Assembly: GCF_001424305.1 (NCBI RefSeq) | Contig: NZ_LMPD01000006.1 | Coordinates: 192,490 to 256,489 of the forward strand | Reading direction: 5' to 3' | From: Pedobacter sp. Leaf176 | GTDB taxonomy: Bacteria; Bacteroidota; Bacteroidia; Sphingobacteriales; Sphingobacteriaceae | DNA length: 64,000 nt | Shown here: positions 1 through 64,000 of the stretch, one piece after another | Position numbering within the stretch: the first letter of the stretch is position 1 | Layout: every line of letters begins with the position of its first letter | Notes under the pieces: model-generated | Told to the model about the DNA's origin: nothing | Seen by the model: the letters and a program-made list of their open reading frames with translations, nothing else | Databases searched by the model: none | Translations under genes and position numbers: made by a program

Positions 1-2076
1 GTTCTTTTACCGTCTTTAATATTTGCGCATTACGGAATGCTCAAGTACGGAATGACGCTTTCCCTGGGTGCATTATGCGTTAGCGTTGTGGATAGTCCGG
101 GGCCTATGGTTCACAGAAGAAATGCAATGCTGGTTACGACAGGTTTAATATTTGTCTTTTCCATACTAACCGGACTCACCAATAGAAACCATTATTTCAT
201 CGGGGTACTGCTTGCGGCATCTAGTTTTGTATTTTCCATGTTTTACATTTATGGAATCAGAGCGGCATCTATCGGTACTGCCACCTTGTTAATTATGGTT
301 TTAAGTATAGATGATGTGCGTCCGTGGGATGAAGTAATAATCTATTCTTTAATGATTTTAGCTGGCAGTTTATGGTATACGGGGCTGAGTTATTTTGTTT
401 ACCGGCTACGCCCCTTTCGTCTGGTTCAGCAATCCTTAAGCGATTCTATAATTGAAGTTGCTGAATTCTTAAGGGAGAAAGCTAAATTCTATCACAGGAA
501 TAACAATTACGATAAAACTTACGCGGATTTGCTTCAGCTCCAGGTTTCAGTTCACGAAAAGCAGGATGCTGTAAGAGAGCTTTTATTCAGAACGCGTGAA
601 ATCATTAGGGATTCTACACCTGAAGGACGGTTTTTGATGCTTGTATTTGTAGATATGGTCGATTTATTTGAGCAGGTAATGTCTACTTATTACAATTACA
701 AGCAGCTTCACGAACAGTTCGATACGGCAGGTATTTTATCTGACTACGAAATGGCAATTAAGCGTATTTCCTATGCCCTGGACGACATCGCTTTTGCATT
801 AAAAAGCGGTGGAACGCCTGTTGTTTCGAAACGTTTACTTATTGAAATCGAGAGATTAAAGATTAAAATCAACAATTTTGAAAAAAATAATGATAAAAAG
901 CAATTCAGCACTTCGGGTATTATCGCTTTAAAAAATATTGAGGTAAACATTGAGAATATCCTGGGAAGAGTAAAAACCATCATCAGTTATTTCAAGCTTC
1001 GAAATAGTAAAGATATCCGTAAGGCAGAAGTGGATACCGAAAAATTTATTACGCGACAAAAATTTGATTATAGCTTATTTACAGAAAACCTAACTTACAG
1101 TTCTTCAACTTTCAAGCATTCGCTAAGGGTTACAGTAGTAATGGTTCTAGGCTTTGTAGTGTCACAATTGTTGAATTTTTCTCATAGCTATTGGATATTA
1201 CTAACCATTCTGGTCATTTCAAAACCGGGGTTCAGTTTAACGAAGGAAAGAAATTATCAACGCCTTATTGGAACCACCATAGGTGCTTTTGTTGGAATGG
1301 GTGTATTAATGTATGTTCATGATAGAAATGCCTTATTTATAATTCTGCTTATTTGTATGATTGGCTGTTATAGCTTTCAAAGGAAAAATTATGTTGTGAG
1401 TGTTCTTTTTATGACCCCTTATATTCTTATTCTATTTGATTTTTTAGGCATGGGCTCAATGGCATTGGCGAGAGAAAGAATCTATGACACATTTATAGGT
1501 TCTGGAATTGCACTTCTGGCTAGCTATTCTCTATTCCCAACCTGGGAGCACGAAAAACTTAAAGAAGCAATGGTTAATATCCTTCGGGCAAATAAAGCTT
1601 ATTTTGAACAGGTTGTAAAGCTTTACTTCGAAAAAAATTACAATAGAACCGATTATAAGCTGGCAAGGAAAGAAGTTTATGTAAGCACCGCCAATTTAGC
1701 TTCTTTATTTCAAAGAATGTTTTCCGAGCCGAAAAGCAAACAACTGTTTATCAAAGAAGTGCACCAGTTCACAGCATTAAGTCATTTGATTTCATCGTAT
1801 ATTGCTACACTTTCACTTTATAATAAAGAGCACGATTTTCATTTCGAAAATTTCGAAGGCCTAAAACCAATAGCAAATAACACAACATATTTGTTGGATA
1901 CCAGTATCGAAAACCTGGAGAAAGGTCAGAATACAGTCGAGAATGTACCTTTAATCAGAATGAACAATGACGCTATCCATATTAAATCGGGTGAGGACTT
2001 AATACCCGAGCAGTTCGATTTGATCCAAAAAGTCGCTTACGATTTGTATAAGCTATCGTTGAAAGTTAAAATCTAA
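1..2076 (+). CDS. FUSC family (YccS/YhfK-like) inner-membrane protein, 5' end outside window
   Basis: The reading frame is open from base 1, and the first in-frame ATG (base 37) falls inside conserved sequence (GMTLSLGALCVS, DSPGP), so the true start lies upstream of the window. The layout is that of FUSC/YccS proteins: an N-terminal block of membrane helices (first ~120 residues), a long soluble helical region, a second block of about six helices (residues ~365-500) and a soluble C-terminal tail. Members are related to aromatic-acid efflux (AaeB-like) and aluminium-activated malate transporters. The substrate cannot be told from sequence. A 72-base gap separates it from the Ohr gene. Confidence 0.85.
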   Translation, partial: VLLPSLIFAHYGMLKYGMTLSLGALCVSVVDSPGPMVHRRNAMLVTTGLIFVFSILTGLTNRNHYFIGVLLAASSFVFSMFYIYGIRAASIGTATLLIMVLSIDDVRPWDEVIIYSLMILAGSLWYTGLSYFVYRLRPFRLVQQSLSDSIIEVAEFLREKAKFYHRNNNYDKTYADLLQLQVSVHEKQDAVRELLFRTREIIRDSTPEGRFLMLVFVDMVDLFEQVMSTYYNYKQLHEQFDTAGILSDYEMAIKRISYALDDIAFALKSGGTPVVSKRLLIEIERLKIKINNFEKNNDKKQFSTSGIIALKNIEVNIENILGRVKTIISYFKLRNSKDIRKAEVDTEKFITRQKFDYSLFTENLTYSSSTFKHSLRVTVVMVLGFVVSQLLNFSHSYWILLTILVISKPGFSLTKERNYQRLIGTTIGAFVGMGVLMYVHDRNALFIILLICMIGCYSFQRKNYVVSVLFMTPYILILFDFLGMGSMALARERIYDTFIGSGIALLASYSLFPTWEHEKLKEAMVNILRANKAYFEQVVKLYFEKNYNRTDYKLARKEVYVSTANLASLFQRMFSEPKSKQLFIKEVHQFTALSHLISSYIATLSLYNKEHDFHFENFEGLKPIANNTTYLLDTSIENLEKGQNTVENVPLIRMNNDAIHIKSGEDLIPEQFDLIQKVAYDLYKLSLKVKI

Positions 2077-2148
2077 TCTCCCAATTAATTGCATATATGA
2101 AACAATGATGATCCCTTGCTGTTAGGTATATAATCAATTAATAAAATT

Positions 2149-2559
2149 ATGGAAAAGTTATATACAGCTGAAGTTACAGCTACAGGAGGAAGAGACGGTC
2201 ATATAAAATCGAGCGATGGGCAATTGGATTTTGAGTTAAAAAAGCCAAAAGAACTAGGCGGGCAAGGCGGTGCAACAAATCCCGAACAATTGTTTGCAGC
2301 AGCATGGGGACCTTGTTATCTTGGGGCTTTAGGCTCAGTGGCAGAGCGCGATGGTGTAGATACCAGTGAGGCCACCGTAAATGTTCTGATTTCTTTCAAT
2401 AAAGATGGAAATGCTTTTGTACTCTCAGCAGATTTAGATGTACATATTCCGGGTATTTCTCTCGAAGAGGCGCAACAACTTGCTGATAAGGCGCATAGAG
2501 CTTGTCCTTACTCTAAAGCGACGCGTGGAAATATTGAGGTACGGGTTACAGCAATATAA
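2149..2559 (+). CDS. ohr: Ohr/OsmC-family organic hydroperoxide reductase
   Basis: A 136-residue protein of normal Ohr length. The two redox cysteines of the family are present: Cys56 in AAWGPCYLGAL and Cys119 in HRACPYSKATRGN. Ohr proteins reduce organic and fatty-acid hydroperoxides in the cytoplasm using these thiols, recycled by lipoylated partners. The CPYSKATRGN stretch favours Ohr over the wider OsmC group. No OhrR-type regulator lies beside it. A strong hairpin terminator follows. Confidence 0.9.
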   Translation: MEKLYTAEVTATGGRDGHIKSSDGQLDFELKKPKELGGQGGATNPEQLFAAAWGPCYLGALGSVAERDGVDTSEATVNVLISFNKDGNAFVLSADLDVHIPGISLEEAQQLADKAHRACPYSKATRGNIEVRVTAI

Positions 2560-2571
2560 AATCATTGAAAT

Positions 2572-2607
2572 AAAAATGGGGCGGATTATTTATCCGCCCC
2601 ATTTTTT
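2572..2607. terminator. Bidirectional hairpin terminator between ohr and bioB
   Basis: An AATGGGGCGGAT stem pairs with ATCCGCCCCATT around a short AT loop, with A-run and T-run on either side. It can serve ohr on the plus strand and bioB on the minus strand, which converge here. Confidence 0.85.
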
Positions 2608-2624
2608 ATTGATGAAACTTTAGA

Positions 2625-3629
2625 CTAGACAGCTTCTACCTGTTCCGCCATCGTATTGGCAGGCCTTCCGTTTTTAAAGGCTTCACGGGTTTTTAGGCCT
2701 AATAATTCAAACATCGCCATATCGTCGACAAAAGCGGGATTAGGTGTTGTTAATAGTTTGTCTCCTGCAAAAATTGAACTTGCACCCGCCATAAAGCAAA
2801 ACGCCTGTTCCAGTGTGCTCATTTCATTCCTGCCGGCAGATAAACGTACCACAGAATTTGGCATTACAATACGAGCCGTAGCAATCATTCTAACCATATC
2901 CCATATAGGTACACGAGGTTGATCGGCAAGTGGTGTACCTTTTACAGGAACCAGCGCATTAACCGGAACAGATTCCGGGTGTTTTTCCATATTGGCTAAC
3001 GTTTGCAACATAGAAACCCGATCTTCTACTGTTTCTCCTAAGCCAATAATTCCTCCGCTACAAACTGTTAATTTGGCTTTTCTTACATTCTTAATCGTGT
3101 TTAAGCGATCATCGTATGTGCGGGTAGAAATGATGCGTTTGTAGTCATCTTCTGATGTATCGATATTATGATTGTAGGCATATAAGCCGGCATCAGCTAG
3201 ACGTTGCGCCTGGTTTTCAGTAAGCATACCCAGGGTACAGCAAACTTCCATATCCATATCATTAACTGCTTTAACCATGTCAATTACCCGGTCAAAGTCG
3301 CGGTTATCACGAACCTCACGCCAGGCAGCACCCATGCAAAGACGCGATGCGCCTCCTTCTTTTGCTTTCACAGCAGCGCTGATAACCTGCCCAAGCTGCA
3401 TTAATGGTTGTACTTGTAAGTCAGTATGGTATCTCGCTGCCTGTGGGCAATAAGAACAATCTTCAGCGCAACCACCGGTTTTAATGGAGATCAGAGAGCT
3501 AACCTGAACTTCATTATAATCTTTGTTTGCCCTATGTATAGTAGCCGCTTCATAAACCAAATCTAAAAATGGTTTGTTGTAAATTGCCGATATTTCGTCT
3601 TTATTCCAATCGTGTCTTGTTGTTTGCAT
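2625..3629 (-). CDS. bioB: Biotin synthase
   Basis: A radical SAM enzyme that inserts sulfur into dethiobiotin, the last step of biotin synthesis. The CxxxCxxC cluster motif is Cys54-Cys58-Cys61 ([12 protein letters not shown]). Other family landmarks are [10 protein letters not shown], the CC pair in [19 protein letters not shown] and RLSAGR, which carry the [2Fe-2S] ligands. At 334 residues it is full length. It stands alone here. The only other biotin gene in the window is bioA, about 53 kb away, so the pathway is dispersed. A nested palindrome upstream could be an operator. Confidence 0.97.
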
Positions 3630-3679
3630 TGTGGGATCAGGATTTTTTGGATTTAAGGATTAACATGATGATATTTTAA

Positions 3680-3722
3680 TTTGTACAGGTAGCTAACTTA
3701 AGTTTTGGAGATAACGTACAAA
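3680..3722. promoter_or_regulatory. Nested palindromic region upstream of bioB
   Basis: TTTGTAC and GTACAAA arms enclose a central perfect AACTTAAGTT palindrome, 50-93 bases upstream of the bioB start. A biotin-responsive repressor site would be expected in this position, but I cannot match it to a known BirA or BioR motif, so the role is inferred from symmetry alone. Confidence 0.3.
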
Positions 3723-3764
3723 ATTTGGTTATCTTAAGTTCTTAAATCAATCAAATCCTGATTG

Positions 3765-5117
3765 TTATAGTAAAAGTTTACTGGCCAGACCTAAAATCAG
3801 CAGGAAGCCAAAAACGTCGGTAAAAGTAGTAATAATTATAGAGGATGCAATGGCTGGATCGATGCCAACACGCTTTAGAATCAATGGAATTCCGGCTCCG
3901 GTAATTCCTGCGATCACAAGATTACCAGTCATTGCCAGGAAGATAACCAGTCCTAGCATTGGATTTCCGTCAAAAAAATAGGCAAAAATAAATACAATCA
4001 GCCCATTTGAAGCACCATTAATTAAGCCGACAGTAAACTCTTTTAATACGGTTCGGTAAGCCTGTTTATCCGTTAAATCATACAGCGATATACGTCGTAC
4101 CGTAACTGCCAGCGCTTGAGTAGCAGCGTTCCCTCCCATTCCCGCTATGATGGTCATGTACGCTGCCAAGGAAGGAATTAACTTAATTGTGGGGTCGAAA
4201 TAACGAACCACAGAGGAGGCGAGAAATGCCGTACCCAAATTAATAATTAGCCATGGCAAACGTGATTTGACAGCTTCCACCCAATTACCACTTAGTTCCT
4301 CATCTTCTGATACACCTGATATTTTTAAAATATCTTCGGTGCTCTCCGCTTCCATAACGTCAATTACATCATCGAATGTTACCCGACCGAGTAGTTTCTG
4401 ATGCTGGTCAATAACCGGAATACTTGTCAAATTATATTGTGAAATCAGGTTTGCAACTTCTTCCTGGTCTGTATCGGGATGCACAAAAACAGCATCAATT
4501 TTAACCAGTTCCGTTATTTTTGCATTGTGTTTGGCTTTAATAATATCTTTTAACGAAACAATACCTTTAAAAATTTCGGCGTCATCAACTACATAAATGG
4601 TATAAAACTCCTCCATTTCCTCACTTTGACGGATAATCTCGTCAATTGCATCTTTTTTAGTAAGGTTAATGTTTACACAGATCAGTTCTGTGTTCATCAA
4701 GCCCCCTGCAGTTTTTTCGTTGTAAGTTAAAAGGTTCCTGATTTCTGACGCATCTTCTTCATTAAGGTCTTCAAGAATCTCTTTCTGCTCATGATCTTCC
4801 AGCTGAGAAATGATATCTGTTGCATCGTCATAGTCTAATTCCTCAACAATCTCGGTACGTTTATCGGGGTGAAGTTCAAAAAGTAAATCTTCCGGATGGG
4901 ATTCTTCATCCATTTCCGAAATAATCTCAGAAGCGATCTCCGCTGGAAGGAGGTTTATGATATGCCGTTGTTCGGATTTGTCCAAACGTTCGAACAAAAT
5001 TGCGATTTCTGAGGCATGGTATTCCTCTAAAACTATTTTTAAAGTTTCATCGCCAGCTAAAATTGCATTTTTAACCTTGAGTACGTCGCTTTTATCTATT
5101 TCGAATGATGATTGCAT
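3765..5117 (-). CDS. mgtE: Magnesium transporter MgtE
   Basis: 450 residues in the MgtE order: an N-terminal helical domain rich in acidic residues and loop repeats (~1-130), two CBS domains (~135-260) and five membrane helices (~285-450) containing the family stretch GMGGNAATQALAV. The N and CBS domains sense intracellular Mg2+ and gate the channel. It lies 86 bases downstream of corA on the same strand, so two Mg2+ systems are adjacent and may share a transcript. No M-box riboswitch was recognised. A 12-base perfect palindrome sits just upstream of the start codon. Confidence 0.95.
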   Translation of the reverse strand: MQSSFEIDKSDVLKVKNAILAGDETLKIVLEEYHASEIAILFERLDKSEQRHIINLLPAEIASEIISEMDEESHPEDLLFELHPDKRTEIVEELDYDDATDIISQLEDHEQKEILEDLNEEDASEIRNLLTYNEKTAGGLMNTELICVNINLTKKDAIDEIIRQSEEMEEFYTIYVVDDAEIFKGIVSLKDIIKAKHNAKITELVKIDAVFVHPDTDQEEVANLISQYNLTSIPVIDQHQKLLGRVTFDDVIDVMEAESTEDILKISGVSEDEELSGNWVEAVKSRLPWLIINLGTAFLASSVVRYFDPTIKLIPSLAAYMTIIAGMGGNAATQALAVTVRRISLYDLTDKQAYRTVLKEFTVGLINGASNGLIVFIFAYFFDGNPMLGLVIFLAMTGNLVIAGITGAGIPLILKRVGIDPAIASSIIITTFTDVFGFLLILGLASKLLL

Positions 5118-5118
5118 A

Positions 5119-5130
5119 GGGCTCGAGCCC
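5119..5130. promoter_or_regulatory. 12-bp perfect palindrome at the mgtE start
   Basis: GGGCTCGAGCCC begins two bases from the mgtE start codon. In such an AT-rich gap it stands out. As RNA it could hairpin over the translation start; as DNA it could be an operator. The function is unknown. Confidence 0.3.
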
Positions 5131-5203
5131 CTAAAATAGTTAATCTAGATTGATTAAATGTTAAATTTTATTTTTTCTTCAAACAGAAAAGAATTTCAGG
5201 TTT

Positions 5204-6325
5204 TTATTTAAACCAACCCCGTCTCCAAAAATAAATGATTTGGATCACAGCGATTACGAGCATCACCAGCCAGGTGTATAAGTAACCATGTTCAGCATAT
5301 AACTCAGGCATATTGTCTTTTAAGATTTTGCCCGTTACCGGGTCTTCCCTACTGAAATTCATCCCATAAATTCCAGCAATAAAAGTCAAGGGAATAAATA
5401 TTGATGATATAATGGTTAAAACCTTCATAATTTCATTCATCCTGTTGCTTATGATGGACAAATTCATGTCAATGTTGGCCGACGCAATCTCCTTTAAACT
5501 TTCTATAAAATCGATGATCTGTATGCAATGATCATATGCATCCTTGATATAAGTCTTGGTTACATCATTAATTAAGTCACTATCACTTCTCAGAATGTCA
5601 TTTAGTTTATCACGTTCTGGCCAGGCAACCTTTCTTATGGTAATTAAAGAGCGTTTTATCGCCTGCGTATCGTACATAATACGCTTGTCAGGATTGTCAA
5701 ATAACCTATCTTCAATGGCGTCAAGTTCCTCCCCCCAGTGATTTAATAACGTAAAATAATTATCGACAATTACATCCATTATGGCATACATCAGGTAGCT
5801 GGATCCACCGATTCGGATGTTACCTTTGCCAACTTCCAATCGTTTTCTAACCGGATTAAAACAATCCTGGTAATCTTCCTGAAACGTAATTAAATATTTA
5901 TTGGTTAGTATAAATGAAATCTGCTCATTGCACAGATCACCCTCATCACTTAAAAATAAATGTCTGCTTACGGCAAATACATACTTATCATTATCGTACT
6001 CATCAAGTTTTGGCCTCTGATAAGAACTGGTAATGTCTTCAAGCACCAGCCTGCTTACATTTAATTTTGAATAAAGTGTTTCGAAAATACTGGGATCACC
6101 CAGCCCTTTGATGTCAAACCAGTAATAAAAATCTTTGTTTTCAGTAAGTTTGTCAATATCATTGATATTCTGCAGTTCTTCCTTTTTATACGTTTTTTCG
6201 TTATAAGTATGAAATGTTATTTTTGGCTTTAATGCATTTTCATCAATTGCGTATAATCCAGGACTTGTACCAGGCTCAGGAACTTTATAATGTTTATGAC
6301 GACTACGGGTTTTGTTTTTAGCCAT
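5204..6325 (-). CDS. corA: CorA-type magnesium/cobalt channel
   Basis: 373 residues with a long cytoplasmic domain and two C-terminal membrane helices. The signature GMN sits in the YGMNF stretch after the first helix, and the protein ends with a short basic tail. CorA forms pentameric Mg2+ (and Co2+/Ni2+) channels in the inner membrane. The start follows the WbqC stop by two bases, and mgtE lies downstream, so wbqC-corA-mgtE reads as one minus-strand set. The basic N-terminal extension (KNKTRSRHKH) is common in Bacteroidota forms. Confidence 0.95.
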   Translation of the reverse strand: MAKNKTRSRHKHYKVPEPGTSPGLYAIDENALKPKITFHTYNEKTYKKEELQNINDIDKLTENKDFYYWFDIKGLGDPSIFETLYSKLNVSRLVLEDITSSYQRPKLDEYDNDKYVFAVSRHLFLSDEGDLCNEQISFILTNKYLITFQEDYQDCFNPVRKRLEVGKGNIRIGGSSYLMYAIMDVIVDNYFTLLNHWGEELDAIEDRLFDNPDKRIMYDTQAIKRSLITIRKVAWPERDKLNDILRSDSDLINDVTKTYIKDAYDHCIQIIDFIESLKEIASANIDMNLSIISNRMNEIMKVLTIISSIFIPLTFIAGIYGMNFSREDPVTGKILKDNMPELYAEHGYLYTWLVMLVIAVIQIIYFWRRGWFK

Positions 6326-6327
6326 AA

Positions 6328-6939
6328 TTAAATGTATAACCGGGTTTGCGGCCCTTGATTAAAAAGTAAGTCAACGATACTTAAATTGGGTATGAAATGA
6401 TGTTTGTCTTCAAAAACCTGATAATATGGTTTATTGTTTACATCGTCGCTTATTTTCTTCGGACTCATCATTTCCCGATAATCCAATGATGGCTCTAGAT
6501 CATCGATATATTCAGTCGTTAACTTGTACTCAGTGCTGAACTTCATTTTTTTTGTAAGCCATTGCAAAAGTTCAAGATTATAATCAAATAGAAAATCAAA
6601 GCGTTTTTTATAAAAATGTACAAATTCGTCTTCGTAAAACTCGAAATAAGCCGAACTTCGGTAGCAACTTTCCAGGCTCATCCAATGCAAACGTTGCCAG
6701 TTAAAATCGTAACTGATTTTTACGTCCTTTAGCGGGGTACGCATTTTTGAACCGCGTACCACAGGAACAGTTATATCTAATTTTCCATTCGGGGAATATA
6801 TACTAGCCCTGTTCCTGTAGGTTTGTTTAGGGAAATGTTCAAATTGCTCCAGTAAAAAATCAGGGTTAAGCTCTTGTATTTTAGAGAAGTAGCCTACCGG
6901 GGGTAGATAAAATAAAGGAAGTATAGCTGTATTCTGCAT
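6328..6939 (-). CDS. WbqC family protein
   Basis: 203 residues with the WbqC-family pattern: an N-terminal FYLPPVGYF, FPKQTYRNRASI, then a helical middle with RSSAYFEFYEDE. WbqC proteins were first named from an O-antigen cluster. The biochemical role is unsettled, and many occur next to housekeeping genes in Bacteroidota, as here. The gene is divergent from the acyltransferase and directly upstream of corA. Confidence 0.85.
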   Translation of the reverse strand: MQNTAILPLFYLPPVGYFSKIQELNPDFLLEQFEHFPKQTYRNRASIYSPNGKLDITVPVVRGSKMRTPLKDVKISYDFNWQRLHWMSLESCYRSSAYFEFYEDEFVHFYKKRFDFLFDYNLELLQWLTKKMKFSTEYKLTTEYIDDLEPSLDYREMMSPKKISDDVNNKPYYQVFEDKHHFIPNLSIVDLLFNQGPQTRLYI

Positions 6940-6948
6940 TTGAAAATA

Positions 6949-6956
6949 TATGTTTG
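6949..6956 (+). promoter_or_regulatory. Bacteroidota -7 promoter element for the acyltransferase
   Basis: TATGTTTG matches the TAnnTTTG -7 consensus. Transcription would begin near base 6963, downstream of the TTG used by the ORF track (6940) and 16 bases before ATG 6979. This is the main reason for choosing the later start. Confidence 0.55.
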
Positions 6957-6978
6957 TAGTTCAAACGTTTTAAAATTA

Positions 6979-7851
6979 ATGATTAAAAGAGGGATTGCGC
7001 ACCTTGGCGTATTTTTTTTATGCCTGATATCGTTACTACCTCTTCCGGTATTGTTATTTTTTGCAAGATTACTATATTATCTGCTTTATTACTTAATAGG
7101 TTATAGAAAAAAAGTAGTGAGAAGCAATCTTACGAACTCATTTCCCGAAAAGCCGGCTCAGGATATAATTGCAATTGAAAAAAAATATTTTAAATACCTC
7201 GCTAAACTCATTTTTGAAATTATTGAATTAACGACAATTTCGAAAGCAGAAACATTAAAACGGGTCAGGTTTACCGGACTTGAACAGCTGGAAAGCCATT
7301 TCAAAAAAGGTGAGAGCGTGCTTGCCTGTACCGGGCATTATGGCAACTGGGAGTTAGGTACGTTAGCGCTTGGTTTAAATATTTCAGCAAAAACACTCGT
7401 TATTTTTAAACCGATTAATAACAAGGTATTTGAAGCCTGGTTTAACGAACTGCGTACTAAATTCGGTAATGTTTTCGTAGCAATGAGGCAAACATTGCGC
7501 TGCATGGCAACTTATAAAAATGAACCAAGTTTACTTTGTTTTGCCAGCGACCAATCGCCTACACGTGAGGAGAGTAAATATTTTCTTAATTTTCTACATC
7601 AACCAACTGCAGCATTACTCGGTGTTGAAAAAATTGCCAAATCTACCAACCGGCCAATTTATTATTTCAAAGTAAGCCCTGTTAAAATGGGTTATTACAA
7701 TGTCGAGGTCCTGCCAATGTGTTTAAATCCGGCTGAAACACATGATGGAGAAATTACTAATTTGCATTTTCATTTTTTAGAAAATATAATCAACGAAAAG
7801 CCTCAGTATTGGCTTTGGAGCCATAAGCGCTGGAAATTTAAACCTGAATAA
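6979..7851 (+). CDS. Lysophospholipid/lipid A acyltransferase family protein (LpxL/HtrB-like)
   Basis: I start the protein at ATG 6979 (MIKRGIAH, 290 residues). The tracked start at 6940 is a TTG lying upstream of the likely promoter. An N-terminal hydrophobic anchor is followed by the acyltransferase HX4E motif, His120-Glu125 in GHYGNWELG, and DQSPTREE further on. LpxL-type enzymes add secondary acyl chains to lipid A at the inner membrane. In Bacteroidota they may also act on ornithine lipids, so substrate is not assigned. It is followed after 8 bases by a glycosyltransferase in the same operon. Confidence 0.9.
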   Translation: MIKRGIAHLGVFFLCLISLLPLPVLLFFARLLYYLLYYLIGYRKKVVRSNLTNSFPEKPAQDIIAIEKKYFKYLAKLIFEIIELTTISKAETLKRVRFTGLEQLESHFKKGESVLACTGHYGNWELGTLALGLNISAKTLVIFKPINNKVFEAWFNELRTKFGNVFVAMRQTLRCMATYKNEPSLLCFASDQSPTREESKYFLNFLHQPTAALLGVEKIAKSTNRPIYYFKVSPVKMGYYNVEVLPMCLNPAETHDGEITNLHFHFLENIINEKPQYWLWSHKRWKFKPE

Positions 7852-7859
7852 CACAATAC

Positions 7860-8873
7860 ATGAACCCATCCGTAGCGGTCGTAATTTTAAACTGGAATGG
7901 TAGAGCATTTCTCGAACAATTTTTGCCGGGGGTTTTACGCTCTGAGTATGATAATTTGCAAGTTTTTGTAGGCGACAATGCTTCTACCGATGATTCTATA
8001 TCGTTTATTGAATCACATTTCCCAAAGGTTAACATTTTGAAAAATGACCAGAACTACGGTTTTGCGGGTGGCTACAATAAAGTTTTAGAAAGAGTGGAGG
8101 CCGATTATTTTATATTGTTAAATTCTGACGTCGAAGTAACTCCGAACTGGATACAACCTGTTATCGATCTAATGCAGAGCGATGATAAAATTGCTGCTGC
8201 ACAGCCGAAGATTAAATGGCAATTAGATAAAAATCAATTTGAATATGCTGGCGCCGCAGGAGGATTTTTAGACCTATATGCCTACCCTTTCTGCCGTGGG
8301 CGATTATTCAATGTTTATGAAACAGACCGTGGTCAATATAATGAAATGAAAGAAATTTTCTGGGCTAGCGGTGCTGCATTTTTTATAAAAAGCAAATGTT
8401 GGAAAGAAACGGGTGGATTGGATGCTGACCTATTTGCCCATATGGAAGAAATTGATTTATGTTGGAGGTTGAAAAACCTTAATTATAAGGTAGTTTATTG
8501 TCCTGATGCTGAAGTATTTCATGTTGGCGGTGGTACCTTACAATCCGAAAACCCGTTTAAAACTTACTTAAACTTTAGGAACAACCTGATAATAATGCAA
8601 AAAAACCTGCCTCTTGGTGATGCTGTTTTTCGTATTGCTATTAGGATGTGTATTGATTTTGTAGCCTGGTTACATTTTTTATTATCAGGAAAACCTGCAT
8701 TTACACGAGCTGTGAGTAAAGGGCACTGGCATTTTATCAGAGATTTAACAAAAACTGCCCGTAAAAGACAACAATCCCTAAAACCTTATGCCGAACACAC
8801 TGGGGTTTATAAAAGCAGTGTTGTATGGGCTTTTTTTATCAGGAAAATCAAATATTTTTCAAATCTCAATTAA
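7860..8873 (+). CDS. Family 2 glycosyltransferase
   Basis: GT-A fold enzyme of 337 residues. It has the N-terminal VVILNWNG strand, the nucleotide-binding VGDNASTDDS (38-47) and the metal-binding NSDVEV (88-93; an SDV variant of DxD). The acceptor region contains ME-EIDLCWRLK, typical of rhamnosyl- and other cell-surface transferases. A hydrophobic segment occurs near residue 255. Acceptor and donor sugars are unknown. Pairing with an LpxL-like acyltransferase suggests envelope glycolipid work. Confidence 0.9.
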   Translation: MNPSVAVVILNWNGRAFLEQFLPGVLRSEYDNLQVFVGDNASTDDSISFIESHFPKVNILKNDQNYGFAGGYNKVLERVEADYFILLNSDVEVTPNWIQPVIDLMQSDDKIAAAQPKIKWQLDKNQFEYAGAAGGFLDLYAYPFCRGRLFNVYETDRGQYNEMKEIFWASGAAFFIKSKCWKETGGLDADLFAHMEEIDLCWRLKNLNYKVVYCPDAEVFHVGGGTLQSENPFKTYLNFRNNLIIMQKNLPLGDAVFRIAIRMCIDFVAWLHFLLSGKPAFTRAVSKGHWHFIRDLTKTARKRQQSLKPYAEHTGVYKSSVVWAFFIRKIKYFSNLN

Positions 8874-8907
8874 CGCCGCTTGTTGATTCTAGTTTTAACT
8901 CGGCGTT
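8872..8907. terminator. Possible hairpin between convergent GT2 and aroQ
   Basis: AACGCCG pairs with CGGCGTT across a 22-base loop between the two stop codons. The T-run is poor, so this is a weak candidate. Confidence 0.35.
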
Positions 8908-8916
8908 TGTGTCGTT

Positions 8917-9339
8917 CTATGAATTTATCAATAAACTTTCTAAAGCCAATCGATAACCCTTTACACCAAAACCAGTTAAAACACCCTTGCAGTTTTTTCC
9001 AGTTAATGAAACATGTCGATAGTCCTCTCGGGCATAGATGTTTGAGATATGTACTTCAACGACCGGTGTTTTTATCGCTGCTATTGCATCTGCAATAGCA
9101 ACAGAAGTATGTGTATAACCACCAGCATTGAGTATAATTCCATCGTAAGTAAAGCCCACTTCATGAAGTTTATTGATCAACTCACCTTCGACATTACTTT
9201 GAAAATAGTCTATGTCTACGATTGAGTAAATTTCCCTCAAATCTTTTATATAGTCTTCAATGCTTATATTTCCATATATTGATGGTTCTCTGATGCCTAG
9301 AAGGTTGAGGTTAGGTCCATTTATGATTTGAATTTTCAT
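8917..9339 (-). CDS. aroQ: Type II 3-dehydroquinate dehydratase
   Basis: 140 residues, usual for type II DHQase, which dehydrates 3-dehydroquinate in the shikimate pathway. The N-terminal INGPNLNLLG motif, catalytic Tyr22 and Arg17 in REPSIYG, the substrate loop ILNAGGYTHTS and the His of EVHISN are present. It is divergent from xerD across a 140-base gap. Confidence 0.96.
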   Translation of the reverse strand: MKIQIINGPNLNLLGIREPSIYGNISIEDYIKDLREIYSIVDIDYFQSNVEGELINKLHEVGFTYDGIILNAGGYTHTSVAIADAIAAIKTPVVEVHISNIYAREDYRHVSLTGKNCKGVLTGFGVKGYRLALESLLINS

Positions 9340-9410
9340 CTTTATAAAATTACTTTAGTTATTGATGAAACTGTTATGGCTTTTAAGCCTGATATAATTA
9401 AAAATCATGT

Positions 9411-9418
9411 TAATTTTG
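9411..9418 (+). promoter_or_regulatory. -7 promoter element upstream of xerD
   Basis: TAATTTTG matches TAnnTTTG and lies 61 bases before the xerD ATG. No clear -33 TTTG partner is visible. Confidence 0.4.
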
Positions 9419-9479
9419 TGATGCGTTACGACGTTTAAATCCTTAATGTTGCAATGTTATAAAAAAAAATAATAAAAAC

Positions 9480-10379
9480 ATGCTTTGGCAATCATATATC
9501 AAGGGTTTTACCGCATATCTAAAACTTGAACGTTCGCTTTCTGGCAATTCTATTGATGCTTACCTGAACGATATCGATAAGTTGAGACAGTATTTTCAAT
9601 CGGTCGATAATCAGCCGAAATTAACAGCAATAAGCCCAAACGATATCAAGCTGTTTATTAGCTGGCTGAACAATCTCGGCATGCTGGGCAGTACGCAAGC
9701 GAGGGTTATTTCAGGATTGAAGGCTTTTTTTTCTTATCTGATGCTGGAGGACATCATTCAAAGCAATCCAATGGTACACACCGAGTCGCCTAAATTAATC
9801 CGGAGATTGCCAGACACCTTAAATATAGATGAAATTAATAGCCTGATTGACGCAATTGATGCATCTAAACCGGAAGGCATGAGAAATAAGGCAATAATTG
9901 AAGTTCTGTATGGTTGTGGCCTGAGGGTTAGTGAACTAACAGAATTGAGACTATCAAATCTTTACCCTCAAATCGAGTTCATAAAAGTAATTGGAAAAGG
10001 AAATAAAGAGCGCTTGGTTCCAATTGGAGGTATTGCTTTGAAATTACTAGATATTTATATAAATCAGATTCGTGTACATCTGAAAATTAAGAAAGGAAAT
10101 GAGGATTTTATTTTTTTAAACAGGTTCGGCGCAAAGTTATCAAGAATAACAATTTTTAACCTGATAAAAACCCTGGCGGTTCAGGCTGGAATAAATAAAA
10201 CAATTAGTCCTCACACTTTGCGACATTCTTTTGCGACACATTTAATCGAAGGCGGTGCCGATTTACGCGCCGTTCAAGAAATGCTTGGCCATTCCAGTAT
10301 TACCACAACCGAAATTTACACCCATATCGACAGAGATTATTTAAGAGAAGTGGTTACCCAGTTCCACCCACGTTCTTAG
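9480..10379 (+). CDS. xerD: Tyrosine recombinase XerD
   Basis: 299 residues, normal for XerC/XerD, with the SAM-like N-terminal core-binding domain (1-105) and a catalytic domain holding Arg149, Lys173, His246, Arg249, His271 and the nucleophile Tyr280 (TTTEIYTHI). XerC/D resolve chromosome dimers at dif at the division site. The housekeeping length and lack of mobile-element neighbours argue against an integrase. It overlaps the convergent prmC stop by four bases. Confidence 0.93.
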   Translation: MLWQSYIKGFTAYLKLERSLSGNSIDAYLNDIDKLRQYFQSVDNQPKLTAISPNDIKLFISWLNNLGMLGSTQARVISGLKAFFSYLMLEDIIQSNPMVHTESPKLIRRLPDTLNIDEINSLIDAIDASKPEGMRNKAIIEVLYGCGLRVSELTELRLSNLYPQIEFIKVIGKGNKERLVPIGGIALKLLDIYINQIRVHLKIKKGNEDFIFLNRFGAKLSRITIFNLIKTLAVQAGINKTISPHTLRHSFATHLIEGGADLRAVQEMLGHSSITTTEIYTHIDRDYLREVVTQFHPRS

Positions 10380-11221
10380 GGATTTGTACGAGCCATTATC
10401 ATCCTGTCCTTCCCCTGCATATCTTTTTTTAATTCAATGTTTTTGAATCCCTTATCTATTAAAATTTGAAGTGTTTCTTCCCATAAAAATTCATTTATTT
10501 CGAAGAATAAATAACCGTTTGGATTCAGATTAGTATAAGCAAAATCAGAAATAGTCTTATAGAAAATCAAGGGATCGTCATCACTTACAAATAACGCAGA
10601 ATGAGGTTCATATGCGATTACGTTTTTGTGCATATCTGCTTTTTCGAGCTGACGGATATACGGCGGATTGCTCACGACAACGTCATAGCTTTTATCACTT
10701 GAATAAGAAAGTATATCTGCTTCAATAAAATCAATGTTCGTTCCGTTTAATATCGCATTCGCTGATGCCACCTTCAGGGCTTCATCCGAAATATCTAAAG
10801 CCGAGACACTAAGGGCAGGCAAATACTTCTTTATTGCAATCGAAATGCATCCAGAACCGGTACCAATGTCTAGAATGGTCTCTTTTTTTTCTTTAATTTC
10901 CTTAATCACCCAATCAACAAGCTCTTCAGTTTCGGGACGGGGAATTAACACGTGTTCATTTATTTTTAAAGGTAAACCATAAAAGACAGTTTCTCCTAGA
11001 ACCTGTTGTACTGGTTTCCCGGTTTTTAAAACGTCCAATACCCTTGTAAGATCATCAGAATCTTTTTCGGTTAATATCCTGTCTTTTTTGATTAATAATT
11101 CACTTTGAGTAACCTTTAAAATGGAGGTAGCAGACAGGTAAAATATCGACTTAGACTCCTCCGTATTGTAAAATTGGTTTAAACTCTGTATATACTCTTT
11201 TTCTAATTCTTTAATATTCAT
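10376..11221 (-). CDS. prmC: Release factor glutamine methyltransferase PrmC (HemK)
   Basis: 281 residues. The N-terminal helical domain binds release factor, and the Rossmann methyltransferase domain has ILDIGTGSGCISI for SAM and the catalytic NPPY (VVVSNPPYIRQ). PrmC methylates the Gln of the GGQ loop in RF1/RF2. It is divergent from ribD. A TAnnTTTG element ends six bases before the ATG, so the mRNA may have no leader. Confidence 0.95.
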   Translation of the reverse strand: MNIKELEKEYIQSLNQFYNTEESKSIFYLSATSILKVTQSELLIKKDRILTEKDSDDLTRVLDVLKTGKPVQQVLGETVFYGLPLKINEHVLIPRPETEELVDWVIKEIKEKKETILDIGTGSGCISIAIKKYLPALSVSALDISDEALKVASANAILNGTNIDFIEADILSYSSDKSYDVVVSNPPYIRQLEKADMHKNVIAYEPHSALFVSDDDPLIFYKTISDFAYTNLNPNGYLFFEINEFLWEETLQILIDKGFKNIELKKDMQGKDRMIMARTNP

Positions 11222-11227
11222 TGGTTA

Positions 11228-11235
11228 CAAAACTA
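11228..11235 (-). promoter_or_regulatory. -7 promoter element for prmC, almost touching its ATG
   Basis: On the minus strand this reads TAGTTTTG (TAnnTTTG). Only six bases separate it from the prmC ATG, so the predicted +1 falls at or next to the start codon. Confidence 0.5.
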
Positions 11236-11269
11236 ATAATTCGGTCGGGCATCCTTGTCATAATTTAAC

Positions 11270-11277
11270 TACTTTTG
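11270..11277 (+). promoter_or_regulatory. -7 promoter element for ribD, almost touching its ATG
   Basis: TACTTTTG (TAnnTTTG) ends five bases before the ribD ATG, so the predicted +1 falls at the start codon and the transcript should be leaderless. There is no room for an FMN riboswitch. Confidence 0.5.
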
Positions 11278-11282
11278 CGTTA

Positions 11283-12335
11283 ATGAATGATGAATTTTAC
11301 ATTAAGCGTTGTTTAGAATTGGCGGCTATAGCTATTGGGAGTGTTAGCCCGAATCCAATGGTTGGTTGCGTTATTGTTGTTGGTGATAAAATCATAGGTG
11401 AAGGTTATCATCAAAAATTTGGCCAAGCACATGCTGAGCCGAATGCAATTAAATCTGTATTTGATAAATATGGCTTAGAGGCCGAAACTTTACTCAAAAA
11501 AGCGACAGCCTATGTAAACTTAGAGCCTTGTGCCCATTTTGGGAAAACACCACCATGCGCTGATTTGTTTGTTAAATACCAACTTAAAAAAGTTGTAATT
11601 GGCAACAGGGACCCTTTTTCAGGTGTAGATGGTAAAGGCATTGTGAAATTGAAAAATGCAGGAATTAATGTGATAAGTGGCGTTTTGGATGAAACATGTA
11701 AGTTTTTTAACCGACGTTTTTTTACCAGGATTCAACAGCAAAGGCCTTTTATCATTTTAAAATGGGCCCAGACGGCAAACGGATATTTTGCAACTGCAGA
11801 TGGTCACCAGAAATGGATTAGTGGCGGTTTGGCAAAACGTATTGCACACAGGTGGCGTACGGAGGAAGATGCCATATTGATTGGCAAGCAAACCGCAATA
11901 ATAGATAACCCCCAGCTTACTTCACGCGAATGGCCGGGTAACAATCCAGTTCGTTTAGTAATCGACAGGGAATTGCAAGTTCCTCACAACAGTCATATTT
12001 TTAATGGAGAAGCGAAAACCATTATCCTTAACGAAATTAAGACGGATGTGGTTGGGAATATACATTACATACAAATGGAGGACATGCGATTTTATCTACC
12101 ACAGAAAATTGCATTCCAACTTTATTTAATGGATATTCAGTCTGTAATTATTGAAGGCGGAGCAAATATTTTAAAGCAGTTTTTAGTTGCTAATCTCTGG
12201 GACGAGGCACGTATTTTCACGTCTGCAACCAGTTGGATAAATGGCGTCCCCTCACCTGTTATAAATGGTAATTTAACTGAAGAAATCCAACTCGGATCAG
12301 ATAAACTTTCCATATATATAAATCAAACAACATAA
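11283..12335 (+). CDS. ribD: Bifunctional deaminase/reductase RibD
   Basis: 350 residues with an N-terminal zinc deaminase domain (His50-Ala-Glu52, with Cys83 and Cys92 in EPCAHFGKTPPCADL) and a C-terminal reductase domain (starting near RPFIILKWAQT). It performs the second and third steps of riboflavin synthesis. It heads a tight plus-strand operon: its TAA overlaps the ATG of the DMT transporter (TAATG). Other rib genes are not in the window. Confidence 0.95.
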   Translation: MNDEFYIKRCLELAAIAIGSVSPNPMVGCVIVVGDKIIGEGYHQKFGQAHAEPNAIKSVFDKYGLEAETLLKKATAYVNLEPCAHFGKTPPCADLFVKYQLKKVVIGNRDPFSGVDGKGIVKLKNAGINVISGVLDETCKFFNRRFFTRIQQQRPFIILKWAQTANGYFATADGHQKWISGGLAKRIAHRWRTEEDAILIGKQTAIIDNPQLTSREWPGNNPVRLVIDRELQVPHNSHIFNGEAKTIILNEIKTDVVGNIHYIQMEDMRFYLPQKIAFQLYLMDIQSVIIEGGANILKQFLVANLWDEARIFTSATSWINGVPSPVINGNLTEEIQLGSDKLSIYINQTT

Positions 12336-13201
12336 TGATTTACATAATTTTAAGTGTTTGTTGCAGTGTAACTGTTGCCGTTTTGCTCAAGCTTGCCAAA
12401 AGATACCGAATCAGTATTATTCAAGCTGTAACAGTTAACTATTTAACTGCGTTAATACTTTGCTTTCTCTTTTTCAATTCGGATATTAAACTTGCAGGTT
12501 ATTCGGCGCCATGGTCAATTTATTCGGGTCTGGCCGTGCTATTACCCACAATATTTCTTTTCCTCGCAGCTTCAGTTAAAAAACTGGGTATTGTTAAAAC
12601 AGATATCGCCCAAAGACTTTCGCTTTTTATTCCAATTTTAGCTGCATATTTCATTTTTAAAGAAGATTTTAGCCAGCTGAAATTTATTGGACTCGGCGTG
12701 GGGTTTACTGCTATTGTTTTAACATTTTTTCGCAAAACTGAAGGTAGTTCAAACCTGAATGATTGGCTGTATCCAATAATGGTATTTTTAGGTTTCGGCA
12801 TTATCGATGTGCTTTTCAAGCAAGTTGCTCTGTATAAAGAATTGCCTTATACAACATCGTTGTTTATTGTTTTTTGTCTTGCTTTCCTGGTTTCGCTTAT
12901 TATAGTATCAATAATGGTGATTACAAAGAAAACAAAACTCCAGCTTGTTAATATTGGCTGTGGCCTGATACTTGGATTGTTTAATTTTGGCAATATTCTA
13001 TTTTATTTAAAAGCTCATAAGGCGTTATCCTCGAACCCGTCTACTGTTTTTGCCGCCATGAATTTAGGCGTTATTGTTGTTGGTACTTTAGTTGGCATAT
13101 TCGTTTTCAAAGAAAAATTGTCTAAACTCAATTATTTTGGAATAGCACTTGCCATCTGTGCCGTTATTTTAATCACATTATCTCAGTTAAATGCTATTTG
13201 A
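12335..13201 (+). CDS. EamA/DMT-superfamily transporter
   Basis: 288 residues that are almost entirely hydrophobic, with about ten predicted membrane helices in two EamA-like halves (residues ~1-135 and ~145-285). The substrate is unknown. Translational coupling to ribD through TAATG raises the possibility of a flavin-related or purine-like substrate, but this is context only. The last 11 bases overlap the next gene. Confidence 0.85.
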   Translation: MIYIILSVCCSVTVAVLLKLAKRYRISIIQAVTVNYLTALILCFLFFNSDIKLAGYSAPWSIYSGLAVLLPTIFLFLAASVKKLGIVKTDIAQRLSLFIPILAAYFIFKEDFSQLKFIGLGVGFTAIVLTFFRKTEGSSNLNDWLYPIMVFLGFGIIDVLFKQVALYKELPYTTSLFIVFCLAFLVSLIIVSIMVITKKTKLQLVNIGCGLILGLFNFGNILFYLKAHKALSSNPSTVFAAMNLGVIVVGTLVGIFVFKEKLSKLNYFGIALAICAVILITLSQLNAI

Positions 13202-13805
13202 CGATTCTTATAAAACCATTTCTGGAAAGACAGAAGGAATTTTTCGGGATAAAGGTAGCAAGTTTATTGCCTATGCCTACCCAATTCGCTCTGAGGAGGA
13301 AGTAAAGCCGATTATCACAAGCCTTAAATATGAACATAATAAGGCCAATCATTTTTGTTATGCTTATCGATTAACCCCTGACAGATCCGTTTTCAGAGTG
13401 AGTGATGATGGGGAGCCATCAGGAACAGCCGGCAGGCCAATCTTAAATTGTTTGTTATCAGAAGATTTAACAAATATACTCATAGTCGTTGTGCGCTATT
13501 TTGGCGGAACCCTGCTTGGCGTGCCCGGATTAATCAATGCATATAAATCGGCCAGTTTGGAAGCTATTAAAACATCAGATGTTATTACTAAAACTGTAAA
13601 TGATATCTACGAAGCTTATTTCGAATATTTGCACATGAATGATGTTATGAAACTGGTGAAAGATGAACAGTTGGAGGTACTTGGTCAGCATTTCGATACG
13701 AACTGTATTCTAAAATTTGAAGTAAGAAAAGCACAATTGAATCCAGTTTTAACTAAGTTTGATAAAATTGATGGTGTTCGGCTCAAATACCTTCATACAA
13801 ATTAG
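13191..13805 (+). CDS. YigZ/IMPACT family protein
   Basis: 204 residues with the UPF0029/IMPACT N-terminal domain (GSKFIAYAYPI, FRVSDDGEPSGTAGRPIL, VVRYFGGTLLGVPGL) and a short C-terminal DUF1949-like part. Relatives bind RNA or ribosome-associated factors, and bacterial function is unclear. The start ATG lies inside the end of the transporter gene, indicating coupled translation. Confidence 0.92.
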   Translation: MLFDDSYKTISGKTEGIFRDKGSKFIAYAYPIRSEEEVKPIITSLKYEHNKANHFCYAYRLTPDRSVFRVSDDGEPSGTAGRPILNCLLSEDLTNILIVVVRYFGGTLLGVPGLINAYKSASLEAIKTSDVITKTVNDIYEAYFEYLHMNDVMKLVKDEQLEVLGQHFDTNCILKFEVRKAQLNPVLTKFDKIDGVRLKYLHTN

Positions 13806-13812
13806 CAGACAT

Positions 13813-14673
13813 ATGAAAATAGCGGAAAGTGATTTAATCATTAATCCTGATGGAAGTATTTATCATTTAAAACTTTTACCCGAAGATGTAGCCGAAACAA
13901 TAATTACAGTTGGTGATCCTGACCGTGTGGGCGAAGTGAGCAAGTATTTTGATAATGTAGAATTAAAAAAAGGCAAACGCGAATTCTTAACCCATACTGG
14001 TTTCGTCGGAAAAAAACGAGTTACCGTACTTTCTACGGGAATCGGAACGGACAACATCGATATTGTTTTTAACGAGTTGGATGCGCTTGCAAATATCGAT
14101 TTTGCAAAAAGGGAAGTGAAAAAACAGCTTACCTCTTTGAATATTATCCGTATCGGAACTTCGGGTGCTGTACAATGCGATATCCCTATCGGAACTATTT
14201 TGGCTTCATCTTATGGTTTAGGCCTGGATGCTCTGATGAATTATTATTTAATTGATTTAGCTGATGATGAGCAAAGCTTACTTGGTGATATTGAATCTCA
14301 TTTCAATCACTTAACAAATATACATCCGTACTTAATTGCCGCTTCTGAAGTTTTGTTAGATACAATCGGGAAAGACCTACCACGGGGAATCACGGTTACT
14401 GCACCAGGCTTTTATGCGCCACAAGGACGTCGGGTTCGTGCTAAGAACGCAGTGCCAGATTTCGTGGAATTGGTTAGCAGTTTTAAAAGTAATCAACATC
14501 GGATTACCAATTTAGAAATGGAAACTGCAGGAATATATGCACTAGCTAAGGCTTTAGGACATAAAGCACTATCGGTGAATGCTATTTTAGCCAGTCGCGT
14601 TAAGTACGAATTTAGTAAAGAGCCAGATAAAGTGGTTGAAAATGCAATTAAATTGGTTCTCGAACGGATTTAG
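13813..14673 (+). CDS. Nucleoside phosphorylase (PNP/UDP family)
   Basis: Start set at ATG 13813 (MKIAESDLI, 286 residues); the track used a TTG inside the preceding gene. Family landmarks are VGDPDRVGEVS near the start, STGIGTDN, the phosphate/ribose loop RIGTSGAVQ and the nucleoside-site NLEMETAGIYAL. These enzymes phosphorolyse purine or uridine nucleosides in salvage. The motif set is closest to uridine phosphorylases, but the base cannot be fixed from sequence. It is the last gene of the ribD operon, seven bases after yigZ. Confidence 0.88.
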   Translation: MKIAESDLIINPDGSIYHLKLLPEDVAETIITVGDPDRVGEVSKYFDNVELKKGKREFLTHTGFVGKKRVTVLSTGIGTDNIDIVFNELDALANIDFAKREVKKQLTSLNIIRIGTSGAVQCDIPIGTILASSYGLGLDALMNYYLIDLADDEQSLLGDIESHFNHLTNIHPYLIAASEVLLDTIGKDLPRGITVTAPGFYAPQGRRVRAKNAVPDFVELVSSFKSNQHRITNLEMETAGIYALAKALGHKALSVNAILASRVKYEFSKEPDKVVENAIKLVLERI

Positions 14674-14700
14674 TATTTGTTATTTCTTAAATTTTCTAAA

Positions 14701-15099
14701 TCAGGCTAATTGAATTTTTTCCTTCACCAACTCGTTTTGTGAGGTATCTAAATAAGTGCAGGTCATTTCGATTAAATCAATAATCCATTTTTCTACACCG
14801 GCATCTGCAGCCTGCTTGCAAAATGTATAATAATCCGTTTCGCCTCTTTGGTGAACTTGTAGAGCATGCTGTAATTTATCTGCTGAAGATTCGTCATTAA
14901 TGACTAAAGACGGTGGATACTCATCAGGGCTCGTTTGAACTGAATAGTCATCATTATCAAAATAAACTGATAGTCCGGTCGAAACATATACATCATTTCT
15001 AACAACACCCATTTCCTTAATCTTTTTGATGAATTTTGGAAAATCGGCTCCCGTTTTTATTCTCGATTCCGATGCCTTAATTTCTTCGATGCTAAACAT
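14701..15099 (-). CDS. DUF1398 family protein
   Basis: 132 residues resembling the YbcV/DUF1398 family: an N-terminal FSIEEIKASESRI then GADFPKFIKKIKEMGV and a C-terminal segment GVEKWIIDLIEMTCTYLD. No function is established for the family. It follows galM after two bases, so it is probably co-transcribed with the galactose gene. Confidence 0.8.
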   Translation of the reverse strand: MFSIEEIKASESRIKTGADFPKFIKKIKEMGVVRNDVYVSTGLSVYFDNDDYSVQTSPDEYPPSLVINDESSADKLQHALQVHQRGETDYYTFCKQAADAGVEKWIIDLIEMTCTYLDTSQNELVKEKIQLA

Positions 15100-15101
15100 A
15101 T

Positions 15102-16151
15102 TTATTTGTAATTTGATATCTTAAAAATCGTTGTTTGCGTATACAAATCTTCAGGCTGCAAAACCGTAGACGGAAATTTCTCAATATTGACAGCATTCGG
15201 GTGGTGCTGGGTTTCAATACAAATTGCATCAAATGCGTCATAGTCTCTTCCACCCTTTCCATTTTTTACTCTTAAATATTTGGAAGTATATACATGAGCA
15301 ACGGGCTCAGTCGTATATACACTTAAAACTAAACCACTCTCATCCTCAAATGTTTTGGAAGCCAAGGTCAGATCCCCGTAAATTTTGTCCAGGACAAAAG
15401 TTTGGTCATATCCTTCTTCTGGATTCCAGTCTCTTGAAACCTCTTTTTCTGTTCGGAAATCAAAGGGCGTGTTTTCCACCGGGATTATTTTTCCAGTCAC
15501 ACAGTAATTTTCATCTTGCTCTAAATAATTGGATGCAAAAATCTGCAGTTTATGTTTGTCAATGCGTCCGCCACCTGGTGCTAAGTTAAAGTAGTCATGA
15601 TGTGTCAAATTTACAGCAGTAGCTTTATCTGTTTCGGCTTCGTAAGTTAAAATCAGTTCGTCATTTTCAGTTAATTCGAAAGTTAAAGCGACTATCAAAT
15701 TTCCAGGAAAGCCTTCTTCGCCATCTACGCTTTCATATTCGAGCGTTACGATGGATTGATTGTCCGCTTCTGAGTCGACTATAGTCCAGAATTTCCTGTC
15801 AAAACCAATAACTCCTCCATGAATTGAATCTGTACCTGTATTTTTAATTAATTGATAATCCTCGTTACCAATACTAAATTTACCGTCTTTTATGCGATTT
15901 GCATACCTCCCAATCACCGCTCCGATGTGAGGATTGTTTTCAAGATATGCGGCATTAACATACTGCTCCAGATCGTCAAAACCTAAAACGATATCCTGCA
16001 AACTGCCTTTGGCATTTTTAACGGTGAATTTATTAATTATTGCACCGTAATTAAGTACCTCAACGCAGGTTCCTTTGCTATTGGTAAGTTCTATTGCGAT
16101 AACTTCCTCTCCATCAATAAATTTTCCGGTAGATGTTTGCTGAATGCTCAT
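15102..16151 (-). CDS. galM: Aldose 1-epimerase (galactose mutarotase)
   Basis: 349 residues of the GalM fold. Catalytic His sits in NLTHHDYFNLA and the C-terminal region has CIETQHHPNAVN. It interconverts alpha and beta anomers of galactose or glucose ahead of galactokinase. It is divergent from galK, with a palindromic gap between them. No lipoprotein signal is present, so a cytoplasmic location is likely. Confidence 0.93.
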   Translation of the reverse strand: MSIQQTSTGKFIDGEEVIAIELTNSKGTCVEVLNYGAIINKFTVKNAKGSLQDIVLGFDDLEQYVNAAYLENNPHIGAVIGRYANRIKDGKFSIGNEDYQLIKNTGTDSIHGGVIGFDRKFWTIVDSEADNQSIVTLEYESVDGEEGFPGNLIVALTFELTENDELILTYEAETDKATAVNLTHHDYFNLAPGGGRIDKHKLQIFASNYLEQDENYCVTGKIIPVENTPFDFRTEKEVSRDWNPEEGYDQTFVLDKIYGDLTLASKTFEDESGLVLSVYTTEPVAHVYTSKYLRVKNGKGGRDYDAFDAICIETQHHPNAVNIEKFPSTVLQPEDLYTQTTIFKISNYK

Positions 16152-16170
16152 AAATTGTAACTTAGGGCTT

Positions 16171-16206
16171 TTGTTTACTGAACAAACATACCAATATTTA
16201 AATATT
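16171..16206. promoter_or_regulatory. Two palindromes in the galM-galK divergent gap
   Basis: TTGTTTACTGAACAA (5-bp arms) and the perfect 14-mer AATATTTAAATATT lie in the 64-base gap between divergent galM and galK. Such symmetry is typical of a shared operator, but no regulator gene is nearby and no known motif is matched. Confidence 0.35.
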
Positions 16207-16215
16207 TTCTAACAA

Positions 16216-17367
16216 ATGAAAATCAAACTTGAGGAAAAATTTGCCGAGCAATACCACAACAATGCCGATGCAGTTTATTTTACACCGGGCCGGGTGAACC
16301 TTATTGGTGAGCACATCGATTACAATGGTGGCTTAGTTATGCCTTGTGCAATCACGCTGGGAACCTGGATCGCGATTGCACCAAACTCCGACAATAAATT
16401 CAGATTTAAAAGTTTAAATTTTGAAGCGCAAACTGAAGTAGAAAGTAATAAAAGTCACCAAAAAAATGGCAGCCTTTGGGCCAATTATCCGATTGGCGTT
16501 ATCAATGAATTTCTGAATGATGGCAAAGAAATCCCAGGTCTGGATTTCCTCTATTTCGGAAATATTCCAATCGGTTCAGGACTTTCCTCCTCTGCTTCTA
16601 TTGAAATTGCAACTGCATTTGCTTTAAATAATTATTTCAATTTAGGCTACGATAATCTTGCATTGGTGAAAATTGCAAAAAGAGTTGAGAACGACTTTAT
16701 AGGACTTAATTCTGGAATTATGGATCAATTTGCAGTAGCCTTTGGTGAAAAAGATAAGGCCATTGTTTTGGATTGTGAATCACTTAAATATAAAATGGTC
16801 GATGTCAATTTAGGTAATTATGTGCTTGCCATTATAAATACTAAAAAACCTCGCGAATTGGCAGATTCCAAATACAATGAGCGTGTTGAAGAATGCCAAA
16901 CGGCCTTGAAATTATTAAATGAGGAGGTTAAGCTCAATAATCTTTGTGAACTGAGCGCTGAAAAATTTGCCTTACATAAGCATTTGATCAAAGATGAGAC
17001 AATTTTAAACCGGGCTACTCATATTGTTAAAGAAAATGATCGCGTTCATTTAGCAGCAAAGGCTTTGAATGCTGGTGAGCTAGATGAGTTTGGCCGATTA
17101 ATGTACGCTTCACATAAATCTTTAAGAGAGCTTTATGAAGTTAGTGGCAAAGAATTAGATACGGTTGTTGATTTTTGTGCAGGCTACGAACACGTAATTG
17201 GTGCAAGGATGACAGGTGCCGGTTTTGGTGGATGTGCAATTGCATTGTTAGAAAAAGGCTTTGAAGAAGATTTTGCCAAATACCTGACTGATTATTACGT
17301 AGAACGAATCGGCTATCCAGCTGAAATCTACATTAGTGAAATTGGTAACGGTCCCGTAAAATTATAG
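16216..17367 (+). CDS. galK: Galactokinase
   Basis: 383-residue GHMP kinase. GRVNLIGEHIDYNGG binds sugar, IPIGSGLSSSASIEIA is the ATP loop, and GARMTGAGFGGCAI is the third GHMP motif. It phosphorylates galactose to galactose-1-phosphate (Leloir pathway). galT and galE are not in the window. Confidence 0.96.
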   Translation: MKIKLEEKFAEQYHNNADAVYFTPGRVNLIGEHIDYNGGLVMPCAITLGTWIAIAPNSDNKFRFKSLNFEAQTEVESNKSHQKNGSLWANYPIGVINEFLNDGKEIPGLDFLYFGNIPIGSGLSSSASIEIATAFALNNYFNLGYDNLALVKIAKRVENDFIGLNSGIMDQFAVAFGEKDKAIVLDCESLKYKMVDVNLGNYVLAIINTKKPRELADSKYNERVEECQTALKLLNEEVKLNNLCELSAEKFALHKHLIKDETILNRATHIVKENDRVHLAAKALNAGELDEFGRLMYASHKSLRELYEVSGKELDTVVDFCAGYEHVIGARMTGAGFGGCAIALLEKGFEEDFAKYLTDYYVERIGYPAEIYISEIGNGPVKL

Positions 17368-17418
17368 TGTTAAATACATTAATCGAATCCCTTATTGGGA
17401 AGAGCGTATTTTCTTGAA

Positions 17419-17949
17419 ATGAAAAAATTAAAATTAGACGAGTTAGATCGACCGGATATAGAAGAATTTAAGGCACAGGAAAAATTGTCCGTTGTGGTGG
17501 TTTTAGATAACGTAAGAAGCATGCATAACATTGGATCAATTTTCAGGACCGCGGATGGATTTGCATTGGAGAAAATTGTTTTATGCGGAATCACTGCACA
17601 ACCGCCACACCGGGAAATAGAAAAAACAGCTTTAGGTGCCACACAATCGGTTGATTGGGTTTATTATCCGGAAACTGTCCATGCTGTCGATGAATTAAGC
17701 GCTTCAGGATATGAAATTATTGCAATTGAACAAGCCAGGGATAGTACCATGCTGAATACTTTCACACCGGAGAAAGCAAAAAAATATGCATTAATTTTTG
17801 GAAATGAAGTTGACGGCGTTAGTGAAGAAGTGATGGCAAAGATTGACAATTGTATTGAAATTCCGCAGTTTGGTACTAAACATTCATTTAATATCACGGT
17901 CGCCGCAGGCATCGTTTTTTGGGATTTCTTTGCTAAACTGAAGGTCTGA
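17419..17949 (+). CDS. SpoU/TrmH family RNA 2'-O-methyltransferase
   Basis: I use ATG 17419 (MKKLKLDE, 176 residues) instead of the TTG at 17395. The SPOUT motifs are all visible: NIGSIFRTADGF (motif 1), ALIFGNEVDGVSEE (motif 2) and CIEIPQFGTKHSFNITVAAG (motif 3). It lacks the N-terminal substrate domain of larger rRNA members. The target RNA, probably tRNA, is not determined. Confidence 0.9.
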   Translation: MKKLKLDELDRPDIEEFKAQEKLSVVVVLDNVRSMHNIGSIFRTADGFALEKIVLCGITAQPPHREIEKTALGATQSVDWVYYPETVHAVDELSASGYEIIAIEQARDSTMLNTFTPEKAKKYALIFGNEVDGVSEEVMAKIDNCIEIPQFGTKHSFNITVAAGIVFWDFFAKLKV

Positions 17950-18315
17950 TTTTTAGTTATCTCGTCAACTAGGTTCTAAATTATTTTGTGATTAAAAGCT
18001 TATAAACCTGATTAAAATAGCTAATATCATTTATAAATTCCTTTCTCAAGATGAAGGACATTTAAAAAATACAAGCTGTTAAAAAAATTGCTTAATATAC
18101 CAACTATAAATGGATTAAAATTTACTTGCAACAATCATTTTAATCCATTTTTTCTGTATTTGTGTAACTTTTTTGAAATAAATTTTAAGCCGCTAATTTA
18201 TTGATTAACAAATTTTTGCCTTATATTTTTTTTATTTGACAGATTTTTTTCTCTACTGACTCAAAACAGTATCACAAAAAAGCTGTTTAAGTTGAAATTA
18301 GAATATAGAAATAAT
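17950..18315. other. 366-bp AT-rich gap upstream of the OmpA gene
   Basis: No convincing ORF. It contains a hairpin terminator (18108-18155) and probably the promoter for the highly expressed-type OmpA gene in the T-rich stretch around 18200-18250, although no exact TAnnTTTG is present. Confidence 0.5.
18108..18155 (+). terminator. Hairpin terminator, possibly for the methyltransferase
   Basis: AAATGGATTAAAAT pairs with ATTTTAATCCATTT around a 13-16 base loop and is followed by T's. It is 160 bases past the methyltransferase stop, so it could also end a small unrecognised RNA. Confidence 0.6.
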
Positions 18316-19599
18316 ATGAATTCGAGAATTACAAAATCAACAATGTTGGTTGCTTTATTGGGACTATCATCACAGCTATTTGCACAAGAAACTCCAACTA
18401 CATCTGGTAGATTTGGCAAGCAGTCATTAAGAACGTGGAGCATTGGTGCACACGGTGGTATTCTTAGCCAGAATACATTTTTAGGAGGCGGAAGTGTAAA
18501 AGCTGAAGAATTTAAAAGTATCGGCTATGGTGCATTTGTTAAAAAACAGATTTTACCTGCCTTAGGCTTACAAGCTGACTTTTTACGTGGTGAAATTAAA
18601 ACATTGAATGCAACGAGCACCATTGAGCAAATAAACAAAATTAATTGGTCAGGGTCATTAACAGCCGTTTTAAACATTGCGAACTTCAGTTTAAATACAG
18701 AGAATGCAGTTTTAATCCCTTATATCAAGGCTGGTGCCGGCTACATGTCCTCTGATTCTCAGGTTGGGACGGTTCAAGCTTTTACTGATAGAGAAGGATG
18801 GTTCATTCCAACTGGTGTTGGATTCAAATTGGGTGTATCTAAAGGCATCAATATTGATTTAGGCTACGACATCAATTTCATTAAATCTTCTGCGACTGTT
18901 AAAAGTGCTTACAACGAAAGTAGATTCTCTTATGCTCATGCAGGTTTAGAATTTGCTTTGGGTAATAAGGAAAACCCTCAGCTGCAAAATTACAGCGCAA
19001 TTGCGGACTTGCGTAAACAAAGTGCGGAAGAAAGTGCTGAACTTAGAAGAGCATTATCTACAGCAGAGCAAAATGCGGCAAGAGACAGAGAGCAATATGC
19101 TAAAGATTTAGCTGATGACGATAACGATGGCGTAGCAAACAAATTTGACAAATGCCCTGGAACTCCTTCAGGAACAGTTGTTGATGGTTCAGGATGCCCT
19201 TTAGCTGCTCCAACTACCAAAGTGATTAAAGAAACAACTGTAATTACAGAAGCTGACCGTAAAGTGGTGAGAGATGCGATTTCTAATTTAGAATTCGATT
19301 TAGGTAAATCAACTATTCGTTCTAAATCTTATACTACTTTAAACAGAGTTGCTACTTTATTAATGGAGAAAAACTTTAGTTTAAAATTAGCCGGTCACAC
19401 AGATAATACTGGTGGTAGAGAATTAAACTTACGTTTATCTAAAGATAGAGCAGAATCCGTTAAAGCTTATTTAGTTTCGCAAGGTGCTAATGCATCCAGA
19501 ATTGAAGCTACAGGTTACGGACCAGATCAACCAATTGCAACTAACAAAAGTGCATCTGGACGTCAGGCAAACCGTCGTGTAGAATTTACATTATATTAA
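18316..19599 (+). CDS. OmpA-family outer-membrane protein with TSP3-like linker
   Basis: The start is ATG 18316 (427 residues), which gives a clean signal peptide ending SQLFAQ; the track started at an upstream TTG. After cleavage come an eight-strand-type barrel (~30-220), a charged helical stretch, a calcium-type thrombospondin-3 repeat (DDDNDGVANKFDKCPG) and a C-terminal OmpA peptidoglycan-binding domain (LAGHTDNTGG, NRRVEF). Such proteins tether the outer membrane to the cell wall and are usually abundant. A strong terminator follows. Confidence 0.93.
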   Translation: MNSRITKSTMLVALLGLSSQLFAQETPTTSGRFGKQSLRTWSIGAHGGILSQNTFLGGGSVKAEEFKSIGYGAFVKKQILPALGLQADFLRGEIKTLNATSTIEQINKINWSGSLTAVLNIANFSLNTENAVLIPYIKAGAGYMSSDSQVGTVQAFTDREGWFIPTGVGFKLGVSKGINIDLGYDINFIKSSATVKSAYNESRFSYAHAGLEFALGNKENPQLQNYSAIADLRKQSAEESAELRRALSTAEQNAARDREQYAKDLADDDNDGVANKFDKCPGTPSGTVVDGSGCPLAAPTTKVIKETTVITEADRKVVRDAISNLEFDLGKSTIRSKSYTTLNRVATLLMEKNFSLKLAGHTDNTGGRELNLRLSKDRAESVKAYLVSQGANASRIEATGYGPDQPIATNKSASGRQANRRVEFTLY

Positions 19600-19616
19600 T
19601 TGATCATATAATGAAA

Positions 19617-19650
19617 CGCAAAAGCCCCGATTATAATCGGGGCTTTTGCG
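19617..19650. terminator. Strong bidirectional terminator
   Basis: Near-perfect 14-bp stem CGCAAAAGCCCCGATT / AATCGGGGCTTTTGCG between the convergent OmpA and helicase-like genes. Confidence 0.88.
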
Positions 19651-19701
19651 TTTACAAATATCTGTTTTAAGTGCTTCCTGCCTTGCAATGACAACCTATT
19701 A

Positions 19702-21000
19702 TTAAGACAAACCTTTTTTATTCTTATAAGTCATTTTTGCCTTAGTGCCGGCGCTGTAATTATAGTTCTTTAAATTACTGGCTTTTTTTTCGTGAAAAGC
19801 GGCACCACGTTCAGATGTTTCCTCATCTTCCTCTTTTTTCTTTTTCTTAGGTTTTGCGGCAGCATCCACAATTTTCAAATCCTCTGGCAAGTCCATTACT
19901 TCCATTCGCTGACCAATAGCTTGCTCAATTTTCTTTACCTCAATTAATTCAATATCTGTAGAGAACGTAATGGCAACGACTTCTTCATCTTCATGTTTAA
20001 CAATACGCTGAATCAAAGTTTCTTTTTGTTCAGGCAATTCAAAATGAAGAATAAACGGTATGCCATGAATATCTAAATCAACCAGGTTTTCATTGGCAAC
20101 AATCAAAACCCTGGCATCAGGATTTGATTTGAAATCCTCAATATCATCATAACCTTTATCATCAAAAAATAAGGAACGATAAATACTTATTTCTCCTTCT
20201 TTAGGATTATTAAAATTTTTAAAAACAGTTTGAGCAGTTAGCCGCGTGTTTACGAACACGACTACTTTTTCAAAAAATTCAGTATCGTTTAACAGTAAGG
20301 TTAATAAATTTAATTTGGTTCTGAAATTTGGAACCTGATATAACATTTGCGGATACACCTCTGCTTGCTTTTCGCCTATTTCTTCAACTTCGATGGTCGT
20401 AGCAGAATCTTTAATGAAAGGCGAAATCATGTGGTTAAGTTTTTCGTGCATTACTTCCGTAAATACGACGTGTTGAGATTTATATGCACTATTTGCCAAT
20501 TCTACAACCGGCAATTGTAAGCCCTTTTTCACAATAAGCTCCGCATTATCAACAATAAACAACTGGATTTTATTCGTATTTAAAGCAAGTTTTAAATATA
20601 ACGCACGCGCCCTATCCGGAACAGCTACGATAATATCGCAGCCATCAGTAATCTCATTCATTTGTGTTTCAATAGTGCCACGACTATCGATTCCCAAAAT
20701 CCTGAATGTGCTGTTGCGGTTTAATAGCGCAAATTGCTCCAGGACATGATCAACATGTTCTGCATCAGGAACCAGGATTAAAGCCCTTGGTGCTTCTTCA
20801 AATGCATATTTTAATTTCATTAAAGTAGCTAAAACATAAGTTGTTGTTTTACCCGACCCCTCCGGACCCACTGCAATAACATCCTGGCCACCTAAAATCC
20901 GAGACATGGTTTTGGTTTGGATTTCCTTTGGAGTTAAAAATCCTGCATCAGTCATGGCTGCAACAAGTGGTTTACTCAGTTTTAATTTTTCTAATGACAC
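19702..21000 (-). CDS. Degenerate DEAD-box RNA helicase-like protein
   Basis: I start at GTG 21000 (SLEKLKLSKPL follows; 432 residues), where DEAD-box homology begins; the tracked ORF runs 32 codons further upstream into AT-rich sequence. The Q motif (GFLTPKEIQ) and Walker A (GPEGSGKTT) are present. Motif II reads VDNAEL instead of DEAD, motif III is not recognisable, and motif VI reads QRIVKHEDEE instead of HRxGRxxR. Part of motif V (DLDIHGI) remains. A lysine-rich tail (AKPKKKKKEE) follows. It may bind RNA without unwinding it. No frameshift or stop is seen, so it appears to be maintained. Confidence 0.8.
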   Translation of the reverse strand: MSLEKLKLSKPLVAAMTDAGFLTPKEIQTKTMSRILGGQDVIAVGPEGSGKTTTYVLATLMKLKYAFEEAPRALILVPDAEHVDHVLEQFALLNRNSTFRILGIDSRGTIETQMNEITDGCDIIVAVPDRARALYLKLALNTNKIQLFIVDNAELIVKKGLQLPVVELANSAYKSQHVVFTEVMHEKLNHMISPFIKDSATTIEVEEIGEKQAEVYPQMLYQVPNFRTKLNLLTLLLNDTEFFEKVVVFVNTRLTAQTVFKNFNNPKEGEISIYRSLFFDDKGYDDIEDFKSNPDARVLIVANENLVDLDIHGIPFILHFELPEQKETLIQRIVKHEDEEVVAITFSTDIELIEVKKIEQAIGQRMEVMDLPEDLKIVDAAAKPKKKKKEEDEETSERGAAFHEKKASNLKNYNYSAGTKAKMTYKNKKGLS

Positions 21001-21274
21001 GCCTATCTTTTTAATGTTTGAAAATGCAAATATCCTTAAAATAATTAGCTTTTGAGAAATTGAATTTAAGGACTGATAATAAATGCCGCAAATCAATGGG
21101 TAATTCAGGTGTCCAAAGCATCATTCTCATTAAAATTGGTAACATTCTTAATATTTAGATACACCGTATTTTAAATAATAATATCAAAAATAAAATTAGT
21201 TGCTGATTATAAGAAAGTTAAATGGTTTTTTAAATTAAATACTATTAATTCTATAGATATTATATACTTATTTA

Positions 21275-21282
21275 TATATTTG
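21275..21282 (+). promoter_or_regulatory. -7 promoter element of the tRNA-like unit
   Basis: TATATTTG, a perfect TAnnTTTG. Predicted +1 near 21289, 49 bases before the 53-codon ORF. Confidence 0.5.
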
Positions 21283-21337
21283 CCTCAATAGCAGTCCTTA
21301 ATTAAAAAAAGAATGTTAACAGTTAAATGCAGAAATC

Positions 21338-21499
21338 ATGTCCATCTATTTCCAATATCCAGCAATACATGACTATCCAAATTTAAATTATCAAATTAAA
21401 ACGGAAGTTGTAAGCGAACAGGCTTTAAAAGACAAAGATAAGCTGAATCAGGATGAGGTAAAGGAACTAAAAGATTTTTTAGCGTTAAAGCCAGTTTAA
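21338..21499 (+). CDS. 53-residue hypothetical protein
   Basis: ATG 21338 to TAA 21499, too short for the ORF track. The peptide is MSIYFQYPAI then HDYPNLNYQIK, followed by a charged, probably helical C-terminal half (KDKDKLNQDEVKELKDFL). It has no signal peptide or membrane segment and matches no family I recognise. A consensus promoter upstream and a tRNA-like sequence plus terminator downstream suggest one transcript of about 400 bases. It could be a real small protein or chance. Confidence 0.5.
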   Translation: MSIYFQYPAIHDYPNLNYQIKTEVVSEQALKDKDKLNQDEVKELKDFLALKPV

Positions 21500-21506
21500 T
21501 TTACAC

Positions 21507-21580
21507 GGCCAGTTGACCGATTGGGAAGTTGAGGTTTCATAAACTATCATATAATGGTTCGAATCCATTACTAGGCCGCT
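21507..21580 (+). tRNA. tRNA-like sequence, CAT anticodon, degenerate stems
   Basis: The T arm is perfect (AATGG-TTCGAAT-CCATT). The spacing gives a 5-base variable loop and a 7-base anticodon loop TTCATAA with U33, anticodon CAT and A37. T8, A14, the GG of the D loop and A21 also fit. The acceptor, D and anticodon stems contain mismatches (acceptor pairs CGGCC/GGCCG only with a bulged A). It could be a decayed tRNA-Met, an unusual tRNA, or a tRNA mimic. CCA is not encoded. I would not count it as a working tRNA without a covariance score. Confidence 0.45.
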
Positions 21581-21660
21581 AAGTGTAACTCATAACACTT
21601 AAACCTGATTCTGCTCGATTAGGTAATATTTGGTTATCTTATATTTGTTTTGTTGTTAGC

Positions 21661-21694
21661 AAGGGCTGTTCGCGATGGATAGCCTTTACTTTTT
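21661..21694 (+). terminator. Hairpin terminator after the tRNA-like sequence
   Basis: AAGGGCTGTTC pairs (with G-U pairs) to GGATAGCCTTT over a 5-base loop, followed by ACTTTTT. It closes the unit that starts near 21289. A second TATATTTG at 21640 sits just before it. Confidence 0.65.
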
Positions 21695-22071
21695 ACGTCA
21701 ATTTTCTGTCATTCTAAATGCGAGTAATAACTATAAACATCAGTTATAAACTGTCGTATTATTTGGACTTAAATAGTTCGTTCGCTCAAGGTGGAGCGCT
21801 CTTTGTAATAAAATACTACATGTTTAAAAGATTTCTCTGTTCCGCTGGGCACCAGTCGAAATGAAGATAAAGCGGCGAAAGAACATTTTTCTAAAAAATC
21901 TTAAAACATTTTATTTACTTATCGGTTAACTATATAATTCACATTATACTAATCTTTCACAGATTAATTTGTTTGGTTTAAAAAAAGGGATTTATGGATA
22001 TAAATCCCTTTTCTTTTATGCAAGAATTTTAAATCATATATTAGCTAACCCAACAAACATCTACTATTTAA
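21695..22071. other. 377-bp gap with repeat remnants upstream of the LD-carboxypeptidase gene
   Basis: No ORF is seen. Bases ~21835-21872 (AAAAGATTTCTC ... TCGAAATGA) resemble the right half of the palindromic repeat at 40381-40470, so this is probably a broken copy. A terminator hairpin lies at 21984-22017. Confidence 0.5.
21984..22017 (+). terminator. Hairpin terminator just upstream of the S66 peptidase gene
   Basis: AAGGGATTTA / TAAATCCCTT stem followed by TTCTTTT. It has no gene directly upstream, so it either backs up the terminator at 21661 or acts as an attenuator for the peptidase gene 55 bases downstream. Confidence 0.65.
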
Positions 22072-23097
22072 ATGAATAGAAAACATTTTCTTTCTTCGTT
22101 TATTGCTGCTGCAGGTGTACTTCCTGCTTTTAAAGCTTTAGCTACCAGCACTAAAGAGGATGAAGATTCATTATTTAAAATTCCTCCATATTTAAAACAA
22201 GGCGATACGATTGGAATAAGTAGCCCTGCAGGATTTATCACACCGGAGCAAATTCAGCCATCAGTTCTGCAGATGCAGAGTTGGGGTTTCAACATAAAGA
22301 TCGGCGAAACTATTGGTAAACGGGATTTCACTTATGGTGGTACCGATGAGGAAAGATTAGCTGATTTTCAAAAAATGCTTGATGATCCGAACATAAAAGC
22401 CATTATGTGTGCCCGTGGTGGTTATGGTTTTATTAGGATAATAGATAACCTGGATTTTTCATTATTTAAAAGAAATCCAAAATGGATTATTGGTTTTAGT
22501 GATATTACCGTGCTGCATTGCCATTTAGCAAAAAATTATGGTATTGCATCCATTCATTCAAAAATGTGCAATAGTTTTCCTGACGATTGGACGAAAGCAG
22601 AACCCATTCAAATTGAAACTATTTTATCAATCAGGGATGCGATAATTGGTGGGCGAATGAATTATACAGCTCCTGTTAATCCAAATAATAAATATGGAAA
22701 GGTTGATGGAATTCTGGTTGGTGGAAATTTGAGCATAATTGAGACCCTGGCGGGCAGTGATTCAGATTTAGATACTAACAACAAAATTCTATTTATTGAA
22801 GATACGGGCGAATACCTATACAGTATTGACAGAATGCTTTGGAATTTAAAACGTAGTGGGAAGCTAAAAAATCTGAAAGGATTAATTGTTGGCGGTTTCA
22901 AGGTTAAGCCTGATGATGCAGGAGAAGAGTTCGGAAAAAACATTTACGAAATTATTATGGAGAAGGTTGCAGCATATGACTACCCCATCGCTTTTGATTT
23001 TCCAGTTGGACATCAAAGGAATAATTTTGCCTTGAAATGTGGATTAAGGCATGTCTTAGAAGTAAATGAGCGCGGCACTCAACTCCGCAGTCATTAA
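22072..23097 (+). CDS. S66-family LD-carboxypeptidase
   Basis: 341 residues of the LdcA fold. The Ser nucleophile is in IIGFSDIT, the Glu in FIEDTGE and the His in FPVGHQRNNF, the usual S66 triad order. The N terminus (NRKHFLSSFIAAAGVLPAF) looks like a signal or anchor, suggesting an exported form. LdcA enzymes trim the terminal D-Ala from muropeptide tetrapeptides during wall recycling; LdcA itself is cytoplasmic, so an exported member would act on the sacculus. Confidence 0.88.
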   Translation: MNRKHFLSSFIAAAGVLPAFKALATSTKEDEDSLFKIPPYLKQGDTIGISSPAGFITPEQIQPSVLQMQSWGFNIKIGETIGKRDFTYGGTDEERLADFQKMLDDPNIKAIMCARGGYGFIRIIDNLDFSLFKRNPKWIIGFSDITVLHCHLAKNYGIASIHSKMCNSFPDDWTKAEPIQIETILSIRDAIIGGRMNYTAPVNPNNKYGKVDGILVGGNLSIIETLAGSDSDLDTNNKILFIEDTGEYLYSIDRMLWNLKRSGKLKNLKGLIVGGFKVKPDDAGEEFGKNIYEIIMEKVAAYDYPIAFDFPVGHQRNNFALKCGLRHVLEVNERGTQLRSH

Positions 23098-23159
23098 CAA
23101 CTTCTGCTTAGCTTTGAGTGGATATGGAATAACTAAGGTGACACATCAAAAACGAATAT

Positions 23160-24476
23160 CTAAACTGTCTTTACTTCGTCATTCTCATAATCCTCAATAT
23201 CAGTAATGTATCCATTTATCAAGAGGAAATCAAAAAGCGGCTTTGCCTCAGGAGTGACTGGCATATTTGTGGTTGTTACCACCTCATTCGTTTTCTTATC
23301 TAAGAAAGGATATGCAAATAATCGAACGTTTGTATTAAACATATCATTTACGTAACTCAGTAATTGACCTGAATAATTTTCTCCTTTAAAATTTGTTGAA
23401 TTGAATACAAATTTCAGATTGTTAATGTTGGTTGCCAGACCTACACTTTTTGGTTTGCACCTGGCTAAATATTTTGCCAGGCGGTTATGACGAGTAAAAT
23501 TAGATACGATTACGATATTACCTGTATCACACATCTCTTGTGCACGTTTGGCAACAGTTTCCAAATCAATGTCATCAGGTGTTTCATCATCATCGGTCAA
23601 AACGTTGGTTAATAAAACTTCAATCATCACAGCAAGATTTCCGTCCTCAACGCTATTTGTGCGTTTAAACTGATCAGTTGCTTTATTAAATAAATTGAAG
23701 TTTGGTAATGATTTCTGACCATATTTGGTTCTCAAAATCATGATATCCTTTTTATATAATAAATCTTTCGCCTGGCGTGGATGTGCATCTGAATCGAAAA
23801 TCGCTGCTGCTGAAAAGTCCTTCATAATCATATAAAGATTAAGTAAGATATTATCGACTTCAGGAAACGCAGGACCTTTAACAGAAATTAGGTCGATCTC
23901 AACTGAACCAATAGTCAGGTTATCAGCCAGAGATTCTACCATTAATTTGGGATCTTTATAATGATAAAAAGCAGCATATAGTAAATTCACGCCAATAATC
24001 CCTAACACACGTTGCTGCATATTCACATCGGTGTCTAGTAAACGAACATGAAAAAATATTTCGTTAGGGAAACCCCCTGGCTCATCCTGGAAACGAATTC
24101 CAACCCAACCATGGGGTTCATTTGTACGTTTGTAATTTAAAGTTGTAACTGTATCAGCAAATGCGAAAAATGTTCTGCTTTCATATTTCTCACCTGATAG
24201 GCGCTCATTGAGCAAACCGAATTCGTGATCCAGCATTTGCAAAAGTCGGTTTTGAGAAACATAGCGTCCGTTAGATTCTGCTCCGTAAATTGCGTCACTG
24301 AAAGTCATATCATAGGCAGACATGGTTTTTGCAACCGTTCCTGATGCCGCGCCTGCGTTAAAAAAGTTTCGGGAAACTTCCTGTCCGGCTCCAATTTCGG
24401 CGAAAGTACCGTAAATTCTCGGGTCGAGGTTAATCTTAAGTGCTTTACGTTTAGTGTCCAGAATTTCTCTTGCCAT
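23160..24476 (-). CDS. Conserved protein of unknown function (438 aa)
   Basis: 438 residues beginning MAREILDTKRKALKINLD, then GTFAEIGAGQEVSRNFFNAG. I recognise this as a widely conserved Bacteroidota-type protein but know no tested function. There is no signal peptide, membrane helix or nucleotide loop that I can identify; the sequence is mixed alpha/beta and probably cytoplasmic. It is sometimes labelled a TonB receptor, which the lack of an export signal and of a barrel contradicts. A perfect -7 element lies four bases before the ATG, pointing to a leaderless mRNA. Confidence 0.75.
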   Translation of the reverse strand: MAREILDTKRKALKINLDPRIYGTFAEIGAGQEVSRNFFNAGAASGTVAKTMSAYDMTFSDAIYGAESNGRYVSQNRLLQMLDHEFGLLNERLSGEKYESRTFFAFADTVTTLNYKRTNEPHGWVGIRFQDEPGGFPNEIFFHVRLLDTDVNMQQRVLGIIGVNLLYAAFYHYKDPKLMVESLADNLTIGSVEIDLISVKGPAFPEVDNILLNLYMIMKDFSAAAIFDSDAHPRQAKDLLYKKDIMILRTKYGQKSLPNFNLFNKATDQFKRTNSVEDGNLAVMIEVLLTNVLTDDDETPDDIDLETVAKRAQEMCDTGNIVIVSNFTRHNRLAKYLARCKPKSVGLATNINNLKFVFNSTNFKGENYSGQLLSYVNDMFNTNVRLFAYPFLDKKTNEVVTTTNMPVTPEAKPLFDFLLINGYITDIEDYENDEVKTV

Positions 24477-24480
24477 ACCG

Positions 24481-24488
24481 CAAAAATA
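24481..24488 (-). promoter_or_regulatory. -7 promoter element almost touching the ATG of the 438-aa unknown gene
   Basis: Reads TATTTTTG on the minus strand and ends four bases before the ATG, so the predicted +1 is at the start codon. Confidence 0.5.
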
Positions 24489-24562
24489 ACAAAAATCATT
24501 AGTTCATTGGCATCGTAAACTGATTTGTTTAGACACAAGATTTAATGACAAATGCAACAATA

Positions 24563-24600
24563 TAAAAAAATAAGGTTAGCATCATCCAATGCTAACCTTA
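24563..24600 (-). terminator. Terminator of the Hsp20 gene
   Basis: On the minus strand AAGGTTAGCAT pairs with ATGCTAACCTT and is followed by ATTTTTTT. It lies 140 bases past the hsp20 stop, so the message has a long 3' region. Confidence 0.75.
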
Positions 24601-24610
24601 TAAACCTAAA

Positions 24611-24720
24611 CTTAAACTATTATGAAACCTGCAGCAGCCATCAACTAAATCAACCACACTACCGAGCTGATGCAAGCTTCATAACCTTATTCCTAAAACT
24701 AAACTATTATGAAAAATCCT
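24611..24720. repeat. Duplicated TAAACTATTATGAAA leader-like motif
   Basis: Two copies of AAACTATTATGAAA, about 90 bases apart (near 24616 and 24704), in the gap downstream of hsp20. Each looks like a typical 5' leader with a start codon on the plus strand. The first opens an 8-codon ORF (MKPAAAIN). Possible remnants of duplicated gene starts. Confidence 0.4.
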
Positions 24721-24739
24721 CTGTCGAAAAACGCTTTTA

Positions 24740-25180
24740 TTACGATACTACAATTTCTTTGTGTTGTAATTTAGCATCATCTTTTTTGCTGATGTTGATA
24801 GTTAAAATACCGTCTTTATATTCAGCGGTAATGTTGTCACCGTCAGCAGAATCAGGTAAATTAAATGACCTTGCAAATGAGCTGTAGTCAAATTCTTTAC
24901 GAGTAAAATCTTTAGCTTGTTGGGTTTCATCCTTTTTAACTTCTGCCCACACAGAAAGTGTGTCTTTTTTTAAGTTGATTTGAAAATCTCCTTTTTTTAA
25001 ACCCGGTGCAGCCAGTTCAATAACGTAGGCGGTTTCGTTTTCGTAAATATTTACATTTGGCGATTTGTCAACCATTTTGTTTTTAGTCACTGCATCGCTA
25101 AACAATGAATCAAAAACATTGTTAAAGTAAGGTGCTGTGTTACGAGTTCTGTTGTTAAAATTTACAAGTGTCATATCCAA
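24740..25180 (-). CDS. Hsp20/alpha-crystallin small heat-shock protein
   Basis: 146 residues. The alpha-crystallin domain runs from about residue 40 to 135 (ELAAPGLKKGDFQINL, FARSFNLPDSADGDNI, AEYKDGILTINISKK), preceded by a short N-terminal arm. Small heat-shock proteins form oligomers that hold unfolding proteins for the DnaK system. It is divergent from the thioesterase gene. Confidence 0.93.
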   Translation of the reverse strand: MDMTLVNFNNRTRNTAPYFNNVFDSLFSDAVTKNKMVDKSPNVNIYENETAYVIELAAPGLKKGDFQINLKKDTLSVWAEVKKDETQQAKDFTRKEFDYSSFARSFNLPDSADGDNITAEYKDGILTINISKKDDAKLQHKEIVVS

Positions 25181-25241
25181 ATTTTTTTGTTTTTTATTTG
25201 ATATTAACCTTTATTCAACTTATATACCAAACCAGATATTT

Positions 25242-25730
25242 ATGATATTTAAGACATTATGGCAATCTATTTCAAAAAACAAAGACAAACTGTCAGATAT
25301 AAGAGCGTTTTCGGACCAGTTTAACTATAAAACGAGCATTCACTTACGTTTTATTGATTTTGATATGATGGGCCATGTAAACAATTCTGTCTACTTCACT
25401 TACCTGGAAATTGCAAGGACAAAATATTGGGAAGAGATTATTAAGTGGGATTGGAAAAAGACCGGAATTGTGATTGCTCACGCAGAATTAGACTATATTC
25501 TACCTATTGTGATGAATGATAAGATTGCCGTTCACGTAAAAACTTCAAGAATTGGAAATACAAGCTTTGATCTGGAATATCAGATTGTAAAAATTAAGGG
25601 AAATGAAGAAGTAATTTGCAGTAAAGGAAAAACGGTTTGTATCGCTGTCGATTATACAACGAGCAAGCCAACAGCTATACCAACCGCGGAAAAGCAAAAG
25701 ATGTTAGGGTTTGAACAATTGACCCCCTAA
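25242..25730 (+). CDS. 4HBT-fold acyl-CoA thioesterase
   Basis: The start is ATG 25242 (MIFKTLWQ, 162 residues); the tracked start at 25137 is a non-ATG codon inside hsp20. The hot-dog thioesterase motif DFDMMGHVNNSVYFTYLE carries the catalytic Asp and the helix of the 4-hydroxybenzoyl-CoA/YbgC group. The acyl substrate is unknown. The gene end runs into a C/G-rich palindromic repeat. Confidence 0.88.
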   Translation: MIFKTLWQSISKNKDKLSDIRAFSDQFNYKTSIHLRFIDFDMMGHVNNSVYFTYLEIARTKYWEEIIKWDWKKTGIVIAHAELDYILPIVMNDKIAVHVKTSRIGNTSFDLEYQIVKIKGNEEVICSKGKTVCIAVDYTTSKPTAIPTAEKQKMLGFEQLTP

Positions 25731-25866
25731 CCCCCTTAAGGGGGAAATACAAGCGAGATGGAAAAGCGCTCCTTATCATCAAAAAACAATACTAATCTCA
25801 TACAGCGTTTTTTAAACCTCGTAAAATGAAAGAAAGGCAATTCCCCCTTTAGGGCGCTAGGGGGTT
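25722..25866. repeat. Inverted repeat with CCCCCTAACCCCC / GGGGG arms
   Basis: Left arm CCCCCTAACCCCCTTAAGGG (itself palindromic) and right arm CCCCCTTTAGGGCGCTAGGG lie about 110 bases apart. The left arm contains the thioesterase stop codon and the right arm supplies the last codons and stop of the FAD-oxidase gene. A typical intergenic palindromic element of Bacteroidota. Confidence 0.65.
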
Positions 25867-27257
25867 ATCTTCCCGGGATTTAAAATCCCATTTGGATCAA
25901 AAACATTTTTTATTCCCCGCATTAAGTTTAAATGTATTTCGGAATATTTAATTGGCATGAATTCTTTTTGCACCAGGCCGATACCGTGCTCACCTGACAA
26001 AGTTCCACCCAACGCAGTCGTGAGCTCGAATATTTCAGCGATACCAAACTTGAGCTTATCCTTCCAGTCTTCATCACTCATTCCTGCCTTAATAATGTTA
26101 ACATGAAGATTACCATCACCTGCGTGACCATAACAAACACTTTCAAAACCATATCTACTACCAATTTCCTTAATACCATTAATTAATTTCGGCAAGGCAG
26201 CTCGGGGAACAACTGTATCCTCTTCCTTATAAACCGAATTTGATTTTACAGATTCGGCCATCGTTCTGCGCATTCGCCACAATTCTTCCTTTTGCGATGC
26301 GGTATCAGCAAATAAAACTTCTGTACAATTGTGTTCTTCTAGAACGATGTTTGTTTTTTCGCAGTTTTTGAAAATATCATCCAAATCATCACCATCAAAT
26401 TCAATCATCAATAAGGCCGCAACATCATCCTTCAAATCAAATTTAATGTCATCAAATTTAATTACCCACTCTACTCCTTTTCGCTCCATAAATTCTAAAG
26501 CAGAAGGTGTTACACCAGCTCTGAAAATCGCTGAAACCGCCGCACAAGCATCCTCGTTTGTACTAAATGAGCCCATCATCAAAACAGATTGTGTTGGTTT
26601 TGGCAAAAGCTTAGTTACGATTTTTGTTACCACAGCCAGAGTTCCCTCAGATCCAATCATCAATTGTGTTAAATTATATCCTGATGCGTATTTCAAGGTG
26701 TTTGCTCCCGTCCAAATGATATCACCATTAGGCAAAACAACCTCAAGGTTTAAAATATACTCGCGAATTGTACCATATTTGACTACCCTGGGTCCACCGG
26801 AACCATGTGCCACATTGCCGCCAATAAAGCACGAACCCTTACTACTTGGATCAACTGGATAAAATAATCCTTTTTCGGCAACAGCATTCATAAATTCTTC
26901 CGTTATGACACCTGGCTCAACGGTCGCCTGCAGGTTATCGGTATCAACGTCAATAATCGATTTGAATTTTTCCATCGATAATGAAATCCCTCCATAAACA
27001 GGTAAAGCTGCACCGCTCAGACCGGTTCCTCCACCACGAGGCGTTACAGGAATGTTATGAGCATTACATATTTTTAGCAATGCCGAAACCTCTTCTGGTG
27101 TGGTTGGTTTCACCACCACCTCAGGCTGGTAACGTAAATCTTCAGTTTCGTCGTGACTATAATTATCCAAACTATCGGCATCGGTAAACACTTTTTCTTC
27201 GCCTAAAGCAGATTTAATTTCTGCTAAAATCTCCGGATTAATTTTGGTGAAATTCAT
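25857..27257 (-). CDS. FAD-binding oxidase, GlcD/D-lactate dehydrogenase type
   Basis: 466 residues of the VAO-type family: an FAD-binding domain with PRGGGTGLSGAALPV (~75-90) and GGNVAHGSGG, then the GlcD cap domain with YGHAGDGNLHVNI and SGEHGIGL near the end. Substrates in the family are glycolate, D-lactate or D-2-hydroxyglutarate. No iron-sulfur partner gene is adjacent. The C-terminal ITP-stop is encoded by repeat sequence, which has replaced the native end. folB lies two bases upstream. Confidence 0.9.
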   Translation of the reverse strand: MNFTKINPEILAEIKSALGEEKVFTDADSLDNYSHDETEDLRYQPEVVVKPTTPEEVSALLKICNAHNIPVTPRGGGTGLSGAALPVYGGISLSMEKFKSIIDVDTDNLQATVEPGVITEEFMNAVAEKGLFYPVDPSSKGSCFIGGNVAHGSGGPRVVKYGTIREYILNLEVVLPNGDIIWTGANTLKYASGYNLTQLMIGSEGTLAVVTKIVTKLLPKPTQSVLMMGSFSTNEDACAAVSAIFRAGVTPSALEFMERKGVEWVIKFDDIKFDLKDDVAALLMIEFDGDDLDDIFKNCEKTNIVLEEHNCTEVLFADTASQKEELWRMRRTMAESVKSNSVYKEEDTVVPRAALPKLINGIKEIGSRYGFESVCYGHAGDGNLHVNIIKAGMSDEDWKDKLKFGIAEIFELTTALGGTLSGEHGIGLVQKEFMPIKYSEIHLNLMRGIKNVFDPNGILNPGKITP

Positions 27258-27259
27258 TT

Positions 27260-27628
27260 TTATTTAGCTGATGTATAAGATAATTTGACGAACGAATGCC
27301 CGATTTGTCCCGGCATTGGTGGATTTAGCTTTTTCATGCTCACATTTACAGTCTCAACGAAAGGATAAAGCTTAATAATTTTCGAAATAATATTGCTCAA
27401 AACCGTTTCCAAAAGCTTTTGGGTGTTTTTCATTTCCTCGCGTATAATCGTGTTCAAATCTTCATAATTTACGGTTTGAGCAAGTTCATCATCGAAACCT
27501 TGAGGCGTAAATTCCGTTTTCAAATCGATAACAAAATGATTTCCAAGTATTTGTTCTTCGGGATAATAGCCGTGTAAGGCAAAGCACTTTACGTCTTTTA
27601 AAGCTACGGTTTGTTTGAATTGACTCAT
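27260..27628 (-). CDS. folB: Dihydroneopterin aldolase
   Basis: 122 residues, the usual FolB length. It begins with VALKDVKCFALHGYYPEEQ (the family's G-x-x-x-E/EE segment) and ends with KKLNPPMPGQIGHSFVK. FolB cleaves dihydroneopterin to 6-hydroxymethyl-dihydropterin in folate synthesis. It is directly upstream of the FAD oxidase, with which it is probably co-transcribed without an obvious functional link. Confidence 0.92.
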   Translation of the reverse strand: MSQFKQTVALKDVKCFALHGYYPEEQILGNHFVIDLKTEFTPQGFDDELAQTVNYEDLNTIIREEMKNTQKLLETVLSNIISKIIKLYPFVETVNVSMKKLNPPMPGQIGHSFVKLSYTSAK

Positions 27629-27693
27629 GTCTGTTTTGTCTGGCGTAAAATTATATTTTTATTCATAATATAATGCCGCTTGCCGTAAATTGT

Positions 27694-27701
27694 TACCTTT
27701 G
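27694..27701 (+). promoter_or_regulatory. -7 promoter element for the acyl-CoA dehydrogenase
   Basis: TACCTTTG, 37 bases before the ATG; predicted leader about 31 bases. Confidence 0.45.
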
Positions 27702-27738
27702 AAATGAACGCGATTTCTTAACCAGATAGATGATTTAA

Positions 27739-28950
27739 ATGAGCAAATCAGCAAACCCGCCTGCCGAGCGAGCAGGAAAAGACCTTTACGAGGCGCCAGA
27801 TTATTATTTGTTAGATGAATTGTTAACCGATGAGCATAAATTAATTCGTGCAACGGCAAGGGATTGGGTAAAAAAAGAAGTGAGTCCGATAATAGAAGAT
27901 TACGCTCAGAGGGCTGAATTTCCAAAATACTTAATTAAAGGATTAGCAGATATTGGTGCTTTCGGACCAACAATTCCGGTGGAATATGGAGGAGCTGGTT
28001 TGGATTATACAGCTTATGGCATTTTAATGCAGGAGATCGAACGTGGCGACTCAGGGATTCGTTCAACAGCATCTGTTCAGGGCTCATTGGTAATGTATCC
28101 TATATATGCTTATGGAAGCGAAGAACAACGTAAAAAATACCTACCAAAATTAGCAAGCGGCGAAATGATGGGCTGTTTCGGATTAACAGAACCCGACCAT
28201 GGCTCAAATCCCGGCGGCATGGTTACAAATATAAAAGACAACGGCTCCCACTACATATTAAATGGTGCTAAAATGTGGATTAGCAATGCGCCTTTCGCAG
28301 ATATTGCAGTTGTTTGGGCAAAAGATGAAGCTGGCAAAATACGGGGGATGGTTGTGGAACGCGGAATGGATGGATTTTCAACGCCCGAAACACATAACAA
28401 ATGGAGTTTAAGAGCGTCGGCAACAGGTGAGTTGGTATTTGATAATGTTCAGATACCTAAAGAAAATGTTTTTCCTGAAATTAGTGGATTGAAAGGCCCG
28501 TTGGGTTGCCTAAACCAAGCCCGTTATGGGATTGCCTGGGGTGCTTTAGGTGCTGCAATGGATTGTTATGATACGGCCTTGCGTTATTCAAAAGAAAGAA
28601 TACAATTCGGGAAGCCAATTGGAGGTTTTCAATTGCAGCAGAAAAAATTAGCAGAGATGGTTACTGAGATAACGAAAGGCCAGCTTCTGGTTTGGCGGTT
28701 AGGTATGCTTAAAAGCGAGAACAGGGCTACAGCCGAACAAATATCGATGGCCAAAAGAAATAGCGTAGAAATTGCTTTGGATATTGCCAGAAATGCCCGC
28801 CAGATGCTCGGCGGAATGGGCATTACCGGAGAATACTCAATTATGCGCCACATGATGAACCTGGAATCGGTAGTAACTTATGAAGGAACTCATGATATTC
28901 ATTTATTAATCACAGGTATGGATGTGACCGGATTGAACGCTTTTAAGTAA
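27739..28950 (+). CDS. Glutaryl-CoA dehydrogenase-type acyl-CoA dehydrogenase
   Basis: 403 residues. Family segments include GCFGLTEPDHGSNPGGM, NGAKMWISNAPFAD and TYEGTHDIHLLITG, whose Glu is the catalytic base. The single-domain size and the TEPDHGSNPGGM run fit the glutaryl-CoA group (lysine/tryptophan breakdown; oxidises and decarboxylates to crotonyl-CoA). The N terminus carries an NPPAERAG insertion encoded by a short palindrome (27760-27776) that looks like an in-frame repeat insertion. Confidence 0.88.
   Translation: MSKSANPPAERAGKDLYEAPDYYLLDELLTDEHKLIRATARDWVKKEVSPIIEDYAQRAEFPKYLIKGLADIGAFGPTIPVEYGGAGLDYTAYGILMQEIERGDSGIRSTASVQGSLVMYPIYAYGSEEQRKKYLPKLASGEMMGCFGLTEPDHGSNPGGMVTNIKDNGSHYILNGAKMWISNAPFADIAVVWAKDEAGKIRGMVVERGMDGFSTPETHNKWSLRASATGELVFDNVQIPKENVFPEISGLKGPLGCLNQARYGIAWGALGAAMDCYDTALRYSKERIQFGKPIGGFQLQQKKLAEMVTEITKGQLLVWRLGMLKSENRATAEQISMAKRNSVEIALDIARNARQMLGGMGITGEYSIMRHMMNLESVVTYEGTHDIHLLITGMDVTGLNAFK
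27760..27776. repeat. Short GC-rich palindrome inside the acyl-CoA dehydrogenase N terminus
   Basis: CCTGC-cgagcga-GCAGG, in frame at codons 8-13. Its base composition differs from the surrounding gene. Confidence 0.4.
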
Positions 28951-28969
28951 GGAGCAGGATTATGGGATT

Positions 28970-29060
28970 TACGGATTTTCATGATATGAGGTTTGTCACC
29001 AAGCTTAAAATAGTAATAATAAATGGATTATAGGGGTTAAGGATTTTTATGATAAATCGT
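28970..29060. repeat. Left-flank repeats of the GxxExxY gene
   Basis: Copies of GGATTTTCATGAT and GGATTTTTATGAT, which are the inverse of the ATCCTTAAATCCTGAAAATC/ATGA units on the other side of the GxxExxY gene. Confidence 0.5.
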
Positions 29061-29220
29061 AATATCAAAAAGTTTAAAATAGTAATGTTATAAATTGTTC
29101 ATTTTAGGAGAAATAAAATACTTTTGGTTTAGATTTTCCAAAACTATTATCTTGAAAATCTTTTAATCTTTAAATCCCGATCCCCCCTGTTGTTGTATTT
29201 TTCATTCCATTAATTTAAAT

Positions 29221-29625
29221 ATGATGGATATAGAAGATTTAACTTATCGCGTAAATGGATGCGCAATGAAAGTGCATAATGTTTTGGGAAATGGATTTCA
29301 GGAAGTGATTTATCAAAGATGCCTCGCAATTGAACTTGAAAAAGCTGGAATAAGATTTAAAAGAGAGGTTGAACAGGATATTTTTTACGATGGTTTAATT
29401 GTAGGGAGGCGTAGGGCTGATTTTGTAGTTGAAGAATTGATTACTGTTGAACTCAAAGCATGCATCAACCTGGAAAACCACCATTTGGCCCAGGCAAAGA
29501 ATTACGTAGTTGCATATAATTTCAATATCGGATTATTGATTAATTTAGGTGCGACAAGTTTACAATTTAAAAAGATTTACAATCCTGCTATCAATAAGTA
29601 TAGATCAGGATTGAATAAGATTTAA
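29221..29625 (+). CDS. GxxExxY protein (PD-(D/E)XK-like fold)
   Basis: 134 residues with the naming motif GNGFQEVIYQ (G-x-x-E-x-x-Y), then GRRRADFVVEELITVELKA, a nuclease-like D...E-x-K arrangement. Biochemical function is unknown; the fold is related to PD-(D/E)XK nucleases. The gene lies alone in about 1 kb of repeats sharing CTTGAAAATC/ATCATGA cores, as if the gene and repeats move or spread together. ATG 29224 is an equally good start. Confidence 0.85.
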   Translation: MMDIEDLTYRVNGCAMKVHNVLGNGFQEVIYQRCLAIELEKAGIRFKREVEQDIFYDGLIVGRRRADFVVEELITVELKACINLENHHLAQAKNYVVAYNFNIGLLINLGATSLQFKKIYNPAINKYRSGLNKI

Positions 29626-29960
29626 GGGTTTACATGATAATGCGCTCAAATCATAATTAGATAGTATTTAATTTTCTAGAAATACAAATTACACATTAGA
29701 AAAAAAAATTCATAACACAAAAAAATATAAATTAATGGGTTTGTTTCTCGAACTATAATCTTGAAAATCCTTTTGCATTGAACTTAATTAAGTTATCAAA
29801 CAAAAAATTAAAGCAATTAATAGGTTGATTTTCTTGAACAATTATTTTGAAAATCCTTAAATCCTGAAAATTATCAAACAAAAAATTAAAGCAATTAATA
29901 GGTTGGTTTTCTTGAACAATCATTTTGAAAATCCTTAAATCCTGAAAATCATGATACAGA
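29626..29960. other. 335-bp repeat-rich gap after the GxxExxY gene
   Basis: No ORF. It contains a TCGAACTATAATCTTGAAAATCC unit near 29743 and the two-copy 78-bp tandem repeat described separately. Confidence 0.6.
29793..29948. repeat. Two-copy 78-bp tandem repeat
   Basis: Copy 1 starts TTATCAAACAAAAAATTAAA at 29793 and copy 2 starts with the same bases at 29871. They differ at only a few positions. Each ends CTTAAATCCTGAAAA. It sits between the GxxExxY gene and the START-like gene. Confidence 0.85.
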
Positions 29961-30338
29961 ATGGACTATAAAAAATACACTTACATTCCCGCTTCACCTG
30001 AAGAAGTTTATTTAGCGCTTACAAAAGACATCAGCATTAAGCTTTGGACTGGTGCTGAGGTTGAGTTTGAAGAAAAGCCGGATACCGAATTTTCTTTTTG
30101 GGAAGGTGATATCGTCGGTAAAAATCTGGAATTTGAACCCAACAAAAAAATTGTGCAACAATGGTATTTCGGTGAAGATGCTGAACCCTCCATTGTTACT
30201 ATAAAACTTCACGAGGATAAAAAAGGAACATCATTAGAATTTAAACAAACCAATATTCCTGAGGAAGACTACAAGGATTTTACGGAAGGTATTGAGGAAT
30301 ATTTCATCGGTGGCTTAGTCGATTTCTTTGACGAATAA
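29961..30338 (+). CDS. START-like/SRPBCC (AHSA1-type) protein
   Basis: 125 residues: YTYIPASPEEVYLALTKD at the start, then FSFWEGDIVGKNLEFEPNKKIVQQW and a C-terminal helix. This is the ligand-pocket fold shared with the Aha1 C-terminal domain. The ligand is unknown. Starts at the first ATG after the tandem repeat. Confidence 0.82.
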   Translation: MDYKKYTYIPASPEEVYLALTKDISIKLWTGAEVEFEEKPDTEFSFWEGDIVGKNLEFEPNKKIVQQWYFGEDAEPSIVTIKLHEDKKGTSLEFKQTNIPEEDYKDFTEGIEEYFIGGLVDFFDE

Positions 30339-30386
30339 AACATAAAGTTGGTCTTGCTGTTTAGATTTTAACCAAAATGTAAAATT

Positions 30387-30599
30387 ATGAATAAGACCGT
30401 AGGACTAATATTAATTATCGTAGGAATTGCAATGTTGGTGTGGACCGGCTTTACCTATACCAGAAAAGAAAAAATCGTTGACGCTGGTCCGATCCAGATA
30501 TCGGCAGATAAAGAGAAATCTGTGAACTGGCCACCTTATGTTGGTGGAATAATTTTAGTAGCTGGCGTTTTTGTTTTTGTGGCGTCGAAGAGGAAATAA
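30387..30599 (+). CDS. Small two-helix membrane protein (70 aa)
   Basis: 70 residues. Two hydrophobic segments (~5-22 and ~52-66) flank a polar loop containing a TRKEK cluster, and the C terminus is basic (SKRK). It probably spans the inner membrane twice. No family with a known role is recognised. It follows the START-like gene by 48 bases and is followed by a palindromic repeat. Confidence 0.7.
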   Translation: MNKTVGLILIIVGIAMLVWTGFTYTRKEKIVDAGPIQISADKEKSVNWPPYVGGIILVAGVFVFVASKRK

Positions 30600-30602
30600 T
30601 TT

Positions 30603-30671
30603 AAACGTCATTGCGAGGAACGAAACAATCTTATTAGCAGATAGATTGCTTCGTACCTCGCAATGACGTTC
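30603..30671. repeat. Palindromic intergenic repeat, CGTCATTGCGAGG family
   Basis: Arms ACGTCATTGCGAGGAACGAA and its complement TTCGTACCTCGCAATGACGT flank AACAATCT/AGATTGC. This forms a long hairpin between the small membrane gene and lysA. A half copy is at ~41437-41473. Confidence 0.85.
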
Positions 30672-30677
30672 TGAGAC

Positions 30678-31847
30678 TTATATCTCGTTACTATAGACCG
30701 ATCTTATTGCATCCCGCAAATTATATTTAGAAGCCATTACTTCTCCGTATGCACCTGCACTACGAATAGCAAAAACATCCCCCCTGAAAGATTCAGGCTG
30801 TTCCACTTCCTTCCCAAAGCAATCAGTGCTCTCGCATATTGGCCCAACAATATCGTATTTTACGATTTCAGATTTCAGATTTACGATTTTAGATTGAGTT
30901 AAATTCTCAATTTTATGGTAAGCCTGATACAAAGCAGGACGCATTAATTCCGTCATACCCGCGTCTAAAACCACGAAATTTTTTTTCTTGCCATTCTTAA
31001 TATATAACGCCCTGGTAATTAACGATGCAGACTGACCAACTAGTGCTCTACCCAACTCAAAATGAACTTCCTGATTTGGTTTTACCTCTAAAAAATCATT
31101 GAATATTTTGAAGTAAGATTCAAAGTCAGGTATTTGATAATCAGGATTGTAGTAGTCTATACCTAAACCACCACCTACATTCAAAATCTCAACAGTAAAT
31201 CCCTTATCTTCAAACCAAGAACAAAATTCATTTACACGAACACATAGGTTTTTATAAACGTCAAGGTTGGTAATTTGAGAACCGATGTGGAAGTGAATTC
31301 CAATGAACTTTAGATTTTTAGATGCCTTCAATGTTTCGGCACATTCAGGTAAATCCCATGAATTAATACCAAATTTATTCTCATCCAAACCTGTAGTAAT
31401 GTTGTGGTGGGTGTGGGCATCAACATTCGGATTAATTCGAATAGCCACTTTTGCAACTTTACCCTTTGCAGCTGCAAGCTCATTTAAAACTTCCAGTTCC
31501 TGTATAGACTCTACGTTAAAGCAGAAAATATCCAAATCTAAAGCTTCGTTGATTTCTTTATCAGATTTACCAACACCAGCAAAAACGATTTTATTATTAT
31601 CGAAACCGACTTCAACAGCTCTTCTCACCTCTCCTGCGCTTACACAATCAGCTCCGAAGCCGATTTGTTTAATTTGCTCAAGCAAAACCGAATTGAAGTT
31701 TGCCTTTAACGCGTAATGGATGTGAAACTGATATGGTTTTGCAGCATCGGCACAAACGCTTAAAGTTTTCTGCAATAAATCCGTATCATAATAGTAAAAA
31801 GGCGTTTCTATATTGTTAAACTTTGATATATCTTTATCGGCGAACAT
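30678..31847 (-). CDS. lysA: Diaminopimelate decarboxylase
   Basis: The start is ATG 31847 (MFADKDISKF, 389 residues); the track began two codons upstream at TTG. A PLP enzyme of the alanine-racemase fold III group: PLP lysine in HYALKANFN, GIHFHIGSQITN, the phosphate-binding GGGLGIDY, and a C-terminal CESTDCFG active-site Cys. It makes lysine from meso-DAP. Its CAT start overlaps the ATG of a divergent tiny gene within one CATG. lysC lies beyond, on the same strand. Confidence 0.94.
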   Translation of the reverse strand: MFADKDISKFNNIETPFYYYDTDLLQKTLSVCADAAKPYQFHIHYALKANFNSVLLEQIKQIGFGADCVSAGEVRRAVEVGFDNNKIVFAGVGKSDKEINEALDLDIFCFNVESIQELEVLNELAAAKGKVAKVAIRINPNVDAHTHHNITTGLDENKFGINSWDLPECAETLKASKNLKFIGIHFHIGSQITNLDVYKNLCVRVNEFCSWFEDKGFTVEILNVGGGLGIDYYNPDYQIPDFESYFKIFNDFLEVKPNQEVHFELGRALVGQSASLITRALYIKNGKKKNFVVLDAGMTELMRPALYQAYHKIENLTQSKIVNLKSEIVKYDIVGPICESTDCFGKEVEQPESFRGDVFAIRSAGAYGEVMASKYNLRDAIRSVYSNEI

Positions 31848-32016
31848 GTTCAAATTCCTTATTATAATTTTAATTTTATTTTTTGGGCTAATTTATTGGG
31901 GTAACCACCTCGATTTAAAGCATGGAAGAATTACCCGCAAACAATACAACGGAAAAATCCGGTTTTTTATCGTTTTACTTCTGATTGTATTATTCCTTTT
32001 ATTTATTAAAAAATGA
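31846..32016 (+). CDS. Tiny two-helix membrane protein (56 aa), first of a pair
   Basis: ATG 31846 (MFKFLIIILILFFGLIYW): two membrane segments (~3-18 and ~38-54) around a basic polar loop (DLKHGRITRKQYNGK). The tracked start 11 codons upstream is less likely. Start codons of this gene and divergent lysA share a CATG. Its TGA overlaps the next ATG (ATGA). No family recognised; a plausible expressed small membrane protein. Confidence 0.55.
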   Translation: MFKFLIIILILFFGLIYWGNHLDLKHGRITRKQYNGKIRFFIVLLLIVLFLLFIKK

Positions 32017-32177
32017 AGCTAATAGCAGCCATATTTATCGCTCTTGTGATTTCTTTAGGATTATTTAATTCTTTTAAAAAACATAAAAACGGATCATTAC
32101 CAACAAACTTTCTGGCTTTTCATTTTCTCATAGGCTTGCTTGTGGTAATAGGCTCTTTCTATCTTCTATTCGAATAA
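32013..32177 (+). CDS. Tiny two-helix membrane protein (54 aa), second of a pair
   Basis: Below the ORF-track cutoff. ATG 32013 overlaps the previous stop (ATGA). The peptide MKLIAAIFIALVISLGLF has a membrane segment, a basic loop (FKKHKNGS), and a second membrane segment (FHFLIGLLVVIGSFYLLF). Same two-helix, basic-loop plan as its neighbour, which supports both being real. The last 12 bases overlap the convergent lysC end. Confidence 0.5.
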   Translation: MKLIAAIFIALVISLGLFNSFKKHKNGSLPTNFLAFHFLIGLLVVIGSFYLLFE

Positions 32178-33479
32178 CCTGTTGTGCAGACTTCTTAAAG
32201 CTTCGGTTTTATATTCGCTTAAAATCAAAAGAGAAACGTTATAATTACTTCCTCCGTAAGAAATCATACGAATTGGGATGTGCTTTAATCCTTCTAAAAC
32301 CCTGCTTGCAAAACCATGTTTTTCTGAACCGAAATCGCCGACAACACAAACAATACTGTGATTGGTATCTACTTCAACCGTTCCGAAACTTTCTAATTCC
32401 TCGATGATTTTTGGAAGATTTCCTGTTTCATCAATGGTTAACGAAACAGCTACTTCAGAAGTCGTTATCATATCGATTGGCGTTTTATAACGCTCAAAAA
32501 CCTCGAAAACACGGCGTAAAAATCCGTAAGCCAATAACATTCGGCTCGATTGAATACGAATCGCCGTAATGCCATCTTTAGCTGCAATGGACTTAATCTT
32601 GCCTTTTTCGCTATCATGAGTAATCAGCGTTCCTGCGGCAGACGGTTCCATTGTATTTAATAAACGAACAGGGATTTTATATTTTTGTGCCGGAAAAACA
32701 GACTGCGGATGCAAAATTTTTGCGCCAAAATAAGCCAATTCTGCCGCCTCATCAAAAGATAATTGAGCGATTGGCTTAGTTCCCTTTACAATTCGAGGGT
32801 CATTGTTGTGCATTCCATCTATATCTGTCCAGATTTGAACTTCTTCAGCTAGAATTGCAGCACCTAATAACGATGCGGTATAATCACTTCCACCACGACG
32901 CAAATTATCCACTTCACCGAAGCTATTGCGGCAAATAAATCCTTGCGTAATGAAGAGCTTGTTTCCTTTATTCGCCTCTAACAATGGCATTAAATGCTTG
33001 GTTGTAAACGGAATATCAGGTTCATTATCTTCATCCGTTTTCATAAAATCCAAAGCGGGCAGCAAAACTGATTCTACGCCGATAGATTTTAAATAAATAT
33101 GATACAATGTTGTAGATAATAATTCGCCTTGTGCTAAAACTACTTTTTCTTCAATTGAAGTAAAAATATCATTGGTTAAAACAGCTAAAAAGCTGAAATG
33201 ATAATCTATAACTTCATTACCCATCTCCTGAAAATCAGCAGCTGGCAAAAGCTCAACAACAAAGTCTTTATATTTTTGATATAGATTTTCTACACACTCG
33301 CTTCCCTTCTTCTTATCTCCAGCTAAAAAATAATTTGAAATTTCCACTAAGCTATTTGTAGTACCAGACACCGCTGATAAAACAACAATTTGCTCTTCAT
33401 TTGGATTAATGATATCCAACAATTTCGTCATGCGCTCGGGACTACCAACAGAAGTACCCCCAAATTTTAAAATCTTCAT
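32166..33479 (-). CDS. lysC: Aspartate kinase (monofunctional)
   Basis: 437 residues: KFGGTSVGS at the start, the kinase-domain GRGGSDYTA equivalent (LRRGGSDYTASLLG), and two C-terminal ACT domains (from ~300) for feedback control. It commits aspartate to lysine/threonine/methionine/DAP synthesis. Being next to lysA and lacking a fused homoserine dehydrogenase, it probably serves the lysine/DAP branch. Confidence 0.93.
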   Translation of the reverse strand: MKILKFGGTSVGSPERMTKLLDIINPNEEQIVVLSAVSGTTNSLVEISNYFLAGDKKKGSECVENLYQKYKDFVVELLPAADFQEMGNEVIDYHFSFLAVLTNDIFTSIEEKVVLAQGELLSTTLYHIYLKSIGVESVLLPALDFMKTDEDNEPDIPFTTKHLMPLLEANKGNKLFITQGFICRNSFGEVDNLRRGGSDYTASLLGAAILAEEVQIWTDIDGMHNNDPRIVKGTKPIAQLSFDEAAELAYFGAKILHPQSVFPAQKYKIPVRLLNTMEPSAAGTLITHDSEKGKIKSIAAKDGITAIRIQSSRMLLAYGFLRRVFEVFERYKTPIDMITTSEVAVSLTIDETGNLPKIIEELESFGTVEVDTNHSIVCVVGDFGSEKHGFASRVLEGLKHIPIRMISYGGSNYNVSLLILSEYKTEALRSLHNRLFE

Positions 33480-33739
33480 CTAATTAATTATTATTTTTAG
33501 CTGTAATAAAAGGAACACAATTTATATAGTGTATACCAGAATATAAAAAATGTGATTCTCTCAATTTTAATACTGGATTTTCTTTATTATTGTATCGGGG
33601 CGTGAAAATAAGCAAAAGGAGCTTAAAAGCAACATCCTCAACAAAATAAAATTTGGATGAATTGAAATATTTTGATTCTTACCAAACTTCATTGAATGAA
33701 ATTTGTTCAACACCAGATATAAAATTAAAATACAGCTCA

Positions 33740-35476
33740 ATGCAATCAATTGATCAATCAACCCAAGCCACGATAAATCAGTGGTTAAGTGGAACTTACG
33801 ACGAAAAAACGAAGTCAGAAATTCAAGCCCTTGTAGATAATAACTCAACAACAGAGCTTACGGATGCTTTTTATAAAAGCTTAGAGTTTGGTACTGGTGG
33901 TTTACGTGGCATTATGGGGGCTGGCTCAAACCGTATTAATAAATATACCATCGGAACAGCAACTCAAGGTTTGGCAAACTACCTGAATAATAAATATCCG
34001 GGCGAAAAAATTAGTGTGGCAATTGCGCATGATAGTAGAAACAACTCAGATTATTTTGCAGGAATTACAGCTGATGTTTTCTCGGCAAACGGTATTCATG
34101 TTTACTTTTTCGAGGCATTAAGACCAACACCTGAATTATCTTTTGCCGTTCGTCATTTTGGCTGCAAAAGTGGTGTGATGTTAACAGCATCACACAATCC
34201 GAAAGAATATAATGGCTACAAGGCTTACGGTGCAGATGGCGGTCAATTTACTTCTCCTGATGATAAATTGGTTATCGATGAGGTAAATAAAATCAAAAGT
34301 ATTGATGAAGTTAAGTTTGATAGAGTTGATGCAAATGTTGAATTAATCGGCGAGGCTGTTGATAAACTTTATTTAGATGGTATTACAGCGCTTTCAATCT
34401 CTCCTGATGCGATTAAAAGACAACATGATTTAAAAATTGTGTACTCTCCTATCCACGGAACGGGAATTACTTTGGTACCAAAAGCTTTGGCGCAATTTGG
34501 CTTCACAAACGTAACGGTTGTTGAAGAGCAAAGTAAACCGGATGGAAATTTCCCTACGGTAGTTTATCCTAATCCCGAGGAAAAAGAGGCTTTAACTTTA
34601 GCCATGAATAAGGCTAAAGAAATTGATGCTGATTTAGTGTTAGCGACCGACCCTGATGCTGACCGTGTTGGTATTGCAGTTAAGGATAACGATGGCGAAT
34701 GGGTATTATTAAATGGTAACCAAACAGGAAGTTTGTTAATTAATTACCTTTTAACCGCCTGGCAAGAAAGTGGTAAACTAGATGGTAACCAGTTTATTGT
34801 AAAAACAATTGTTACTTCAAACCTGATTGAAGAAATCGCGAAGAAAAAGAACGTTACCTACTATAATACCTTAACAGGATTTAAATATATCGGTCAGTTA
34901 ATGACTGAATTAGAGGGTAAAAAGTATTTTATTGGTGGTGGCGAAGAAAGTTATGGTTACTTAATCGGCGATTTAGTTCGTGATAAAGATGCTGTAGTTT
35001 CTGCTGCTTTCATTTCTGAAATGACAGCTTACTATAAAGATAAAGGCGCAAGTTTGTACAATGCATTGTTAGATATGTATGTTGAATATGGCCTGTACAA
35101 AGAAGACTTGGTTTCGCTTACCAAAAAAGGTAAATCTGGTGCTGAAGAAATTAAAGCCATGATGGAAAAATTTAGAAATAATCCACCTGCAAGTTTAGGC
35201 GGTTCTAAAGTTTCTGTATTGAAAGATTACGAATTGAGCCAGGAAACGGATTTAGCGACAGGAAAGGTAACTAAATTAGATTATCCAACTTCTGACGTTT
35301 TGCAATTTATTACTGAAGATGGAAGTATCGTTTCTGCTCGTCCGAGTGGTACTGAACCAAAAATTAAATTTTATTGTAGTGTTAATGCGCCATTGGCTGA
35401 TAAAGCAGATTTCGCAAAAGTGAATGGAGAATTAGGCGATAAAATTAAAGCTGTTATGGCTGATTTGCAGGCTTAG
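33740..35476 (+). CDS. Phospho-sugar mutase (phosphoglucomutase/phosphomannomutase)
   Basis: I use ATG 33740 (MQSIDQSTQA, 578 residues); the track started 29 codons earlier at TTG. Alpha-D-phosphohexomutase motifs in order: the phosphoserine loop TASHNPKEYNGYK, the metal loop DPDADRVGIAV, the sugar loop GGGEESYGYL and the phosphate loop RPSGTEPKIKFY. It interconverts hexose-1- and -6-phosphates, most likely glucose. A strong terminator follows. Confidence 0.92.
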   Translation: MQSIDQSTQATINQWLSGTYDEKTKSEIQALVDNNSTTELTDAFYKSLEFGTGGLRGIMGAGSNRINKYTIGTATQGLANYLNNKYPGEKISVAIAHDSRNNSDYFAGITADVFSANGIHVYFFEALRPTPELSFAVRHFGCKSGVMLTASHNPKEYNGYKAYGADGGQFTSPDDKLVIDEVNKIKSIDEVKFDRVDANVELIGEAVDKLYLDGITALSISPDAIKRQHDLKIVYSPIHGTGITLVPKALAQFGFTNVTVVEEQSKPDGNFPTVVYPNPEEKEALTLAMNKAKEIDADLVLATDPDADRVGIAVKDNDGEWVLLNGNQTGSLLINYLLTAWQESGKLDGNQFIVKTIVTSNLIEEIAKKKNVTYYNTLTGFKYIGQLMTELEGKKYFIGGGEESYGYLIGDLVRDKDAVVSAAFISEMTAYYKDKGASLYNALLDMYVEYGLYKEDLVSLTKKGKSGAEEIKAMMEKFRNNPPASLGGSKVSVLKDYELSQETDLATGKVTKLDYPTSDVLQFITEDGSIVSARPSGTEPKIKFYCSVNAPLADKADFAKVNGELGDKIKAVMADLQA

Positions 35477-35510
35477 GTTTTAACCGCAGATTTGCAGATT
35501 AAATAATGTA

Positions 35511-35549
35511 AAAAATCCAGATGCAATAAGATGCGTCTGGATTTTTTTA
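35511..35549. terminator. Terminator after the phosphomutase
   Basis: AAAAATCCAGATGCA / TGCGTCTGGATTTTTTT hairpin. Confidence 0.8.
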
Positions 35550-35746
35550 TAACCCTCAGTTGAAACTGACGGCAAGGAATAGCATCTTGTATAATCACTC
35601 TATTAGTAATTGAATGATTCTACATTAGAGATTCCATTTTTATTAGGTATTGCATTGCAGTAGATTTCAATCAACGGATATAAAACAGCTTTCTCAATTT
35701 TTCTTTTGCTGCAACAAATTTCTTTAATACTTTTGCAGCAAATACA

Positions 35747-36118
35747 ATGTTCAAAAAAATCCTGATATACCTTTTAGTGATTTGCTCGGTTTCTAACGGG
35801 GCGATGCAGCTGGTGGTTTATTCTGGATACAAAATGAATAAGGAATACATCACAAGTGTATTCTGTATAAATAAAGAACATCCTGAATTACATTGCGATG
35901 GACAATGTTTTTTAGCCAAAAAATTGAAAGATTTAGACGGCAAGAATAAACAAGTTCAGGAAAACTTAAAAAGAGTTGCAGAGGCTGAACCGAAATTTCA
36001 GTCGATTGTAATCAACCATCAAATCCCATACTTCATTATTAAATCAGAAAGCGGTTACATCGAAAAACCTCTTAAAGACCTTTCTGTTTCTATTTTTCAT
36101 CCACCGAAAGCGGTTTAA
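35747..36118 (+). CDS. Small Cys-rich protein of the copper/redox island (123 aa)
   Basis: 123 residues with an N-terminal hydrophobic segment (ILIYLLVICSVSNGAMQL), so membrane-anchored or exported, then a conserved cysteine cluster FCINKEHPELHCDGQCFL (C-x9-C-x3-C). No tested function is known to me. The cysteines and position 230 bases before the MbnP/MbnH genes suggest metal or redox handling in the periplasm. Confidence 0.75.
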   Translation: MFKKILIYLLVICSVSNGAMQLVVYSGYKMNKEYITSVFCINKEHPELHCDGQCFLAKKLKDLDGKNKQVQENLKRVAEAEPKFQSIVINHQIPYFIIKSESGYIEKPLKDLSVSIFHPPKAV

Positions 36119-36136
36119 GTAAATTTCATTTTTATT

Positions 36137-36225
36137 GTTCGTCACCCTGAATTTTCTTCAGGGTCTTGTTTGGCTATTTGGCTTAGCATGAAAGGTGCTG
36201 AAATAAATTCAGCATGATGACCGTA
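36137..36225. repeat. Intergenic repeat, GTCACCCTGAA ... TTCAGCATGATGAC
   Basis: Partial inverted repeat: GTCACCCTGAATTTTCTTCAGGGT at the left and AATTCAGCATGATGAC at the right, a common Bacteroidota intergenic element. It lies between the Cys-rich gene and mbnP. Confidence 0.65.
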
Positions 36226-36267
36226 TTAGAACCCACTCAATTTTCATTTATCCAAATTTTCAAAAAA

Positions 36268-36348
36268 ATGAAAACATCATGGCTAACTATCCTTAAAAAA
36301 ATAGGCCATGATAGCTTCATCACCGTTAAAACAAAATATAACAGATGA
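36268..36348 (+). other. 26-codon upstream ORF overlapping the mbnP start
   Basis: ATG 36268 to TGA 36348; its stop overlaps the ATG of the MbnP gene (ATGA). Both ORFs begin ATGAAAACATC (MKTS...). It could be a translated leader controlling MbnP, or a decayed copy of its 5' end. Confidence 0.35.
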
Positions 36349-37115
36349 AAACATCTCAGTACTTACTGGCATTGTTATGCCCTATTATACTCCTATCGTC
36401 ATGCAAAAAAAGCGATGATGAAATTACAGCAAATCCAAAATCAAGCTTTACAATCGAATTCGAACACCAGGTTAACGGTGCTGTTTTAGCATTAAATACA
36501 ACTACTTACAAAAATGCAAAAGGCGAAGATTTCAAAATTAATGTATTCAAATATTACGTCAGCAACATTAGATTAAGTAAAGCAGATGGAACAGCTTATT
36601 TGGTTCCTGAAAGTTATTATCTAATCGATGAATCGAAAAGCGAATCAAAGTTTATTACTATAAATAAGGTTCCTACAGGCGATTACACAAAAATTGAATA
36701 TACCATCGGTGTGGATTATGCCCTGAATTTTGCAGGTGCACAAACCGGAGCGCTTGACCCAATTAACGGCATGTTTTGGACCTGGAACAGCGGGTACATC
36801 TTTGTAAAATTAGAGGGAACATCGCCACAATCTACGGCGGCGAATAATGCCTTAACGTTTCACATCGGTGGTGTAATCGACCCGAATAATACCATCCGAA
36901 CCTTTTCTACTGAAATTAATGCTGCCAATCCATTGAGGGTAAGAACGGATGCAAAGCCAGATGTACACTTCATTGTAAACGCTGCTTCGCTTTTTACAGG
37001 CAAAACTGATATTAGCTTTTCGGCTTTAAATTTTACCATGGGCGGGGCCAACTCGGTAATTGTAGCAGATAATTATACAAAGGGGTTATTCCGCTTAGAC
37101 CATATTCATAACTAA
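36345..37115 (+). CDS. MbnP-like copper-binding lipoprotein
   Basis: 256 residues with a lipoprotein signal (lipobox LSSC at ~residues 17-20). The body has the MbnP-family pattern: an N-terminal FEHQVNG strand, YYVSNIRLSKADG, the hallmark GMFWTWNSGYIFVKLEG and C-terminal HFIVNAASLF with a final DHIHN. In methanotrophs MbnP binds Cu(I) after its partner MbnH oxidises one Trp to kynurenine; the FWTW tryptophans are the natural candidates here. The gene stands one base before the mbnH-like gene. No methanobactin genes are present. Confidence 0.88.
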   Translation: MKTSQYLLALLCPIILLSSCKKSDDEITANPKSSFTIEFEHQVNGAVLALNTTTYKNAKGEDFKINVFKYYVSNIRLSKADGTAYLVPESYYLIDESKSESKFITINKVPTGDYTKIEYTIGVDYALNFAGAQTGALDPINGMFWTWNSGYIFVKLEGTSPQSTAANNALTFHIGGVIDPNNTIRTFSTEINAANPLRVRTDAKPDVHFIVNAASLFTGKTDISFSALNFTMGGANSVIVADNYTKGLFRLDHIHN

Positions 37116-37116
37116 A

Positions 37117-38154
37117 ATGCGGAATAAAATAATTATTTATGCAATGCTTACGATAAGCATGGCAATAATGTATGCCTGTAGTAAAAATGAAAAGGCAATA
37201 GCTCCCGAAGCGACGACAATAAGTTTTGAGATTCCGGCTAATTTCCCCGTACCTACGTATAATTTCGATGACAACAAATTAACTAATGCAGGTTTTGCAC
37301 TTGGTAAAAAATTGTTTTACGATGCCCGCTTATCCGCCGACAACAGTGTTTCCTGCGGAAGCTGCCATCAGCAATTTGCCGCTTTTGCAAATCTCGACCA
37401 TAAGGTAAGTCACGGCGTAAACAATTGCCAGGGAAAGCGTAATGCACCACCCCTTTTTAATCTGGCATGGCAAAAAGCCTTCTTTTGGGATGGCGGTGTG
37501 AAGAACATTGAAACCTCACCACTAAATGCCATTACGGATGCCTGTGAAATGGGAACGGACATAGAACGTATTATAACATCATTGAAAGGCACAGCACCCT
37601 ACCCTGATTTATTTAAGCAAGCCTTTGGTTCAGATGAAATTACTTCACAAAAGATTTTGAAGTCGATTGCACAATTCACGGCAGTACTGGTTTCCGGCAA
37701 TTCAAAATACGATAAAGTAATGCGCAAAGAAAATGGCTTTAACTTTTCATCGGTTGAACTGGCGGGTTATAATTTGTTTAAGGAAAAGTGTGCGTCGTGC
37801 CATGCTGAACCTCTATTCACAGATTTTTCTTACCGTAGTAATGGCCTGGATGTGGTAAGCGCCGATGAAGGTCGCTCAACCATCACAGGTGTAAATACGG
37901 ATTTTGGAACATTCCGTGTACCAACACTCCGCAATATAGAATATACCGGTCCTTACATGCATGATGGTCGCTTTTACAGCCTGGATGAAGTTCTAGAGCA
38001 CTATAATTCTGGCGTAAAAGCCGCTGGAAATTTAGATAGCAGATTGAAAAACGGCGTTCCATTAAATGCATCCGAGAAGGAACAAATCAAAGCATTTTTA
38101 AAAACACTAACAGACAATGAATTTCTCAAAAATACACTTTACAACGAATCGTAA
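37117..38154 (+). CDS. MbnH-like diheme c-type enzyme (MauG/CcpA family)
   Basis: 345 residues, lipoprotein signal (MYAC). Two heme c sites: CGSCH (~residues 80-84) and CASCH (~225-229), with FRVPTLRN and YMHDGRFYSLDE typical of bacterial diheme peroxidase/MauG proteins. MbnH forms a bis-Fe(IV) state and modifies a Trp of MbnP, so the adjacent MbnP-like protein is the expected substrate. An ordinary cytochrome c peroxidase role is the alternative. The gene overlaps the barrel gene by 38 bases. Confidence 0.88.
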   Translation: MRNKIIIYAMLTISMAIMYACSKNEKAIAPEATTISFEIPANFPVPTYNFDDNKLTNAGFALGKKLFYDARLSADNSVSCGSCHQQFAAFANLDHKVSHGVNNCQGKRNAPPLFNLAWQKAFFWDGGVKNIETSPLNAITDACEMGTDIERIITSLKGTAPYPDLFKQAFGSDEITSQKILKSIAQFTAVLVSGNSKYDKVMRKENGFNFSSVELAGYNLFKEKCASCHAEPLFTDFSYRSNGLDVVSADEGRSTITGVNTDFGTFRVPTLRNIEYTGPYMHDGRFYSLDEVLEHYNSGVKAAGNLDSRLKNGVPLNASEKEQIKAFLKTLTDNEFLKNTLYNES

Positions 38155-39094
38155 ACTACTTACACTTCTATTCATGTTAATGAGTAGCCAGGTTTTTGCC
38201 TGCGACATTTGTGGTTGCTTTATGGGCATCACGCCATATTATAACCGAAATAGCATCAGCTTGTTATATCGATACCGTTCATTTAATGGCTACGATGGCC
38301 AATCCCATTCGCTATTTCCAAACGGTGGAAATTTCTTTATTCCGGCAAGACAGCAAAATTCACCAATAACGGGTCATGCAGGGAATGCTGAAGACTATGA
38401 GTTGTACCGATCAATGGAAATCAGGGGAAAATACTTCATTAATAGTCGGCTGAAGATTAATGCCATTCTACCGTATGTTTCAAATAGCGAGCGCTATAAT
38501 GGCTATACATCTTCTATCTCGGGCATTGGCGATATAAACCTCTACGCGGGGTATCATGTTATTCAAAAATTGGAAGATAATTTTAAGCAGCAACTTATTG
38601 CAGGAGCAGGAATAAAACTTCCAACAGGAAAAAACGACTTCAAAAATAATGTGGGTATCAGGTATTCTTCCTTAATGCAAGGCGGAACCGGCAGTACCGA
38701 TGGCTTCATCTACCTCAATTATATGGTTGGCTTAGGCAGGTTTGGAGCAAGTTTAAACACATCCTACAAAGTAAATGGAACGAATAGCCGTGATGAAGGA
38801 ATTGCCAATAGCACTACCAGTTTCCTTAACATTTTCTACACGCAAAGAATTGGGAAAGATGTACAGATAATGCCATCGGCTCAATTTTTCTATGAATATT
38901 CTGCCGGAGAAAAATATAAAGGCATTAAAACCGGTGAGCATGTCATGAACAATTTGATGGGCGGCGTTGGTGCCGATATTTTTTATAAAAATATAGCCTT
39001 GAATGCAGGAATCCAGAAAAATATCTGGGAGGGTGAAACAGACCATCCCATGAGCGCAGGAAAGATTTATGCGGGAATTACTTATAATTTTTAA
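38117..39094 (+). CDS. Outer-membrane barrel with N-terminal CDICGC motif
   Basis: 325 residues. The signal peptide ends near MSSQVFA, and the mature protein begins at once with CDICGCFMG, a Cys cluster placed to bind metal or be lipidated. The rest is alternating aromatic/polar strands ending in ITYNF, the usual C-terminal F of barrels. Together with MbnP/MbnH it suggests an outer-membrane component of copper handling. The start codon lies 38 bases inside mbnH, so translation is coupled. Confidence 0.8.
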   Translation: MNFSKIHFTTNRKLLTLLFMLMSSQVFACDICGCFMGITPYYNRNSISLLYRYRSFNGYDGQSHSLFPNGGNFFIPARQQNSPITGHAGNAEDYELYRSMEIRGKYFINSRLKINAILPYVSNSERYNGYTSSISGIGDINLYAGYHVIQKLEDNFKQQLIAGAGIKLPTGKNDFKNNVGIRYSSLMQGGTGSTDGFIYLNYMVGLGRFGASLNTSYKVNGTNSRDEGIANSTTSFLNIFYTQRIGKDVQIMPSAQFFYEYSAGEKYKGIKTGEHVMNNLMGGVGADIFYKNIALNAGIQKNIWEGETDHPMSAGKIYAGITYNF

Positions 39095-39104
39095 TCTCTT
39101 TAAT

Positions 39105-39560
39105 ATGAAAAAATTGATAACATTAGGATTTTGTTTAATCGTCGCCTTTTTTACATCTTGTAAATCGGAACCAGATTCAGCTGCAATAAAAAAAGAAGTG
39201 TTGAATATCCACGATAAATTAATGGTAGACGGTGAAAAAGTTATGAAAAATAAAATGAAGCTGGATTCAGTTTTAAAATCTGGTAAAATCAAATCTGCTG
39301 AGGATTCAATAAAAATTACCGGTTTAATTCGAAGATTAAACAAAGCGGACGAAAATATGATGGATTGGATGCATTTCTTCAAAGATGATTTCAATGGAAA
39401 AAATGAGCAGGAGGCCATAGACTACTACAAATCTGAAATGGTAAAAGTAAGAGCAGTTGAGGATGCTTATATCGAGGTTTCCAGAGCATCGGATTCAGTG
39501 TTGGAATTTTATAATGTTTCGTCGTCCGGAGAAATGAAAATGGAACATCATAAGCATTAA
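39105..39560 (+). CDS. Small lipoprotein with Met/His-rich tail (151 aa)
   Basis: I start at ATG 39105 (MKKLITLGF), giving a proper lipoprotein signal with lipobox FTSC; the tracked ATG 39069 lies inside the barrel gene. The mature part is helical and charged and ends MKMEHHKH, a plausible Cu-binding tail. Family unknown. Location in the copper island supports a metal role, but this is inference. Confidence 0.72.
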   Translation: MKKLITLGFCLIVAFFTSCKSEPDSAAIKKEVLNIHDKLMVDGEKVMKNKMKLDSVLKSGKIKSAEDSIKITGLIRRLNKADENMMDWMHFFKDDFNGKNEQEAIDYYKSEMVKVRAVEDAYIEVSRASDSVLEFYNVSSSGEMKMEHHKH

Positions 39561-39562
39561 TT

Positions 39563-39637
39563 GTTCTCCCGCTGATTTCACAGATTTACGCTGAACCTTT
39601 TTAATTTTGGCCTTTATCACATTAAATCAGCGGGAAA
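39563..39637. repeat. Inverted repeat CCCGCTGATTT / AAATCAGCGGG
   Basis: Eleven-base arms 45 bases apart between the lipoprotein and SCO genes. This is the CGCTGATTT/CGCAGATTT intergenic repeat family; a fragment also follows the phosphomutase gene. Confidence 0.75.
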
Positions 39638-39716
39638 CTATTTGTACAAATAACAGAACCACAATTATTACCTACTGCAGCGCATAGGTTGTATATTTAC
39701 ATTTTAATAAAATATC

Positions 39717-40367
39717 ATGAATAAAATTATTTCTTCAGTGGCAATTTGCTTGCTATCTATTACAATACTTTCTTCTTGTCAGCAAGATAAGAAACTACCT
39801 TTCTATGGCGAACGCCATGCAGAAACCGTTAAAGATGCAGCTGGTGTAGAGAAGATAGACACGGTTTACCAAACCATTCCAAACTGGTCTTTCTTAAACC
39901 AGGATAGTGTGGTTACGACCAATAAAGCTACCGATGGAAAAGTGTATGTAGCTGATTTCTTCTTTACGTCATGTACCACGATTTGCCCGACCATGCACCG
40001 TAATCTGATGACTGTTTATAAAGAATTTAACACCAATCCTGATGTAATGTTTGTTTCACATACTATAGATTTTAAATACGACAGACCTTACGTTTTAAAA
40101 AAATACGCTCAGAAACTGGGTGTTGATGGTTCAAAGTGGCTATTTCTTTATGGTAGTAAAGACAGCGTTTATACATTAGCCGAGAAAAATTATCTCGTAG
40201 CAGTTGGCGAAGACAGCACTGCAAAAGATGGTTATATCCACCAGGGCTATTTGGTTTTAATCGATAAAGACAGGAGAATCCGTGGCGCTTACGATGGAAC
40301 CAAAGAAGATCAGGTAGAACAATTGAGAAAAGACATCCCGGTTTTATTGGCTGAGTATAAAAAATAG
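39717..40367 (+). CDS. SCO1/SenC-family copper chaperone
   Basis: 216 residues, lipoprotein signal (lipobox LSSC). Thioredoxin-like fold with the copper site Cys-x3-Cys (FTSCTTICPTMH) and the distal His in GYIHQGYLVLID. SCO proteins deliver Cu to the CuA site of cytochrome oxidase or keep its cysteines reduced. Here the gene is next to MbnP/MbnH and a cytochrome c, which supports a shared copper/redox job. Confidence 0.93.
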   Translation: MNKIISSVAICLLSITILSSCQQDKKLPFYGERHAETVKDAAGVEKIDTVYQTIPNWSFLNQDSVVTTNKATDGKVYVADFFFTSCTTICPTMHRNLMTVYKEFNTNPDVMFVSHTIDFKYDRPYVLKKYAQKLGVDGSKWLFLYGSKDSVYTLAEKNYLVAVGEDSTAKDGYIHQGYLVLIDKDRRIRGAYDGTKEDQVEQLRKDIPVLLAEYKK

Positions 40368-40377
40368 AAACAATAGT

Positions 40378-40470
40378 TTAAGTCGTCATTTCGACCGAAG
40401 TGGAGAAATCTTTAAAGCTAATTTAAAAGATTTCTCGGCTGCATTTCATTCGGCTCGAAATGACGACTAA
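40378..40470. repeat. Palindromic intergenic repeat, AGTCGTCATTTCGA family
   Basis: AGTCGTCATTTCGACCGAAG and its complement CTCGAAATGACGACT flank GGAGAAATCTT/AAGATTTCTC. The half copy near 21840 belongs to the same family. Confidence 0.85.
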
Positions 40471-40487
40471 TCAATAAAAAAACATCC

Positions 40488-40910
40488 ATGCGCAAATACG
40501 TCATCAATTCTTCCCTTCTGCTTTCTGTTATCGCAGTAATAATCTCTTGTCAAAACCAGGAAACCATTGATTTGCATAACTATATGTCTAATGGTAAGGA
40601 TATTTATAAAGCTAAATGTCAAAATTGCCATGGCGAAAATGGCGAGGGTTTAGGGCAGCTGGCGCCTCCCCTAACCGATTCCGTTTTTTTAAAAACCAAT
40701 AGAGACCGTTTGGCTTGCATCATTAAAAATGGCGCAAATGAGTCATTTATTATTAATGGAAAAGAATACAAGGAAAAAATGCCGGCTTTCCCCGAATTAG
40801 CAGATATTGATGTAGCACAGGTAATGGTTTACATTACTAATTCATTCGGGAACAAACAAGGTTTTGTCCCTTACGCTCAGGTTTCGAAAAATCTGCAAAA
40901 TTGTAAATAA
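40488..40910 (+). CDS. Lipid-anchored cytochrome c (140 aa)
   Basis: Lipoprotein signal (VIISC), then one heme site CQNCH in KAKCQNCHGENGEGLGQLAPPL and an axial Met candidate in KEKMPAFPEL. Single-heme class I cytochrome. It could donate electrons to MbnH or a copper oxidase, or take electrons from them. It is the last gene of the copper island. Confidence 0.9.
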   Translation: MRKYVINSSLLLSVIAVIISCQNQETIDLHNYMSNGKDIYKAKCQNCHGENGEGLGQLAPPLTDSVFLKTNRDRLACIIKNGANESFIINGKEYKEKMPAFPELADIDVAQVMVYITNSFGNKQGFVPYAQVSKNLQNCK

Positions 40911-40951
40911 ATAAATCTTGTATTCTTTGTGTCTTTGTGGTCAAAAAAAAC

Positions 40952-40959
40952 CATCTTTG
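40952..40959 (+). promoter_or_regulatory. Likely -7 element of rnpB
   Basis: CATCTTTG differs from TAnnTTTG at one base. The RNA 5' end predicted from its folding (40966) is seven bases further, the spacing used for the other promoters in this window. TTTG copies upstream could be the -33 element. Confidence 0.45.
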
Positions 40960-40965
40960 CGCAAA

Positions 40966-41340
40966 ATGCAGGTTGTTCTATCGCTGTTTCGATTAATCGG
41001 AAGAGAGGAAAGTCCGGGCAACGCAGGGCATCCCGCTTTCTAACGGAAAGGAATTTAGGAATGAAAACCTGAATTACGGATTAGTGCAACAGAAAATATA
41101 CCGTCCCGATATAAAGTCGGGATAAGGGTGAAAACGTGCGGTAAGAGCGCACGAGCATTGCAGGCGACTGCAATGGTTTGTAAACCCCGGGAGTTGAAAG
41201 ACCAAATAGGCTAACGCATGTAGGGCTGCCCGTCCGATGTTAGTGGGTAGGTCGTTAGAGATAAACGGCAACGTTTATAGTGGATTAATGATAGAAATCC
41301 TGAGTAATCAGGAAACAGAACCCGGCTTACAGACCTGCAT
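40966..41340 (+). ncRNA. rnpB: RNase P RNA
   Basis: Recognised by the conserved P4-forming blocks GAGAGGAAAGTCCGGGC near the 5' end and ACAGAACCCGGCTTAC near the 3' end, and by the terminal helix ATGCAGGT/ACCTGCAT that sets both ends. A type A-like RNA of about 375 bases; the catalytic RNA that removes 5' leaders of tRNAs. ORFs drawn across it by the track are not genes. Confidence 0.95.
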
Positions 41341-41783
41341 TTTTATTTTTTTCAAAAACTATAACAGTTTCTTTTCTGTTAGTTCATTTCTGCTTTTCAC
41401 TACAATCTTTTTGTGTTTGTTTTTATACGTTCTGCTCATCAATGCGATGAGGAAAGACGTGGCAATCTTTTTAAAATAAACAAACACCTGTATAATAAAG
41501 GTTAGAATAAACACAGCGCTTAGTTATATTTAATCCTCTTTATAATGCTTTTGCCACGGAAACACAGAAGGCACAGAAAGGATTTAGCTCTTGATTGACG
41601 CAGGTTTGTCGCGTAAATAAATGCAATCATCGAATAATCCGATAGAAATTATTCCTCGTTTCCAAGTAAAAAAAATAAAACCTTTTTTGCTATTTACCGT
41701 TATAGCCTAAATTCATTGTATAATAAACTATACATTAATTTAAAAATAATATATTCGCATTTCAATTGACTAACAATTACCAA
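41341..41783. other. Gap between rnpB and the sigma54-type regulator
   Basis: About 440 bases. It holds a weak A/T-rich hairpin that may end rnpB, a half copy of the CATTGCGAGG repeat (41437-41473), and a CACGGAAACACAGAAGGCACAG repeat unit near 41557. A hydrophobic ORF drawn here (41237-41479) starts inside rnpB and is not supported. Confidence 0.5.
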
Positions 41784-43187
41784 ATGGCCAAACTATTAAT
41801 TATTGATGACGAGCGGGCAATAAGAAGTACCCTACGCGAAATCCTGGAATATGAAAATTATGATGTTGAAGATATCGACAACGGTATCGATGGCCTCGAA
41901 ATGATCAGAAAAGGCAATTTTGATCTCGTTCTCTGCGATATCAAAATGAATAAGATGGACGGCATGGAAGTGCTTGAACAGGCACAAATCATCAAACCTG
42001 ACTTACCTTTCATTATGATTTCCGGTCATGGGACAGTTGAGACGGCTATTGAAGCAAGTAAAAAAGGAGCTTTTGATTTTATCTCAAAACCACCAGATTT
42101 AAACCGTTTATTAATTACGGTTCGTAATGGCTTAGACCGTGGAAATTTAGTTACTGAAACTAAAGTTTTAAAACGTAAAGTAAGTAAAACACGCGAAATC
42201 CTTGGAGCATCAGAAAGCATTTCTAAAATTAAAGAAACGATTGAACGTGTTGCTCCAACAGAAGCACGCGTTTTAATTACAGGTGCAAATGGTAGCGGTA
42301 AGGAGTTGGTTGCACGTTGGCTGCACGAAAAATCTAACCGTGCGGACAGCCCCTTAATTGAAGTAAACTGCGCAGCAATTCCATCTGAGTTAATTGAGAG
42401 CGAATTGTTTGGCCACGAAAAAGGTTCATTCACTTCTGCGGTAAAACAACGTATCGGTAAGTTTGAATTGGCCAATGGCGGAACACTTTTCCTAGATGAA
42501 ATCGGCGACATGAGCCTTTCTGCCCAGGCAAAAGTACTGCGTGCATTACAGGAACACAAAATATCCCGAGTTGGAGGCGAAAAAGAAATAGAAGTTAACG
42601 TTCGTGTTTTAGCGGCAACCAATAAGGATCTATTAAAAGAAATTGAAGATGGTAATTTCCGTATGGATTTGTACCACCGCCTGAATGTAATTAATATTCA
42701 CGTTCCGCATTTAACTGAACGTATTGATGATATTCCAGTAATTGCGCAAAACTTTTTAGAAAATATTTGCAACGATTATGGCATGCCTGTTAAAAAGATT
42801 AACGAAGGTGGTATGGCTGCTTTGCAAGCTTTACCGTGGACGGGTAACGTCCGCGAGTTGCACAATATGATTGAACGTTTAATTATTTTAAGCGATAAAG
42901 TGATTACCGAAAATGATGTTCGCGCTTTTGCGAATCCAGGTGGAGGTACGAATATCGGGTCGGCAACAAGTGCCCAGATCGCGGGTTCAAATGAAGGGTC
43001 TGGCATGTCTTCTTCTTTCGATAGTTTCAACAACTTCCAGGATTATAAAGATCACGCAGAGAAAGAATTCATCAAATTCAAACTGGAAAAAAACAACTGG
43101 AACGTTTCAAAAACTGCTGATGAGATTGATATTCAAAGGAGTCATCTATACAGCAAGATTGAAAAGTTTGGATTGAAAAGAGAATAA
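41784..43187 (+). CDS. NtrC/NtrX-type sigma54-dependent response regulator
   Basis: ATG 41784 (MAKLLIIDDE, 467 residues); the track used a TTG. Receiver domain (phospho-acceptor Asp in LVLCDIKMNKMDG), AAA+ domain with Walker A-like GANGSGKE, LFLDEIGDM, and a Fis-type HTH at the end (NVSKTADEIDIQRSHLYSKI). The sigma54-contact loop reads GSFTSA instead of the canonical GAFTGA. An NtrX-like output is likely. No histidine kinase lies beside it. Confidence 0.9.
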   Translation: MAKLLIIDDERAIRSTLREILEYENYDVEDIDNGIDGLEMIRKGNFDLVLCDIKMNKMDGMEVLEQAQIIKPDLPFIMISGHGTVETAIEASKKGAFDFISKPPDLNRLLITVRNGLDRGNLVTETKVLKRKVSKTREILGASESISKIKETIERVAPTEARVLITGANGSGKELVARWLHEKSNRADSPLIEVNCAAIPSELIESELFGHEKGSFTSAVKQRIGKFELANGGTLFLDEIGDMSLSAQAKVLRALQEHKISRVGGEKEIEVNVRVLAATNKDLLKEIEDGNFRMDLYHRLNVINIHVPHLTERIDDIPVIAQNFLENICNDYGMPVKKINEGGMAALQALPWTGNVRELHNMIERLIILSDKVITENDVRAFANPGGGTNIGSATSAQIAGSNEGSGMSSSFDSFNNFQDYKDHAEKEFIKFKLEKNNWNVSKTADEIDIQRSHLYSKIEKFGLKRE

Positions 43188-43243
43188 GTTAAATTTATAT
43201 GTTGTAAGTTATAAGTCGTAGTGCTTAAAACTTACAACTTAAA

Positions 43244-45034
43244 TTAGCCCATATAATCGTTTTGCCTCATTAGCAGCGCCCTGTATTTATTAAAGATGGC
43301 TGTTTTAGACACGAAGCCCTTATATTGGTTTTCGCTGTTAACTACAGGCAGGATCCAGGCATTTTCCTGTTCCATTTTTTCGAGGACCAATTTCAGATTA
43401 TCGTTTTCGCTGATGGTGGCGGGTGCTTGCTGAACTAAATGCGAGGCTGTTAAAGAATCTTTTTTTTCATTCTTCATCATCTCGTTAAAAACTTCTTCAA
43501 CATAGATTACGCCTTTAAAATCTCCCAGTTCATCGATTACAGAACATATATTTTTATGAGATTGAACAATTTCGCTCATCTTTAATGAGACCAAATCATT
43601 CATAAGCAAAGTTGGATAATTCTTTTCAGTAAGGTATTTCAACTTCATCTGACTTAAAACTGTTGTGTCCTTATCTTCATGTGAAAGTAGTTCACCTTTA
43701 TCTGCAAGCGCTTTTGTATAAATTGAATGTTTTTGAGAACTTCTGTTCACCGCGTAGGAAATGGCAGTGGTAATCATTAAAGGAACCATCAAAATGTATC
43801 CTCCTGTGATTTCTGCAATCAGGAAAATGCCCGTTAATGGTGCATGCATGATCGCACCAAGAGCAGCAGCCATGCCGGCAACAATAAAATTAGATACGTT
43901 TAATTGCGCAACCCCTGAAAGATTAACTACGTAGGCAAAAATAAATCCTATCAGTCCGCCCATAATTAAACTTGGTGCAAAAGTACCTCCATTACCACCG
44001 GCGCCAAGTGTAACCAATGTGGCAATTGATTTCATGAAAATTGTAACTACGGTGAAGAGTATAACCAGCGCTGGAATGGTATTGTAATCTGAGAAAATAC
44101 TGTTGTTGATCACGGCCAGATAGTCTCCTCTTAACAGACTTTTAATCGTGATATAACCTTCTCCATAAAGTGTTGGAAAAAGAAAAACCAATGCGCCAAG
44201 CATTAAGCCGCCAACAACGACCTTGGTGTAGGGATGTTTTATTTTGTAAAAAAATCCTTTTACAGCGTAATTGGCTTTAGTAAAATAGATTGAAAATAAG
44301 CCAATTAGCACCGCCAAGATAACATAATAAAACAGCGCATTTACTTTCCAACCTTCCGTAACTAAAAAGAACAGCTGTTGAGTATAAAAGAGTCTGGCAA
44401 CAACGGCAGCGGTTGCGGCAGAGAGTAACAATGGAATAAATGCAGGTATTGTGAATTCTGGAAGTAATATTTCTATGGCAAACACAATGCCCGCAACCGG
44501 ACTGTTAAATGCTCCTGCTATTCCCGCCGCCGCCCCGCATGCCACTAACATTGTGATCTCCCGGTAAGATAAACCCAAAAATCTACCAAGGTTCGAACCA
44601 ATAGCAGAACCACTTGTTACGATCGGTGCTTCCAGTCCTGTTGAACCACCAAAGCCTACAGTAACAGCTGCTGTAATAATTTGTGAATAAATATTATGGG
44701 GCTCTACCCTGCTCGATTTTTTCGAAATCGCATACAGCAAGGGCGTTAATCCTGTTTCAAATTTACTTTTTCGAATAAAGTATTTGATGTATAAAACGGT
44801 TAGTAATATACCAACCATCGGAAAAAGCAAATACAGGTAATATTTATATTTCCATTGCCAGTCTGATTGGAGAAATTCTTCGATGTGGTGCGTTAAACTT
44901 TTTAACACCGCGGCTGCCAATCCGGCTAGAATACCAACAACAACAGCAAGTATGACTAAGAAATTACGGTTTGATATTTTTGATTTTCTGTATCGGTTAA
45001 TCTTATCAAGGTAATTTACAAAGCGAATATACAT
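43244..45034 (-). CDS. ClC-family chloride channel/antiporter with C-terminal CBS pair
   Basis: 596 residues: about 10-12 membrane helices with ClC selectivity segments GSTGLEAPIV (gating Glu) and GGNGGTFAPSL, then two CBS domains (~450-590). The gating Glu suggests a Cl-/H+ antiporter, although channels share it. It is 25 bases downstream of the RluA gene on the minus strand. Confidence 0.93.
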   Translation of the reverse strand: MYIRFVNYLDKINRYRKSKISNRNFLVILAVVVGILAGLAAAVLKSLTHHIEEFLQSDWQWKYKYYLYLLFPMVGILLTVLYIKYFIRKSKFETGLTPLLYAISKKSSRVEPHNIYSQIITAAVTVGFGGSTGLEAPIVTSGSAIGSNLGRFLGLSYREITMLVACGAAAGIAGAFNSPVAGIVFAIEILLPEFTIPAFIPLLLSAATAAVVARLFYTQQLFFLVTEGWKVNALFYYVILAVLIGLFSIYFTKANYAVKGFFYKIKHPYTKVVVGGLMLGALVFLFPTLYGEGYITIKSLLRGDYLAVINNSIFSDYNTIPALVILFTVVTIFMKSIATLVTLGAGGNGGTFAPSLIMGGLIGFIFAYVVNLSGVAQLNVSNFIVAGMAAALGAIMHAPLTGIFLIAEITGGYILMVPLMITTAISYAVNRSSQKHSIYTKALADKGELLSHEDKDTTVLSQMKLKYLTEKNYPTLLMNDLVSLKMSEIVQSHKNICSVIDELGDFKGVIYVEEVFNEMMKNEKKDSLTASHLVQQAPATISENDNLKLVLEKMEQENAWILPVVNSENQYKGFVSKTAIFNKYRALLMRQNDYMG

Positions 45035-45059
45035 GTTATTTTAATCTGGTAATTAAAGC

Positions 45060-45782
45060 TTAGGCGTCGAATTTATCTAAAAGCTTAATTAAAGTTGCAA
45101 AATCTTTTGGGTATGGGGCGTCAATCTTGATGTCTTTATCATCCAGCCCTTTAAAAACCAGGTGCCTCGCATGGAGCGCAAAACGTTTCATAATTGGCTG
45201 TTCCTCTTCACCTTTTGTCAGCTTATAACCTCGTTTAATTGATGAAAGAAAAACCGGTTTCCCCTTGTACATTTCATCACCCACAATAGCAGCTCGTTGG
45301 GTAGCCAAATGGATTCGGATTTGGTGCATACGACCTGTAATTGGCTTACATTCTACCAGAGTATAATGCTTGTAATATTTTAAGGAATCGAAAATCGTTT
45401 CAGCCCTCTTCCCCTCTGCCCTGTCAATGGTTACGTTTTTGTTTCCATCATTAAGAATTGGCAAATCGACCAAAAGTTCATCGAAAATTACATGGCCATC
45501 AACTACAGCATGATAAGTTTTGTTTACCTTTCTACGTTCGAATTGCATGGATGCATGGCGGTAAGCTTCCGGGTTTTTTGCGATAATTAACGCACCCGAA
45601 GTTTCTTTATCCAACCTATGACAAACCTGGGCGTCATCACTATATTGCTTAGCCAGACGTAATACATTGGTTTCGCCAGATCCACCTCTTTCATCAAGTG
45701 AGGCTAGAAATGGCGGTTTATTGATAACGATAAAATCGTTGTCTTCAAAAAGAATAAGGTCTATAAAATTAGGGTACTTCAA
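45060..45782 (-). CDS. RluA-family pseudouridine synthase
   Basis: 240 residues with the catalytic HRLDKETSGALIIAKN, whose Asp is the nucleophile, and GRMHQIRIHL. There is no N-terminal S4 domain. RluA-type enzymes modify 23S rRNA or tRNA; the exact target is not set. Co-directional with the ClC gene. Confidence 0.9.
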   Translation of the reverse strand: MKYPNFIDLILFEDNDFIVINKPPFLASLDERGGSGETNVLRLAKQYSDDAQVCHRLDKETSGALIIAKNPEAYRHASMQFERRKVNKTYHAVVDGHVIFDELLVDLPILNDGNKNVTIDRAEGKRAETIFDSLKYYKHYTLVECKPITGRMHQIRIHLATQRAAIVGDEMYKGKPVFLSSIKRGYKLTKGEEEQPIMKRFALHARHLVFKGLDDKDIKIDAPYPKDFATLIKLLDKFDA

Positions 45783-45912
45783 ACTGTGCTGTTATTAATG
45801 AAGTACAAAAATACGGATTTATTTTTTTAACGTTAAGATTACACCGCTTTTATTGCTGCATTTCCTAAAACAATGATAACTCCCGGGCTCATGAGGTTGC
45901 CGTTAAATTCAA

Positions 45913-46350
45913 TTAATTATTCTGAGAGATAACAGTTAAACCTTCATGTGTTAATTCGAGCGTTTCGAGCGCAATTTGGCTATCATCAGCGACTAAAACA
46001 GGACCAATATATTTTATAGGAAATGCGTTCTTTAATTTCCATGTGAATATAGGCGCATGTGTTTCATCCAAAAGATTGATCACAACATCTCTTGGCTGAA
46101 TATCCCCATTTGATTTTGTGTTAATCCAATTGAAAAATTCATTGTCACCTTTCATTATTCCGCGTTTCAATATAATGTTTGAAAATTTACGAATACCGGG
46201 AATTTTTGCACCACTGTCAACAGCACTTGAACCATCTCTAACAGCTACGACCTCAATTTCAATGTTCAATCCAGAAACTTCTGCGAAGCCTACCCTTGTT
46301 CCTCCCCAATCGACCAAGAAGTGATATCTGTTAATTGAATTTTGCGCCAT
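45913..46350 (-). CDS. Orphan contractile-tail tube protein (gp19-like)
   Basis: 145 residues that match the phage T4 gp19 / extracellular contractile injection tube protein pattern: YHFLVDWGGTRVGFAEVSGL, then IPGIRKFSNIILKRGIM and a C-terminal ETLELTHEGLTVI. Hcp-type rings of this fold form the inner tube. No sheath, baseplate, spike or lysis genes lie within 15 kb on either side. It could be a domesticated tube, a partner of a cluster elsewhere, or a relic. The ORF is intact. Confidence 0.85.
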   Translation of the reverse strand: MAQNSINRYHFLVDWGGTRVGFAEVSGLNIEIEVVAVRDGSSAVDSGAKIPGIRKFSNIILKRGIMKGDNEFFNWINTKSNGDIQPRDVVINLLDETHAPIFTWKLKNAFPIKYIGPVLVADDSQIALETLELTHEGLTVISQNN

Positions 46351-46402
46351 ATTGTGTTATTTAATTATTTGATACAATATAAATACTTAATAGTTAAAGA
46401 AC

Positions 46403-46446
46403 AAAAAAAGCCGCAGAATCTGATAAACAGAAAATCTGCGGCTTAA
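46403..46446 (-). terminator. Terminator of the OmpR-type regulator
   Basis: Ten-base stem (AAGCCGCAGA/TCTGCGGCTT on the plus strand) followed on the minus strand by a run of T's. Confidence 0.85.
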
Positions 46447-46464
46447 TTCTCTATGATTGTATTT

Positions 46465-47154
46465 CTAAGAAAGTTCAAACTTATAACCAACACCTTTTAC
46501 GGTTGATACATAAGTTTCACCTAATTTTTCGCGTAGCTTACGGATGTGAACGTCGATCGTTCTATTGGTTACGACAACCGAATCTTCCCAGATATTTTTC
46601 AGGATTGATTCGCGGGTATACACTTTACCGGGCTTAGAGGCCAGAAGATATAACAGCTCAAATTCCTTTTTAGCCAAAACCACTTTATTGCCACCTTGAA
46701 AAACGAGGTAAGCCTCGCGGTCGATAACCAAATCGCCGATTTCTAATTTGTTCTCTGATACTTCTTCAGTTCCGGAGTTCCGTCGTAAAATGGCATTTAT
46801 GCGACTCACCAAAGCGCGTGGCTTAATTGGTTTCGCGATATAATCATCCGCGCCAACATTAAATCCTGCAATTTCAGAATACTCTTCGCTCCTGGCAGTT
46901 AAAAAAACCATGAACGTATTTTTGAATTCTGGAATGGCTCTCATTAACCGGCAAGCCTCAATTCCGTCCATCTTGGGCATCATAATATCCAGAATTATCA
47001 AATCCGGATGAACCTTTTTTGCTATGGTGATTCCTTCCTGACCATTAGAAGCCGTAAATACCTGATATCCCTCTTTTTTCAGGTTGTACTCAATCAATTC
47101 CAGAATATCTGGTTCATCATCAACAATTAATATTTTCTGACCTGTATTGTTCAT
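46465..47154 (-). CDS. OmpR/PhoB-family response regulator
   Basis: 229 residues. Receiver domain with DDEPD, acceptor Asp in LIILDIMMPKMDG, Thr/Lys of the switch in FLTARS and ADDYIAKPI; then a winged-helix DNA-binding domain (~130-229) with RTIDVHIRKLREKLG. No sensor kinase is adjacent, so its partner and target genes are unknown. It ends at a strong terminator. Confidence 0.93.
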   Translation of the reverse strand: MNNTGQKILIVDDEPDILELIEYNLKKEGYQVFTASNGQEGITIAKKVHPDLIILDIMMPKMDGIEACRLMRAIPEFKNTFMVFLTARSEEYSEIAGFNVGADDYIAKPIKPRALVSRINAILRRNSGTEEVSENKLEIGDLVIDREAYLVFQGGNKVVLAKKEFELLYLLASKPGKVYTRESILKNIWEDSVVVTNRTIDVHIRKLREKLGETYVSTVKGVGYKFELS

Positions 47155-47257
47155 AGTTAAATATTTGTTACGAAAGTACTGTCTCTGATGTAATTTTCAG
47201 TTAAGACTAAGTTAAGAAATTGTTAACGACTTAAATTAGTTTAACATTGAGTTTCTT

Positions 47258-48370
47258 TTAACGTAACGTTTTAGCCAGAAAGTTCTCCAGCTCATCCCCA
47301 CGAAGGTTTTTGGCAACGATTTTACCGTTGGGGTCAATTAGGTACGAAGTAGGAATAGCCTGAACCTGGTATTTTTTAACTGTTTCTCCGTTGAAATCGT
47401 TCAGCTCTGACACATGTGTCCAGTTCAAACCGTCCGCTTTGATGGCGCCTAACCAGGCCGCCTTGTCCGTATCTAATGAGATTCCTAAAATGTCAAAATT
47501 CCTGGTTTTATATTTATCATAGACCTTAACAACATTTGGGTTTTCCTGTCGGCACGGCTGGCACCAGGATGCCCAGAAATCAACTAAAACATATTTTCCT
47601 TTGAAATCCGATAAGCTTACCGGTTTTGCATCTGCAGTATTTATTGTGAACGATGGTGCGATTTGCCCAACCTGAACGGTTTTTAATAATGCCATTTGTT
47701 TAACAAATGTATCTACAGTAGCATTTCCTTTAATTTCTTCTTTAACCTCATCAGCGAATTTTACCAATTCTGCTTCAAACTCCTGCGGGCTCAACGTATT
47801 CATTGCATAAAAACCTGCCAATGTTCCTTTGTTATCTTTAGCAAATCTGATAATTGAAGCATTCAGTTGATTCGTATATGATTCATATTTTGGTTTCAGT
47901 TCTTCCAGTACAGCAGCCCTGTTTTGAGGTTGTGTTGCTACTTTTGATTCAAAATCGGCCTGCAGTTGCTCCACTTGCTTGGCATAAGTATTTCTGAGTG
48001 CATTTAATTCCGATAACTTCTCCACTTCGTTAGCACCTGAAATTGTATAGGCCATTGTTTTATCTGATAAATCGGCTTCTAATTTGATTTCATCTCCGTT
48101 TTTGGCGATTAACATGAACTCATGATTACCGATTGATACGCGGAAAAAATCGACAGATGGCGTTTTACGGATAAATTTAAACGCCCCTTTCTCCGACAAA
48201 TTTGTAGAATCAACAGGTACCATTTGGCTATTTTGCATTCCATACAGAAACACTTTCTTTTCTGTTCCGGGATTTTGGAAAGTTCCATCGATGGTAAAGC
48301 TATCTTTCGGTTTACAAGCTGTGAAAGCAATCGCAATTAAGGCGATAAGGCTCAGGTTTTTTAATTTCAT
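47258..48370 (-). CDS. TlpA-like thiol-disulfide lipoprotein with DUF4369 domain
   Basis: 370 residues. A lipoprotein signal (FTAC), an N-terminal DUF4369-like beta domain (~25-110), a helical linker and a C-terminal thioredoxin fold with the CxxC in FWASWCQPCRQENP and cis-Pro in VQAIPTSYL. Such proteins reduce disulfides in the periplasm, for example for cytochrome c maturation. Its ATG overlaps the gatB stop by one base (TAATG). Confidence 0.92.
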   Translation of the reverse strand: MKLKNLSLIALIAIAFTACKPKDSFTIDGTFQNPGTEKKVFLYGMQNSQMVPVDSTNLSEKGAFKFIRKTPSVDFFRVSIGNHEFMLIAKNGDEIKLEADLSDKTMAYTISGANEVEKLSELNALRNTYAKQVEQLQADFESKVATQPQNRAAVLEELKPKYESYTNQLNASIIRFAKDNKGTLAGFYAMNTLSPQEFEAELVKFADEVKEEIKGNATVDTFVKQMALLKTVQVGQIAPSFTINTADAKPVSLSDFKGKYVLVDFWASWCQPCRQENPNVVKVYDKYKTRNFDILGISLDTDKAAWLGAIKADGLNWTHVSELNDFNGETVKKYQVQAIPTSYLIDPNGKIVAKNLRGDELENFLAKTLR

Positions 48371-49827
48371 TATTTTAATTTTTCAAGTATCAAATCATTT
48401 AATCTTTTGGCATCGGCTTTTCCTTTGGCTAACTTCATAACATCGCCAACAAACAAACCTAAAACGCCTTTTTTTCCTTTTTTATATGCTTCAACCTGTT
48501 GCGGGTATTTAGATAATACTTCATCAACAAAACGATCTAATTCGTCGCCATTCTCAGAAATTATTAAGTTTAACGATTGTGCTAAACCCGCAACATCTAC
48601 ATTTTCATGTTTCTCAACGGCGGGTAGTAATTGCTGAATGGCAATTTTTTGAGTGATTTTTTTATTGTCAACCAAGTTAATCGCAATTGCCAACTGCTCA
48701 GGTTTTACATTATATTCCGATATGGATATTGATTTTTCGCTCAAAACAGCCCTTATTGGTCCAATTAACCAATTGATCAAGGTTTTTTTGGTATTCACAA
48801 TTGGCAAAGCCTGATTAAAGTAATTCAACAATTCCAGGTCTTCGGCAAAAAGCGCCGCATCAGCTTTACTAATCCCAAATTCAGACATCATTTTTTTTGA
48901 AATCTCGTTTGGTAAAGCAGGCATTGCCGCTTTAATTTCTGTCAGCCAATCGTTTGAAATAAAAACAGGTTGCAAATCCGGGTCAGCAAAATAACGGTAA
49001 TCGTTAGCCTCTTCTTTAGTACGCATTGGTGAGGTTGTACCTTTGTCCGCATCAAAATTCAATGTACTCTGAATAATTCGACCACCATTCGATATAACAT
49101 CCACCTGTCTGCCAAATTCAAAATCCATTGCTCTACGTACGTTACGCATTGAGTTTAGGTTTTTTACTTCGCAACGGGTACCAAATTCTGTAGAACCCAT
49201 TGGGCGAATGGAGATATTTGCATCGCAACGCAAACTTCCCTCTTCCATGTTGCCATCGCTCACATTTAAATGCCGAACCAGCTTCCTAATCTCTGCTAAT
49301 AAGGCTGATGCTTCCTCAGCACTACGGATATCAGGTTCGGTTACAATCTCAATTAAAGGTACACCGGCACGGTTTAAATCGACCAGGGAATAGTTATCAT
49401 CCTGGTCGTGAATACTTTTACCCGCGTCTTCTTCCAGGTGAATTCTATTAATTCCGATTCTTTTTGCCGATCCATCAGCCAGTTCTACCTCTAAAAATCC
49501 ATTTATACAAATTGGCTGATTATCCTGTGTGATTTGATATCCCTTTGGTAAATCAGCGTAGAAATAGTTTTTTCTGTCGAAATGGTTGATCTGGTTAATT
49601 GTACAGTTCAAGGCCAGCCCAATACGGATGGCTTTCGCAACAACTTCCTTATTTAGCTTAGGCAATGCACCAGGCAGAGCCAAAGAAACGGTTGAAATAT
49701 TTTGATTAGGTAAAGCACCGAAAGATGCACTGTCAGCAGAGAATATTTTAGTGTTGGTATTAAGCTGGACGTGTATTTCAAGTCCTGAAACGAGTTCGTA
49801 ATTGTTTTCGGATGTACCTAAACTCAT
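48370..49827 (-). CDS. gatB: Asp/Glu-tRNA amidotransferase subunit B
   Basis: 485 residues: ELVSGLEIHVQLNT at the start, DRKNYFYADLPKGYQI, HLEEDAGKS, and a C-terminal tail domain (YqeY-like) from about 330. With GatA/GatC it converts Glu-tRNA(Gln) to Gln-tRNA(Gln) or the Asn equivalent. gatA and gatC are not in the window. Translationally coupled to the downstream TlpA gene. Confidence 0.95.
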   Translation of the reverse strand: MSLGTSENNYELVSGLEIHVQLNTNTKIFSADSASFGALPNQNISTVSLALPGALPKLNKEVVAKAIRIGLALNCTINQINHFDRKNYFYADLPKGYQITQDNQPICINGFLEVELADGSAKRIGINRIHLEEDAGKSIHDQDDNYSLVDLNRAGVPLIEIVTEPDIRSAEEASALLAEIRKLVRHLNVSDGNMEEGSLRCDANISIRPMGSTEFGTRCEVKNLNSMRNVRRAMDFEFGRQVDVISNGGRIIQSTLNFDADKGTTSPMRTKEEANDYRYFADPDLQPVFISNDWLTEIKAAMPALPNEISKKMMSEFGISKADAALFAEDLELLNYFNQALPIVNTKKTLINWLIGPIRAVLSEKSISISEYNVKPEQLAIAINLVDNKKITQKIAIQQLLPAVEKHENVDVAGLAQSLNLIISENGDELDRFVDEVLSKYPQQVEAYKKGKKGVLGLFVGDVMKLAKGKADAKRLNDLILEKLK

Positions 49828-49968
49828 ATAAAATGATGCCTTTGAATGTATTGTGCTGGCAAATATAGTTAAAGAATGTTAAAAGAATTTGCTTCGGTTA
49901 AACTACTGTGTAACGGCTTTGTCTATTTCGATAATTAACACACACAGGAAACCTTAAATTAAAAAATT

Positions 49969-50553
49969 ATGAAAAAGTTAGTATTATTTGCTGCAGTTCT
50001 GATGGTTTCACTACTTAGCATAAACTATGCAAAAGCGCAGGTTAGTTTAAACATAAATATCGGACAACAACCTGTTTGGGGACCAACGGGTTATGACCAT
50101 GTAGATTATTATTATTTTCCAGACATCGACGCCTACTATTATGTTCCGACGGGACAATACATTTATTCGAATGGTGGTCGATGGATTTCGGTACGTAGTT
50201 TGCCGGCAAAATTTGGAAACTTTGACTTGTACCGCGCTTATAAGGTGGTTGTAAATGAGCCAAAACCATATTTAAGAAATAATGTTTATGTGGCAAAATT
50301 TAGCAAGTTTAAAAATTATGGCGGGCGCCAGACCATAATAAGAGATAGTCGCGACACAAAATATTATGTAGTTAAGGGACATCCCAACTATAATGTAAAT
50401 AAAACGGTTGTTGTAAACAACAATAGGCCTGTTCGCAATCAAAATACGATAGTAAGGGTTAATCAAAAACCAAGGCCAACTCGAAACAACGGGAGTATAA
50501 ATCCTGATAAAGTCGGAAATAATCATCTGGAAAAAGTAAAAGACCGCCATTAA
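49969..50553 (+). CDS. Secreted Tyr-rich basic protein, paralog 1
   Basis: 194 residues. Signal peptide to about residue 23 (INYAKAQ), mature domain with VSLNINIGQQPVWGP, HVDYYYFPDIDAYYYVP, YIYSNGGRWISV, then a long Asn/Lys/Arg-rich tail. No recognised function. The next gene is a clear paralog with the same opening (VSLNVNIG, YYYLPEVHSYYYVP). Probably exported; the basic tail could bind nucleic acid, heparin-like polymers or the wall. Confidence 0.75.
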   Translation: MKKLVLFAAVLMVSLLSINYAKAQVSLNINIGQQPVWGPTGYDHVDYYYFPDIDAYYYVPTGQYIYSNGGRWISVRSLPAKFGNFDLYRAYKVVVNEPKPYLRNNVYVAKFSKFKNYGGRQTIIRDSRDTKYYVVKGHPNYNVNKTVVVNNNRPVRNQNTIVRVNQKPRPTRNNGSINPDKVGNNHLEKVKDRH

Positions 50554-50570
50554 ATTCAATTTAGTTGTGT

Positions 50571-50598
50571 AAGGGAGTTCGAAAGGGCTCCCTTTTTT
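50571..50598 (+). terminator. Terminator between the two paralogs
   Basis: AAGGGAG / CTCCCTTTTTT hairpin, so the second paralog probably has its own promoter. Confidence 0.7.
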
Positions 50599-50667
50599 GT
50601 ATTTCTTACAATAGAATGTTTGGCACAACGTTTGAATAATCGTTAACACACACAAAAACTATGGATT

Positions 50668-51171
50668 ATGAAAAAGTTATTAATCATCTCTGCGATTGTA
50701 GGTATCGTGGCTCTAAACGGAAACCAATCTAGCGCTCAAGTAAGTTTAAACGTAAATATTGGTACACAACCCGCCTGGATTCCTGCTGGTTATCAAAATG
50801 TTAATTATTATTACCTTCCGGAGGTTCATTCTTACTACTATGTTCCACAAAGGCAATTTGTTTACCTGAATGGTAACCGCTGGACAAGATCCAGGTATTT
50901 GCCAGGCAGGTATAGAAATTATAATCTCAATCATGGAAGAAAAATTGTAATGTATGGAAATAGTCCCTACCGCAGTTACAATTCCCACAGAGTAAGATAT
51001 GCAAATAACTATAACCATTATCGCCCGGCTTACGGTGGCGGAAACAGAATTAGGTACAATTCACCAAGAGGCCATTACAAACCGCAACGGGCCGATTACA
51101 GGAACCATGACAGACGCGTGAATTCCAGTTTGTTTTCACGGGGACATCGTGAAAAACATGGCAGACATTAA
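50668..51171 (+). CDS. Secreted Tyr-rich basic protein, paralog 2
   Basis: 167 residues with a signal peptide ending near SSAQ and the same core as the preceding gene: VSLNVNIGTQPAW, NVNYYYLPEVHSYYYVP, FVYLNGNRWTRSRYLPG. The tail is Tyr/Arg/His-rich and basic (YRNYNLNHGRKIV). Shared leader sequence (ACACACA upstream of ATGAAAAAGTTA) also shows tandem duplication. Function unknown. Confidence 0.75.
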   Translation: MKKLLIISAIVGIVALNGNQSSAQVSLNVNIGTQPAWIPAGYQNVNYYYLPEVHSYYYVPQRQFVYLNGNRWTRSRYLPGRYRNYNLNHGRKIVMYGNSPYRSYNSHRVRYANNYNHYRPAYGGGNRIRYNSPRGHYKPQRADYRNHDRRVNSSLFSRGHREKHGRH

Positions 51172-51198
51172 AAAAAGAGGCTTCAAGCCTCTTTTTTT
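51169..51198. terminator. Bidirectional terminator
   Basis: AAAAAGAGGCTT-CAAGCCTCTTTTT hairpin between paralog 2 and the convergent YhhN gene. Confidence 0.85.
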
Positions 51199-51889
51199 AT
51201 ACTTCTGTTTTGGTGATGATTAATTTCCTTTCCACAGTTCCGTAAACAATCAAATATTGTGCTATCATGTAGGTTGATATAATCAACACATCTCCTTGGG
51301 GAATTTTATAGGCGAATTTATTCAGAGCCAGTGCACTATCTGATAATAAGAAAAACAGCGCGCCATATATAATAAGTTGATAACTAAAAACATTAACTTT
51401 TTTATACCGGTTTATGGCCATAATAGCCATAATGGTTATTATAATGGCATACGTCAGCACTGCAAACTGCATGCCCCCCAGAAATGGCTGGAGGTAAAAA
51501 AACAAACCAATGCAATATATAATCAGCGCACCGGCCAGCCATAAGAAAAATGGATTTTTAAGGTCCGGATTAGATTTATGATCGAGTATGAACGCCCGGA
51601 TATAAAAAATGTGGCAAATTAAAAAAGCGGTAAGGCCGTAAATAAACATACCGGCATGGTTGTGTTCAAGCATTAGCAATACATCTCCTGCAAGCGCAAA
51701 AAGTAATCCTGTAAAGATGCGCTTATGAAAGCGCCCCTTTAAATTTGTAGTTGAATAAAGCCAAATCAAAAGCACAATTACAATTAAAGGCTTGGAAAAA
51801 TCACGTAGCAGTGTGTCGCTATTACTTTGTGCGTAAAGCTGGACAATAAATACCACACTGAAAATAAATGAGAATAATTTGTTTTTCAT
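51197..51889 (-). CDS. YhhN-family (TMEM86/lysoplasmalogenase-like) membrane protein
   Basis: Start at ATG 51889 (MKNKLFSFIF, 230 residues); the track used a GTG 24 codons upstream. About seven to eight membrane helices with the YhhN segments KPLIVIVLLIW, FTGLLFALAGDVLLM and FFLLSDSALALNKF. Eukaryotic and some bacterial relatives hydrolyse lysoplasmalogens; the activity in this host is not established. Confidence 0.85.
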   Translation of the reverse strand: MKNKLFSFIFSVVFIVQLYAQSNSDTLLRDFSKPLIVIVLLIWLYSTTNLKGRFHKRIFTGLLFALAGDVLLMLEHNHAGMFIYGLTAFLICHIFYIRAFILDHKSNPDLKNPFFLWLAGALIIYCIGLFFYLQPFLGGMQFAVLTYAIIITIMAIMAINRYKKVNVFSYQLIIYGALFFLLSDSALALNKFAYKIPQGDVLIISTYMIAQYLIVYGTVERKLIITKTEV

Positions 51890-52025
51890 TTTGGTCGCGT
51901 TTGCCTGGGGCAAATCAGATAACCAAAGTAAACAAATTATAGGTTTTGCAAAAGGTCCCACACAAATTGACAGTCTTCTATAGATTTTTGCTTTTCTGAT
52001 AAATTCAATGCACCAATGAATTATA

Positions 52026-52712
52026 CTAAGTTATGCGTTCCTCGTTTATGGCTTCTACCCATTTTACCTTTTCACATTTTGGACATATATGTTTATTCGT
52101 TGGTTCTATTTTTAAAGTGTTTCCACAAAACGAACAGGAATAAATTGCTGGGTACTTAATTTCTTTATGTTGCTTATCAAACAAATCCGGCAGGATTGGA
52201 AGACCGAACTTTATTTCTTCGTTTTTATAAAAAAATACACTAAGCTCGCCAGAAGTTTCAATTATCGTTAACTTAACCTGTCCTAAATGAGTAATGTTCT
52301 TTTGCCTGAGTTCCGCGAAAAATTCGTCTTGTGCTAAAGGTTCCTTTTTAAAATTTTCAATGGAAAACTCTCCCTCCCTAATTAAACAGGTCGAAGTACC
52401 TTCCACTACTTTAGCTATCGGAACGCTCTTGCCGACGAGAAAAGATGTCAATTTATATGCACTTACAACAACAGCAAAGACCAATATGGCTGAACCAATG
52501 CCTACCTCCTTATAAAACATTGGATCTCCTGCGGCAGAGCCCAGACTGATGATAACGACTAACTCAAAAATGGATAGTTGTTTGACCCCTCTTTTTCCCA
52601 GCAATCTTAAACTAACCAGAATTATAATGTACATAATAAGTGTACGGATTATAATTTCCGGGATAAATGTCCAGTTTTCATCTCCAAATATTATTTTTTC
52701 AAAATCGGGCAT
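52026..52712 (-). CDS. DUF421 (YetF-like) membrane protein with C-terminal zinc ribbon
   Basis: 228 residues: three membrane helices (~20-95), the DUF421 cytoplasmic part with GKRGVKQLSIFELVVII and LIREGEF, and a C-terminal CSFCGN ... CPKCEK zinc ribbon that I do not regard as typical of YetF. Members are linked to spore or envelope functions in Bacillus; the role here is unknown. Confidence 0.85.
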   Translation of the reverse strand: MPDFEKIIFGDENWTFIPEIIIRTLIMYIIILVSLRLLGKRGVKQLSIFELVVIISLGSAAGDPMFYKEVGIGSAILVFAVVVSAYKLTSFLVGKSVPIAKVVEGTSTCLIREGEFSIENFKKEPLAQDEFFAELRQKNITHLGQVKLTIIETSGELSVFFYKNEEIKFGLPILPDLFDKQHKEIKYPAIYSCSFCGNTLKIEPTNKHICPKCEKVKWVEAINEERIT

Positions 52713-52842
52713 GTCCTTGATTGTTTTACTATTAAACTCAAATTGAGTCGCTTTGTTTAAGTGGCATCATAAAATGATCACATTAAAACATTATCAGTTG
52801 GATTTTGTATTAGCATAATAGCAAACTTAAAATAATTATAGA

Positions 52843-53205
52843 GTGAAGAGAGTACTTGTTGTAGATGATGATCCTGATATTTTGGAGGTATTTCAACTTG
52901 CATTGGAAGCTGAAAACTACACCGTTTTTCCGCTACTTTCACCAAGATATATTTTTAAAACCATTAGAGAATTTAATCCTGATTTAATAATTCTTGACAT
53001 CATGCTTAACGGCATGGATGGAAGAGCCGTTTTTAAGCAACTTCGGTCAAATCCGGAAACTGAGCAAATTCCAGTAATTATGGCATCAGCCAGATACGAT
53101 GAAAACTATATCATATCGCAAAAATATCACCCCGACGATTATCTGGAAAAACCATTTAATATGTCCGTAATGCTCCAAAAGGTAAATAGATTAACTGAAA
53201 ACTAA
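52843..53205 (+). CDS. Stand-alone CheY-like receiver protein (GTG start)
   Basis: 120 residues, one receiver domain: DDD at the start, acceptor Asp in LIILDIMLNGMDG, switch Ser in IMASARYDE and Lys in DDYLEKPF. No output domain. The start is GTG 52843; no ATG fits. It lies 11 bases before a barrel gene, and no kinase is nearby. It could act through protein contact or relay phosphate. Confidence 0.88.
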   Translation: MKRVLVVDDDPDILEVFQLALEAENYTVFPLLSPRYIFKTIREFNPDLIILDIMLNGMDGRAVFKQLRSNPETEQIPVIMASARYDENYIISQKYHPDDYLEKPFNMSVMLQKVNRLTEN

Positions 53206-53216
53206 CAATACATTAT

Positions 53217-53846
53217 ATGAAATTAAGATTACTAATGCCTGTTACGGCCCTATTCCTGGCCCTTTCAGTTAATTCAATGGCCCAAACCGATCGTCCAGAC
53301 AAATTATATTCTATGAGTGGAATTGGTTTTGCACTCCCGGTTGGAGAAAGTGCAGATTACTTAAAAGCTAAATTTTCCACTTCATTGGGATTAAACCTTG
53401 GTTTAGGAAATAGTGGCTTGTTTCTATATCCGAAATTGAGCTTACATGCTTTCCAATTCAATCAAATTACGCCAGACATGGGCTACAACTATACAATACA
53501 AAAAGGACGTGCAACAACCTATCTTATGAATGTTGCTTTAGGCTACCGTAAAATTGTCGAAAAATGGGTGTTTTATGGCTTTGCAGGAGCTGGAGGTGGT
53601 TTTATTCTAACCCCACAAGCCGGTGTAAATCCGCAAAACTTACAGGTAACTATGGATAATAAAACAAACAGTACGGGAATTATCGAAACAGGCGGAGGTA
53701 TCGAATATAACATTGGCGGTGCTAACCTATTCGCTGAAGTAAGTTACATGTATGGTTTTAGTAAAATCCAGGACAGGATGTTTAATACCGTTCCAATCTC
53801 TATCGGCATAAAGCCAAATCTTAGTAAATTATTGAAAAAGCTTTAG
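53217..53846 (+). CDS. Outer-membrane beta-barrel protein (209 aa)
   Basis: Signal peptide ending VNSMAQ, then an OmpW/porin-like eight-strand-type barrel with alternating residues (GLNLGLGNSGLFLYPKLSLH, TYLMNVALGYRKIV). No family function is assigned. Co-transcribed with the receiver gene upstream, which is an uncommon pairing. A terminator follows. Confidence 0.8.
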   Translation: MKLRLLMPVTALFLALSVNSMAQTDRPDKLYSMSGIGFALPVGESADYLKAKFSTSLGLNLGLGNSGLFLYPKLSLHAFQFNQITPDMGYNYTIQKGRATTYLMNVALGYRKIVEKWVFYGFAGAGGGFILTPQAGVNPQNLQVTMDNKTNSTGIIETGGGIEYNIGGANLFAEVSYMYGFSKIQDRMFNTVPISIGIKPNLSKLLKKL

Positions 53847-53870
53847 AATCAGATAAGATAAGATAACGCC

Positions 53871-53907
53871 AAGCGGCAACCTAAATTTAGGTTGTCGCTT
53901 TTTTTTC
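53871..53907 (+). terminator. Terminator after the barrel gene
   Basis: AAGCGGCAACCT / AGGTTGTCGCTT stem with eight T's. Confidence 0.88.
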
Positions 53908-54098
53908 TATTTAGTGAAAATGTTAAATTCATAATTCCTGTTATAAGTGACCAACACGAACAATCCTTCTTCCTAATTAACCTGATATGTTACTTAATTG
54001 CAACTTTATCATATTGTAGGAAAAAGATTTCAAGATTAATTCATTAAAATATTTTATTGCTAATTATTTTAGTATAGATTTGTGTAAAATATGCTTTA

Positions 54099-55472
54099 AT
54101 GTTATATGCAGTTGTAGATATAGAAACCACAGGTGGGCATGCTTCGGCAAATGGGATTACGGAGGTAGCTATTAATATTCACGATGATGACAATGTTGTT
54201 GAAAGCTTTACCACGTTAATAAACCCTCAACAGGATGTGCCCATTTACATCACGGCACTTACAGGGATAGACAACGAAATGTTGAAAGACGCACCTTTGT
54301 TTGGAGATGTAGCCCTTCAGATTTATCAGCTTTTGAACAACAAAATCTTCGTTGCACACAATGTCAACTTTGACTACTCATTTCTTAAACACCACCTTGC
54401 TGCCGCAGGCTACGACTTACAATGCAGAAAACTTTGCACGGTAAGAATGAGCAGAAAAATTTTTCCGGGAAAAGTTTCTTATAGTTTGGGCAAGCTTTGT
54501 AATGCCCTTCAGATTCCATTGCAAAATCGGCATCGTGCAGCTGGAGACGCCGACGCAACGAGTTTACTTTTTAATCTTTTGCTTCAAAACGATGCTGAAA
54601 GTCTTGTTCCTGAAATGCTTAAAAAAACATCAAAAGAACAGGTATTGCCGCCAAACCTTAGCAAAGAATCAATCTTAAAACTGCCAAACCAGCCAGGTGT
54701 TTATTATTTCAAAGACAGTAAGGGCAAAATTGTTTACGTAGGTAAAGCCAAGGATTTAAAAAAACGCGTTATAAGCCATTTTACGGGTAATAAGCCTAAT
54801 AGACAACGTCAGGATTTTTTGAAAACCATACATCATGTAGATTATGTAACCTGTGGCACTGAATTAATGGCTTTGATTCTGGAAGCAAATGAAATCAGGC
54901 GGCTCTGGCCGGAAAATAATCGTGCGATGAAACGCTACGAACATAAATATGATTTATATGTTTTTGAAGATCAAAATGGTTATTTAAGACTCGCAATAGA
55001 TAAGCATAAAAAAAACAACAAAGCTTTACAAAGCTTCAATAATTTGCTGGAGGGTTACAACTTTCTCAATCAGATAATAGACAAATATCAACTTTGTTCA
55101 AGGCTCTGTTATCTACAAAAAGCAGCAACGAAATGTAATGCGCATGAAAAAGGGCAATGTTTCGGTGCCTGTAGTGGAATAGAAACCGTTGCCGTTTATA
55201 ATAAACGTTTAAACGCTGCACTTGAAGATCTTCAAAATTTGCAGCCGAGCTTTGCACTTGTAGATGAAGGCAGAAAAGAGGAAGAATTGAGTTGCCTCGT
55301 CGTGGAAAAAGGAAAGTTTTATGGAATGGGCTATTTTACCGACAAGAATTACCTTGCAGACGGCCTTGCTCCTGTTAAGGAAAACCTTTCCGTTTATCAA
55401 TCCAACAGCTATATTTTAAATTTAATTCTCAATTACGCAGAGCTGCATCCGCAAAAACTTTACAAGTTGTAA
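54099..55472 (+). CDS. DEDDh exonuclease fused to a GIY-YIG (UvrC-N/Cho-like) nuclease
   Basis: 457 residues. The N-terminal ~180 are a DnaQ-type exonuclease (VDIETTGG, HNVNFDYSFL, HRAAGDADAT; acidic residues and His intact). From ~200 there is a GIY-YIG domain (LPNQPGVYYFKDSKGKIVYV, GKAKDLKKRV), as in UvrC and Cho. A C-terminal region has Cys residues (SRLCYL, KCNAHEKGQCFGAC). It would incise and trim DNA, likely in repair. Found in several bacterial groups; substrate not tested here. Confidence 0.9.
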   Translation: MLYAVVDIETTGGHASANGITEVAINIHDDDNVVESFTTLINPQQDVPIYITALTGIDNEMLKDAPLFGDVALQIYQLLNNKIFVAHNVNFDYSFLKHHLAAAGYDLQCRKLCTVRMSRKIFPGKVSYSLGKLCNALQIPLQNRHRAAGDADATSLLFNLLLQNDAESLVPEMLKKTSKEQVLPPNLSKESILKLPNQPGVYYFKDSKGKIVYVGKAKDLKKRVISHFTGNKPNRQRQDFLKTIHHVDYVTCGTELMALILEANEIRRLWPENNRAMKRYEHKYDLYVFEDQNGYLRLAIDKHKKNNKALQSFNNLLEGYNFLNQIIDKYQLCSRLCYLQKAATKCNAHEKGQCFGACSGIETVAVYNKRLNAALEDLQNLQPSFALVDEGRKEEELSCLVVEKGKFYGMGYFTDKNYLADGLAPVKENLSVYQSNSYILNLILNYAELHPQKLYKL

Positions 55473-55637
55473 GGGTATAAATTATTTCAGAATAGATGTT
55501 AATGCCTTGACATATTTATACGATGGCAATCACGTCATAAAAATTTTGTCCGGAATACCCCTATAAATTTTCTTTATCAACGACATTCATTACAGTGAAG
55601 GTTATATATCTTTATCCAATTAAATATATATAACGTT

Positions 55638-56054
55638 ATGACAAAATCAATCTGGATAAATCTTCCGGTTAATGATGTAAACAGATCTAGAGATTTTTTT
55701 ACACAAATCGGTTTCACGCCAAATACGCAATACGGTTCAAATGATGATTCCGCGTCTTTTCTTGTTGGCGAAAGTAAACTGGTCATTATGCTTTTTAAAA
55801 AAGAGATGTATGAATCTTTTGCTGGCGGGACAGTATCAAATCCCATTTCCGGAACTGAAGTTTTATTTTCAATAGATGCTGAAAGCCCGGAAGAAGTTGA
55901 TGATTTAGCAAAAAAAGTTATACTTGCTGGTGGTACAATTTATGGCGAACCAGGTTATAAAGATGGCTGGATGTATGGGTGTGGGTTTATTGATTTGGAC
56001 GGACAACGGTGGAGTATACTTTACATGGATATGAGTAAGATGCCACTCGGGTGA
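55638..56054 (+). CDS. VOC-family (glyoxalase/bleomycin-resistance fold) protein
   Basis: 138 residues: KSIWINLPVNDVNRSRDFFT at the start, ESKLVIMLFKKEMY, and C-terminal GWMYGCGFIDLDGQRWSILYMD. One or two of the usual metal ligands are present. The group includes glyoxalases and antibiotic-binding proteins; the substrate is unknown. The SRPBCC gene follows by 13 bases. Confidence 0.85.
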   Translation: MTKSIWINLPVNDVNRSRDFFTQIGFTPNTQYGSNDDSASFLVGESKLVIMLFKKEMYESFAGGTVSNPISGTEVLFSIDAESPEEVDDLAKKVILAGGTIYGEPGYKDGWMYGCGFIDLDGQRWSILYMDMSKMPLG

Positions 56055-56067
56055 TAATCAGTGTAAT

Positions 56068-56508
56068 ATGCTAACAATGAGCAAAGCATTAATATTAGAA
56101 TATTTGTACAATGTAGAGGCAGTAAAAATATGGACCGCCTTAACAGACAATAACGAGATTAAGAAATGGTTTTTCCAGTTGAAGGATTTTAAGCCAAAGA
56201 TTGGTTATAAATTCGATTTTAGCGGCGGACCAGAACAAGGGCCTCATTATTTGCACTTATGTGAAATAACAGAACTTGTTGAAGGCCGAAAACTGGCTTA
56301 TACATGGAGATATGATGGTTATCCCGGTAACTCGGAAGTTTGCTGGGAATTATTTGAAAAAGCAGGACAAACGCGGGTGGTTATAACGCATACAGGTTTG
56401 GAAACCTTTTCAGAAAATGGTGAAAATTTCAGTAAAGGTAGTTTTAAAGCTGGATGGACATATTTTTTAAGTAATGCATTGAAGAATTATTTGGCAAATA
56501 AGCAATAG
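56068..56508 (+). CDS. SRPBCC/AHSA1-type protein
   Basis: 146 residues (ATG 56077, MSKALILEY, is an equally plausible start). The AHSA1 fold shows in VEAVKIWTALTDNNEIKKWF, KIGYKFDFSGG and the C-terminal helix GWTYFLSNALKNYL. Function not assigned; possible ligand binding or toxin-response role as for other members. Confidence 0.82.
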   Translation: MLTMSKALILEYLYNVEAVKIWTALTDNNEIKKWFFQLKDFKPKIGYKFDFSGGPEQGPHYLHLCEITELVEGRKLAYTWRYDGYPGNSEVCWELFEKAGQTRVVITHTGLETFSENGENFSKGSFKAGWTYFLSNALKNYLANKQ

Positions 56509-56614
56509 TATTGGAACACTTATACCATGATTTTTGCCTCAGTAATTAATTTATTCTTCTTACAAACGTGATGGGTAGTACATAAATTCATTAAATCAAA
56601 TACATTTAGTAAAA

Positions 56615-57880
56615 TCAGATCTCATCTAAAGCTGATCTGATTGCGTCGTAAACATAATCCAGATCTTCGTCGCTAATTACATAAGGAGGCAAAATATAAA
56701 TGATGTTGCCAAGCGGTCTTAAAATAATCCCTTTATCTAAAAAATAGGTATATAATATGTTACGCAAATTGCTCAGGTAAGATGTTTCACCAACTGTTAC
56801 CCATTCAATCGCCAGAATTGTTCCGGTTTGGCGGCTTGTTTTAATTTTAGGATGTGTTTTGATTTCCTTTAGAAAACCGGCATGTCTGGCTTCGATTCGC
56901 TTAATGTTTTGAAGTGTTTCACTTTGTAACAAGATATCTAAGCTTGCCAAGGATGCAACGCATGCTATTGGATTGGCTGTAAACGAGTGTCCATGATATA
57001 GGGTTTTTAGCTTATCATCACTTAAAAACGCCTCAAATATCTCATTTGTGCAGGTGGTTATACCCAATGGCATTGTCCCACCAGTTAAACCTTTGCTTAA
57101 ACAAAATATATCTGGTTTATTTTCCAACTTTTCGCAAGCAAAATAGGTACCCGTTCTGCCGAAACCCGTCATTACTTCATCTGCGATAGTGAGCACCTCC
57201 ACTTCTTTACAAACAGCAAGCAGTTCGTCCAGATAGGTGGCTTCGTACATCAGCATGCCCCCGGAGCCTAAGATAAGCGGTTCAAAAATGAAACATGCCA
57301 ATTCCGATTTCAGCTTTAGAATTTGAGCTTTGAGCCTTTCAATATTATCCTGATTTGGTAAATCGATGAACTCAACATCAAATAATAAATCATTAAACGC
57401 ATTGGTAAAAATGCTTCGTCCACTTACCGACATGGCTCCGAAAGTATCGCCATGGTATGCGTTTTTGAAGGCCAGAATTTTAGTTTTCGGTTTGGCTCTA
57501 TTATCCCAATATTGCAAACACATCTTTAAAGCAACTTCAACTGCAGTTGAGCCATTATCGGTATAAAACACTTTCGCCTGTTTTCCAGGAAGTAAAGGAA
57601 GTAATCGCTCTGCCAAGCGGATAGCGGGTTCGTGCGTAAAACCAGCAAAAATTACATGTTCCAATACTTTTAGCTGGGCTGAAACCTGCTCTGCAATGTA
57701 GGGATGCGCATGTCCGTGAATATTCACCCACCATGAAGAAATGGCGTCAATATACCGCCTTCCATTCTCGTCAAAAACATAAACCCCTTCTCCCCTCACA
57801 ATTGGAATGTGAGGTAAGGCATTTTTCATTTGAGTGTAAGGGTGCCAGATTACCTTACTATCTCTCTCTATCAAACTCAT
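56615..57880 (-). CDS. bioA: Adenosylmethionine-8-amino-7-oxononanoate aminotransferase
   Basis: 421 residues, fold-type I PLP aminotransferase. PLP lysine in CLSKGLTGGTMPLG, GHAHPYI, SWWVNIHGHAH typical of BioA and DEVMTGFGRTG. It makes 7,8-diaminopelargonate in biotin synthesis. bioB lies 53 kb away and no other bio gene is here. Confidence 0.95.
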   Translation of the reverse strand: MSLIERDSKVIWHPYTQMKNALPHIPIVRGEGVYVFDENGRRYIDAISSWWVNIHGHAHPYIAEQVSAQLKVLEHVIFAGFTHEPAIRLAERLLPLLPGKQAKVFYTDNGSTAVEVALKMCLQYWDNRAKPKTKILAFKNAYHGDTFGAMSVSGRSIFTNAFNDLLFDVEFIDLPNQDNIERLKAQILKLKSELACFIFEPLILGSGGMLMYEATYLDELLAVCKEVEVLTIADEVMTGFGRTGTYFACEKLENKPDIFCLSKGLTGGTMPLGITTCTNEIFEAFLSDDKLKTLYHGHSFTANPIACVASLASLDILLQSETLQNIKRIEARHAGFLKEIKTHPKIKTSRQTGTILAIEWVTVGETSYLSNLRNILYTYFLDKGIILRPLGNIIYILPPYVISDEDLDYVYDAIRSALDEI

Positions 57881-58002
57881 GAAGCATCTACAATTTTTAA
57901 AACAGGTTAATACGGATTTTGAAGATTAGAAAAATAATGCAAATCGCTAAATAAATTGCAAATTAGCGTTCCTTTCAAACCAAGTCTGATATAATATAAA
58001 AT

Positions 58003-58458
58003 TTATTTTCCACTAATTTTAAATTGCTGCTTTAATAGTTCTGCAACAGTTTTATCTGTTTTGAAAGTAATTTCGTCAATCGATAAATCCTGTATTTTCA
58101 CCCAGCGAAATGCCTGAAGTACTTCGCCTAAGTCATCAAAATCGTATATTTTCTCTTTAAAGGACAATTCCAGCGGGGCTTTTTCTTTAACAAGATAATA
58201 TACACTTATAACCTGGCTATCGTTGAATGATGATTTTTCAAAAAAATCAGTCGTGTAAAAATGAGATAAGACATCAATTTCAGCGTTACATTCCTCAATA
58301 AATTCTCTTTTCAGGCCATCAATTAAACCTTCACCAAACTCTAAACCGCCCCCTGGAAACTTGCTGAACCGAAATCCATATTCCTGTTCATCACTTACCA
58401 AAACCTCATCATATTCATTAATGAGCAGACCATAAACCCTTACATTAAAGTAGCTCAT
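58003..58458 (-). CDS. Nudix hydrolase (151 aa)
   Basis: ATG 58458 (MSYFNVRVYG) instead of the tracked TTG. The Nudix box reads GGGLEFGEGLIDGLKREFIE-ECN: the REUXEE core is present but the last conserved Gly is Asn. It hydrolyses a nucleoside-diphosphate-linked compound; substrate unknown. Its start overlaps the end of the CDF gene by 14 bases. Confidence 0.88.
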   Translation of the reverse strand: MSYFNVRVYGLLINEYDEVLVSDEQEYGFRFSKFPGGGLEFGEGLIDGLKREFIEECNAEIDVLSHFYTTDFFEKSSFNDSQVISVYYLVKEKAPLELSFKEKIYDFDDLGEVLQAFRWVKIQDLSIDEITFKTDKTVAELLKQQFKISGK

Positions 58459-59431
58459 TTTCAAAATGCTTTTTATTCTTAATCACTATTTCCGGCGTCC
58501 AGATAATCTCCCTTTTAAAGGATTCAGCTCTTACAGGGCATTCTTTCATATGGCAGTAATGGCAGCATTCAGGTAAACACGGATCTGCATGTATAAAAAG
58601 TTCCGCTTTCCTAAAGCCATTTTTATTAATTAGTTCATCAATCTGAGAAATCTCCCGATGCACCTCGTTTAAGTCAAAGTAGTAAGGTAAAGTAACATGA
58701 CAATCGATATGAAACTCCGGACCGTATTGTTGTGTACGAAGATTATGAACATCAATCCAGGGGTCGCGCCTGTTCTTTTGCAATACGTCAACGACCTCCT
58801 CTACAAGGGTGAAGTCACTTTCATCCATTAAGCCGCCAACTGAACCTCTGGTTAAAGTGTAACCCGAATAAACAATGTAGAAACCGACTAAAACAGATAA
58901 TAAACTATCAAACCATATTATATTAGTAAGTTGAATTAAAATCAAGCCTATAACAATCGCAGCACTTGTGTAAGTGTCTGTCAGCAAATGTTTTCCATCT
59001 GCCTGTAGTGTAACAGAGTGCTCATCTTTTCCAACATTTATGAGGTATAAACCCACAATCATATTAACCAATCCCGTAATACCAATTATTAGAGTTCCTT
59101 CAAATAACTTACCGACCGCATGTGGATATATCAAATTATAAGAAGATTTAAATATGATAATTAGGCCGGCGAGTAGAATGAGTATGCCTTCCACAAATGC
59201 AGAAAAAAATTCAACTTTCCCATGGCCATATGGATGATTTTCATCCCGTGGTTGCGTACTTAAGTAAATACTGTAGAAAGCAAAACTACCTGCAATAACA
59301 TTCACGATGCTTTCGGCTGCGTCAGTCAATATAGCATTAGAGCCCGTAATAAAATAGGCAATAAATTTAGCCAGCATTAATATAACACTTACTGCCAACG
59401 AAATTATAATTGCTCTCTTCTTAACCGACAC
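58445..59431 (-). CDS. Cation diffusion facilitator with Cys-rich C terminus
   Basis: 328 residues. Six membrane helices, the metal-site segments ILTDAAESIVN and LQADGKHLLTD, and HPYGHGKVEFFSAF, then a cytoplasmic domain. The C-terminal part has an unusual cluster CLPECCHYCHMKECPV that probably binds metal. Exports Zn2+ or a related ion against a proton gradient. Coupled to the Nudix gene. Confidence 0.88.
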   Translation of the reverse strand: MSVKKRAIIISLAVSVILMLAKFIAYFITGSNAILTDAAESIVNVIAGSFAFYSIYLSTQPRDENHPYGHGKVEFFSAFVEGILILLAGLIIIFKSSYNLIYPHAVGKLFEGTLIIGITGLVNMIVGLYLINVGKDEHSVTLQADGKHLLTDTYTSAAIVIGLILIQLTNIIWFDSLLSVLVGFYIVYSGYTLTRGSVGGLMDESDFTLVEEVVDVLQKNRRDPWIDVHNLRTQQYGPEFHIDCHVTLPYYFDLNEVHREISQIDELINKNGFRKAELFIHADPCLPECCHYCHMKECPVRAESFKREIIWTPEIVIKNKKHFENELL

Positions 59432-59516
59432 AATGTTTTTTTTCCAAAAATACGCTTATGCAACAAATAAATAAGAAAAACTAGCTGATTTTTAGTGCAG
59501 AATAATATTTGGTTTA

Positions 59517-59524
59517 TATATTTG
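59517..59524 (+). promoter_or_regulatory. -7 promoter element for the aminotransferase
   Basis: TATATTTG, predicted +1 near 59531, leader of about 12 bases before ATG 59543. Confidence 0.5.
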
Positions 59525-59542
59525 CGCTCAAAGTATTTAACC

Positions 59543-60739
59543 ATGAGCACCTTATCTAAAAGAATCAATAGTCTGTCCGAATCCGCAACGCTTAAAATGA
59601 CCAAACTTGGTCGTGAATTAGCATCTAAAGGGGTTAATATCATAAGTTTAAGTGTTGGTGAGCCGGATTTTAACACACCGGATCATGTTAAAAATGCCGC
59701 AAAAAAAGCATTGGATGACAATTATACACGCTACTCTCCCGTACCCGGTTATCCTGATTTACGTCAGGCCATCGTTAACAAGCTTAAAACGGAGAACAAT
59801 TTAGATTACGATATTTCTCAGATTGTCGTTTCTACAGGTGCAAAACAATCCTTATCGAACGTCATTTTAACTTTAATTGATCCGGATGATGAAGTAATCA
59901 TTCCCACGCCTTATTGGGTTTCTTATTCAGAAATGGTTGTACTTGCTGAGGGAAAATCTGTTTTTATTGATACAGATATAGAAAGCAATTTCAAAATTAC
60001 GCCAGAGCAACTTGAAGCAGCAATCACGCCAAAATCAAAGCTTTTCATGTTCTCCTCTCCTTGTAACCCAACCGGTTCGGTTTACAGTAAGGATGAACTT
60101 GCAGCATTGGTTAAAGTTTTTGAAAAATACCCTGATATTTATATCCTATCCGATGAAATCTATGAGCACATTAATTTTGTAGATAAACATGAATCTATCG
60201 CGCAATTTGAAAGTATAAAAGATAGGGTAATCATTGTAAATGGTTTTTCTAAAGCATTTGCAATGACCGGCTGGAGGCTAGGTTATATTGCCGCAAATAA
60301 AGAGATTGCGGCAGCAAATGATAAATTGCAGGGCCAAACAACTTCTGGAACTTGTTCAATTGCACAAAGAGCTGGTATTGTTGCTTACGAACAAGGTTTG
60401 GAGAGTGTTTTAGAAATGAAAGAATCTTTTCTTCGCCGTCGTGAGTTAGTTTACAATTTGTTAAATGAAATTCCAGGCGTTAAAACGAACCTTCCAGACG
60501 GTGCATTTTATTTTTTCCCTGAAATCAGTTCGTTTTTCGGTAAAAAAGATGCTGATGGAAATGTAATTAAGGATTCTTCAGACTTGGCTTTATATTTACT
60601 TAATGTGGGTCACGTTGCAACAGTTGGCGGCGATTCCTTTGGTAATAACAATTACATCCGTTTGTCGTACGCTGCATCAGATGAAAGTTTGGTTGAAGCT
60701 TTAAGAAGAATAAAAGAAGCTTTGGGTAAATTGAGTTAA
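59543..60739 (+). CDS. PLP-dependent aspartate-type aminotransferase
   Basis: ATG 59543 (MSTLSKRINSLSES, 398 residues); the track began upstream at a non-ATG codon. Fold-type I, class I-alpha: SVGEPDFNTPDHV, SSPCNPTGSVY, PLP lysine in NGFSKAFAMTGWRLGY and a C-terminal RLSYA Arg. Probably aspartate (or broad) aminotransferase. A strong terminator follows. Confidence 0.9.
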   Translation: MSTLSKRINSLSESATLKMTKLGRELASKGVNIISLSVGEPDFNTPDHVKNAAKKALDDNYTRYSPVPGYPDLRQAIVNKLKTENNLDYDISQIVVSTGAKQSLSNVILTLIDPDDEVIIPTPYWVSYSEMVVLAEGKSVFIDTDIESNFKITPEQLEAAITPKSKLFMFSSPCNPTGSVYSKDELAALVKVFEKYPDIYILSDEIYEHINFVDKHESIAQFESIKDRVIIVNGFSKAFAMTGWRLGYIAANKEIAAANDKLQGQTTSGTCSIAQRAGIVAYEQGLESVLEMKESFLRRRELVYNLLNEIPGVKTNLPDGAFYFFPEISSFFGKKDADGNVIKDSSDLALYLLNVGHVATVGGDSFGNNNYIRLSYAASDESLVEALRRIKEALGKLS

Positions 60740-60750
60740 ATGTTTTTTCA

Positions 60751-60788
60751 AAAATCCTCTGCTTATTATTCAGCAGGGGATTTTTTGT
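60751..60788 (+). terminator. Terminator after the aminotransferase
   Basis: AATCCTCTGCT / AGCAGGGGATT stem with six T's. Confidence 0.85.
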
Positions 60789-60930
60789 TTGAGTCAAAGG
60801 TATACTGACTAAAATAGACTATATGAATATTTTAAAATAGATGATACTTTAAGTAAATAATATTCCAGAATCAAAATAAGGTATTATCTTTACCTGATAT
60901 CAATCACTTCTACAAGTACAATTCTCTTTA

Positions 60931-62034
60931 ATGACAGCAGGAGCAATCTCAAAGAAGAATAGATCTGGTTCTTTGGATCTATTAAGAATTATTGCCGTAA
61001 TAGCAGTTTTTTTAGGCCATTATGCCGATTCATTCAATTATGTTTATAAAATTGTGCCAGAAAATTTAAAATATAGTCCTTTTGTTCGGTATTCCACAGC
61101 AGCATTAACTATTTTTTTTATGGTCAGCAGTTATGTAATAACAATGACTTCTCTTAAAAGAAATATACAGGATTTCGTTATTATTAGATTGGCAAGGATC
61201 TATCCTTTATTTTGGGTTAGCTGTGTTGTTGCATTCTTAATTTCAAGATTTTACAGTGCGCATTCATACCTCCCGATAGTATCTTTCAAAACGTTTTTGA
61301 TGAATACAACCATGATGCCAACAGTCTTTGGTTTCGAATTACTCAATCCCGTTTTTCATACTTTAGTAATAGAACTCTGCTTTTATCTTTTTGTGCTTTT
61401 TATACTGATTTTTAAGGGGTGGAATAAAATCTTAACAATAATTACGATTTTTCTTAGTTTGTTTATATTAGGCCAGTTTTTTCAGGTAACAAAAGACGCA
61501 TACTTTATTTTTACTCCGTTTATTGCTGGGATGTTATTTTATTTTATCAACACCAACAAATTCACGCAGTGGAAAGTATACACGCTTGCTGCCATTAATT
61601 TCTGTTTTGCGTTAAAAGGATCCATATTTCTAGCTGAAGATATCGACAGGTATTACAAAATACCACATTCGGCAAATCCATGGATAATGGCAGTAATTAT
61701 GGCGGTTATTTATATTTCATTCCTTCTTATCGCTTTAAGAAAGATTAACATTCCAGGATATCCGTTCTTAAAAAAGCTTGGCGAGATTACATATCCGTTT
61801 TTCCTATTCCACATATTCTTCCTGGGAATTTACTGGTATTTCAGAAATACAATTCAAGCTGATTTGCTATTGTGGGGATTATTGATTTTTATTGGCTTTG
61901 TTTGTTGGGGTCTGAATGTATTAATAGAAAAACCGCTTTCAAAATTAATGAGCATTATCTTGGTGTGGTTATTTAATTTGTTAAGAAAAAAAGAAATCCC
62001 GGAAAAAAGTGAAAGTTTAACACATCAATTTTAA
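60931..62034 (+). CDS. Acyltransferase-3 (OafA/YrhL-like) membrane protein
   Basis: 367 residues with about ten membrane helices. The family N terminus SLDLLRIIAVIAVFLGHYAD includes the catalytic His, and RLARIYPLFWVS follows. These enzymes acetylate or acylate sugars of surface polysaccharides. Next to an ABC exporter and a glycosyltransferase, it likely decorates a glycan. No SGNH domain is fused. Confidence 0.87.
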   Translation: MTAGAISKKNRSGSLDLLRIIAVIAVFLGHYADSFNYVYKIVPENLKYSPFVRYSTAALTIFFMVSSYVITMTSLKRNIQDFVIIRLARIYPLFWVSCVVAFLISRFYSAHSYLPIVSFKTFLMNTTMMPTVFGFELLNPVFHTLVIELCFYLFVLFILIFKGWNKILTIITIFLSLFILGQFFQVTKDAYFIFTPFIAGMLFYFINTNKFTQWKVYTLAAINFCFALKGSIFLAEDIDRYYKIPHSANPWIMAVIMAVIYISFLLIALRKINIPGYPFLKKLGEITYPFFLFHIFFLGIYWYFRNTIQADLLLWGLLIFIGFVCWGLNVLIEKPLSKLMSIILVWLFNLLRKKEIPEKSESLTHQF

Positions 62035-62092
62035 TAGGTCGTTATACCTGAAATTATTGAAGTATAATCTTTAAATCTCCAAGCCTATTTCT

Positions 62093-63904
62093 ATGATCAA
62101 ATCGTTTACTTATAAAGTTCAAAAATTTAGTACTAATTTAAGTATTTTCAGACTTCTTAAACTTATCTGGGAAGGATCAAAACAATGGTCGGTAATTTCA
62201 ATTTCCTTTATCGCAATTGAAAGCGGATTATTCTTTTCTTCTATCTATCTTCTGAAAATACTTATTGATACGATTTCCAGACATGGAATATCCGACATTA
62301 AAAATGAACCAGAAGTTATAAAATACATTATTTTGGCCACGATTTCGGCTATCCTCTATACTTCGATTAAAGCAATATCGAGTTATATAACCGAAAAACA
62401 GTCGGGAAAAGTTTCTGAATACATTGATGAAAAGATACATAACAGTGCTATAGGCCTTGATCTTTCTTTCTATGAAAGTCCGGGATATTTTGACATACTC
62501 AAAAGAGCTAGAGACATGGCAACCGAAAGACCTAATATAATTGTTTTTACTATGGTTGATATTGCAAAGAACCTTCTTAGCTTAATTTTAATTGCTTCAA
62601 TGCTAGTTGCTATAGACTGGCGGCTTTTCCCAATATTAGCATTATTTGTATTACCAACATTATGGGTCAAAATTAATTTTGCAGATAGTCAAAACACCTT
62701 AAGACTGTCTCAAACCGCATTAGAGCGTAAATCAAACTATCTTAGTACGCTGCTAACCTCAGATTTGCACGCTAAAGAAATTAGAAGCTTTGGATTGGGA
62801 AATCATTTAAAAAAATTATATGTAGATATCCGGTTACTATTATTGTCAGGCAGGTTAAAAATAAGTAAGCAAAAAACCCATCAGGAATTGATTACCTCAA
62901 CCGTCGCAACCCTAGGTTTTTTTGCTTGCGTGGCCTACATCGCTGTCGGCAGTATCCATGGCATTACCAGTGTTGGCGACATTACGCTATTTCTAGTTGC
63001 TTTTCCACAGGCATTTAATATTATGCAGGGCCTTTCCACGGGTATTTCAACGCTATATCATAATAATATTTTTGTAAAAAGCATTTTTGAGTTGTTTGAT
63101 TTGAAGAGTAGCTTAAAAGAAAATGAAAGTCCACTGATAATACCTTCAGATAATGAAATTGATTTGGAATTGAAAAACGTCAGTTTTATTTATCCCCATG
63201 CAGAAAAAAATACGCTTACAAATATTAATTTAAAAATGCCGGCAGGTAAAATAGTGGCTGTAGTAGGCAGCAATGGTGCTGGAAAATCGACCTTAATTAA
63301 ATTGCTTTGCAGGTTATATGATCCGACTTCAGGTTCTATCAATTTAAATAATAAAAATATTAAGTCATTCAAAATAGCCGAATATCAAAAACAAATTTGC
63401 GCAGTTTTTCAGGATTTTGGAAAATATAATGTTACGGCCGCTGAAAACATTAGGTTTGGAGATATCCATAATAATCGTACCCATGATGATATTGTAGAAG
63501 CAGCTAAAAATTCAGGTGCAGATTTATTCATTAACAACTTTCCTCAGCAATACAATACGACAATGGGTAGAATATTTGAAGATGGATACGAAGTAAGTAT
63601 TGGACAATGGCAGAAACTAGCCATAGCAAGAGCATTTTTTAGTAACTCCAGATTCGTAATACTTGATGAGGCAACGAGTGCATTAGATGCAACCGCAGAG
63701 AAAGAACTGTTCGATTCGTTTAGAGATAGAATTGGAAACCGTGCAGCATTAATTATAAGCCACAGGCAATCTGCTGTTAAACACGCTGATTATATTTATG
63801 TACTTTCAAACGGCAGCATAGTAGAATCTGGTACACACCAAGAACTTACAGATTTAAAACGAACATATTATAATTTATTTCAAAGCGATTCAGGTAAAAA
63901 ATAA
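62093..63904 (+). CDS. ABC exporter, fused membrane and ATPase domains
   Basis: 603 residues: an N-terminal six-helix exporter domain (~30-330) and a nucleotide-binding domain with Walker A GSNGAGKSTLI, signature VSIGQWQKLAIARA (VSIGQ in place of LSGGQ) and Walker B FVILDEATSALD. MsbA/lipid- or peptide-export-like. The neighbouring acyltransferase and glycosyltransferase favour a polysaccharide or lipid cargo. Confidence 0.9.
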   Translation: MIKSFTYKVQKFSTNLSIFRLLKLIWEGSKQWSVISISFIAIESGLFFSSIYLLKILIDTISRHGISDIKNEPEVIKYIILATISAILYTSIKAISSYITEKQSGKVSEYIDEKIHNSAIGLDLSFYESPGYFDILKRARDMATERPNIIVFTMVDIAKNLLSLILIASMLVAIDWRLFPILALFVLPTLWVKINFADSQNTLRLSQTALERKSNYLSTLLTSDLHAKEIRSFGLGNHLKKLYVDIRLLLLSGRLKISKQKTHQELITSTVATLGFFACVAYIAVGSIHGITSVGDITLFLVAFPQAFNIMQGLSTGISTLYHNNIFVKSIFELFDLKSSLKENESPLIIPSDNEIDLELKNVSFIYPHAEKNTLTNINLKMPAGKIVAVVGSNGAGKSTLIKLLCRLYDPTSGSINLNNKNIKSFKIAEYQKQICAVFQDFGKYNVTAAENIRFGDIHNNRTHDDIVEAAKNSGADLFINNFPQQYNTTMGRIFEDGYEVSIGQWQKLAIARAFFSNSRFVILDEATSALDATAEKELFDSFRDRIGNRAALIISHRQSAVKHADYIYVLSNGSIVESGTHQELTDLKRTYYNLFQSDSGKK

Positions 63905-63907
63905 ACA

Positions 63908-64000
63908 ATGCAAAAAATTTTAATCGTTAGTACTTGTGCCGAAGATTGGGGTGGAAGCGAAGAGTTGTGGGGAAGAAGTGTACCATTATTTCAAAAAGCT
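63908..64000 (+). CDS. Glycosyltransferase, N-terminal fragment (runs off window)
   Basis: ATG 63908, three bases after the ABC gene stop. The first 31 residues include KILIVSTCAEDWGGSEELWG, the usual N terminus of GT4-type glycosyltransferases (G-G-S-E loop). The rest is outside the window. Confidence 0.75.
   Translation, partial: MQKILIVSTCAEDWGGSEELWGRSVPLFQKA

Follow-up and report, generated by a model that had tools for sequence, protein, structure and literature searches.

A putative copper-acquisition operon of Pedobacter with an MbnP/MbnH-like pair, a Cys-rich outer-membrane barrel and a predicted copper-sensing leader peptide

The MbnP and MbnH proteins of Methylosinus trichosporium OB3b (structures 7l6g and 6e1c) are the closest described systems for the pair analyzed here, and MbnPH pairs were reported far beyond methanobactin producers in 2013 (PMC3621798). 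MopE/SACCP and CorA/CorB of methanotrophs also combine a kynurenine copper site with a neighboring di-heme protein, are surface-associated and copper-repressed (PMC3912023), and were reported to lack marked sequence similarity to MbnP. Two further systems bear on the first gene of the locus, hereafter gene A. CruR, a copper-responsive uORF of Bordetella pertussis (DUF2946), is the first gene of its operon, is followed by a long intergenic gap, and carries a conserved Cys motif and an arrest motif three residues from its end, with a spacing constant to 1-2 residues; the CruR family precedes TonB-copper receptors (TIGR01778), SCO, PCuAC and MbnPH-like genes (PMC9426467, published in 2022). The uORFs with RAPP/RGPP that precede copper genes were reported to be missing in Bacteroidota (PMC12992588). 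The second system is CutF of Rhodobacter capsulatus, together with CutF-like proteins; the published list of the latter includes many Bacteroidota entries, and the text of that paper contains no mention of MbnP or MauG (PMC9973294).

MbnPH outside methanobactin operons, CruR-headed MbnPH-like operons outside Bacteroidota, and CutF-like proteins in Bacteroidota are thus already known. An earlier note on this DNA had taken the combination of the pair with SCO and the CDICGC barrel for a possibly undescribed copper pathway; an MbnPH pair linked to copper genes as such has been on record since the 2013 and 2022 papers. What appears to be new, in an open literature on MbnP that is thin, is a phylum-wide cassette with a CDICGC barrel, and the gene A family, with its FxPP motif and fixed spacing, as a shared leader of alternative copper-import modules.

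Gene order and the two units of the locus

We analyzed a stretch of 64,000 nucleotides from Pedobacter sp. Leaf176 (the window), a genome of the Sphingobacteriaceae. A check of the ORFs and their translations located seven ORFs at 35747-40910, all on the plus strand, in the order gene A, mbnP, an mbnH-like gene, a barrel gene with the motif CDICGC, a small lipoprotein gene, SCO and cytochrome c; this layout, as given in the earlier note, was borne out in full. Among named organisms, Pedobacter species carry the loci closest to that of the barrel, with up to 92% identity. The complete seven-gene order was found in 30 of the 34 close Pedobacter loci, the other four being contig-end cuts or minor variants, and other families retain the first four genes; the arrangement is therefore non-random. 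The order A-MbnP-MbnH-barrel persists in Pedobacter, other Sphingobacteriaceae, Chitinophaga, Cytophagales and others, and in other families it survives at identities as low as about 25-40%; its neighbors are often unrelated housekeeping genes. In the phylum sample, gene A and the barrel are both present at 23 MbnP loci. Judging from these comparisons, A-MbnP-MbnH-barrel is a unit conserved across Bacteroidota.

The remaining genes have a history of their own. The SCO1/SenC-type copper chaperone (39717..40367, plus strand; PF02630, 76.6 bits) carries the motif CTTIC and is followed by its partner, a single-heme cytochrome c lipoprotein (40488..40910, plus strand; PF13442), with the RNase P RNA gene rnpB (40965-41345) downstream. 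Relatives without MbnP keep SCO and cytochrome c, often together with the lipoprotein, at the rnpB side and, in most cases, at the NtrC side of the same locus; a close cytochrome c homologue is present in all 15 such relatives, and it adjoins SCO in the seven of these loci that were read. Since SCO-cytochrome c is kept in the absence of MbnP, and many genomes have the four-gene cassette by itself, the seven-gene island is, on comparative grounds, two units, i.e., A-MbnP-MbnH-barrel and SCO-cytochrome c, the latter often with the lipoprotein; a single seven-gene pathway, as envisaged earlier, was rejected. The element TTGTATATTTACA is conserved 5' of SCO in Pedobacter, which suggests that SCO-cytochrome c probably is a transcription unit with its own promoter.

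The small lipoprotein (about 39105..39560, plus strand), an accessory component found in Pedobacter and relatives, had no Pfam or NCBIfam match, and its homologues also adjoin SCO in MbnP-less genomes. Its C-terminal MKMEHHKH, previously offered as a copper-binding hint, is not conserved among homologues; as evidence the tail is weak, and we rejected it as a copper site.

We consider it reasonably probable that the locus is a copper-acquisition operon under the control of a copper-sensing leader peptide, located beside a copper-chaperone/cytochrome unit.

Gene A and the modules that it heads

Gene A (35747..36118, plus strand; 123 aa) had been counted among the seven genes and then passed over, yet it probably is a copper-sensing regulatory leader. 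Its prediction as an arrest-peptide leader (uORF) is derived from motifs, spacing and conservation. The Cys motif Cys40-x9-Cys50-x-Gly-x-Cys54 (C-x9-CxGxC; 35864-35908, plus strand) has C40, C50, G52 and C54 invariant among 16 homologues, and an N-terminal hydrophobic (export) segment is present in 95 of 95 family members. Near the C-terminus, F117-H-P-P120 (36095-36106, plus strand) is followed by three residues and the stop codon. A PP at most 8 aa from the C-terminus, mostly as [IV]F[HRQ]PP, was found in 106 of 108 gene A relatives, some of which were recruited by a profile that includes the C-terminus; among 230 control small exported ORFs, only five have PP in the last ten residues. The distance from the Cys motif to PP is 62-71 aa, with a standard deviation of 2.14 (n = 94), and the distance from the Cys motif to the stop codon is nearly as constant (2.58). 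The linker itself is highly variable: its mean top-residue fraction is 0.18, i.e., near random, compared to 0.75 in the Cys motif and 0.70 in the PP motif.

The combination of the export segment, the Cys motif, a variable linker of fixed length and a C-terminal PP underlies our reading of gene A as a CruR/CutF-like leader; gene A is small, exported and operon-first, as expected for such leaders. Like CruR, it has an export signal, a Cys copper motif and a C-terminal PP at fixed spacing. Unlike CruR, it has C-x9-CxGxC instead of CXXC, FxPP instead of RAPP, and a spacing of about 66 instead of 45 residues. It should be noted that FxPP differs from RAPP/RGPP, the motif for which arrest was measured. 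Gene A had no Pfam match, and DUF2946 (PF11162) gave none up to an E-value of 1 in the Pfam scan; gene A loci were also not among the matches of a PF11162 search of the phylum to an E-value of 0.1, and membership of gene A in DUF2946 was rejected. The CutF-like proteins resemble gene A as nascent exported Cys proteins with a proline-rich end, and gene A may be present, unremarked, in the published CutF-like list; CutF itself differs in activating a copper oxidase at high copper via a stem-loop that covers the start site.

The Cys-rich motif, the export segment and the tight linkage to copper genes would also fit a finished protein, namely, a small copper chaperone anchored in the membrane, which would carry copper from the outer-membrane module on to SCO. 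Such a chaperone, however, needs neither a near-random linker of nearly fixed length, nor a conserved PP 1-8 residues from the stop codon, nor a position ahead of import genes; we regard this explanation as unlikely.

The surroundings of gene A are consistent with a leader peptide. A promoter pattern TTTG-N19-TACTTTTG, which we take to be the Bacteroidota-type consensus, lies just 5' of gene A (35705..35735, plus strand; pattern match). This is the single match in 35500-41000, the plus strand of the whole window having three, and it is the one clear promoter of the operon region, conserved 5' of gene A in most Pedobacter loci with diverging flanks. Between gene A and mbnP, there is an intergenic leader of 226 nt (36119..36344, plus strand), compared to a median gap of 127 nt between gene A and the next gene across the family. 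This leader is a candidate regulatory region with predicted stable hairpins (RNA fold z = -3.64 for 36050-36360); it contains variable repeat-like palindromes, so that the structure may not be conserved.

The window genome has one gene A copy. Elsewhere, gene A heads other modules. A TonB receptor adjoins it in 17 of the 20 sampled loci without MbnP, and one further locus has a weak match. For one of the two kinds of receptor, the best family is TIGR01778 (TonB-copper), with up to 256 bits against a cut-off of 472; in the window genome, TonB-copper gave no match above 58 bits. One MbnP-less relative has gene A, a TonB receptor and a BNR protein in place of the cassette before SCO-cytochrome c, and in another family gene A heads a barrel-SCO-PCuAC operon beside a DUF411 protein. 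These partners (TIGR01778 receptors, SCO, PCuAC and MbnPH-like genes) match those listed for CruR.

The partners also bear on the direction of the response. If the cassette served periplasmic copper detoxification or sequestration, gene A would be CutF-like, and copper would promote stalling and switch the operon on; CutF-like proteins are often encoded ahead of copper-efflux genes (PMC9973294), and binding by MbnP could sequester Cu(I). The other partners of gene A, however, are TonB receptors, SCO and PCuAC, which point to acquisition and oxidase loading, and the gene A loci that were read through contained no efflux operon, so that we consider detoxification quite improbable. We chose CruR-type rather than CutF-type logic for a copper-sensing leader because of these acquisition-type partners. 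Taking this reading one step further, gene A may represent a Bacteroidota-wide translation-arrest family distinct from DUF2946, with C-x9-CxGxC as the sensor and FxPP as the arrest motif, that would be the switch shared by interchangeable modules for copper import at the outer membrane, namely, TonB-copper receptors, the MbnP/MbnH/CDICGC-barrel cassette, and barrel-SCO-PCuAC; we give this generalization about an even chance of being correct.

The MbnP/MbnH-like pair and the CDICGC barrel

The MbnP-family lipoprotein is encoded at 36345..37115 (plus strand), and the MbnH-like di-heme lipoprotein of the MauG family starts one base further, at 37117 (37117..38154, plus strand). In the profile searches proposed earlier, both family assignments held at the Pfam level, with 195 bits for MbnP against PF20243 (gathering cut-off 27) and 177 bits for the di-heme protein against PF03150, but both proteins fell below the NCBIfam equivalog cut-offs: MbnP scored 62 bits against TIGR04052 (cut-off 140), and the di-heme protein scored 205 bits against its best NCBIfam match, TIGR04039 of the MbnH family (cut-off 363). 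By these scores, the two proteins are diverged relatives of MbnP and MbnH rather than textbook equivalogs.

Searched as a single sequence against solved structures, MbnP gave no match, and a profile search led to 7l6g at an E-value of 0.002, over the GMxWxW stretch. The predicted structure of MbnP (pLDDT 86) matched six chains of 7l6g as the only hits with an E-value below 0.001 (1.7e-10, TM 0.53). The motif GMFWTW (M143, W145 and W147; 36771-36785, plus strand) and H173, a further candidate ligand, align with GMAWNW and HVG of 7l6g, respectively. We take the copper site of 7l6g to consist of His, Met and a kynurenine formed from the first Trp. Among the non-redundant MbnP homologues, W145 and W147 are present in 98 of 98, M143 in 91% and H173 in 92%. 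The earlier identification of an MbnP-pattern lipoprotein with a MauG-like partner among copper-related neighbors is upheld, with both WxW tryptophans conserved. In summary of the comparison with OB3b, the fold, the WxW motif and a Met two positions ahead of its first Trp, the conserved His and the adjacent MauG-like di-heme enzyme are shared; the low similarity, the missed equivalog cut-offs, the extra barrel and the extra Cys leader are different. A further difference concerns methanobactin: a profile search for the methanobactin synthase MbnB (PF05114) had no match in the genome, in agreement with the previous observation that methanobactin biosynthesis genes are lacking, and a methanobactin link was rejected on this lack of MbnB. 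A plasmid-borne copper-resistance context was rejected as well, the plasmid matches of MbnP being two Deinococcus plasmids only. Acidic residues past the lipobox, considered as a surface-export signal on MbnP and MbnH, are frequent and not decisive.

The two CxxCH motifs of the MbnH-like protein (C80-H84 and C225-H229; 37354-37368 and 37789-37803, plus strand) are present in 102 of 102 di-heme homologues, and Tyr296 (38002-38004, plus strand) in 100 of 102. The protein thus has the two heme motifs of the MauG/MbnH group and its Tyr where the peroxidase has Met: Y296 aligns with a Tyr in the MbnH structure 6e1c, which the protein also matches, whereas the di-heme peroxidase 1iqc has Met near the same place. 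Pairing was counted across 218 genomes sampled from the whole phylum, in which related genomes are not independent: MbnH is next downstream in 70 of 73 MbnP loci, and a strong MbnH is present in 54 of 55 genomes with MbnP compared to 16 of 163 others. Four genomes with an MbnH-less cassette encode a strong MbnH elsewhere, and their MbnP retains WxW; the idea that such cassettes had lost the tryptophan chemistry was rejected accordingly. The retention of strong MbnH in MbnP genomes even when the genes are unlinked provides good evidence for a dependence of MbnP on MbnH, exerted in trans if need be. An ordinary peroxide-removing peroxidase with MbnP as its redox partner and copper incidental is very improbable because, even though 1iqc is the best solved match by sequence and the di-heme protein is below the MbnH equivalog cut-off, 98% of the homologues have Tyr296 where the peroxidase has Met, and the pairing with a WxW protein is strict even without linkage.

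The barrel gene (38117..39094, plus strand; PF13557) overlaps mbnH by 38 nt. Its structural model (pLDDT 71) matches FapF (5o65/5o67) and the COG4313 channel 4rl8 with E-values of 1e-9 to 1e-7, and we predict the barrel to form an outer-membrane channel of the FapF/COG4313 type. The model is of medium confidence, and the fold is not copper-specific. Known channels of this type share the predicted barrel fold and differ from the protein analyzed here in the CDICGC mature N-terminus (38201-38218, plus strand; C29, C32 and G33 invariant) and in the copper-gene context. The phylum sample contains 28 barrels with scores of 70 bits or more, of which 24 adjoin MbnP, confirming that the barrel belongs to the neighborhood of the pair.

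Proposed mechanism and its implications

Gene content, conserved order, motifs, fixed spacing and the retention of unlinked MbnH are established at the sequence level, and the regulatory and biochemical steps that follow are predicted. Under the copper-acquisition model, transcription would start just 5' of gene A. By analogy with CruR, the Cys motif of the nascent exported gene A peptide would bind copper, and the C-terminal FxPP would bring the ribosome to a stall. At low copper, this stall on gene A would persist and the operon would be on; copper bound to the Cys motif would release the stall, and expression would fall. MbnH would oxidize the first WxW Trp of MbnP, probably to kynurenine, completing a Cu(I) site in which MbnP would hold the metal, and the Cys-rich barrel channel may let copper through or deliver it onward. 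From the periplasm, copper would then be transferred via SCO to the respiratory oxidase.

How bacteria bring copper through the outer membrane is little understood, and for Bacteroidota knowledge is scant. If the model is correct, the phylum would possess a conserved cassette that captures copper at a kynurenine-type site and has an outer-membrane channel of its own, and gene A would be a single marker by which loci for copper import could be recognized throughout the phylum. Easily grown laboratory strains, such as Pedobacter, would then allow direct tests of copper control through nascent-chain arrest.

A and the CDICGC barrel

A, the predicted copper-sensing leader (123 aa; window 35747-36118, + strand), and the barrel, a predicted outer-membrane channel with an N-terminal CDICGC, constitute a separate module, because the related loci L163 and L167 have the order A-barrel-SCO-cyt c, with MbnP and its MauG-like di-heme partner MbnH absent in between. 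In L170, L171, L172 and L176, the operon consists of A-MbnP-barrel without MbnH; here, MbnP retains its tryptophan motif, WxW, and the same genomes encode a strong MbnH at another place.

Variants of the MbnP-MbnH pair

Tandem MbnP-MbnH pairs adjoin one barrel in L046, L048, L184, L186 and L193, and the additional MbnP of L046 and L048 has the motif WMW, without the Met two residues upstream. In L031 and L032, which belong to one genus, the tryptophans usual in this region of MbnH are missing: the sequence reads FFLDGG and NLTF, compared to FFWDGG and NLAW in other MbnH. Immediately 3' of MbnH in L094, where the barrel otherwise stands, a small His/Met-rich protein is encoded (9640-10092), for which no Pfam match was found.

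Neighbouring genes

In the window, SCO-cyt c (39717-40367 and 40488-40910, + strand) is immediately followed, 3' of the cytochrome c gene, by the class A RNase P RNA (40965-41345). Across Sphingobacteriaceae, the arrangement of SCO-cyt c followed downstream by NtrC is stably maintained. A BNR-repeat protein follows the A-linked TonB receptor in L083 (8223-9521; CxCC motif seen), L104, L113 and L118, and possibly has a copper-related role.
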